DNA from: an uncultured Hyphomicrobiaceae bacterium
Lineage (GTDB): Bacteria; Pseudomonadota; Alphaproteobacteria; Rhizobiales; CAMYJA01
Assembly: GCA_947258705.1 (NCBI GenBank)
Contig: CAMYJA010000004.1
Coordinates: forward strand, 145,088 to 177,453
Reading direction: 5' to 3'
Length of the DNA: 32,366 nt
Of the stretch, positions 1 through 32,366 are shown piece by piece. The position numbers were made by a program, and so were the translations under genes. The notes beneath the pieces were generated by a model, which had not been told where the DNA came from, made no database searches, and worked only from the letters and a program-made list of their open reading frames with translations. Position 1 is the stretch's first letter. Each line of letters opens with the position of its first letter.

Positions 1-1495
1 GCGACCCGAGGCAGGCCAGCTCTGGTTTGGGCATCCGCGCGGGCTCGCGACCCTCTTTTTCACCGAAATGTGGGAACGGTTTTCCTATTACGGCATGCGC
101 GGGCTGCTCGTCCTGTTCATGACCGCGCCCGCTGCTGCGGGCAATCCGGGCCTTGGGCTCGACGTCGCCGACGCGACCGCGATCTACGGCATTTACACGG
201 CGATGGTCTATCTCGTGTCGCTGCCGGGGGGCTGGGTAGCGGACAGGGTGCTGGGATTGCGCGATGCGGTCTTTTGGGGCGGGGCGGTCATCGCGGCCGG
301 GCACTTTACCATGGCGTCGCCGCTCATCGGGGTGCCGGAGATGACGGGCTTCGTGCTCGGCCTCGGGCTCATCGTCATCGGCACGGGGCTGCTCAAACCG
401 AGCATCAGCTCGATCGTGGGAGCGCTTTACGCGGATGATGACGCAAGCCGGGATGCGGGATTTTCGATTTATTACATGGGCATCAATCTGGGTGCGCTGC
501 TGGGGCCGCTTCTGTGCGGCTATTTCGGCGAAGGGGTGAACTGGCATTTCGGTTTTTCGCTGGCCGGTATCGGCATGGTGGCGGGGCTCATCCAATACAG
601 GCTGGGGCTCGCGCATCTCGGGCGCGCGGGCCTGCTGCACGACGACCATGGCGCGGCACGGTCGCGAAATGGCGGCCTCGCGCTTGCGGGTCTGGCACTC
701 ACGCTTGCCGCGCTCGTTCTTATAGGGCTTGCGGTATGGTCCGGGCTCATTGCTTTCGATCTGAGGACGGCGGCCGCGATTCTGGGCGTCGCGATCATCG
801 CCATGGCGCTTGCCTTTTTCGGCTATGTGCTGGTGTTCGGCGGCCATGACCGGGCCGAACGGCGGCGGATCGGCGTTATTTTCTGGCTGTTCATTCTGTC
901 GGCGCTGTTCTGGTCGGGGTTCGAACAGGCGGGTTCTTCCATGAACCTGTTCGCACGCGAGCTCACGGATCTCACATTCGGCGGTTTCGAGGCGCCGGCG
1001 AGCTGGCTGCAAAGCGTCAATCCGCTGTTCATCATCGTGCTGGCGCCTGTCTTTGCGAGCCTTTGGACCTGGCTCGCGGCGCGCAACGCCAATCCGTCCC
1101 TGGCAATGAAATTCGGCCTCGGTTTCCTCGGTCTCGCGATGGGGTTTTTCGTGCTCGCCTGGGGCGCCATGCAGGCGACACCTGAAAATCCGGTATCGCC
1201 CGCCTGGCTGATCGTCACTTATTTTCTGCACAGCTGCGGCGAGTTGTGCCTGAGCCCGCTCGGCCTGTCGGCTATTACGAAACTTTCACCGCAGGGTCGG
1301 GTCGGTCAGATGATGGGCGTGTGGTTCATCGGCGCCGCGCTCGGCAATCTCATCGGCGGCGTGATGGCCGGTTATTTCGGCCAGATTGCGCCTTCCCTGC
1401 TGTTCGGCAATGTCGCCCTGTTCGCGGGCGCCACCGGGTTCATAGCGGTGCTGACGAGCCCGGTAGTGCGGCGGATGATGGGTCTTGTGCGCTAG
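1..1495 (+). CDS. POT/PTR2-family proton-dependent peptide transporter (5' end outside window)
   Basis: This is an inner-membrane major-facilitator transporter that takes up di- and tripeptides with protons. The reading frame is open to the left edge: codons before the first ATG at 68 encode a typical POT start (FGHPRGLATLFFTEMWERF), so the true start lies upstream and the gene is 5'-partial. Family signatures are visible: the ERFSYYGMR region of TM1, GTGLLKPSISSIVGALY (PTR2 signature 1), YYMGINLGALLGPLLCGYFG (signature 2) and FWSGFEQAGSSMNLFA. About a dozen hydrophobic segments run to the C-terminus. It ends in TAG just before a GC-rich palindrome and converges on gap. The substrate range cannot be read from sequence. 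Confidence 0.93.
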   Translation, partial: RPEAGQLWFGHPRGLATLFFTEMWERFSYYGMRGLLVLFMTAPAAAGNPGLGLDVADATAIYGIYTAMVYLVSLPGGWVADRVLGLRDAVFWGGAVIAAGHFTMASPLIGVPEMTGFVLGLGLIVIGTGLLKPSISSIVGALYADDDASRDAGFSIYYMGINLGALLGPLLCGYFGEGVNWHFGFSLAGIGMVAGLIQYRLGLAHLGRAGLLHDDHGAARSRNGGLALAGLALTLAALVLIGLAVWSGLIAFDLRTAAAILGVAIIAMALAFFGYVLVFGGHDRAERRRIGVIFWLFILSALFWSGFEQAGSSMNLFARELTDLTFGGFEAPASWLQSVNPLFIIVLAPVFASLWTWLAARNANPSLAMKFGLGFLGLAMGFFVLAWGAMQATPENPVSPAWLIVTYFLHSCGELCLSPLGLSAITKLSPQGRVGQMMGVWFIGAALGNLIGGVMAGYFGQIAPSLLFGNVALFAGATGFIAVLTSPVVRRMMGLVR

Positions 1496-1497
1496 AG

Positions 1498-1519
1498 GCG
1501 CCCCGGCATGCCGGGGCGC
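1498..1519. terminator. GC-rich palindrome between convergent genes
   Basis: A perfect 22-bp palindrome built around CCCCGGCATGCCGGGG sits three bases after the transporter stop and 16 bp from the gap stop. Placed between convergent genes, it is a likely bidirectional transcription terminator. There is no clear T-run on either side, so it is not a textbook Rho-independent terminator. Confidence 0.55.
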
Positions 1520-1534
1520 GCCCGGGCAATTGGG

Positions 1535-2542
1535 CTAGCCGAGTTTGGCCATGGCGACCGCGGTATCGAGCATGCGGTTGGAAAAGCCCCATTCATTGTC
1601 ATACCAGGCGAGGACTCTGACCAGGCCGCCATCGACGATCTGCGTTTGCGTTGCGTCGAAGGTGGAGGAACTTGGGTTGTGATTGAAATCGATGGAAACA
1701 AGAGGGGCGCGGTTATAGCCGAGGACGCCCTTGAGCTCCTGTTCGGAAGCGCGCTCCATGGCTTCATTGATCTCGTCGACACTGGTGTCGCGGCCCGGCA
1801 CAAGCGTAAGGTCGATCATGGATACATTCGGCGTCGGCACTCGGATGGCGGTTCCGTCGAGCTTGCCATTGAGTTCCGGCAAGACCAGACCCACCGCGCG
1901 GGCGGCACCGGTCGATGTGGGGATCATGGATGCACTGGCGGTACGGGCGCGGCGCGGATCGGAATGGGGGGCGTCGAGGACGCGCTGATCGCTCGTGAAC
2001 GCATGGATTGTCGTCATGTAACCGCGTGTAATGCCGCAAAGATCATGGATCACCTTGGCCACGGGGGCGAGGCAATTGGTGGTGCAGGAGGCGTTCGAGA
2101 CGACCTTGTGACCGGCTTCGAGCCTGTCGTGATTGACACCATAAACAACCGTCAGGTCGGCGCCGCCCGATGGGGCCGATACGAGAACGCGTTTGGCGCC
2201 CGCGTCGAGATGCAGGGCCGCCTTGTCGCGGTCGGTGAAGATGCCTGTGCATTCCATGACGACATCGATGCCGAGATCGCTCCAGGGCAGATTTGTGGGC
2301 TCACGTTCCGCCAGCATTTTTATCGGGCCGGTGCCGACATCGAGTGTGTCGCCGTCGAGCCTGACCTCGCCCTTAAAGGGGCCGTGGGTGGAATCGTAGC
2401 GAAAGAGCTGGGCCAGCGTTTCGGGGGAAGCAATGTCGTTGATGGCGACAATCTCGAGATCGCGCCGGTCTTCTTCTGCGACGGCGCGGAGTATATTGCG
2501 GCCAATGCGGCCGAAACCTGAAATAGCGATCTTTACACTCAT
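1535..2542 (-). CDS. gap: Type I glyceraldehyde-3-phosphate dehydrogenase
   Basis: This cytoplasmic glycolytic/gluconeogenic enzyme oxidises glyceraldehyde-3-phosphate to 1,3-bisphosphoglycerate with NAD. The 335-aa product has the usual length. The Rossmann motif GFGRIGR is at residues 9-15, with Asp36 placed for adenosine ribose binding. The catalytic Cys153 lies in [12 protein letters not shown] and the general base His180 in TTIHAF. The C-terminus carries the conserved [12 protein letters not shown]. The start is supported by AAGGAT about 8 bases upstream. The closely related erythrose-4-phosphate dehydrogenase cannot be fully excluded, but the intact catalytic motif and the zapA neighbourhood favour gap. 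It is divergent from zapA. Confidence 0.96.
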
Positions 2543-2752
2543 TGGGAATTATCCTTCGTTCGTCACTCATGATGTTTGTTTGACGTTCAAATGGGATAGA
2601 TATGGGCGAATTGTCAATGGCGGCTGCGGTCGTGTCAGGCGATGGTCCCGGATGGGCGCGCAAATGATGTTGATTTGACATCTGGCCGGGCTCATATTCA
2701 TGCTGATTTGAGGACTGATTCGCGCGCTTTCTGCGGGCGCGGCGACGATTGG
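2543..2752. promoter_or_regulatory. Divergent gap / zapA promoter region
   Basis: This 210-bp spacer lies between the divergent gap and zapA genes. On the minus strand a TTGACA (2612-2617) with a weak CATTTG 18 bp further on could drive gap. Close by is a short dyad, TTTGA-CGT-TCAAA, which could be an operator. On the plus strand a TTGACA (2675-2680) faces zapA, but its -10 is poor. These are motif matches only. Confidence 0.35.
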
Positions 2753-3025
2753 ATGAGTAATATGGGGCAAGTCTCCCTGACACTAAACGGGCGGACCTAT
2801 CGTTTGAGCTGCGGCGAAGGCGAGGAGGAGCGGCTCATGGAGCTGTCGGATCATCTGCGCACCAGGGTCGATGAAATAATACGCCAGTTCGGTCAGATCG
2901 GCGATGACCGCATGCTCGTCATGGCGGCGATTATGCTGGTGGACGATTTGTTCGAGGCCCGTGAAGAACTTGAAAGGCTCAAGCGCGCCTTCGATAGCGA
3001 AGACTCCCATTCGGAAACCGGCTGA
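2753..3025 (+). CDS. zapA: Cell division protein ZapA
   Basis: This is a 90-aa cytoplasmic Z-ring accessory protein that binds and cross-links FtsZ filaments. The N-terminal part (MGQVSLTLNGRTYRLSCGEG) is the ZapA beta-hairpin fold. It is followed by the conserved EEERLMELSDHLRTRVDEI helix and a C-terminal coiled coil containing MLVMAAIMLVDDLFEAREEL. The ATG at 2753 was chosen because homology to ZapA begins there. The frame is open further upstream, but those codons look non-coding. The ribosome-binding site is weak, and ATG 2762 is a possible alternative. In many alphaproteobacteria zapA is followed by 6S RNA; here a 6S-like RNA lies 1.1 kb downstream. Confidence 0.9.
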   Translation: MSNMGQVSLTLNGRTYRLSCGEGEEERLMELSDHLRTRVDEIIRQFGQIGDDRMLVMAAIMLVDDLFEAREELERLKRAFDSEDSHSETG

Positions 3026-3096
3026 CGAAGCGTGTCATGTCCGCCGCACGACTTTCAAACCCATATTGCACTTCGTGCCGGGGAAATGTGTTTCCG

Positions 3097-3122
3097 GGAA
3101 AGCCTTTCCTGTTTTTTGTTTT
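3097..3122 (+). terminator. Rho-independent terminator after zapA
   Basis: The stem GGAAA-GCC-TTTCC is followed by TGTTTTTTGTTTT, an ordinary short intrinsic terminator 70 bases past the zapA stop. The rest of the 264-bp zapA-methyltransferase spacer holds AT-rich sequence leading into the next gene, and no further gene is recognisable there. Confidence 0.55.
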
Positions 3123-3289
3123 CCGCGAAAGCCTTGAACCGGGACGAAATGACGTGGGCGTAAAGGAGGCGGTAACCAAGAATCCATAAGCTTTCCGGCG
3201 TTAGCCACTGGTTTAAATCACCATGATAAATTTACCGTTGATCAAGTCGTTAAGAACTTGGCGCGGGTAAAAAATTAACAGGGTGATTT

Positions 3290-3979
3290 ATGGCTATCCA
3301 GGAAGCTTTTCCGAATTCCGGTCTCATCAATGCGTATGAGGCAAAATCCAATTCCTATTTTTCCGGTGCGCGCGCCGATTTTGTCGATGCGCTTCCCGAA
3401 GATGGCTCAGCGGCGGTTCTTGAAATCGGCTGCGGTACAGGTGCGACCGGGGCGCTGGCGATCGATCGCGGCCGGTGTTCGCGTTATGCAGGCATCGAGC
3501 TCATGGAGAACGCCGCCGCCGAAGCCCGGAAAACACTGACCGAAGTGCATGTCGGCGATGTCGAGCATATGAGTCTGCCGTGGGATGAGCAGACTTTCGA
3601 CGCGCTCATCCTATCGGAAGTTCTCGAGCACCTTATCGAGCCATGGAGCGTTCTCGAGCGACTGGCTCCGTTGATGAAGCCCGGCGCGCTGGTCATGGCG
3701 AGTTCACCCAATGTGACGCATTGGCGGGTCATCGCCGAATTGCTGAAAGGCCGGTTTACCCTGGCCGACCAGGGCGTCTTCGACCGGACGCATATGCGCT
3801 GGTTCACACCCTCGACTTTCTCCGAGATGTTCAGGAATGCCGGTTTTGAAGTCGATCATGTCGGTCCGGTCACGTCCTTCTCCCCGCGCACAAAGCTGAT
3901 TTCGGGGCTTTCGGGCGGGCGTCTGGACCATCTTTTCATGACACAGGTGTATTTGCTGGGCAGACGGCATCAGGACTGA
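3290..3979 (+). CDS. Class I SAM-dependent methyltransferase
   Basis: This 229-aa protein is predicted to be a cytoplasmic S-adenosylmethionine-dependent methyltransferase of the Methyltransf_11/23 type. The SAM-binding motif I is VLEIGCGTG (about residues 43-51). The acidic motif II lies near YAGIELME, and post-motifs HVGDVEHMSLPW, LILSEVLEHL and LMKPGALVMASSPN follow. The C-terminal FDRTHMRWFTPSTF pattern is common among methyltransferases in polysaccharide and O-antigen clusters. AGGGTG precedes the ATG at good spacing. The substrate is unknown; methylation of a sugar or lipid-linked glycan is inferred from the polysaccharide locus that begins 0.5 kb downstream. A terminator-like hairpin follows the gene. 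Confidence 0.85.
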   Translation: MAIQEAFPNSGLINAYEAKSNSYFSGARADFVDALPEDGSAAVLEIGCGTGATGALAIDRGRCSRYAGIELMENAAAEARKTLTEVHVGDVEHMSLPWDEQTFDALILSEVLEHLIEPWSVLERLAPLMKPGALVMASSPNVTHWRVIAELLKGRFTLADQGVFDRTHMRWFTPSTFSEMFRNAGFEVDHVGPVTSFSPRTKLISGLSGGRLDHLFMTQVYLLGRRHQD

Positions 3980-4086
3980 TACCGGCCCAATGGGCAGAGT
4001 ACGGGTGGGGGCAATCCTGCAAGATGTCTGAACTTGTGGTCAAATCCTGTACCGGTCCGTTGATTGGATGAAATTATCTGTTCGGG

Positions 4087-4112
4087 AAAGTGCGCAAACT
4101 TTTGCACTTTTT
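4087..4112 (+). terminator. Terminator-like hairpin after the methyltransferase
   Basis: AAAGTGC (4087-4093) pairs with GCACTTT (4104-4110), with an extra CAAA/TTTG pairing inside, and the stem runs into TTTTT. It is suitable as an intrinsic terminator for the methyltransferase transcript. It overlaps the -35 element of the next promoter. The segment 3980-4086 before it shows nothing else recognisable. Confidence 0.5.
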
Positions 4113-4130
4113 AACCGGTTCATACATAAT
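4102..4130 (+). promoter_or_regulatory. Sigma70-type promoter for the structured RNA
   Basis: TTGCAC (4102-4107) and CATAAT (4125-4130) are separated by exactly 17 bp. The predicted transcription start, near 4137-4139, coincides with the first base of the structured-RNA candidate. The -35 hexamer lies inside the 3' arm of the upstream hairpin. Confidence 0.5.
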
Positions 4131-4137
4131 ATGATCC

Positions 4138-4353
4138 TTGCAGTGCTGTGGAGTTTGTCAGGAACTTTCATCTCCGGGGCCTATACGTTTCGCTCGGGAG
4201 CCGACGCTGGCTGAGACCGTGGTCTCTTTCATTTGGCGCCCACCTACTTATGTAGGGTACCCAGCGAGACAGATTGATCCGACGGCTTTCACGGCCTGCA
4301 ATACCTCCCCGGAAATTCCCCTCCCGCCCGTGAAGATTTCCTGAATTATTGCA
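4138..4353 (+). ncRNA. ssrS: Long rod-like structured RNA, probable 6S RNA
   Basis: No protein gene is convincing here, but the sequence folds as one long rod. Outer helix: TTGCA (4138-4142) with TGCAA (4350-4354 area). Next, TCAGGAA (4158-4164) pairs with TTCCTGA (4338-4344), then TCCGGGG (about 4172-4178) with CCCCGGA (about 4309-4315), and CGCTGG with CCAGCG further in. Internal hairpins are GAGACC-GT-GGTCTC and CCTAC-TTAT-GTAGG. A length near 200 nt, rod shape, its own sigma70 promoter and proximity to zapA match 6S RNA, which binds RNA polymerase holoenzyme and tunes transcription in stationary phase. The 6S name is inference from shape and context; the structured-RNA call is firmer. Confidence 0.55.
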
Positions 4354-4376
4354 ATTTTTGCGTTTCTCTTTATCTG
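4349..4376 (+). promoter_or_regulatory. Possible promoter of the export operon
   Basis: TTGCAA (4349-4354) and TATCTG (4371-4376), with a 16-bp spacer, lie at the 3' edge of the structured RNA and about 100 bp before the export lipoprotein gene. They could drive the lipoprotein-barrel-autokinase operon. The match is modest. The remaining bases 4377-4475 are an AT-rich leader with no recognised element. Confidence 0.3.
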
Positions 4377-4475
4377 AATTTAACCCTTTTAGCTGCTTTT
4401 TAGGACTGTGAGTCTTTCCCTGTCCGGTATTCCGTGACGGGCGGAGATCTTGGTTTTTAGTAATTAGAGTAGCCA

Positions 4476-5105
4476 ATGATAATGCGTAGTTTTCGCCCAG
4501 GCCGTGCGTTGCGCCTTCTTGCCGTCATCGCGATGACGGGTTTGATGTCTTCCTGTTCCTCCGTTCCCGATCTGTCGCTAAGCGGGAGCGCGCAGACAAC
4601 CAGCAGCGCCGCATCACTGGGGGCGGGTCACGAAGCCGTTGCGCAGCGCTTTTACAAGCTCGGCGTGGGCGACAAGCTGAAAATTACAGTTTTCGGCGAG
4701 CCTGATCTTTCGGGTAACTTCGAAGTCGGCGCAGTCGGCACGGTCTCTCTTCCTCTTGTCGGCGACCTCAAGGCCAAGGGGCTGTCCCTTACAGAATTTC
4801 GAAACAACATGTCGCGCCGCTTGTCGGACGGTTATTTGAAGGAACCGCGGATTACGGTCGAGGTTCTGAATTATCGCGGTTTCTTTGTGCATGGCGAGGT
4901 TCGGAATGGCGGCGAATTCAAATATAAAACCGGCCTCAAATTACGCGACGCCATTGCCATGGCAGGCGGTTACAGCTACCGGGCGAATGAAGGCTACATA
5001 TTTCTCATGCGTGAAGGTTTTACCGAGCGGAGAAAAATAAGCCTGCCGACGAATATGCCGGTGCTGCCGGGCGACAATATACGCGTGCCCGAGCGCTTTT
5101 TCTGA
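4476..5105 (+). CDS. Short Wza/GumB-type polysaccharide export lipoprotein
   Basis: This 209-aa lipoprotein is predicted to act at the outer membrane in exopolysaccharide export. An N-terminal signal peptide ends in a lipobox-like LMSSC, with Cys27 as the lipidation site. A Poly_export domain follows (FYKLGVGDKLKITVFGEPDLSG, then VSLPLVGDLKAKGLSLTEF), and then one SLBB-type domain (GEVRNGGEFKYKTGLKLRDAIAMAGG). The end is GDNIRVPERFF. It is much shorter than E. coli Wza (about 380 aa) and resembles GumB/ExoF-type proteins, which lack the extra domains and the C-terminal helix that form the Wza outer-membrane pore. The next gene, 18 bp away, encodes a barrel and may supply the missing pore. It is the first gene of an operon with the barrel and the autokinase. 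Confidence 0.88.
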   Translation: MIMRSFRPGRALRLLAVIAMTGLMSSCSSVPDLSLSGSAQTTSSAASLGAGHEAVAQRFYKLGVGDKLKITVFGEPDLSGNFEVGAVGTVSLPLVGDLKAKGLSLTEFRNNMSRRLSDGYLKEPRITVEVLNYRGFFVHGEVRNGGEFKYKTGLKLRDAIAMAGGYSYRANEGYIFLMREGFTERRKISLPTNMPVLPGDNIRVPERFF

Positions 5106-5123
5106 TCTGGGGGATTGTTAGTT

Positions 5124-6467
5124 TTGCGTCAATCATCGACCAAAAATATCGATCTGACATGGCGTCATGCCATTGTCGGCTATGCTGCAACGGTGTTGGG
5201 CGCCGGACCGGTCATGGCCGAAAGCCTGCAGTTTGAAGAGGTGTCGCGGGAACACCAAACGGTTGCCCAGCGGGAGAATCTGTCGGATTACGACAATTCG
5301 AAAAAGTATGGCGCGGAGCGAGTGAGCGACAGGGAGAGGGAGGAATATCAGCCCTTGGGCATCAATGCCGGCAACTATCTGATTTTCCCATCGGTCGCTG
5401 TACGGTCGTCTTATGACGACAATGTTTTTTCAGAGAACCAAGGCGGCGAGGGGGGCTGGCGTTTCGAGGTTGCGCCATCGGTCGTGTTTTCCTCGCGTCT
5501 GCCGCGGCATGTGCTCGATCTCATTGTCAGCGCCAGGCATGTTGAATTTTCTCACCCGGAGCAGGAATCCTTTACGGATGGATCGGTTTATTTACGCGGC
5601 CGTCTCGACATCAATCATGCGCAGGCGCTTTTTGGCCATATGCTCAGCAGCCTGGAGCATGAAGAACTGGGATCGGAGGAGGCCGATCGCCAGGCACGCG
5701 ATCCCATTTCATACTGGCGCAACAGGGCGGAACTGGGTTTTATACGCGACGCCGGACGGCTGGCGCTACGTGCCGGGGTCAAGGCCGAACAGTTCGATTA
5801 TAATGATGTCGACGGTTTCGACGGCAGCAATATCGATCAGGATTTTCGCGATAACACGACCTTTTCCGGCAATGTCAAGCTAACCTACCGGTTTTCGCCG
5901 GGGTATAAACTTAAAACGCAATTCAGAGTGCGGCATGTCGAAAATGAAGGGACAGCAACGATTGACCGGGACTCCACCGGTTACGACGTTCTGGCAGGTC
6001 TCGACTTTGAATATTCTCCTCTTTTGAAATTCTATCTGCTTGGCGGTTTTGAGCATATTGGTTTCGAGAAAGAGAATCTCGACGATTTCAACGCGCTGAT
6101 CTACAGAGCCCAGCTGCAATGGCTACCGACACAATTGATGACGGTCTATCTCGGCGCCGAGCGGTATTCCTCGGTCACGGGCTATGAAGATTCGTCGGTC
6201 AGGCTCGATACGGCTTTTGATGCCCGTGTCGAATACGAGATCTGGCGAAACCTGATTTTCAAGGCGTCCGCGAGATTTGCAATTTCCGATTATGTCGGCT
6301 CGGGGCGGGAAGACGAAGCTCTTCTTGCAGGTGTTGGCCTGGAATATCTGGTCAACCGCAATCTCAATCTTACTCTTGATTACGACTACCGTGAACGCTT
6401 TTCGTCGGTCGATGAATTCGACTATCAAGGCAGCAAATACACGGTCGGCCTGAAGATGAAGTTCTAA
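5124..6467 (+). CDS. Outer-membrane beta-barrel protein of the export operon
   Basis: This protein of about 447 aa has an N-terminal signal sequence (hydrophobic stretch AIVGYAATVLGAGPVMA, then ES). After a charged linker (about residues 35-75), alternating aromatic and polar strands run to the end, as in outer-membrane barrels; the final strand YTVGLKMKF ends in Phe. It resembles the uncharacterised outer-membrane beta-barrel (BBP2/OMP_b-brl-like) proteins found beside Wza and Wzc homologues. The start is the TTG at 5124, because CTGGGGGA lies about 9 bases upstream; the in-frame TTG at 5115 has no room for a ribosome-binding site. A role as export channel or assembly platform is inferred from context only. 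The autokinase gene follows after 13 bp. Confidence 0.8.
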   Translation: MRQSSTKNIDLTWRHAIVGYAATVLGAGPVMAESLQFEEVSREHQTVAQRENLSDYDNSKKYGAERVSDREREEYQPLGINAGNYLIFPSVAVRSSYDDNVFSENQGGEGGWRFEVAPSVVFSSRLPRHVLDLIVSARHVEFSHPEQESFTDGSVYLRGRLDINHAQALFGHMLSSLEHEELGSEEADRQARDPISYWRNRAELGFIRDAGRLALRAGVKAEQFDYNDVDGFDGSNIDQDFRDNTTFSGNVKLTYRFSPGYKLKTQFRVRHVENEGTATIDRDSTGYDVLAGLDFEYSPLLKFYLLGGFEHIGFEKENLDDFNALIYRAQLQWLPTQLMTVYLGAERYSSVTGYEDSSVRLDTAFDARVEYEIWRNLIFKASARFAISDYVGSGREDEALLAGVGLEYLVNRNLNLTLDYDYRERFSSVDEFDYQGSKYTVGLKMKF

Positions 6468-6480
6468 AGGAATAAGGCGG

Positions 6481-8733
6481 ATGAGCAATCATTACGGTAT
6501 AGGGTCGGAAGAAGAGGCGGGTGCACCTGTTCTGTCTATCGAAAAAATTATTGCCATGGCACTTCGCCATTACGTTCTCATCGGGGCAATCATCGTTTCG
6601 ACAATCGCTCTCGGGATAGGATTCGCCTATTCCCTGCCGGCAAAATATCAGGCGACCACACGCGTTCTTATCGATTCCAGGCAGAAAAACATTGTCGATA
6701 TGGTCGATGTTTTGTCGGGGATAGAAAATAATACGCCGACTATCGAAAGTGAAGTCGAAATCATTAAGTCCCGCGGCATCGCCATTGATGTCATCAAGCA
6801 TATGGGCTTTCATAACGATCCCGTGTTTTCCTCCAAGCCGGGCTTTCTTGGAAGGAGTGCCGGAAAAATAAAGAGGGCGCTTCGCAGGCTGGCAGGTAAA
6901 AGCAATAACGGCCAGACAGACGATCATCCCGGTTTACAGGGCGGCCTGATCGACGCTTATTATGCGGGACTCGAGGTGAATAGGTTACGCAATACCTATC
7001 TGATCGAAATATCGTTCGAGGATCGGGATCCCAGGACAGCCGCCGATGTGGCAAATTCCATTGCCGACTTTTATCTCCGTCACCAGTTGGACGCCAAAAC
7101 GAAGGCCGCAGGACTTGCGACATCGTGGCTGCAAAGGGGAATCGACAAGCTCAAGAAGAAGGTCGTCGCCGGGGAGCGCCAGATCGAAGAATTTAAACTG
7201 CGGCATAAGATGGTCGATACGGAAGGCCATTTGTTGAGCGACAAGCAGATGGCCCGGGCCATGGAGCAAAAAGTTTTGGCGCAATCCAAAACCTTCGAAG
7301 CGCAGGCGAAGTATACGCAGATCAGACGTTTGATTGAGAATAACGGCTCAATGGAATCCGTCGCGGATGTACTGAAGAGTCCGTCAATCCGCTTGCTGAA
7401 GGATCAACTGGCCAGGGCGATGCAGAAAAGAGCCGAGCTGATGACGCGTTACGGGCCGCGTCATCCGGAGATGAGAAAAATCAGCGCCGAAATCGTCGAT
7501 ATACGGCGGCAGCTCGGACAGGAGGTCGACCGGATCGTCGCCAATTTGAAAAATCAATATGATGAAGCAACCGCCCGCGAGAACAGCCTCGCGCAAAACC
7601 TGGGAGGGCTGCAGGCGCAATCGGCGCTGACGCGGAAGGCATCGGTCAGGCTGCGTGAATTGCAGCGCGAGGTCAAGGCAAGCCGACTGGTTTACGAGAA
7701 GTTTCTCGAGCGGTATCAGCAGACGGTTGAGCAGCAAAAGATTCAATTGCCCGATGGCCGGATCGTCGAGGCCGCTCTGCCACCCGGCTCTCCGAGCTCT
7801 CCAAACAGAACGCGAATTGTCGCCATGGCCGGTGGCGGGGGTATTGTGCTCGCTCTTCTGATCGTCTTTCTTGTTGAATTTTCGAGGCCGGGAATGGGCG
7901 ATCCGGACGAATTAAAATCCCTGCTGAAAATCGCCAATGTGGCACCGATACCTTTAATCGAAGGGCCGGAGGCCGAGTATAAGCCAGGGCTGAATTTGAT
8001 GCGTCATGTTGTCGATGACGCCCAGTCGCAGTTCTCGGACTCCATCAGGCAGATCCGTTATATGCTGGATTCCGGTCAACATTCCGCCGGGTCGCGCGTT
8101 ATTACGGTGGCGTCGGCTCTGCCGGACGAGGGAAAATCAGTTGTTGCGTCCAACCTGGCTCATCACTTCGCGTCCGTGGGCGTTAAAACCGTACTGGTCG
8201 ATGGGGATCTTCGCGAGTATTCGCTGACACGGAGTTTAACGCCAGGCAGCGGGTACGGGATGTATGAATGCCTGCGTGACGACCAGCTTATCGATGCCGC
8301 AATCGTCATGGACCGCATGAGCGGGTTGTATTTTCTTCCAGCAAAGGGAGAGATGCCGCTGGAAGTGTCACCGGCGGATGTTTTGGGATCGGGGCGGATG
8401 CTGAGCGCAATGGACCGCCTGCGGGACTGTTTTGACATCGTGGTGGTCGATTGTCCGCCGGTAGGTCCGGTGATCGATTCCCAGATCCTGGCCGAACAGT
8501 CGGACCAGCTTGTTTTTGTCTGTCAATGGCGGGGGACGAACAAGGCTGTCGCCGCAAGGGCTTTTGACGAACTGCAGCCCGAGCACAGGAGATTTGCGGT
8601 CGCCGCATTCAATAAAATGGATCCGGGGGAGTTCGAAAACCGATATGGTTATGGCCGTCCGGCCATCGGTAAAACCGAGCCCGAGAGAATCAGTCTGGCG
8701 CATGTTTGTCGACATGGACAGACACCTGTCTGA
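6481..8733 (+). CDS. Wzc/ExoP-type polysaccharide co-polymerase with tyrosine autokinase domain
   Basis: This 750-aa inner-membrane protein sets polysaccharide chain length and couples synthesis to export. The N-terminal Wzz domain has TM1 near residues 30-52. A long periplasmic coiled coil follows (about 200-400), then a GNVR-like segment with the Pro-rich LPPGSPSSPNRTR before TM2 near 445-465. The cytoplasmic BY-kinase domain has Walker A ALPDEGKS (Lys552), Walker A' VLVDGD (Asp574, Asp576) and Walker B IVVVDCPP (Asp657). The C-terminal tyrosine cluster is poor: only Tyr722 and Tyr724, in NRYGYGR, are obvious. The tail ends in a basic, His-containing stretch. RxxR-like residues occur before the kinase domain (SIRQIRYML). 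It is co-transcribed with the lipoprotein and barrel genes. Activity is likely, but regulation by tail phosphorylation may be reduced. Confidence 0.9.
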   Translation: MSNHYGIGSEEEAGAPVLSIEKIIAMALRHYVLIGAIIVSTIALGIGFAYSLPAKYQATTRVLIDSRQKNIVDMVDVLSGIENNTPTIESEVEIIKSRGIAIDVIKHMGFHNDPVFSSKPGFLGRSAGKIKRALRRLAGKSNNGQTDDHPGLQGGLIDAYYAGLEVNRLRNTYLIEISFEDRDPRTAADVANSIADFYLRHQLDAKTKAAGLATSWLQRGIDKLKKKVVAGERQIEEFKLRHKMVDTEGHLLSDKQMARAMEQKVLAQSKTFEAQAKYTQIRRLIENNGSMESVADVLKSPSIRLLKDQLARAMQKRAELMTRYGPRHPEMRKISAEIVDIRRQLGQEVDRIVANLKNQYDEATARENSLAQNLGGLQAQSALTRKASVRLRELQREVKASRLVYEKFLERYQQTVEQQKIQLPDGRIVEAALPPGSPSSPNRTRIVAMAGGGGIVLALLIVFLVEFSRPGMGDPDELKSLLKIANVAPIPLIEGPEAEYKPGLNLMRHVVDDAQSQFSDSIRQIRYMLDSGQHSAGSRVITVASALPDEGKSVVASNLAHHFASVGVKTVLVDGDLREYSLTRSLTPGSGYGMYECLRDDQLIDAAIVMDRMSGLYFLPAKGEMPLEVSPADVLGSGRMLSAMDRLRDCFDIVVVDCPPVGPVIDSQILAEQSDQLVFVCQWRGTNKAVAARAFDELQPEHRRFAVAAFNKMDPGEFENRYGYGRPAIGKTEPERISLAHVCRHGQTPV

Positions 8734-8827
8734 CTGGGTGTTAACCGTTTGTCGGTGAATTTAAGCTAGTCTGAGGGGGCATAGAAAAAGCGTTTCGTAT
8801 TAAGCGTAGTCGTGCGTGGGAAAATTT

Positions 8828-10315
8828 ATGGGTATGGTATCGGGGATCGATACGGCGGTTTCTGCCGGATCGAAAACATCCGCGGGCGGGGGTGAGAAAG
8901 CCGTTCCGCGATGGTCGCGCAAGGTCGCAGTGGACCTTGTCGCCATTCTCGACGTGCTGGCCGTTCTCGTTTCAAGCTCCATCACCTCATATCTTCATGA
9001 AAGCCTCGGTCTGGTTGTCGAGGGGGGAGAATATTCCTCATTCCAGAGTGCTCTCATTGTTGCGGTCATTACACATTTCATGCTCGTCAGGGGCAAAATG
9101 TACGACACCGTTGCAATGGGACATTTCCCGTTGGACCCGGTTCGGATCTGTGCGGCTTTTCTGGTGGGTCTCCTGGTTCTGTGGAGTTTGTTCATCGCCT
9201 TCGGTATTTATGAAAACTACCCTTTAAGCTGGATTCCGATCTGGTTTCTAATTGGTTTTGCACTGCTCATATTCGAGCGCAGTTTCGTGCAGTGGTTTTT
9301 TACAACCCGTGTGCGCGAGGGATATTTCAGAGCCAATCTCGCGGTTTACGGCGGCGGTATCATATCGAAAAAACTTCACGACCATCTACTGAACGAAGTA
9401 GACGGCATACGGTTCTTGGGTGTGTTCGACGACCGACAAAACGATGAGCGGATCGACACATGCGGATTAAAATTATCCGGAGATTTGAACGATTTGATCC
9501 AAATGGGCCGCGATGGACTGGTCGATCAGATTATTATTGCGCTTCCCCAGTCGGCAGGTCTGCGCATAAATGAAATCGCCCGAAAACTTGAACAACTACC
9601 GGTTCATATCAACGTTTGCACCCATTTGGCTTCCGATGTCGTGGATTCGGCCCTCAGGGGAAAAGACCTGAGTGCGATCGGTCCGGTCGGATTGTTAAAG
9701 ATAAAACAAAAGCCGATCTCCGACTGGGGTCCCTTTCTCAAAAGAATGGAAGATTATTGTTTCGCCAGCGTGATGCTCGTCATGAGCCTTCCCCTGGCAG
9801 CATTGATTGCACTTGCCATAAAGGCGACGAGCAAGGGACCGGTGTTTTTTATTCAAAAACGGCACGGGCTCAATCATCAGGTGATCAATGTATTTAAATT
9901 CCGCACGATGCGCGTGATGGAAAATGGGCCTGAAGTCCGTCAGGTGGAGAAAAATGATTCACGCGTGACGAGCATCGGGAAATTCTTGAGACGCACAAGC
10001 CTTGATGAATTGCCGCAACTTATCAACATCCTGAAGGGCGAGATGTCACTCGTCGGGCCACGTCCGCACGCCTTGGCTCACAATGAAGAATATGGCGAAC
10101 GGCTTGAGCGATACTCCAATCGTCACCAGGTCAAGCCAGGCATAACAGGATGGGCCCAGGTCAACGGATTTAGGGGAGAAACCAAAGACCATGATCTGAT
10201 GAAATTGCGTGTGATGCACGATCTCCATTACATCACCAACTGGTCGTTCTGGTTCGATATGAAGATTATTCTGATGACGCCGATTTACGGGATGATCAAC
10301 AGGAACGCGTATTAG
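8828..10315 (+). CDS. Undecaprenyl-phosphate sugar-1-phosphate transferase (WcaJ/ExoY-like initiating enzyme)
   Basis: This polyisoprenyl-phosphate hexose-1-phosphate transferase should load the first sugar phosphate (glucose or galactose) onto undecaprenyl phosphate at the inner membrane. About four N-terminal membrane segments lead to a CoA-binding-like Rossmann domain (VYGGGIISKKLHDHL). A further membrane hairpin precedes the C-terminal Bac_transf catalytic domain, which shows GPVFFIQKRHG, VFKFRTMR, RTSLDELPQLINILKGEMS, LVGPRPH and KPGITGWAQVNGFRGET. The ATG at 8828 is preferred because GGGA lies 7 bases upstream; the GTG at 8816 is an alternative without a clear ribosome-binding site. The 94-bp spacer before it suggests either readthrough from the autokinase or a weak promoter. 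Its product is the lipid carrier for the glycosyltransferases downstream. Confidence 0.9.
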   Translation: MGMVSGIDTAVSAGSKTSAGGGEKAVPRWSRKVAVDLVAILDVLAVLVSSSITSYLHESLGLVVEGGEYSSFQSALIVAVITHFMLVRGKMYDTVAMGHFPLDPVRICAAFLVGLLVLWSLFIAFGIYENYPLSWIPIWFLIGFALLIFERSFVQWFFTTRVREGYFRANLAVYGGGIISKKLHDHLLNEVDGIRFLGVFDDRQNDERIDTCGLKLSGDLNDLIQMGRDGLVDQIIIALPQSAGLRINEIARKLEQLPVHINVCTHLASDVVDSALRGKDLSAIGPVGLLKIKQKPISDWGPFLKRMEDYCFASVMLVMSLPLAALIALAIKATSKGPVFFIQKRHGLNHQVINVFKFRTMRVMENGPEVRQVEKNDSRVTSIGKFLRRTSLDELPQLINILKGEMSLVGPRPHALAHNEEYGERLERYSNRHQVKPGITGWAQVNGFRGETKDHDLMKLRVMHDLHYITNWSFWFDMKIILMTPIYGMINRNAY

Positions 10316-10370
10316 CGGCAAAACGCGTATCAGTGGGAACGGGAAAGACGGAATTCATGGGTAGGGTGCG

Positions 10371-11261
10371 ATGAAGGGTATCATATTGGCCGGGGGTTCG
10401 GGTACGCGGTTGCACCCGCTCACGATCGCAGTCAGCAAGCAATTAATGCCGATTTACGACAAGCCGATGATTTATTATCCGCTTTCGGTGCTGATGCTTG
10501 CTGGCATTCGCGATATTCTGATCATTACGACGCCTGACGACAATCAATCGTTCATACGATTACTTGGAGACGGCTCGAAATGGGGGATAAATATTACCTA
10601 TGCCGTGCAGCCAAAACCGGAGGGGCTAGCCCAGGCTTTTCTAATCGGCCGGGAATTTATCGATGGCGCGCGCACGGCACTTGTCCTTGGCGACAATATT
10701 TTTTACGGGCATGGACTTGTTGATTTGTTGCACTCGGCCGTTGCCCGGGAAACAGGCGCGACCGTGTTCGGTTATCAGGTGAGCGAGCCGCAGAGCTACG
10801 GCGTCGTGGGTTTTGACGAGAACGGCCGGGTAAGCTCGATCGAAGAGAAGCCAGATCATCCCAAATCCAATTATGCGGTTACCGGACTATATTTTTACGA
10901 CGAGCGGGTGTGCGATCTGGCCCAAGAGGTCAGGCCTTCGGCGCGCGGCGAGCTTGAAATTACGGCTTTGAACGAGATTTATCGCAAGCAGGGAGACTTG
11001 AATGTCGAACTTCTTGGGCGTGGATTTGCGTGGCTCGATACGGGCACATTTTCCTCCCTTATTCAGGCGTCTCAATATGTCCAGACCATTGAAGAACGTC
11101 AGGGGATGAAAATCGGCTGCCCCGAGGAAGTAGCTTTCAGATCGGGTTTCATCGGCGTGGATGAGTTGCTGGCCCTGGCGCAACCGCTGAAGAAAAGCGG
11201 TTATGGAGAATATCTGCAAAATATTGCCGAAAGCCATCCGGCAGGCGAGGGACCGTGTTGA
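10371..11261 (+). CDS. rmlA: Glucose-1-phosphate thymidylyltransferase
   Basis: This cytoplasmic enzyme makes dTDP-glucose from glucose-1-phosphate and dTTP, the entry step to dTDP-rhamnose and related deoxysugars. The 296-aa length is standard. The nucleotide-binding signature [11 protein letters not shown] is at residues 8-18, followed by [17 protein letters not shown], the metal-binding [11 protein letters not shown] (Asp108), [18 protein letters not shown] and the distal [15 protein letters not shown] precedes the ATG. rmlB, rmlC and rmlD are absent from this window, so the pathway must be completed by genes elsewhere, or dTDP-glucose may be used for another sugar. It overlaps the start of the next gene, implying co-translation. 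Confidence 0.95.
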
Positions 11262-12655
11262 GGGACATCAAGAACGCGCCGATACCGGTTGCGCTTTGCG
11301 TGCTCGGATATCTGGGGCCGCAAGAGCTGTCGCTGTTTCTGGGCGACATACGCTTGCCGGTTCACCGCGTCGTTCTTTTGATCATGTTCTGCGTGGCGGC
11401 ATATGTATTTGTAACCAGGCGTCCGATCAGGCTTCAAGTTTTCGACTACGCCTTTCTCGGTTTCAATCTATGGACGGTTATGGCTTATGTCACGCATATG
11501 GGCGCAGGACCGGGCATCGAATATGGCGGTTCTCTGGCGCTCGAGAGTTTCGGGAGCTACATGATTGCGCGGATATTCATTCGCGACGAGAAAAGCTTTC
11601 GCGGCGCGCTATCGTTCATATTTCTGGCGGTTGTGATCGCCGGCGCGGCTGCATTGCCCGAGGCAATATGGGGGTCGCATTTCATTCACGAAACCTTGCA
11701 CAAAATGACCGGATATTATCACCCGGTCGGATACGAGACGCGGCTGGGGCTGACGCGGGCCTATTCGTTTTTTGATCATCCGATACATTTGGGCACGTTT
11801 TGCGCCAGCATATTTGCACTTATCTGGTATTCCGAAAGACGGCGGGGACGGAAATTGATCAAATCCGGCATTGTTGCCGGATCGACTTTCTTGGGCCTGT
11901 CCTCCGCACCCCTCCTGTGCCTAGGATTGCAAGGCGGCCTGATCGGCTGGGACAGGATTACAACGGGGATGAAAAGCCGGGCTTTTCTTACATTATCAGC
12001 CCTTGTAGCCGGCTATGCAGTTTTATCAATGCTGGCGTCCCGCAGTCCCATTCAAATCCTTGCAACGGGTCTCACGCTTGATCCGTGGACCGGATATTAC
12101 AGGGTCATGATCTGGACCTATGGATTGGAGAATGTGGCAAACAACCCTTTTCTCGGCATAGGCCTGAGCGACTGGGACCGTCCGTACTGGATGCATTCGT
12201 CCACCGTCGATGCGTTTTGGCTGGTCATTGCCATGACCACCGGGCTGCCCGCCGTTTTCCTTCTTCTCACCGCCATCCTTTCCATGGCCTGGCAGGTGCA
12301 TCGTCCACGATTTGGACCGTTGGATGCAGCGACGCGCAAGCTGCGGCTTGCCTGGACTTTTGCAATTATCGCTCTGGCGCTTGCAGGATGCACGGTTCAC
12401 TACTGGAACGTCATTTATGCCTATTTCTTCTTTGTCTGCGGCATGGCGGGCTGGATGGCGGACGGATTTCTGATAAAACGGGCGGCGCTCGTCATGCAGG
12501 CTACGCATGAGAACGATACCAAGGATGCGAATGGCGCGGCCAGGCGATATGGCGATGTCGTGGATGGCCGGACCGGCCGGCGTGGTGGAGATCAGAGACC
12601 GCTCCCGGTACCGTCCCCAAGGCCGGTCTATGCGTTTCCAAATTCTTACGGCTAA
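11255..12655 (+). CDS. Wzy-like O-antigen polymerase/ligase family membrane protein
   Basis: This 466-aa polytopic inner-membrane protein has about ten hydrophobic segments. It contains the loop pattern of the Wzy_C/O-antigen ligase family: [19 protein letters not shown] followed by [11 protein letters not shown], where the RxxIW...NPFLGIG motif is diagnostic. An earlier [10 protein letters not shown] segment is also typical. The likely role is block polymerisation of lipid-linked repeat units at the periplasmic face. Ligase activity is the alternative, and sequence alone does not separate the two. The start is GTG 11255 (GAGGG just upstream), overlapping the rmlA stop by 7 bases; TTG 11258 is also possible. 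The C-terminal 45 residues are hydrophilic and of unknown role. Confidence 0.82.
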
Positions 12656-12696
12656 TAGATTAGAGCTCTCGGCGATCCGCCTTTGATGATCGGCCA

Positions 12697-12719
12697 CGAA
12701 CCGCCGTCAGGCGGTTTCG
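12697..12719. terminator. Hairpin at the end of convergent genes
   Basis: AACCGCC-GTCA-GGCGGTT is a perfect 7-bp stem, extended by CG/CG across a one-base bulge. It overlaps the stop codon of the minus-strand glycosyltransferase and lies 41 bp after the Wzy-like gene. It probably serves as a terminator for one or both converging genes. There is no strong T-run. Confidence 0.45.
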
Positions 12720-13963
12720 CTGCACTCATCCAGTTCGATATATTTTATCCTGCCGTTTTTCGCGCTCTTCCGGGGCGAAAATCCCACCTCGATTTCCTCG
12801 ATGCGAAGCTCCAGAGCGTGGGCCTTTGCGTCCCAGCTTTCCCTGCATACGGACGCGCGGGCCGCTTCAGGAGCCGGCGGCCACAACAGACAATCAGCGA
12901 TGGCATTGGCGAACTCGTCGGGCCCGTCCGCAACGCGGACCAGGTGCCGGTAGGGTGCGAGCGCCGGAAAATCCGTCGTGACAACCGGACGTCCGGTCGA
13001 GAGATATTCCTTGAGCTTGATGGGATTGCAGGCCTTGATCCATTCGGATTTGTTCCACGGCATGATCAGCGTGTCACAGGCGGCCATATAGCGGGCGATC
13101 TGATCATATGGCTTTTGTCCGAGAAGATGGACGTTGGCAAGCGTGCACCAGTTTTCCTCAAGGGAGCAATTGCCCACCAGCACAAACTGGCAATGGGGGA
13201 GCCGTTTTGCCGTGGCGAGCAAGAGTTCGGGATCAAAGGTGTGATAGTCAATGCCGCCGGTGAAGCCGACAATCGGACCTTCAATATGGCTCATGTCGGG
13301 GGGCGGGGACGCATCCAGGTCTCCCGCGCGTACGAAATGTTCATAGTCAACGCCGTGGGTAAGCAGACAGGCCCGGTTAACCTCCCCTTCCTCCTCGCGC
13401 ATGAGGTCCTCATTGCAATAGACGACGAGGTCCGCTGAAGATTTCAAATATGCAATGGCATCCGCAACGGAATTATCGGTTATCTCGGGAAAGGCTTCGA
13501 AGCGATCGGTGCGCTGGAGGATCGTGGCGACGGGAGAAAGCCCGTCAACAAGGTGAGCGCCAGCAGGACAATGCATCCATAACAGGGGATTGCGAATACC
13601 GGCGCGTCGCGCGGCAAGGCGTATCTGCGGGGCGAGAGTGGTTTGGGAGATAAGGCGACCATATTTTCCCGGAACGCTCAGGGGAGAATAAACCCAGAAA
13701 TTATTTTCCACATTGACCAGGCCGCGCTTGAAGCTTTTCAGCTTTCGCGCGATGCGTTTCAGAAAGAGGGCTTTGTCCTTGAGAGACGGCATGCGGACGG
13801 CCAATGAGTTGACAAACAGGACCGGCTTCTCTTCAGCCAGGCGCCGCATGATCTGGAAATCGAAATGTCCGCGATTGTGGTACCACCAATCCTCGCCGCC
13901 AATGCAGATTATGCCATCATAAACGCATGTTTTTTCGCGCGGTGCGCGTGCTGATTTTTTCAT
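12707..13963 (-). CDS. GT-B glycosyltransferase (family 1/4-like)
   Basis: This cytoplasmic glycosyltransferase of about 418 aa probably adds a sugar to the lipid-linked repeat unit. The N-terminal half has a Rossmann-like layout (GIICIGGEDWWYHNRGHFDF, LWMHCPAGAHLV). The C-terminal half has GPIVGFTGGIDYHTFDPELL, CQFVLVGNC, VHLLGQKPYDQI and the donor-binding stretch CNPIKLKEYLSTGRPVVTTD, which carries the conserved Glu of GT-B retaining enzymes. The ATG at 13963 is preferred because GTGGGA lies about 5 bases upstream; an in-frame ATG at 13993 lacks a ribosome-binding site. It is on the opposite strand to its neighbours and divergent from the next glycosyltransferase. Donor and linkage are unknown. 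Confidence 0.85.
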   Translation of the reverse strand: MKKSARAPREKTCVYDGIICIGGEDWWYHNRGHFDFQIMRRLAEEKPVLFVNSLAVRMPSLKDKALFLKRIARKLKSFKRGLVNVENNFWVYSPLSVPGKYGRLISQTTLAPQIRLAARRAGIRNPLLWMHCPAGAHLVDGLSPVATILQRTDRFEAFPEITDNSVADAIAYLKSSADLVVYCNEDLMREEEGEVNRACLLTHGVDYEHFVRAGDLDASPPPDMSHIEGPIVGFTGGIDYHTFDPELLLATAKRLPHCQFVLVGNCSLEENWCTLANVHLLGQKPYDQIARYMAACDTLIMPWNKSEWIKACNPIKLKEYLSTGRPVVTTDFPALAPYRHLVRVADGPDEFANAIADCLLWPPAPEAARASVCRESWDAKAHALELRIEEIEVGFSPRKSAKNGRIKYIELDECSETA

Positions 13964-14075
13964 TAATTCCCACTTCACCCGATCTTTATTCATTACCGGT
14001 ATAACCGGTGACAGAAGCTTTATTCTGCATGTATCGGGTTAAGCTTCGATTGCGTTTGTCACGGGCACGGAAAGA

Positions 14076-14096
14076 AATCCCGCATAGTTCGGGATT
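14076..14096. repeat. Inverted repeat AATCCCG-N7-CGGGATT
   Basis: A perfect 7-bp inverted repeat with a 7-base spacer lies in the divergent region between two glycosyltransferase genes, just before the CtrA-type box. Its right arm belongs to the 12-mer GTTCGGGATTGG, which recurs at 15249-15260. It could be an operator or an RNA hairpin. Confidence 0.4.
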
Positions 14097-14098
14097 GG

Positions 14099-14114
14099 TT
14101 AACGAAGTCTTAAC
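14099..14114 (+). promoter_or_regulatory. CtrA-type binding site
   Basis: TTAA-CGAAGTC-TTAAC is a perfect match to the alphaproteobacterial CtrA consensus TTAA-N7-TTAAC. It overlaps a possible -35 element (14110-14115) whose CATAAT -10 (14134-14139) lies 18 bp away, where an activating CtrA site usually sits. The start codon of the downstream glycosyltransferase follows at 14168. Binding is not demonstrated; short motifs occur by chance. Confidence 0.45.
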
Positions 14115-14167
14115 CGGTTCAGCAGGATCATCGCATAATGAGCCGATAGGGGAGAATTATCGAGATC

Positions 14168-15208
14168 ATGGGCACGGCATCGCGCACAAGCGCTCCAACA
14201 GTGAAACTGACCATTCTCGTGGTCAGCTATAATACCCGAGACATGACGATTGCCTGTCTCGATTCGATCAGGCGTGAAACCCGACTGAAAGATTTTGAAG
14301 TGATCGTCGTCGATAACGCCTCAAGAGACGGCTCCGTGGCTGCAATCGAAAAACACGCGCCTGATGTACGTCTTCTGGCCCTTGATGACAATCTGGGTTT
14401 TGCCCGGGCAAACAATCTCGGCGCCATGCATGCAAGTGGAGAATATTTGCTCCTTCTCAATCCCGACACGGTTGTGTTGGATGGCGCCATCGACAAGCTC
14501 GTTTCCTTTGCCGAGGAGAACCCGGATTTCGGCATCTGGGGCGGCCGGACACACTTCGCTGACGGTCGTTTAAATCCGAGTTCCTGCTGGCGGAAAATGT
14601 CGCTATGGAGCCTTTTCTGTTCAGCTTCAGGGCTTTCGGTACTCATGCCCCGGAGCAGCCTGTTCAACCATGAGGCTTATGGCGGCTGGAAACGCGACAA
14701 TTGTTCCGAAGTCGATATTGTGTCGGGTTGCTTTTTACTTATACGGGCTCAGCTCTGGCGCACGCTCACGGGCTTCGACGCCCTTTTTTACATGTATGGA
14801 GAAGAGGCGGACCTGTGTTTGCGCGCCAAAAAACTTGGTGCGCGCCCGCATATCACACCCGATGCCCGGATCATTCATCATGGCGGGGCATCCGAGCGGT
14901 CGCGGGCGGGCAAGCTGGTGAAGCTTCTGGCGGCGAAAATGACCCTTGTCAGGCGTCATTTCCATCCATTGACAAGGCATGCGGGAATTTTTCTCCTCTG
15001 CCTGTGGCCATTGTCCCGAAATATCGCGTTTTACGTCACGGGACTGCTCACGCGCCATTCCTCACTGACGGAACGGAGCGAGAGATGGCGTGAGGTCTGG
15101 CGCGCTAGAGCGGCCTGGATCAGGGGGTACGGCTCGGTTGGAGACGGATTGAGCGCGCCAATCGTGGGACATGCGGCGATTATGGCGGAAAGCTCAACCG
15201 CCCGTTAA
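14168..15208 (+). CDS. Family 2 glycosyltransferase (rhamnosyltransferase-like)
   Basis: This 346-aa GT-A glycosyltransferase resembles WbbL-type rhamnosyltransferases. The N-terminal strand KLTILVVSYNTRDMTIACL is followed by VIVVDNASRDGS, LLALDDNLGFARANNLG and YLLLLNPDTVVLDGAID, where NPD replaces a classical DXD. FYMYGEEADLCLRAKKLG is the typical acceptor-side motif of this subfamily. A C-terminal hydrophobic stretch (FLLCLWPLSRNIAFYV) probably anchors it to the inner membrane. GGGGAG lies 13 bases upstream of the ATG, rather far; CGAG is closer. The rhamnosyl assignment fits rmlA in the same locus but is an inference. It is possibly under CtrA control. Confidence 0.88.
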   Translation: MGTASRTSAPTVKLTILVVSYNTRDMTIACLDSIRRETRLKDFEVIVVDNASRDGSVAAIEKHAPDVRLLALDDNLGFARANNLGAMHASGEYLLLLNPDTVVLDGAIDKLVSFAEENPDFGIWGGRTHFADGRLNPSSCWRKMSLWSLFCSASGLSVLMPRSSLFNHEAYGGWKRDNCSEVDIVSGCFLLIRAQLWRTLTGFDALFYMYGEEADLCLRAKKLGARPHITPDARIIHHGGASERSRAGKLVKLLAAKMTLVRRHFHPLTRHAGIFLLCLWPLSRNIAFYVTGLLTRHSSLTERSERWREVWRARAAWIRGYGSVGDGLSAPIVGHAAIMAESSTAR

Positions 15209-15225
15209 TCTTACTCTGATAGATT

Positions 15226-15257
15226 ATCCCGACAATAAAAATAAAATTGTTCGGGAT
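15226..15257 (+). repeat. Inverted repeat covering a ribosome-binding site
   Basis: ATCCCGACAAT (15226-15236) pairs with ATTGTTCGGGAT (15246-15257), an 11-bp stem with one bulged T and an A-rich loop. The right arm contains the GGGA that serves as Shine-Dalgarno for the ATG at 15263, so the hairpin could limit translation of the following glycosyltransferase. The motif is related to the repeat at 14076-14096. Confidence 0.5.
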
Positions 15258-15262
15258 TGGGT

Positions 15263-16132
15263 ATGTCAGACGTAATGATTGAGGTCGGTGCGCGGCCACA
15301 CTCACACAAATTCAAATATTCCATCGGCGCGCTGGCTACCGAGCCCGATCAGCATGCTGCAAGCGTACGGTCATTCCGGGGTGCCGGGTTTGGCGATGAC
15401 GATTGTGAATTTCTCTATATCGACAATTCGAAAGGGAATTCTCTTACCGCCTATGATGGATTGAATCACATACTCAACGAGGCCCGGGGCGAATACGTCA
15501 TTTTGTGTCATCAGGACGTTCTTGTCGACTTCGACAAGAGGGCGGATCTCGACCGTTGCCTTCGCGAACTCGAAGAGCGGGACAAGAGGTGGGCGGTGGC
15601 GGGAAATGCCGGCGGGGCGAAGCCAGGCGAGCTCGCCATCCGCATTACGGATCCACATGGGGTTGGGCAGAAAACCCATGATTTTCCGCAGAGGGTTTTC
15701 TCGCTTGACGAGAATTTTCTCGTGATCAAACGAGATGCCCGCCTCTCATTCTCGGCAGACCTGGAAGGATTTCATTTTTACGGCGCCGATATCTGCCTGA
15801 TTGCCGACGTTCTCGGTTACCGCTCCTATGTCATCGACTTTCATCTGAGACATTTAAGCGGAGGTAATAAATCTCCGTCATTTTTTGCGGCACGTATGGC
15901 GCTGGCGAAAAAATATGCGCGTGCTTTCCGTCCGCGTTTCGTGCAGACGAGCTGCGCACTTCTATACCTGACCGGCAGCCCGGTCGTTTCTCATCTTGAA
16001 TGGTTTGTGAGCCGTTCGGCAAAATATTTTATTCGGCTGCGCAAAACCGCCCGGGGAGCTCTGAACAGGATCATGGGATTCGTGAGGGAGAAAAAATCAA
16101 CAGGGGGGAGGCCCGATTATGGCCGTTCTTGA
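15263..16132 (+). CDS. Glycosyltransferase-like protein (Glyco_tranf_2_5 type)
   Basis: This predicted cytoplasmic GT-A glycosyltransferase of about 289 aa has a divergent N-terminus. The recognisable core is FLYIDNSKGNSLTAYDGLN followed by GEYVILCHQDVLVDFD; the CHQDV motif with its Asp takes the place of DXD in this family. RWAVAGNAGG and EGFHFYGADICLIADVLGYR follow and match GT2-like acceptor-site patterns. ATG 15263 is used with GGGA 6 bases upstream; an in-frame TTG at 15257 is less likely. The end overlaps the flippase gene by 14 bases, so the two are probably translationally coupled. Donor and acceptor are unknown. Confidence 0.75.
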   Translation: MSDVMIEVGARPHSHKFKYSIGALATEPDQHAASVRSFRGAGFGDDDCEFLYIDNSKGNSLTAYDGLNHILNEARGEYVILCHQDVLVDFDKRADLDRCLRELEERDKRWAVAGNAGGAKPGELAIRITDPHGVGQKTHDFPQRVFSLDENFLVIKRDARLSFSADLEGFHFYGADICLIADVLGYRSYVIDFHLRHLSGGNKSPSFFAARMALAKKYARAFRPRFVQTSCALLYLTGSPVVSHLEWFVSRSAKYFIRLRKTARGALNRIMGFVREKKSTGGRPDYGRS

Positions 16133-17561
16133 CGCCGTCCATCCGGGAAGGAAAATATTCGGCCAGGGGTCTGTGCTATTTTCCGGTTTCGTTGTCGCGC
16201 AAATCTGTTCGTTTTTGCGCAATGCCATGCTTGGGCACCTACTGTCCAAAGGAGATTTTGGTATCGCGGCGACGATCGCAATCACGCTGCAATTGATCGA
16301 GATCATCAGCGATCTGGCAGCTGACCGCATGATCCTGCAGGCCCCTGACGGCGATTCACCCGGGCTTATCAATACCGCCCATGTTCTACTCATTCTCCGC
16401 GGCACCCTCATTAGTGCGTGTCTGTGGTTCTCGGCGCCCGTTATCGTGCAGTTTTTCGGATTTCCGGACGCCTTGTGGGCGTTTCAATGGATCGCATTGG
16501 TGCCATTCATCAAGGGTTTCATGCATCTTGACGTGCGGCGAATGCAGCGGCATTTGGACCACAAGGGATTTGCCATCGTGGAGGCATTTCCGCAGTTTTT
16601 AGCATTAGGTCTGGTGCTGCCGTTCCTGAATATGGTCGGCGGTTACGAAACGGTGGTTTTCCTGGCGATCGTGCAAACGCTGGCGGGCGTTGCCACTTCA
16701 CATTTTCTTGCCAGGCGCACTTACGGACTTGCTTTCGACAAGGATCATATCCGCCGTTTTATCGCCTTTGGCTGGCCGATCCTGCTGAGCGCCCTGCCGC
16801 TTATCGCGGTCTATCAGGGCGACCGGATTATCGTCGGCCGATATCTCGGGATGGAAAATCTTGCCGTCTACAGCGCCGCGTTCATGCTGGCAATGGTGCC
16901 GGGGCTGTTGACGTCGAAGGTCTGCCTTTCACTTGTAATGCCGCTTTTGGCGGAGGTGCGAGACAGGGGCGAATTATTCCTGGAACGTTTCCGGCTGATG
17001 TCTGAAGGGGTGGTCATCGTCGCCAGCGCCTATGTGGTGTTCTTTGCGGTTTTCGGCGGTCACGCACTCGGATTTGCCTTTGGCAAGGATTATTCGGATC
17101 AGGGACCGGTCATCATGGTTTTGGCCATTATGTGGGGTTTGCGAATAATTCAGTCGGCACCCGGAACCGGGCTCATGTCGCTGGGCGTGACCAAGCCTAT
17201 TCTGACAGCGGGGATTGTCCGCGCATTGGCGCTATTTCCCATTCTTTACTTCGCCTCACGCGGCGTCACTCTGGAGGAGATTGCGTGGATCGGCGCAGCG
17301 GCAGAATTAGCGTCACTTGGATATGTCTGCTACGCCATGGAGCGGGTGCGCCCCGGTGCCGGGACATGTCTCTTCAAGCGCTCGGTTTTTTATCTGGCGG
17401 TCGTGTCCGGCCTGTTGATGCTCGGCGCGCATGGATGCGACGATGTTCCGCTCTGGTCGGCAAGCCTTCAAACACTGCTCGGTGTAGGCCTCGTATTGAT
17501 CATGGGATTGTATTTTTTCACATCGCTATGGCGCGCCGCGTCGAATTTGCCAGCCGCCTAG
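16119..17561 (+). CDS. Wzx-type polysaccharide flippase
   Basis: This 480-aa inner-membrane protein of the MOP/MATE-like oligosaccharide flippase superfamily moves the undecaprenyl-linked repeat to the periplasmic face. About twelve to fourteen hydrophobic segments are visible. The N-terminus (GSVLFSGFVVAQICSFLRNA, then LGHLLSKGDFGIAATIAI) and the middle (GDRIIVGRYLGMENLAVYS) are characteristic of Polysacc_synt proteins. GGGGGAGG lies 7 bases before the ATG, a strong ribosome-binding site, inside the previous gene. The 3' end is followed by a 73-bp spacer and a convergent glycosyltransferase. With the Wzy-like protein and the autokinase it defines a Wzx/Wzy-dependent pathway. Confidence 0.9.
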   Translation: MAVLDAVHPGRKIFGQGSVLFSGFVVAQICSFLRNAMLGHLLSKGDFGIAATIAITLQLIEIISDLAADRMILQAPDGDSPGLINTAHVLLILRGTLISACLWFSAPVIVQFFGFPDALWAFQWIALVPFIKGFMHLDVRRMQRHLDHKGFAIVEAFPQFLALGLVLPFLNMVGGYETVVFLAIVQTLAGVATSHFLARRTYGLAFDKDHIRRFIAFGWPILLSALPLIAVYQGDRIIVGRYLGMENLAVYSAAFMLAMVPGLLTSKVCLSLVMPLLAEVRDRGELFLERFRLMSEGVVIVASAYVVFFAVFGGHALGFAFGKDYSDQGPVIMVLAIMWGLRIIQSAPGTGLMSLGVTKPILTAGIVRALALFPILYFASRGVTLEEIAWIGAAAELASLGYVCYAMERVRPGAGTCLFKRSVFYLAVVSGLLMLGAHGCDDVPLWSASLQTLLGVGLVLIMGLYFFTSLWRAASNLPAA

Positions 17562-17634
17562 AACTCACGCCACCCAATTTGCGTGTGTTGTGCGACTATC
17601 CCCGCGATTGACTCAAATTCAGTGAATGATGCTT

Positions 17635-18879
17635 TCAGGTTAAAGGCTCGAGCTTTTTCACCCGAACCGGCACATCGCTTCTGCGCCTGATTTGCATCGC
17701 CTTGGCATAGGCATTGAGAAGGCAGGCGCGCTCATTTTCCCATATCAGCTGATCGGCCGCTCTTATTTCTCCGCGCTTGCCGAGTTCCCGGCACAGGGCT
17801 TCGTCATCGGTCAGCCGGATGAGCTGGCGGGCAAAATCGGCGGGATCGTTATTCCTTGCGACGAGGGCCGCATCACCTGCTATGGCCATGCCTTCGCCGA
17901 GATCGAACTGAACAAAGGGAATGGCGAGGCTCATATATTCAAACACCTTGTTCATGGAAATCTTGTCGTTGTAGGTATTCTTCGGATCCGGAATGGCGCC
18001 GATATCGAATGCGGAGAATGCGGCCAGCAGTTCCGTTCCGCTGAGGAAACCGGTGAATGTGACATAGTCTTCAAGGTTCAGGTTTTTCGTCATGTCCTGC
18101 AAAGCGACCAGTTCCGTGCCCGATCCGACAATGGCGCATTGAATGTCGTCGCGTTTCTGCCGGTGGACGATATCGGCCATGGCCTCGATGAGAAGGTCGA
18201 CACCGTCCTGCGCGCCCATAATTCCGACATAACCGATCAGGGTTTTACGCCCGTTTTTCAGCTCCATGGCCGGCTCGACCCTTTTGAACTTGCGGAGATC
18301 GGGGACGGAACGGACAATAAATACATTCTCGGGATCCATGCCGCCGCGCTCAATGGCGATTTTTTTGAATGTGCCGTTGGTGGCGATGGAGGTGTCCGCG
18401 GTCATGAATGTCAGGCGCTCAAGCCAGGTCAAGAGGCGGTGGAAGAATCCGCGTTTGCCGAATTTGGCCTCGAAGAGTTCGGGATTGATGTCGTGGTGGT
18501 CGAAAATGAAGGCCTTGCCGAACAGATATTTGAAAAACCCGCCGATCAGGAAAATTGTGTCGGGTGGATTGCAGGCCTGGATGACATCGAAACCATGGCG
18601 TCTTAGAACCTTGCAGGCCAGGGTAAATTCCCAGAAGAGCGCCGTGGAATATTCCAGAGCGTAGCCCAGGGCGTTTTCCGCCTCGAAAGGGAGGGGGTGG
18701 CGATAGACATGGATATTGTCGAGGCATTCATAGGATTTCGTGTACTGACCGCCTCTGGGACAGATCACGGTGACCTCATGGCCCTCGTCACGCAAGGTGG
18801 TGGCTTCCTGCCAGACACGGCGGTCGAGCGGCATGGTCAGGTTTTCGACGATAATCAGAATTTTCAGTTGCTCAGACAC
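17635..18879 (-). CDS. Family 4 GT-B glycosyltransferase
   Basis: This 414-aa cytoplasmic retaining glycosyltransferase is similar to WbuB-like enzymes. The N-terminal donor/acceptor domain begins ILIIVENLTMPLDRRVWQEA, with FDVIQACNPPDTIFLIGG and FIFDHHDINPELFEAKFG, a familiar motif set. The C-terminal domain has LIGYVGIMGAQDGVDLLIEA, YVTFTGFLSG and NDKISMNKVFEYMSLAIPFV with the conserved Glu. Translation starts at GTG 18879, with GGAAG-type sequence upstream. Eight bases overlap the stop codon of an upstream in-frame coding remnant (18872-19042), which suggests this gene was once downstream in a coupled operon. It would add one residue of the repeat unit. Confidence 0.9.
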   Translation of the reverse strand: MSEQLKILIIVENLTMPLDRRVWQEATTLRDEGHEVTVICPRGGQYTKSYECLDNIHVYRHPLPFEAENALGYALEYSTALFWEFTLACKVLRRHGFDVIQACNPPDTIFLIGGFFKYLFGKAFIFDHHDINPELFEAKFGKRGFFHRLLTWLERLTFMTADTSIATNGTFKKIAIERGGMDPENVFIVRSVPDLRKFKRVEPAMELKNGRKTLIGYVGIMGAQDGVDLLIEAMADIVHRQKRDDIQCAIVGSGTELVALQDMTKNLNLEDYVTFTGFLSGTELLAAFSAFDIGAIPDPKNTYNDKISMNKVFEYMSLAIPFVQFDLGEGMAIAGDAALVARNNDPADFARQLIRLTDDEALCRELGKRGEIRAADQLIWENERACLLNAYAKAMQIRRRSDVPVRVKKLEPLT

Positions 18880-19042
18880 GTTTTACTTCCTCACTCCAGC
18901 CCATGAGCGTTGATAAACTTTCAATGGTGCTGGCTACCCATTCGGTTTGACCGATTTTTTCACTGAGGCCAGTGTTCCACGATTTGGTAAAGATATGACT
19001 GATGCCGGTGGCAAAATGCCGGGTTGGAAAAAGTGGCGCCTG
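18872..19042 (-). pseudogene. 3' remnant of a gene once upstream of the glycosyltransferase
   Basis: On the minus strand about 56 sense codons run open between an in-frame TGA (19043-19045) and the terminal TGA (18872-18874). The peptide looks protein-like (FATGISHIFTKSWNTGLSEK, then TEWVASTIESLSTLMGWSEE), but there is no credible start codon or ribosome-binding site. Its stop overlaps the GTG start of the glycosyltransferase by 8 bases, the usual spacing of coupled genes. It begins 20 bp after the stop of the alpha/beta hydrolase gene. The simplest reading is that most of a larger gene was deleted, leaving its C-terminus. The family is not recognised. Confidence 0.4.
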
Positions 19043-19061
19043 TCAGTTCAATCGGGTTTCG

Positions 19062-19967
19062 TTACGGCAGGGAATGACGCTCGATAAATCCGATGATGTC
19101 CTCGAAAATGGGGGCGCGCCATCGCAATGGCCGTGCAATGCCCAATATGGTGTCGATATGGGCCAGGTTGGGATAGGTTTTGGCCGTCACGGGCTGCCCG
19201 GCCTTTCGGTAGTTCCGGGACAGGGTTTCGAGGTTCCAGAGGCGCACTGTCGTATCTTTCAGGCCGTGCAGCAAGAGGGCCGGCGGGGCGTTCCGGTCGA
19301 CATGGGCGGCCGGACGGGCGGAATCGGCACTGGCTGCGGTAGAGAATATATCCCTGGTGCTCGGCCATGTTGTGGGGTCGAAGGAATAAGGGCCCGAGAT
19401 GCCGATGAGCGCAGCCGGTCGCCCAATCGCGGCGTCAAGGCGGGCAAGATAGTCACCATTGAGCGCGATCATGGCAGCGCTATGGGCACCGGCGGAATGT
19501 CCCATGACGATCAACGGCCGCGACTCCGCCAGGTTTTTCCAAGCCCAGTAATAGGCCTGTGCCGCGTCCTCGATGAAGCCGGGAAAGGAGACTTCCGGAT
19601 AAGTCCGGTAATCGGGGATGATGGCCGTGATACCCCTGGAGGCAAGGGCGGCGCCGACAAAGCTGTAAATTTCACGGTTGCCGTCGCGCCAGCCGCCGCC
19701 ATAGAGAAAAAGCACGATGGGGCGTTTTTCCACGGCTGATCGACCGGTGGTGCGGTGTGTGGGGGTGTAAATGTCGAGCCGGTGGCGTGGATGAGGGCCG
19801 TAGGCCATAGTCTCGACCGCGTGGCTACCGGATTCGGAGACAAGTCTGGAAAACAGAGCCTGGGCGGCTTGGTGATTGATGAGTGCCATGGGGATTGCCG
19901 CCAGGAATATCAGTCCGAAGAGGACCGTGTATGTGATTTTACGGGACCGTGCAGTCTTTCGTGTCAT
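19062..19967 (-). CDS. Membrane-anchored alpha/beta hydrolase (esterase-like)
   Basis: This 301-aa alpha/beta hydrolase has an N-terminal signal anchor (TYTVLFGLIFLAAIPMALI), so it probably works in the periplasm attached to the inner membrane. The oxyanion-hole motif is YGGGW (Tyr89) in place of the more common HGGGW. The nucleophile Ser158 lies in GHSAG, with Asp238 in LLHGLKDTTV and His270 in YPNLAHIDT completing a triad. It resembles BD-FAE/carboxylesterase-like enzymes. The ATG at 19967 gives a clean basic start (MTRKTARSRK) for the anchor; an upstream in-frame extension to 20048 looks non-coding. It may deacylate a polysaccharide, but no substrate can be assigned. Confidence 0.85.
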   Translation of the reverse strand: MTRKTARSRKITYTVLFGLIFLAAIPMALINHQAAQALFSRLVSESGSHAVETMAYGPHPRHRLDIYTPTHRTTGRSAVEKRPIVLFLYGGGWRDGNREIYSFVGAALASRGITAIIPDYRTYPEVSFPGFIEDAAQAYYWAWKNLAESRPLIVMGHSAGAHSAAMIALNGDYLARLDAAIGRPAALIGISGPYSFDPTTWPSTRDIFSTAASADSARPAAHVDRNAPPALLLHGLKDTTVRLWNLETLSRNYRKAGQPVTAKTYPNLAHIDTILGIARPLRWRAPIFEDIIGFIERHSLP

Positions 19968-20059
19968 GCCAGGATTAATGCTGTACACAGTGCAAATATC
20001 AAGACGATTTGCTATCAATTTAAATTGTGTTGAATGCGGGGAACTCAAGGGTATTTCAC

Positions 20060-20821
20060 ATGACGGGGCTGGTCGTTCTATTTTTTCTGACGGCGCTGGT
20101 CTATGCCAGTGCCGGATTTGGCGGTGGATCGGCCTATCTGCCCCTTATGGTTTTCTGGAATGTGGATTACCGGTTGCTGCCGGCGATCGCGCTCATCTGC
20201 AACATGATCGTGGTATCGGGCGGGATTTTCAATTTTGCCCGGGCGGGTCATTTCAACTGGCGCTTCGCCCTGCCCTTTGTCCTGTTATCGGTGCCGCTGG
20301 CATGGCTGGGCGGTCAGATCGATATCGACCCCAAGACTTTTCGGCTGATATTGGGATTGGTCCTAATTTGCAGCGCCGTCATGCTGCTTCTGGACGGGGT
20401 GAAACCCGACAAGGAAATCAAGGGCAATACGGGTCTGTTCGGCAAATGGATCGGCGTGCCCATCGGCGGTGTTCTTGGCATCATAAGCGGGATTACGGGT
20501 ATCGGCGGCGGCGTGTTCCTGGCGCCCGTATTGCACGGTTTGCGTCTGGCTCCGGCGAAGGTCATCGCCGCGACGTGCAGCCTGTTTATATTTGTTAATT
20601 CAGGCGCGGGATTTGCCGCGCAGGCTCAAAAACTCGCCGGATACGGCATGTGGGAGCAGTTGCTCGATCATGCCCCGCTGTTTTTCGGCGTGCTAATGGG
20701 CGGGCTTATCGGTAATTACATTTCCATCCGGCAGATGTCGACCACATCGATCAAACGCGTAACCGCGGTTATTCTATTCGCCGCCGGGGGGCGTCTGTTC
20801 TATGAATGGATCTATCTCTGA
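20060..20821 (+). CDS. TauE/SafE-family permease (sulfite exporter-like)
   Basis: This 253-aa inner-membrane protein has about eight hydrophobic segments arranged as two TauE repeats. Conserved glycine-rich signatures appear in each half: ASAGFGGGSAYLPLM near the N-terminus and GVLGIISGITGIGGGVFLAP in the middle. Members move small organosulfur anions or related compounds across the membrane; the substrate here is unknown. The ATG at 20060 is preferred because AAGGG lies 8 bases upstream and homology starts there. It converges on a CDF exporter gene, with about 100 bp of featureless sequence between. No linked sulfur-metabolism gene is seen. Confidence 0.88.
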   Translation: MTGLVVLFFLTALVYASAGFGGGSAYLPLMVFWNVDYRLLPAIALICNMIVVSGGIFNFARAGHFNWRFALPFVLLSVPLAWLGGQIDIDPKTFRLILGLVLICSAVMLLLDGVKPDKEIKGNTGLFGKWIGVPIGGVLGIISGITGIGGGVFLAPVLHGLRLAPAKVIAATCSLFIFVNSGAGFAAQAQKLAGYGMWEQLLDHAPLFFGVLMGGLIGNYISIRQMSTTSIKRVTAVILFAAGGRLFYEWIYL

Positions 20822-20921
20822 GGCGGGGGGGAAGTCATCGAAAACAATGAAAGGGCACCACCAAAATTTACGTTCCATTCTCCCTTCGCTACGCCTCAAT
20901 GTCAGACCGAATATGATCCTG

Positions 20922-21845
20922 TCACACTTCCTGACCGTCATCATGTCCGATAGGCTGCGCGTCATCGCAAACGTGCCGGGCGCATTCCAACTCGAGCGTT
21001 GTGTGGCCGATCCCAAAGTCCTCTTGCAGCACTAATTTGACCTGACTCTTAATGGCGTCTGCGTCACTCCATGCGCCCTCCGCTATGACGATATGCGCGT
21101 CAAGCGCGTTGCGATGTTCATCCATCTGCCAGAAATGCGCATGATGAATATCGGCGACCCCGTCGACCTTATTCATGCGGTCAAGGATTTTGGTGGTTTC
21201 GACTTCAGGCGGGCTTCCCAGCATCAATATGCGGATGACCGGTATGATTTCGACGAAGGATTGCCACAGGATATAACCGGCGATCATAAGCGTCACCAGG
21301 GGGTCAACGATCCGCCAATCGTAAAGAAGGATGAGAGTGCCCGCGACGATGACAGCCACCGATCCCAGTGCATCCGCCAAATTGTGAAGGAAGGCCGCCC
21401 GGATATTGACGCTGGATTTCGACAATCTGTAGGTGAGAAGTGCCGTCGCCGTGTCAATTAGAAGAGCTATGGCAGCAATGATCACAACGAGCCAACCATC
21501 AACTCCTTGGGGCTCGATCAAGCGCATCATAGCCTCGAACAACAGGTAGAGACCGATGACAATAAGGGTTGTGTAATTCACAAGCGCCGCGACCACTTCG
21601 ACACGACCATATCCGAAGGTCATGGCCTCGTTGGACGGCCTCCGTGAAATCTTGCGGGCGCCGAAAGCGATGATCAGTGAAATTGCGTCTGACAAATTGT
21701 GAATGGCATCAGCAACCAAGGCCAGGCTGCCGGCGATGACACCACCGATGGCCTGCGCGACCGTCAGGCCGAGGTTGATGACGATGGCTATAAAAACCCG
21801 TTTGTCGCCTGCATCGGGGCTGACATGATGGTGTAGATGGCCCAT
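20922..21845 (-). CDS. CzcD-like cation diffusion facilitator
   Basis: This 307-aa CDF exporter moves Zn2+/Co2+/Cd2+-type ions from cytoplasm to periplasm in exchange for protons. A short His-containing N-terminus (MGHLHHHV) leads into six predicted membrane segments. Both metal-site motifs are intact: TM2 ADAIHNLSD (Asp46, His49, Asp53) and TM5 AAFLHNLADALGS (His154, Asp158). The C-terminal cytoplasmic domain (VDGVADIHHAHFWQMDEHRN, ELECARHVC) matches the usual dimerisation domain. The 174-bp region shared with the divergent His-rich gene presumably holds both promoters; no convincing operator was identified. It is probably the cytoplasm-to-periplasm step feeding the adjacent RND pump. Confidence 0.92.
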   Translation of the reverse strand: MGHLHHHVSPDAGDKRVFIAIVINLGLTVAQAIGGVIAGSLALVADAIHNLSDAISLIIAFGARKISRRPSNEAMTFGYGRVEVVAALVNYTTLIVIGLYLLFEAMMRLIEPQGVDGWLVVIIAAIALLIDTATALLTYRLSKSSVNIRAAFLHNLADALGSVAVIVAGTLILLYDWRIVDPLVTLMIAGYILWQSFVEIIPVIRILMLGSPPEVETTKILDRMNKVDGVADIHHAHFWQMDEHRNALDAHIVIAEGAWSDADAIKSQVKLVLQEDFGIGHTTLELECARHVCDDAQPIGHDDGQEV

Positions 21846-22019
21846 TTTAACTCCACAAAATTTGTTGTCTTGTGCTTAGTTAGAAGCTCTGTTGCTGTTT
21901 ACTCAAGAGGTTTTGTCGGGTGTCAGCCTTGAAATAATCATAAAAATGTGGGAGCTGTTGATTCGAGGCAAGAGATATGAGGTCTCTATCTGCCAGGGAA
22001 TTCGGAGACTGATTTTGGG

Positions 22020-22433
22020 GTGTTCAAGCAGGGCATGACCTTACGCAGGCTGATATCAGTGGTGATGATGATTGGGCTCATGGCAAGCCTGTTTCATCCG
22101 CTTGCCCATGCCAGTTCGCAGCACTCTCCGGATAAATCCAGCCAGCATGATAACGCATTATTGGATGAGCATGATCTGAAGCTTGCAGCTCAATTTCATG
22201 GTTGGACTAGGGCTCACACCGATCATATTGAGGACACGTCATCGCATCCTCAGGAGAACGGTTTCGTCAATTCTCATTGTGAAGTGTGTCACGTTTTCTC
22301 GCATATCTTCGCCATTAGTAGAATCGAACAACATCTGCCAGTTGCCAAATCGCAAGGGCTTGCCGGCGCAAACTCCCCTCCCATTACAGCAACTTATTTG
22401 CTGCCTGATCGTCCTCCACGTCATATCGGCTAA
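22020..22433 (+). CDS. Small exported Cys/His protein of unknown function
   Basis: This 137-aa protein has an N-terminal signal sequence (LRRLISVVMMIGLMASLFHPLAHA), so it is probably periplasmic or membrane-tethered. The mature part is His-rich, with a central HTDHIEDTSSHPQ and the motif NSHCEVCHVFSHIF, where CxxC with flanking His suggests a metal site. The layout recalls DUF2946-like proteins that accompany copper and heavy-metal resistance genes, but membership is not certain. CEVCH formally matches a haem c motif; nothing else in the protein supports a cytochrome. The GTG at 22020 has GGAGA 12 bases upstream; ATG 22035 is the alternative. It heads the rightward metal-efflux gene group. 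Confidence 0.6.
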   Translation: MFKQGMTLRRLISVVMMIGLMASLFHPLAHASSQHSPDKSSQHDNALLDEHDLKLAAQFHGWTRAHTDHIEDTSSHPQENGFVNSHCEVCHVFSHIFAISRIEQHLPVAKSQGLAGANSPPITATYLLPDRPPRHIG

Positions 22434-22729
22434 AGCCGTTTTCTCGAGCTCAATTCACACGCAAGTCTGTTTTTAAACATTCGCGCGAGAGTGCTTGTGC
22501 ACCAGCCAACGCCAGAGCTGCGATCATTTGCAGACAATGATTTTGCAGCCGGTCGAACCTGAAAGAGTGGTTTCGAGAAAAAAGGCGTCCCTGATGAGGG
22601 CGTTACTGCCGGTGGTTTCTCCCAAACACGTTTGACTTGCGGAAGGACCGCGGCCGGACCCGCTCAACTGTACACGCCAAAACACGAAATATTGAGCCAA
22701 CACCAATTGAACAGTGAAGGATCCATAAA
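22434..22729. other. 296-bp spacer, no assigned gene
   Basis: No gene is assigned between the two small His-rich genes. On the plus strand a 32-codon ORF begins at the ATG near 22537 without a good ribosome-binding site. On the minus strand about 35 codons ending close to the 22433 gene read coding-like (RFDRLQNHCLQMIAALALAG), but no start or family is evident. A TTGACT near 22631 has no matching -10. It may hold the promoter and leader of the next gene. Confidence 0.3.
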
Positions 22730-23053
22730 ATGAAAAATCTTATCAATAGCGTTAGCCTGGTAGCAGCGGCAGGCCTTGCGCTCTCTTTTGCAGGAGCGGC
22801 AAACGCATTGCCTCTTTCATCTGCCATTGAGGCTAACAACGGATTTCGTCAGGTCATCACAATTGCCGACGACAAACACATGCATAATGAAGCTGAAGCC
22901 GCCCATCACGGAGAAGAAGGTCATCAGCATAAGGCTGGCGATGAAGACGATCATCAGCGCCATGCGCAGCATGAAGGTGAAGCACCGCATCATGGCGAAA
23001 AGGGGCACGTGCACAAGGCTGGTGATGAAGCCGAAGAGCACCATGACCACTAG
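22730..23053 (+). CDS. His-rich periplasmic metal-binding protein
   Basis: This 107-aa protein has a clear signal peptide (SLVAAAGLALSFAGAANA, cleavage about residue 26). The mature part is almost wholly His, Glu and Asp, with an imperfect internal repeat: HHGEEGHQHKAGDEDDH and HHGEKGHVHKAGDEAEEHH. Such acidic His-rich chains bind Zn2+, Ni2+, Co2+ or Cu2+ weakly and reversibly, and a periplasmic buffer or chaperone for the downstream adaptor and pump is a reasonable inference. GAAGGATCC lies about 10 bases before the ATG. The GH-rich style resembles the N-terminal extension of the next protein, so the two may share an origin. No named family is recognised. Confidence 0.72.
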   Translation: MKNLINSVSLVAAAGLALSFAGAANALPLSSAIEANNGFRQVITIADDKHMHNEAEAAHHGEEGHQHKAGDEDDHQRHAQHEGEAPHHGEKGHVHKAGDEAEEHHDH

Positions 23054-23064
23054 AAGCACAAACA

Positions 23065-23084
23065 GGTCAAACTGAGGTTTGACC
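23065..23084 (+). terminator. Stem-loop between the His-rich gene and the adaptor gene
   Basis: GGTCAAAC-TGAG-GTTTGACC is a perfect 8-bp stem with a 4-base loop, 12 bases after the His-rich gene's stop and followed by AGGTTTTC. It could be a partial terminator that lowers pump expression relative to the His-rich protein, or an mRNA-stabilising end. Confidence 0.45.
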
Positions 23085-23210
23085 AGGTTTTCAACGTGGC
23101 CGCTGGCGAACCAGACCTCCTCCTACTCCGTAGAAGGTGAAGATGTTTATCCCGGCGGCCACCGAGAATTCCTCCAATCAATTTTAGTCGATTACCGAAA
23201 GAATAGAGCC

Positions 23211-24782
23211 ATGGGCCGAAAAATTCCTCTAGCTGCATCATACACGCTTTCGCTCTACCTGATCGCAGGCGCGATTTGCTGGGGCGGTCTTACCGATAAT
23301 GCTTTGGCCGCGAAGACTGCCACCGAGACGGTGAAGTCCACCGATCATGAGCGCGATCATCGGCACAATGAAAAACCCAAGCCGCATACAGATGACGACG
23401 GACATGACCATAGCGCAGACGGAAAAAAGGCGGGGACGAAGCCGCATACAGATGACGACGGGCATGGCCATAGCGCAGATGGAAAAAAGGCGGGGACGAA
23501 GCCGCATACAGATGACGACGGGCATGGCCATAGCGCAGATGGAAAAAAGGCGGGGCCGCAGCGGCATACAGATGACGACGGGCATGGCCACAGCTCAGAC
23601 GGAAAAAAAGCGGGGTCGAAGCCGCATGCGGATCACGCCGAAGACAAGGACGACCATGGTCACGGCGCTCATGCCGAAAAGGGACACGGAGATGAGGCGG
23701 CCGGAAAGATTACTCTGACCTCAGCACAGATGAGGGAGTTCGGGATAACGACTACGAGAGCTATGGGTGGCCCCATCGACAGCCATATCGTCAGGCCCGC
23801 CGAGATAAAATTCAATGAGGACCGCATCGTTCATGTCGTCCCGAGGGTCGACGGCACCGTCAAATCGGTTTTCGGGTCCGAAGGTCAATTTATCAAGAAG
23901 GGCGCTTTGATTGCCGTGCTGGACAGCCGGGAACTGGCCGATGCCAAAGCCGAATATCTTGCCTCTCTCGCCCGCTTTCAACTTGCCAAGGAAAATCTTG
24001 ACCGCGACCAGAGCCTGTCGCGCCGGAAAATCGTGTCAGAAAAACGATTTCTGGACACGAGGACCAAACATATAGAGGCCCAGATTGCACTGCGTGTCGC
24101 CACACAGAAATTGCGTGCACTTGGCCTGTCGAGCGATGACATTCGCGGATTGCCAAAGGCAGATGATGAAACCCTCTCGCTTTTTTCAATGCGCGCACCC
24201 TTTTCGGGCATCATAACCGAACGCCATATAGTTGTCGGTGAAACGCGCTCGGTCGACAAGGAGGCACTGACGTCTCGCAACGCGGCCTTCGTGATTGCCG
24301 ATCTCAGCAAAGTCTGGGTCGACATCAGCATTTTTCCCAAAGACTTTAAGGCAGTCCGAAAGGGACAGCGGGTCAACATCCTGCTGGAGGACGGCGGACC
24401 GCCTGTTATCGGCGAAATCCTGTTCATGAGCCCTCATGTCCTGGAAGAGACCAGAACCGGTTTTGCCCGTGTCGTTCTGGATAATTCGTCGCGGCGCCTT
24501 CATCCAGGGGTCTATATCAAGGCCAAGATCGCAACGACCAGCCGCACCGTCGGAGTTCGAATACCGAAACAGGCCGTTCAAACGGGCGAGCACGGAAGGA
24601 TTGTGTTCGTGAAAGAGGGAAATGGTTTTGAGGCAAGGGAAATCCAGCTAGGCGAGGAAAACCACGGCTTCGTCGAAGTAAAATCGGGCCTTAAGCCGGG
24701 AGAAATCTATGTCAGTGCGGGAGCCTTCATTTTCAAGGCGCAGCTTGGCAAGGCGGCCTTCGGTGACGGGCACAATCACTAA
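23211..24782 (+). CDS. czcB: CzcB-like RND periplasmic adaptor with His-rich repeat domain
   Basis: This membrane-fusion protein of about 523 aa links the inner-membrane RND pump to an outer-membrane channel. A signal sequence (residues about 1-30, ending ALAA) is followed by an unusual His/Asp-rich region of roughly 130 residues. That region is built from four 20-residue repeats (KPHTDDDGHGHSADGKKAGT type) plus a GH-rich tail. The normal adaptor fold then begins near ITLTSAQMREFGITTTRAMG: barrel-sandwich halves around VPRVDGTVKSVFGSEGQFIKKG and MRAPFSGIITERHIVVGE, an alpha-hairpin between them (ELADAKAEYLASLARFQLAK) and beta-barrel/membrane-proximal parts after it. ATG 23211 was chosen because the signal peptide starts there; the upstream in-frame sequence looks non-coding. 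The pump gene follows after 23 bp. Confidence 0.9.
   Translation: MGRKIPLAASYTLSLYLIAGAICWGGLTDNALAAKTATETVKSTDHERDHRHNEKPKPHTDDDGHDHSADGKKAGTKPHTDDDGHGHSADGKKAGTKPHTDDDGHGHSADGKKAGPQRHTDDDGHGHSSDGKKAGSKPHADHAEDKDDHGHGAHAEKGHGDEAAGKITLTSAQMREFGITTTRAMGGPIDSHIVRPAEIKFNEDRIVHVVPRVDGTVKSVFGSEGQFIKKGALIAVLDSRELADAKAEYLASLARFQLAKENLDRDQSLSRRKIVSEKRFLDTRTKHIEAQIALRVATQKLRALGLSSDDIRGLPKADDETLSLFSMRAPFSGIITERHIVVGETRSVDKEALTSRNAAFVIADLSKVWVDISIFPKDFKAVRKGQRVNILLEDGGPPVIGEILFMSPHVLEETRTGFARVVLDNSSRRLHPGVYIKAKIATTSRTVGVRIPKQAVQTGEHGRIVFVKEGNGFEAREIQLGEENHGFVEVKSGLKPGEIYVSAGAFIFKAQLGKAAFGDGHNH
23379..23618 (+). repeat. Four 60-bp tandem repeats in the adaptor gene
   Basis: Four adjacent 60-bp units start at 23379, 23439, 23499 and 23559, with a partial fifth from 23619. 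Units 2 and 3 are nearly identical in DNA sequence, and units 1 and 4 differ at a few positions. The 60-bp period keeps the frame, so each unit adds a 20-residue His/Asp module. High DNA identity suggests recent duplication by slippage or unequal recombination. Confidence 0.95.
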
Positions 24783-24805
24783 ACAACGATTGGCGGATAA
24801 ATTTC

Positions 24806-27800
24806 ATGCAGCATTTTTTTAACAAGCTCCTTCAAACACGCCTGCTGATCGTGGTGTTCGCTGTGGGGGTTCTTGCGGCGGGCTGGGCAAGTTACAGGAC
24901 ATTGCCTGTGGACGCCTTCCCGGATGTCACCCCCGCACTCGTTCAGGTGTTCACCGAAACCCAGGGGCTCGCGCCGGAAGAGGTGGAGCGATACGTAACC
25001 TATCCAATCGAGGTCGCCATGAACGGTCTGCCCGATCTCAAGCAGGTGCGTTCCATCTCCAATTTTGGCCTGTCGGTCGTCAATATCTATTTCAACGACG
25101 GTACGGATGTCTATTTTGCACGCCAACTTGTCAATGAACGTCTGCAGCAGGCACGTGAAGAAATACCGCCCGGTTTTGGCGACCCTGTAATGGGGCCGAT
25201 CACCACCGGGCTCGGCCAGATCCTGTTCTATTATCTGGAGGATGAGACGGGCAAACGGTCGGGGGAAGAACTTCGGGAGATCCAGGACTGGATCATAAAA
25301 TTCAATCTGCAGACCGTGCCTGGCGTGACGGAAGTTCTGTCCCTCGGCGGTGAGGTCAAGCAGTATCAAATCCGAGTCGATCCGAACGCGCTCCTTCGCT
25401 ATGGCCTTTCGATCAGCGATGTCGTGGAAGCCGTCAAGGTCAATAATGGCAATGTCGGTGCCCAATATATCGTCAAAAACTCGGAACAATATCTCATACG
25501 TTCCGTGGGGTTGGCACATGATATGGAAGACCTCGCCAATATTGTGCTCAAGGTGCACGACGGCACCGCTGTCCATGTTCGGGATGTGGCTACTCTTGGG
25601 ATTGGCGGCGAGGTGCGTCAGGGGCTAGCGACACGTGACGGGCGCGGAGAGGCGGTCGCCGGGCTGGTCCTGAAGCTGATCGGCACGAACACCACCAAAG
25701 TCGTGGCAGACGTCAAGGCTCGGCTCGCCGAAATTAACAAAGTGCTGCCGAAGGGCGTGCATATCCTTCCTTACTATGACCAGTCCAATCTGGTGAACAG
25801 GAGCGTCGCGACCGTCACCGATGCTCTGATCCAGGGTGTCGTGCTTGTCGCTTTGATTATTCTGGTTTTCATGGGCGGATTCAGGCCTTCCGCTGTCGTG
25901 GCCCTGTCCATCCCATTTTCCATCTCCTTTGCCTTCATTCTCATGAGCATGCTTGATATGTCGGCCAATCTCATGTCGCTGGGCGGTATCGCCATCGCTA
26001 TCGGGATGATGGTGGACGGTGCAATTGTCATCGTTGAAAATGTCGACAGGCTGTTGAAGGAGCGACACGTCGCCCTTGCGAAGGCCGAGATCGTGGCGCG
26101 CGCCACGGCCGAGGTCGCCCGCCCCATCTCGTTCGCCATCGCCATAATCATTGTTGTCTTTCTGCCGCTTTTCACACTGGAGGGCGTGGAGGGAAAGACC
26201 TTCAAACCGTTGGCCTATACTGTTTCCCTGACCATGCTGGGATCGCTGATCTACGCCATCATAGTCGCTCCTGTGATGGGATCGATATTGATGCAACGGC
26301 CATCGGCAGACAAGACGGCGTCGAAATTTCAAACGTCGTTTTCCGATCGATTGATTGCCACAATACTGGGCCTCTATCGGCCGGTCGTCGGCCTGTTCGT
26401 CAAGGTGCGTATGCTTGCCGTTGCCCTGTCTGTTGGATTCCTTGCCATCGGCCTGGCGCTGTTTCCTTTACTCGGATCCGAATTCGTGCCGCGCCTCAAT
26501 GAGGGAGACCTGCTGGTGCGGATTACCATGGCACCTTCCATTTCTCTCGAAGCATCCCGTGACATGGTGGAGCGATTTGAAAAACGTCTCCTGCGGCGTT
26601 TTCCGGAAGTAGAGCGGGTCGTGAGCAGGGTTGGACGGGGGGAGGTGGGCGCTCATGCCGATCCGGTCAACAACGCCGAGGTTTTTGTCGGCCTCAAGCC
26701 GCCGAGCGAATGGAAACAGAAGCGCACGTCTGAGCAACTCCTCGAGGCTATGGGGCACGCTTTTGAAGATTTCCCGGGAGCCAGGTTCAACTTCACTCAG
26801 CCCATTGCGGCCGCCGTCGATGAACTATTGACAGGGACCAAAGCCGAACTGGCCATCAAACTGTTCGGTCCCAACAGCGATGTGCTGCGCGCGCATGCGA
26901 CTGAAATCCGCAATATCGTTCAGACGATCAAAGGCGCGTCGGACGTGCAAATGGATCAGGTTACAGGCACGCCCCAGCTGAGGATAATCCTCGACCGGGA
27001 TGCCATAGGCCGATACGGCATTAATATCGAGCAGGTTCAGTCTGGCATTCGGACTGCGATCGGCGGTGAAAAAGCGGGACAGGTATTTGAAGGTGTAAAG
27101 CGCTTCGACATCCTTGTCAGATATGACAAGGCATCTCGTGCGACGCCCGAGGACATCCGCGGAATGGTTATTCGTACCGGACGCGGAAGCCTGATACCTC
27201 TGGATCAAATCGCGCGCATCGATGAAATTGTCGGCCCCCGTCAGATCACCCGTGAGAACAATCAGCGTTTCATAACGGTGCAGGCCAATGTGCGCGGCCG
27301 GGATATCGGATCATTCGTCGCCGACGGCCAGAGGCTCTTGGAAGAAAAGCTGAAGCTCCCGCCCGGATATATCGTCCAATGGGGCGGGCAGTTCGAATTG
27401 CAGCAGCAGGCCAACAAACGGCTTATTGTCGTCGTGCCGGTGACGCTTGGGCTGGTGTTTTTGTTGCTATTTATGAATTTCGGCTCGCTGAAAAATTCCG
27501 CACTTATCATGCTCAACATACCTCTTGCGCTGGTGGGCGGCGTGGCCGCACTCTGGCTTGGCGGTCTCAATCTTTCCGTACCTTCCTCTGTCGGATTTAT
27601 CGCCCTGTTCGGCATCGCTTTGGAAAACGGCATGGTGCTCGTCACCTATCTCAATAAGCTCGTCGAACAAGGCATGCCGGTAAACAAGGCCAGCATCGAA
27701 GGTGCGTGTATGCGGGTGCGTCCGGTGCTGATGACCGCGCTCACAACGGCACTGGGACTCATTCCCTTGCTCTACGCAACGGGTACCGGCAGCGAGGTGC

Positions 27801-27958
27801 AACGGCCGTTGGCAACCGTGGTTGTCGGAGGGCTGGTAAGTTCCACCATCCTGACTTTACTGGTCTTGCCCGCGCTTTACCGCTGGTTCATGCCGGCAGC
27901 CATTGAAGATACCAGGGCGGAAGATGAAGGTAAGACTGAAAAGCTTGCCGCTGAATGA
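24806..27958 (+). CDS. czcA: CzcA/CusA-family heavy-metal RND efflux pump
   Basis: This 1050-aa HME-RND proton antiporter is the inner-membrane pump of a tripartite metal exporter. The start is typical (TRLLIVVFAVGVLAAGWASY, then LPVDAFPDVTP). Twelve membrane segments and two large periplasmic loops are evident. TM4 reads GGIAIAIGMMVDGAIVIVEN, with the conserved proton-relay Asp404 and Glu411. Position 398 is Ala where CzcA has a further Asp in its DFG motif, so the segment looks CusA-like. In the pore domain the stretch VDELLTGT has Glu673 where CusA has one of its copper-binding methionines, which argues for divalent ions. The substrate is therefore uncertain. No outer-membrane factor gene (czcC) is nearby. 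Confidence 0.93.
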   Translation: MQHFFNKLLQTRLLIVVFAVGVLAAGWASYRTLPVDAFPDVTPALVQVFTETQGLAPEEVERYVTYPIEVAMNGLPDLKQVRSISNFGLSVVNIYFNDGTDVYFARQLVNERLQQAREEIPPGFGDPVMGPITTGLGQILFYYLEDETGKRSGEELREIQDWIIKFNLQTVPGVTEVLSLGGEVKQYQIRVDPNALLRYGLSISDVVEAVKVNNGNVGAQYIVKNSEQYLIRSVGLAHDMEDLANIVLKVHDGTAVHVRDVATLGIGGEVRQGLATRDGRGEAVAGLVLKLIGTNTTKVVADVKARLAEINKVLPKGVHILPYYDQSNLVNRSVATVTDALIQGVVLVALIILVFMGGFRPSAVVALSIPFSISFAFILMSMLDMSANLMSLGGIAIAIGMMVDGAIVIVENVDRLLKERHVALAKAEIVARATAEVARPISFAIAIIIVVFLPLFTLEGVEGKTFKPLAYTVSLTMLGSLIYAIIVAPVMGSILMQRPSADKTASKFQTSFSDRLIATILGLYRPVVGLFVKVRMLAVALSVGFLAIGLALFPLLGSEFVPRLNEGDLLVRITMAPSISLEASRDMVERFEKRLLRRFPEVERVVSRVGRGEVGAHADPVNNAEVFVGLKPPSEWKQKRTSEQLLEAMGHAFEDFPGARFNFTQPIAAAVDELLTGTKAELAIKLFGPNSDVLRAHATEIRNIVQTIKGASDVQMDQVTGTPQLRIILDRDAIGRYGINIEQVQSGIRTAIGGEKAGQVFEGVKRFDILVRYDKASRATPEDIRGMVIRTGRGSLIPLDQIARIDEIVGPRQITRENNQRFITVQANVRGRDIGSFVADGQRLLEEKLKLPPGYIVQWGGQFELQQQANKRLIVVVPVTLGLVFLLLFMNFGSLKNSALIMLNIPLALVGGVAALWLGGLNLSVPSSVGFIALFGIALENGMVLVTYLNKLVEQGMPVNKASIEGACMRVRPVLMTALTTALGLIPLLYATGTGSEVQRPLATVVVGGLVSSTILTLLVLPALYRWFMPAAIEDTRAEDEGKTEKLAAE

Positions 27959-28003
27959 ATGGGCTGAGGCCGCGGATCGCCGACAGCATGCAATGCTTCA
28001 ATG

Positions 28004-28951
28004 TCAATGTTGTTTTTGAGTAGCTTCCATGAATAGGAAATCAAGATCTGCTGCATGATCCTCAGCCAATGTCTCGGTTTCAACCTGTAATGTGGAAAAC
28101 GCGAACTTGAAGTCATCGCGCAATATGTCGTGAGCGCGCGACAGGATCGATGTCGTGTCCGCATCTTTGGCTGCTCGCAGATGAGCAGAAAAGACGGTTT
28201 TGTTGGACGTTAGTGTCCAGGCATGGACGTGGTGGACGTCAGTGATCTCTGGCAAGGACTCCAACTTCCTTATCACCGCCTTCAGGTCCATGTCCGCAGG
28301 TGCGGCTTCCATAAGGACGTCAAGCGCGTCGCGCATAATACCCCATGACGCATATAATAGGACCACGCCGAAAGCCATGCCAAGCAGCGGATCGATGGCC
28401 AGGAATCCCGTGAATTTTATGACGAGTGCGGTGACGATAATAAGAAAGCTTCCCACAAATGTCTGCATAACATGCCAGAAGGCTCCGCGCATGTTGAGGT
28501 CGTCTTTCTGAGATCCGTACAGGAGTTTAAGGGAGATTAATTCGGTTACCAGGCCCCCGGCAGCGGCAATCAGCATGGGTGTGGTTGGCAGGTCAATCGG
28601 GTTTCGCAGGCGCATATATCCCATAATCAGAACAATGACCGCCATGACAGCAAGAAACACACCGTTCAAAAGCGCGCCAATCATTTCAGCCCGATGCCAT
28701 CCGAATGTGTGGCGTGCACTGGACGGCCGGAGCGCGATGCGTGCCGCGATATATGCGAGAACAACTCCGCCGACGGCTGAAAAAGTGTGAAAGGCATCTG
28801 AGATAACGGCAACGGATCCGGTATAAATTCCGATACCCAACTCGATTAAAAAATAGATACCGGTCAGCCAGCCGGAAATCTTCAACGCCCTTTCTTTTTC
28901 CGGCGACACCATATTGAAACTCGGCATCGAGTGCCCAGAATGATCCGCCAT
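28004..28951 (-). CDS. Atypical cation diffusion facilitator-family protein
   Basis: This 315-aa six-TM protein has overall CDF architecture: a His-containing N-terminus (MADHSGHSMP), TM1-TM6, and a C-terminal cytoplasmic domain (LPEITDVHHVHAWTLTSNKT). The metal-binding Asp of both HxxxD motifs is missing: TM2 reads SDAFHTFSAVGG (His55 kept, Ala59 where Asp is expected) and TM5 reads AFWHVMQTFVGS (His160 kept, Thr164 where Asp is expected). It may transport a different ion or have a modified mechanism. The ATG at 28951 has a strong GGGAGAG ribosome-binding site 5 bases upstream; longer in-frame starts lack one. It lies 81 bp downstream of the SHOCT gene and probably shares its CueR-type promoter. 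Confidence 0.88.
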   Translation of the reverse strand: MADHSGHSMPSFNMVSPEKERALKISGWLTGIYFLIELGIGIYTGSVAVISDAFHTFSAVGGVVLAYIAARIALRPSSARHTFGWHRAEMIGALLNGVFLAVMAVIVLIMGYMRLRNPIDLPTTPMLIAAAGGLVTELISLKLLYGSQKDDLNMRGAFWHVMQTFVGSFLIIVTALVIKFTGFLAIDPLLGMAFGVVLLYASWGIMRDALDVLMEAAPADMDLKAVIRKLESLPEITDVHHVHAWTLTSNKTVFSAHLRAAKDADTTSILSRAHDILRDDFKFAFSTLQVETETLAEDHAADLDFLFMEATQKQH

Positions 28952-29032
28952 AATTTCTCTCCCGATCAGTTGAAACGGAGGAGATGCGACAGACACCCCC
29001 TTCTCCACGAGCCGGTTTGATCCTTTTAGACG

Positions 29033-29260
29033 TTACCCGTGTTCCAGAACGCGTCGTTTTTCTTCATATTCTCGTTGGTCGATATCGCCACGTGCCAAAC
29101 GTTCATCAAGTATCTGCAGGGGCGCCTTTTCAATTGTCCGTGGCTCTAATTCGGTCTTTCTTTCGTTTGGTCCGTAAAGAATATAGACAAGAAACACGGC
29201 AATACCGATAAGTATCAAGGGGCCAAAAAACATTCCAAATCCTCCTCCAAATCCCATCAT
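29033..29260 (-). CDS. Small SHOCT-domain membrane protein
   Basis: This protein of about 75 aa has one N-terminal membrane segment (GMFFGPLILIGIAVFLVYIL). The C-terminal SHOCT motif is LDERLARGDIDQREYEEKRRVL, a short helical module common in small membrane proteins and often found next to metal-resistance genes. GGAGG lies 8 bases upstream of the ATG at 29260, so this start is preferred over the in-frame ATG at 29275, which contains that ribosome-binding site. It is the first gene after the CueR-type promoter at 29344-29375. A 5' leader of about 77 nt contains a GTCACCT/AGGTGAC hairpin (29305-29331). The molecular role is unknown. Confidence 0.78.
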   Translation of the reverse strand: MMGFGGGFGMFFGPLILIGIAVFLVYILYGPNERKTELEPRTIEKAPLQILDERLARGDIDQREYEEKRRVLEHG

Positions 29261-29343
29261 GACATTCGCCTCCATTGTTCTGTTCGATTCAGCAGAGAAG
29301 TCACGTCACCTTCCTGTATTGGTGAGGTGACCTCCTTCAGATC

Positions 29344-29375
29344 GATATGGTGGTTCCAGTAGATGGAAGGTCAAG
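29344..29375 (-). promoter_or_regulatory. CueR/HmrR-type promoter-operator 1
   Basis: On the minus strand a -35 TTGACC (29369-29374) and a -10 CATATC (29344-29349) are separated by 19 bp, the long spacing that MerR-family activators correct. The spacer carries the dyad TTCCA-N5-TGGAA, and the CTTGACCTTCC start matches known CueR/HmrR operators of copper exporter genes. It faces the SHOCT and CDF genes. The 22-bp core is identical to the site at 31588-31609. The regulator gene is not in this window. Confidence 0.72.
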
Positions 29376-29504
29376 ATCTTTCCGTTAGTAAAACTTCTTC
29401 TAATTTCAATTTGCACCCAGGTTCATTTTTTGGAGTATCGAAACGCCTACTCCGAGGTTGCCGCCCGCAATCGAACATTAGCCGTATCACCTGGTCGGCA
29501 CGCC

Positions 29505-30854
29505 TCACGGCGATATGGCCGATATGTCAGGATCGGTCTCGTCTCTCACCTCAGTGACCCTCGCGGTTATCTGGTCGCGACCATAGATGTCTTCGCGAAA
29601 AAACGCTGTACCGTCGTCCCTCGCCCAAGCCGTGACGTAGACGAAATGAACGGGAACCGGGGTCTCCAGCTTGATGTCTTTGCGCTGCCCGAGAGCGACC
29701 GTCGTCTTTACGATCTCCCCCGGCCATTCGCTTTGTTCCTTGAGGAGCCAGGTCGCAAGCTCCGTTATTTTTCGTACGCGGACACATCCCGAGCTAAAGG
29801 CTCTGCGGCTTCTATTGAAGAGTTTTTTCATAGGCGTGTCGTGCAGATACACTATGTCCTTGTTCGGCATATTTAGCCGCAAAACACCGAGGGCATTGAG
29901 CGGGCCCGGATCCTGGCGGAATTTGAGATTGAAGATATCGGGTGACGACCAGTCGAGCTGACGCGGATCAAGCGGCTTGGCTCCCCACGCCGGCAAGGCT
30001 TTATAATGCTGCTCATAGAAATAGGATGGCTTCTTTCGGATCTGCGGGATCAGATCACGAGCCAAAATCGATTTTGGAACGCGCCAATAGGGATGAAAAT
30101 TCAATTCCCTGATGCTGGTGCTAAGGGAAGGAGTCGCGCGGCTGGATTGCCCAACCACAACCTTGCTCTGGAGCGCGACTGAATTTTCCTGAACTGCCTG
30201 CAAGCTGTAGGCGGGGATGTTCACCAACACATATCGTTGCGCTGTCGAAATTTTGCTCAGCTCACGGAGACGAGCGAGGTTGAGCTCAAGCTGCCGTAAA
30301 CGCTGGATCGCCGGAACATTGAGAGCATATCGGGTCTGCTTGTCCAAAAAACCGGTAACATTGAGTCCATGACGAAGCTGGAACCTTGCGACCGCATCCC
30401 TGAGACTCGAATCAAACTCCCATTTTGGCCATGAGCGGGACGTCTCGCGCAAATCACCGGTTTTGTGGAGTTGCTGCCGCAAAGCCCAAATTTGAGTGCC
30501 TGTGTCATTGATGCGAAGCGTCTTGTCGTAATTGGTTTTTGACCAACCACCTTCGGCAACGATCGAACGATATCGCTTTATGGCAATCGACAAGCCTGTA
30601 TTCGTCTTTGGGCTAACATAGGGCTCATTGGTATGATATTTCGAATTCAGCCTCGATTGCAAAGCAGCACGTTCGCGTTCGCGTTTTTCGCGTAACTCCG
30701 CAGGTGTCTGCTCTTCATCCGTTTCCCACCAGTCTTCGTCGGTGCTGGCCTGGCTGTAATGAGGGGCCGCTACGGTTGTGAGGCCCAGGAACAGGGCAGC
30801 TATCAGAATGTGCTGTGGCGCGGATCTTTTTAGTCGTTCAGAAGTCATGCGCAT
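29505..30854 (-). CDS. YcbB-type L,D-transpeptidase
   Basis: This periplasmic enzyme of about 449 aa makes 3-3 cross-links in peptidoglycan or attaches proteins to it. A signal sequence (HILIAALFLGLTTVAAPHYSQA) is followed by a charged linker. A peptidoglycan-binding domain comes next (LRDAVARFQLRHGLNVTGFL), then the YkuD catalytic domain, with VPKSILARDLIPQI, IVYLHDTPMKKLFNRSRRAF and the catalytic SSGCVRV (Cys357). ATG 30854 (or 30848) fits the signal peptide; the ORF extends in frame to 30923, but that part looks non-coding. It lies 118 bp after the cytochrome gene and probably belongs to its copper-type transcript. L,D-transpeptidases use a cysteine that copper can poison, which makes this placement notable. 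Confidence 0.9.
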   Translation of the reverse strand: MRMTSERLKRSAPQHILIAALFLGLTTVAAPHYSQASTDEDWWETDEEQTPAELREKRERERAALQSRLNSKYHTNEPYVSPKTNTGLSIAIKRYRSIVAEGGWSKTNYDKTLRINDTGTQIWALRQQLHKTGDLRETSRSWPKWEFDSSLRDAVARFQLRHGLNVTGFLDKQTRYALNVPAIQRLRQLELNLARLRELSKISTAQRYVLVNIPAYSLQAVQENSVALQSKVVVGQSSRATPSLSTSIRELNFHPYWRVPKSILARDLIPQIRKKPSYFYEQHYKALPAWGAKPLDPRQLDWSSPDIFNLKFRQDPGPLNALGVLRLNMPNKDIVYLHDTPMKKLFNRSRRAFSSGCVRVRKITELATWLLKEQSEWPGEIVKTTVALGQRKDIKLETPVPVHFVYVTAWARDDGTAFFREDIYGRDQITARVTEVRDETDPDISAISP

Positions 30855-30972
30855 GTGAAGTCTGGAGCACGGTTTAGATGACCAAGGCAGACGGCCGTCA
30901 ATTATCGTTCGGTAGAAATTCATTTAATAGTTATTTGATCGAAGATGTGAGTTCACACTTCAGCTCGCCTAA

Positions 30973-31413
30973 TCACATTCTGTGTGGCCGATAAGTGATG
31001 CCGTTGGCTAGCTGAAGTTCCCGTACATATTTCACGATTGCGTCGACCTGCTCCCTGGTTACCTGCGGTTGCTTCGGCATGTTACCGTATGGCCAATGGT
31101 GCTGCGGTACGCCTCTTCTCGCGGCCTGGTGAAATGACCTGTCGTCGTGATGTCCCGGATTGTAAATGTCGTGCACGAGCGGTGGCCCCTTATCAGTACC
31201 AGAGGCATTTTGGCCATGGCATTCAGCGCAGTTTTTTTCAAATGCCAGCTGGCCATTTAAGGCCATCGCTGAAAGCTTGGGGACACGTACATCGACTCTC
31301 ACAATTTTGCCGGCTCGTTGCGATGGCGCGAAATTCTGGTACGCAAACACGCCCACACCGCCAGCGAAAAAGGCCAAAACAAAATATTTGGGAAGTTTCT
31401 CAGAAAAGCTCAT
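30973..31413 (-). CDS. Membrane-anchored mono-haem cytochrome c
   Basis: This 146-aa c-type cytochrome has an N-terminal anchor or signal (YFVLAFFAGGVGVFAYQNFA). It has a single haem-binding motif CAECH (Cys62, Cys65, His66) and a likely axial Met112 in YGNMPKQP, giving a class I fold in the periplasm. The mature part contains several extra His residues (NPGHHDDRSFHQ, GVPQHHWPYG). Small cytochromes of this form often sit in copper-resistance clusters, though their electron partners are usually unknown. The ATG at 31413 has GGAGAATG-type sequence upstream and overlaps the stop of a candidate small ORF. The upstream promoter carries a CueR-type operator. Confidence 0.88.
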   Translation of the reverse strand: MSFSEKLPKYFVLAFFAGGVGVFAYQNFAPSQRAGKIVRVDVRVPKLSAMALNGQLAFEKNCAECHGQNASGTDKGPPLVHDIYNPGHHDDRSFHQAARRGVPQHHWPYGNMPKQPQVTREQVDAIVKYVRELQLANGITYRPHRM

Positions 31414-31529
31414 GACATTCTCCAGGACACCTCACCGATAAACCTTCGGCTAAGGAAATTGTAAAATAGGCCGAGAGCAAATACCCCATACCAGGCATCG
31501 GCCAGTTGCTTGACCAGTAACTCCGCCAA
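31410..31529 (-). CDS. Candidate 39-aa small membrane protein
   Basis: A short minus-strand ORF lies in the leader between the CueR-type promoter and the cytochrome gene. It starts at TTG 31529 with AAGGCG about 10 bases upstream, and its TGA overlaps the cytochrome ATG (ATGA). The predicted product has one hydrophobic stretch (ADAWYGVFALGLFYNFLSRR) and a basic end. The 4-base overlap with the cytochrome suggests translational coupling. No homologue is recognised, and an accidental ORF cannot be excluded: a second frame is also open here from a GTG. Confidence 0.35.
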   Translation of the reverse strand: MAELLVKQLADAWYGVFALGLFYNFLSRRFIGEVSWRMS

Positions 31530-31577
31530 TCGGTCACATCGCCTTATGCAATTAGCTTTGTAACATCAGGCATAAAG

Positions 31578-31609
31578 AATATCGCCATTCCAGTAGATGG
31601 AAGGTCAAG
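31578..31609 (-). promoter_or_regulatory. CueR/HmrR-type promoter-operator 2
   Basis: On the minus strand TTGACC (31603-31608) and GATATT (31578-31583) are separated by 19 bp with the same TTCCA-N5-TGGAA dyad. The 22-bp core at 31588-31609 is identical to that at 29354-29375. The predicted transcript starts near 31571 and has a leader of about 155 nt before the cytochrome gene. The adjoining 31610-31745 stretch holds no gene or clear element. Confidence 0.72.
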
Positions 31610-31745
31610 CCCCGCACAACAATAAGTTTTCGCCCAGGGATTTTGTCTCTTAGCAGCCGGGCACGTACTGCCTGGCGTCACTATTAATCGGAAAATTTGT
31701 GAATTCGCATGACAGTCAATTGACGTACAAATGTGCGCGGCGCAT

Positions 31746-32360
31746 TCAGTCGGGAAGATCCGTGCGTGGTTCATCGACGAACAACGGGCAGAACCCTTGA
31801 GGTGGCACTGCCAACGCACTGTTGAATTTGCTGGACATATTCTGGAAGGCGATCAGACCTGTCAGCTCAACGATGCCATCATCGTCAAAATAGGATCTTA
31901 AGCGATCCACCAGCCCGTCCTCGACCTGCCTATCTGATAGCGTCATGGCCTCCGCGTATTCGAGTACTGCTTTCTCCTTTTCATCAAAAAGGTCACTGTC
32001 CTTCCAGACCGACAACGCAGTAACTTTTTCACTTCCTACCCCGCGCTTGATCAATGTGGCGGAGTTTAAATCGACACAGAAAGAGCACGAATTAATCTGA
32101 GAAACGCGCACAGTAACGAGCGAGCGCAGAGCCGGGTCGACAGGCGAGGATCGGCGGTCGAACATGCCATAAAGTACTGCCACACCAAGGAAGAGTCTTG
32201 GCGACCTTGCCCAAAGGAGCGCCGCATCCAACACTTTTCCATATTTACGGCGCTGGTTCCAAAAGAACGGCCGCAGGTAAAACGGATAAGATTTCGAAGT
32301 TTTCACGGGAACTCTCATCTTGATACTTTCCGCGCCCGGCATTTGAAGTTTCTGATCCAT
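31746..32360 (-). CDS. Carboxymuconolactone decarboxylase-family (AhpD-like) protein
   Basis: This protein of up to 204 aa carries a CMD/AhpD fold: an alpha-helical core with LVTVRVSQINSCSFCVDLNSATLIKRG. The CxxC pair is present, but the His that often follows it (CxxCxxxH) is replaced by Asn. The later segment FDEKEKAVLEYAEAMTLSD and the terminal GIVELTGLIAFQNMSSKFN are typical of the family. Members act as peroxide-linked disulfide reductases or in unrelated decarboxylations, so no specific reaction is claimed. The start is uncertain: ATG 32360 lies at the window edge with AGGGAG directly adjacent, the frame stays open beyond it, and an internal ATG before RVPVKTSK is possible. Confidence 0.8.
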   Translation of the reverse strand: MDQKLQMPGAESIKMRVPVKTSKSYPFYLRPFFWNQRRKYGKVLDAALLWARSPRLFLGVAVLYGMFDRRSSPVDPALRSLVTVRVSQINSCSFCVDLNSATLIKRGVGSEKVTALSVWKDSDLFDEKEKAVLEYAEAMTLSDRQVEDGLVDRLRSYFDDDGIVELTGLIAFQNMSSKFNSALAVPPQGFCPLFVDEPRTDLPD

Positions 32361-32366
32361 CTCCCT

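What the first reader, a model, noticed from the sequence alone, without database searches (positions are those of the whole stretch)
29344..31609. Two identical CueR/HmrR-type operators define a small copper regulon
A 22-bp core is exactly repeated at 29354-29375 and 31588-31609, both with TTGACC, 19-bp spacing and the TTCCA-N5-TGGAA dyad. They precede SHOCT-CDF and cytochrome c-L,D-transpeptidase. No copper ATPase or multicopper oxidase is in the set, so this is an unusual group of predicted copper-induced genes.
Basis: partly seen in the sequence, partly recalled or inferred. Interest (0 to 1): 0.72.

Follow-up and report, generated by a model that had tools for sequence, protein, structure and literature searches.

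The report
Copper-switch sites and odd metal exporter
Two identical DNA switches in this bacterium belong to a larger set that also drives its copper pump and copper oxidases, and one of them controls a metal exporter of a little-described kind that lacks the usual zinc-binding residues and tends to sit beside copper genes.

Summary
Confirmed: the 22-bp repeat (29354-29375, 31588-31609) is real, and both copies sit in minus-strand promoters TTGACC-N19-CATATC/GATATT, the published CueR/HmrR design. Genome-wide the 22-mer pattern gives 13 matches (reversed control 0) at 9 distinct places. They also precede a Cu-ATPase operon carrying cueR (TIGR02044, above cut-off) and two multicopper-oxidase genes.

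The surprise is the CDF. It belongs to a separate clade whose transport quartet is HA-HT instead of HD-HD, with two clade-specific methionines (16 of 16 order-level relatives). CopA or MCO genes lie nearby in 53 of 80 scan loci and 6 of 16 order-level loci, against 0 of 31 other CDFs; CueR-type sites (up to 1 mismatch) in 23 of 80, 3 of 16 and 0 of 31. I propose a copper(I)-handling CDF; this is inference, no metal was measured. The cytochrome c is a recurrent copper-cluster gene; CueR-regulated cytochromes were predicted in 2006. The LdtD-type L,D-transpeptidase's copper link is seen only in this genome as far as tested, and LDT counts near copper genes do not clearly exceed the control.

The parts
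29353..29374 (-). CueR/HmrR-type operator 1, TTGACCTTCCATCTACTGGAAC
29344..29349 (-). -10 hexamer CATATC, 19 bp from TTGACC
29033..29275 (-). SHOCT-domain protein, 80 aa, with a hydrophobic stretch
   Evidence: PF09851 3.2e-08
28004..28951 (-). CDF transporter with HA-HT quartet (H74, A78, H179, T183 when the 334-aa ORF from 29008 is numbered); likely start ATG at 28951
   Evidence: PF01545 and PF16916, TIGR01297 above cut-off, quartet and tree, fold
31587..31608 (-). CueR/HmrR-type operator 2, TTGACCTTCCATCTACTGGAAT
31578..31583 (-). -10 hexamer GATATT, 19 bp from TTGACC
30973..31413 (-). cytochrome c, 146 aa, heme motif CAECH; membrane-anchored or periplasmic by its N-terminus (inference)
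   Evidence: PF00034 2.3e-13; copper-cluster relatives
29505..30923 (-). L,D-transpeptidase of YcbB/LdtD type, motif SSGCVR; the true start may be an internal ATG at 30854 or 30848
   Evidence: PF03734 and PF01471, PDB 6ntw 1.5e-61, motif

Best explanation
The two sites are CueR/HmrR operators inside sigma-70-type promoters whose hexamers are held 19 bp apart. By the established MerR-family mechanism (known from the family, not shown here) CueR with bound Cu(I) distorts the DNA and turns the promoters on. They belong to one genome-wide copper regulon that also covers a Rieske-Cu-ATPase-cueR operon, two multicopper-oxidase genes, a Met-rich/beta-propeller/cytochrome c group, DUF5676, an ArsP-like permease, DUF411 and VTT genes. 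Promoter 1 would make SHOCT-CDF. The CDF belongs to a separate clade that has lost both Asp of the zinc site and gained two methionines in TM3, and I propose that it handles Cu(I) beside CopA. Promoter 2 would make a cytochrome c, possibly an electron acceptor beside the multicopper oxidases or a replacement for copper-damaged cytochrome, plus a YcbB-type L,D-transpeptidase that could offset copper inhibition of such enzymes. Shown: sites, regulator gene, shared sites at copper genes, clade, residues, neighbourhoods. Inferred: induction, the metal carried, the roles of cytochrome and transpeptidase. Regulon membership about 0.9, copper-linked CDF clade about 0.85, Cu(I) as its substrate about 0.4.
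For: Same operator at copA-cueR and at MCO genes: 13 matches, reversed control 0 (genes). CopA is above the TIGR01511 copper-ATPase cut-off (585 of 397 bits) and CueR above TIGR02044 (155.8 of 147.4 bits). CDF clade: HA-HT and M122/M129 in 16 of 16 order-level loci and 80 of 80 scan loci; of 31 controls 27 were readable: 22 HD-HD, 2 EN-HD, 2 HD-ED, 1 HD-ND, all with Glu at 129. The clade is one side of a branch with 100/100 support. CopA or MCO nearby in 53 of 80 and 6 of 16 against 0 of 31; operators of up to 1 mismatch in 23 of 80, 3 of 16 and 0 of 31; reversed operator 0 in all three sets. Next gene upstream on the same strand is CopA in 17 and MCO in 18 of 80; next downstream is CopA in 16. 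Among six plasmid loci opened, five have an operator (0-1 mismatch) upstream of the CDF on its strand. One relative reads operator-CDF-cytochrome-MCO (L136, same contig as L225).
Against: No expression or metal data. The scan patterns contained the quartet peptides, so HA-HT in 80 of 80 is partly circular (the methionines were not in the patterns). Six order-level loci are the same contigs as six scan loci by length, so the two sets overlap, and the p-values ignore kinship. 27 of 80 and 10 of 16 loci showed no CopA or MCO, some on short contigs. Of the 23 scan loci with an operator only 10 have it within 4 kb upstream on the CDF strand and 2 within 400 bp. The window CDF itself lies next to a CzcA-like RND pump, and RND hits occur in 6 of 80 scan loci and in L132 and L143, so other metals are not excluded. 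Loss of both Asp could mean a non-transporting subunit. No operator of up to 2 mismatches points at the L,D-transpeptidase in 14 relatives. A second CueR-like gene (C9, 145 bits) leaves open which protein serves each site.
Confidence: 0.8

Rival explanations
1. The CDF is a non-transporting or regulatory CDF subunit, its site dead, that pairs with another CDF such as the canonical one at 20922-21845.
For: Both Asp of the quartet are lost. In the alignment to the ZnT1 D47N/D255N mutant structure (8j2g) the two changed positions fall on Ala78 and Thr183. The genome has three CDF genes. Altered TM5 motifs are known in the Zrg17-like and ZnT9-like CDF clusters (PMC1868760, passages).
Against: Both His and two new Met are conserved in all rows, the N-terminal His pair in 22 of 23 rows, and copper pumps or oxidases lie nearby in 53 of 80 and 6 of 16 loci.
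Confidence: 0.25
2. The CDF still exports zinc, cobalt or another divalent ion and is merely co-induced by copper to correct mis-metallation.
For: Divalent ions are the rule in the CDF family; the best NCBIfam equivalog is ZitB, below its cut-off (181.9 of 408 bits); CzcA-like RND genes lie next to it in the window and in some relatives. A different CDF gene, dmeF of Sinorhizobium meliloti, is reported as copper-induced (PMC6044271, abstract start in a search listing).
Against: The HD-HD zinc quartet is absent in all 80 scan and 16 order-level rows (90 distinct loci).
Confidence: 0.25
3. The two window sites are recognised by another MerR-family protein, such as the MerR-like one (C13:15942) or the second CueR-like one (C9:62576), and respond to another metal.
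For: Four MerR_1 genes in the genome; the C9 protein scores 145 bits for the CueR model.
Against: The window sites match the sites at copA-cueR and the MCO genes and the published HmrR/CueR signals.
Confidence: 0.1
4. The cytochrome c and L,D-transpeptidase are not one transcript, and only the cytochrome is copper-regulated.
For: The gap is 49 bp by the longest ORF or about 120 bp from a likely internal start. No relative of the cytochrome was found beside the transpeptidase in the seven wider neighbourhoods of its relatives, L074-L080.
Against: A simple scan shows no minus-strand terminator-like or promoter-like site in the gap; that scan found no more sites overall than shuffles do, so it is weak evidence.
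Confidence: 0.35

Closest known systems
CueR/HmrR copper regulon (E. coli cueR-copA-cueO; actP-hmrR)
   Same: 19-bp promoter spacer, ACCTTCC/GGAA dyad, regulator gene following a Cu-ATPase gene as in actP-hmrR, multicopper oxidase in the regulon (PMC1526738, passages and section 10 read)
   Different: Adds SHOCT-CDF, cytochrome c-L,D-transpeptidase, ArsP-like permease, DUF5676, DUF411, VTT and Met-rich genes
CueR sites before cytochrome c553/c554 genes in Vibrio (predicted, PMC1526738)
   Same: Cytochrome c under a CueR-type promoter
   Different: Here followed by an L,D-transpeptidase; relatives of this cytochrome recur in alphaproteobacterial copper clusters. The two cytochromes were not compared directly
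CDF transporters (ZitB, YiiP/FieF, ZnT1, ZnT3, ZnT8)
   Same: Domains and fold
   Different: HA-HT quartet in place of HD-HD or DD-HD; Met where the 27 readable controls have Glu (position 129)
LdtD/YcbB L,D-transpeptidase
   Same: YkuD domain with SSGCVR and a PG-binding domain; PDB 6ntw
   Different: Below the NCBIfam equivalog cut-off (262.5 of 425 bits); predicted CueR control. Control of E. coli LDTs through Cpx is recalled, not taken from a call

Membership tests
CueR/HmrR regulon | TTGACC and -10 separated by 19 bp around a TTCC-GGAA dyad | tested here: met
   ten promoters at nine places; the -10 of C13:2603 (CACCTT) and of the C7 pair (AATACT) is weak, and C13:13620 has TTGAGC
CueR/HmrR regulon | A CueR-family regulator in the genome | tested here: met
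   TIGR02044 155.8 bits, cut-off 147.4; 155.3
CueR/HmrR regulon | Same operator at Cu-ATPase or multicopper oxidase genes | tested here: met
   the two MCOs match CueO/CopA-type models but below their equivalog or subfamily cut-offs
CueR/HmrR regulon | Induction by Cu(I), Ag or Au | not testable with these tools
   no expression data
CDF (Cation_efflux) | Pfam, NCBIfam superfamily and fold | tested here: met
   PF01545 5.4e-35; TIGR01297 223.9 of 82.35 bits; ZnT3 9jj1 TM-score 0.74, rmsd 6.2
Zinc-type CDF (HD-HD) | Asp at the last place of the TM2 and TM5 HxxxD motifs | tested here: not met
   Ala78 and Thr183
ZitB equivalog | NF002923 cut-off of 408 bits | tested here: not met
   181.9 bits
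Cu(I)-transporting CDF (proposed) | Cu(I) binding and transport | not testable with these tools
   needs experiment
YcbB/LdtD-type L,D-transpeptidase | YkuD domain with catalytic SxGCxR | tested here: met
LdtD equivalog PRK10594 | cut-off of 425 bits | tested here: not met
   262.5 bits

The most novel reading that the evidence does not exclude
The HA-HT CDF clade is a secondary Cu(I) exporter family: the CDF zinc site has been rebuilt with His and Met for copper, it is switched on by CueR in part of its members, and it has spread, also on plasmids, through copper clusters of Alphaproteobacteria alongside CopA and multicopper oxidases.
Probability: 0.4. Interest if true: 0.8.

Novelty: new variant of a known kind. 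Interest (0 to 1): 0.55.

Why it matters
CDF proteins are treated as exporters of divalent ions. A clade with the zinc ligands replaced, linked by genome context and operator to copper, would be a natural test of how CDF metal choice is set, and possibly a further copper-exit route beside P-type ATPases. It would also place a cytochrome and a cell-wall crosslinking enzyme under direct copper control in this genome, which bears on reports that copper inhibits L,D-transpeptidases.

Tried and rejected
Rejected: 'copper regulon lacking a pump or oxidase' (one search shows both). Rejected: a conserved cytochrome-L,D-transpeptidase operon for the window-type enzyme. Of the 14 relatives (15 of 297 genomes at E up to 1e-100, own included), none has an operator of up to 2 mismatches pointing at it within the stretches scanned (L022-L035, about 1.5 kb flanks; seven of them wider, L074-L080).

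Not supported: enrichment of L,D-transpeptidases beside copper genes. Counts with any L,D-transpeptidase hit were 4 of 8 cytochrome plasmid loci, 5 of 18 cytochrome genome loci (4 at 200 bits or more), 14 of 80 CDF loci and 4 of 31 controls. Fisher p is 0.78 for CDF loci against controls; the cytochrome loci were not tested.

Limits: only 8 of 162 plasmid records with a cytochrome match were opened, and 6 of 1255 for the CDF. The cytochrome neighbourhoods had no control set. A looser operator pattern was not specific: 24 matches against 13 control matches. Structure prediction gave no coordinates to measure ligand distances, and the model is least sure around TM2 (pLDDT 53-67). Four of 31 control CDF loci gave no readable quartet. 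The control loci were the best Pfam or similarity matches, not a random draw. The tree used 78 rows of 125 after an 85% identity filter, and some control rows have long branches.

Searches for print. In these I saw no report of a copper-transporting bacterial CDF, of an HA-HT clade, or of an L,D-transpeptidase under CueR; a copper-induced CDF gene (dmeF, PMC6044271) appeared in the listing. Only titles and abstract starts were seen, except passages of PMC9302775, PMC12729407, PMC5703985, PMC1526738 (59, and section 10 in 102), PMC1868760, PMC10304878, PMC8224329 and PMC12542790. Peters 2018 (PMC6196517) is not held; its claim was seen only as cited in other papers.

Full report
Observation. 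The 22-bp repeat is exact at 29354-29375 and 31588-31609. On the minus strand both are TTGACC-N19--10 promoters around TTCCA-TCTAC-TGGAA. Outside the 60-bp coding repeats near 23379-23590 it is the only direct exact repeat of 18 bp or more in the window. A related pattern had 3 matches at two places against a mean of 0.03 in shuffles.

Genome. The window is the end of contig C4 of a 2.77-Mb, 66-contig genome that is the only one of its family in the held set. The 22-mer pattern with up to 2 mismatches has 13 matches, and its reversed control has none. Overlapping matches collapse to nine places. Seven lie outside the window: C13:2582 before DUF5676; C13:6028 before a Met-rich, beta-propeller and cytochrome c group; C13:9823 and C13:9870 between a VTT gene and Rieske-copA-cueR; C13:13620 before SHOCT-multicopper oxidase; C6:82018 before an ArsP-like permease; and C7:68692 between a multicopper oxidase and a DUF411 gene. 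CopA is above the TIGR01511 cut-off; the two oxidases match CueO- and CopA-type oxidase models below their cut-offs. cueR (C13:13150-13560) scores 155.8 bits against a cut-off of 147.4. A second CueR-like gene on C9 scores 145. The published signals and the 19-bp rule for CueR and HmrR agree (PMC1526738, passages and section 10).

Cytochrome c. Relatives occur in 93 of 397 order-level genomes at E up to 1e-20, own included, and in 162 plasmid records. I opened 8 plasmid and 18 genome neighbourhoods of mostly the best matches, plus one more in Bacterium MnTg02 (L145). Of these 27, 23 hold a hit to CopA or a multicopper oxidase. The four without are L081, L085, L088 and L145, and the L087 hit is weak. 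Of the two paralogues in the own genome one lies beside an oxidase-like frame (L099) and one (L100, 3.7 kb) shows none. CueR-type sites with up to 2 mismatches stand upstream of the cytochrome or of the genes before it in L091, L095, L097 and L098, with L097 directly comparable to the window; in the 8 plasmid loci none stands directly before the cytochrome. There was no control set for this gene. CueR-controlled cytochromes were predicted before in Vibrio (PMC1526738).

CDF. The protein has the CDF domains and fold (AlphaFold mean pLDDT 77.4, least sure around TM2; best PDB match ZnT3). Its transport quartet reads His74-Ala78 and His179-Thr183. The other CDF of the window (20922-21845) is canonical HD-HD. 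At E up to 1e-60, 17 of 397 order-level genomes have a relative, own included. All 16 fetched loci of other genomes have HA-HT plus Met122 and Met129. The genome scan found 367 relatives and kept 80; its patterns contained the quartet peptides, so HA-HT in 80 of 80 is partly built in, but the two methionines (80 of 80) are not. Among 31 control CDF loci of the order, 27 gave a quartet: 22 HD-HD, 2 EN-HD, 2 HD-ED, 1 HD-ND, with Glu at the place of Met129 in all 27. The clade is one side of a branch with support 100/100. The quartets named in the passages I read of a 2017 survey of CDF clades do not include HA-HT (PMC5703985, passages; its figure and supplement were not seen).

Copper context of the clade. 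CopA hits (450 bits or more) or multicopper oxidase hits (80 bits or more) within the held flank (up to 8 kb): 53 of 80, 6 of 16, and 0 of 31 controls (Fisher 9e-12 and 7e-4). CueR-type operators with up to 1 mismatch anywhere in the locus: 23 of 80, 3 of 16, 0 of 31 (Fisher 4e-4 and 0.03); reversed pattern 0 in all. Upstream of the CDF on its own strand the operator lies within 4 kb in 10 of 80 and within 400 bp in 2 of 80, in all three of the order-level cases (L129, L135, L136), and in five of six plasmid loci opened. CopA is the next gene upstream in 17 of 80, MCO in 18, CopA downstream in 16. The 80 loci span Hyphomicrobiales, Rhodobacterales, Maricaulales, Sphingomonadales, Rhodospirillales, other Alphaproteobacteria and Gammaproteobacteria, with single metagenome records under other phyla. 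Many are near relatives and the p-values ignore that. Against a copper-only reading, CzcA-like RND hits lie in 6 of 80 loci, in L132 and L143, and next to the CDF in the window. L136 (same contig as L225) reads operator-CDF-cytochrome-MCO. On plasmids of Tritonibacter, Aliiroseovarius and Roseivivax the CDF directly follows a heavy-metal ATPase. SHOCT lies directly before the CDF in 1 of 80 loci (L157).

L,D-transpeptidase. It is of YcbB/LdtD type (6ntw, 1.5e-61) with the catalytic motif intact. Its place in a copper operon was not found in the 14 relatives examined. L,D-transpeptidases of other types occur in several copper clusters, but counts against controls do not show enrichment. A compensating role under copper is a hypothesis based on reports that copper inhibits these enzymes, seen as cited in PMC9302775.

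Verdict. The finding is right about the sites and, most likely, the regulator, and too narrow about the regulon. Most of it is an ordinary CueR regulon. What is not ordinary is the CDF clade with an altered metal site and copper context; its substrate is open.

Noticed in passing
window 23379-23590: Tandem 60-bp repeats in the adaptor-like gene (23079-24782) before the RND pump encode a His/Asp-rich stretch.
   Followed up: no
window 29305-29331: Inverted repeat GTCACCT/AGGTGAC (13-bp loop) in the presumed leader of SHOCT-CDF, between the -10 and the start codon; seen by eye.
   Followed up: no
L017 (G000:C9) 2056-2463: A second CueR-like gene (145 bits) between a sulfurtransferase-like and a cystathionine-lyase-like frame (named by reading the frames, not searched), with no CueR-type site of up to 3 mismatches in the 5 kb fetched.
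   Followed up: partly
L076 6502-6523 and L015 4019-4040: CueR-type sites before ArsP-like permease genes in two genomes, which suggests that this permease may be a recurrent copper-regulon gene.
   Followed up: partly
L085 1-654 and window 31746-32360: A carboxymuconolactone-decarboxylase-family gene lies next to the cytochrome c relative in another genome too (74% identity over the piece held), though in the other order.
   Followed up: no
L099 6786-8245: In the own genome another multicopper-oxidase-like frame on C7 is followed directly by a paralogue of the window cytochrome c.
   Followed up: no
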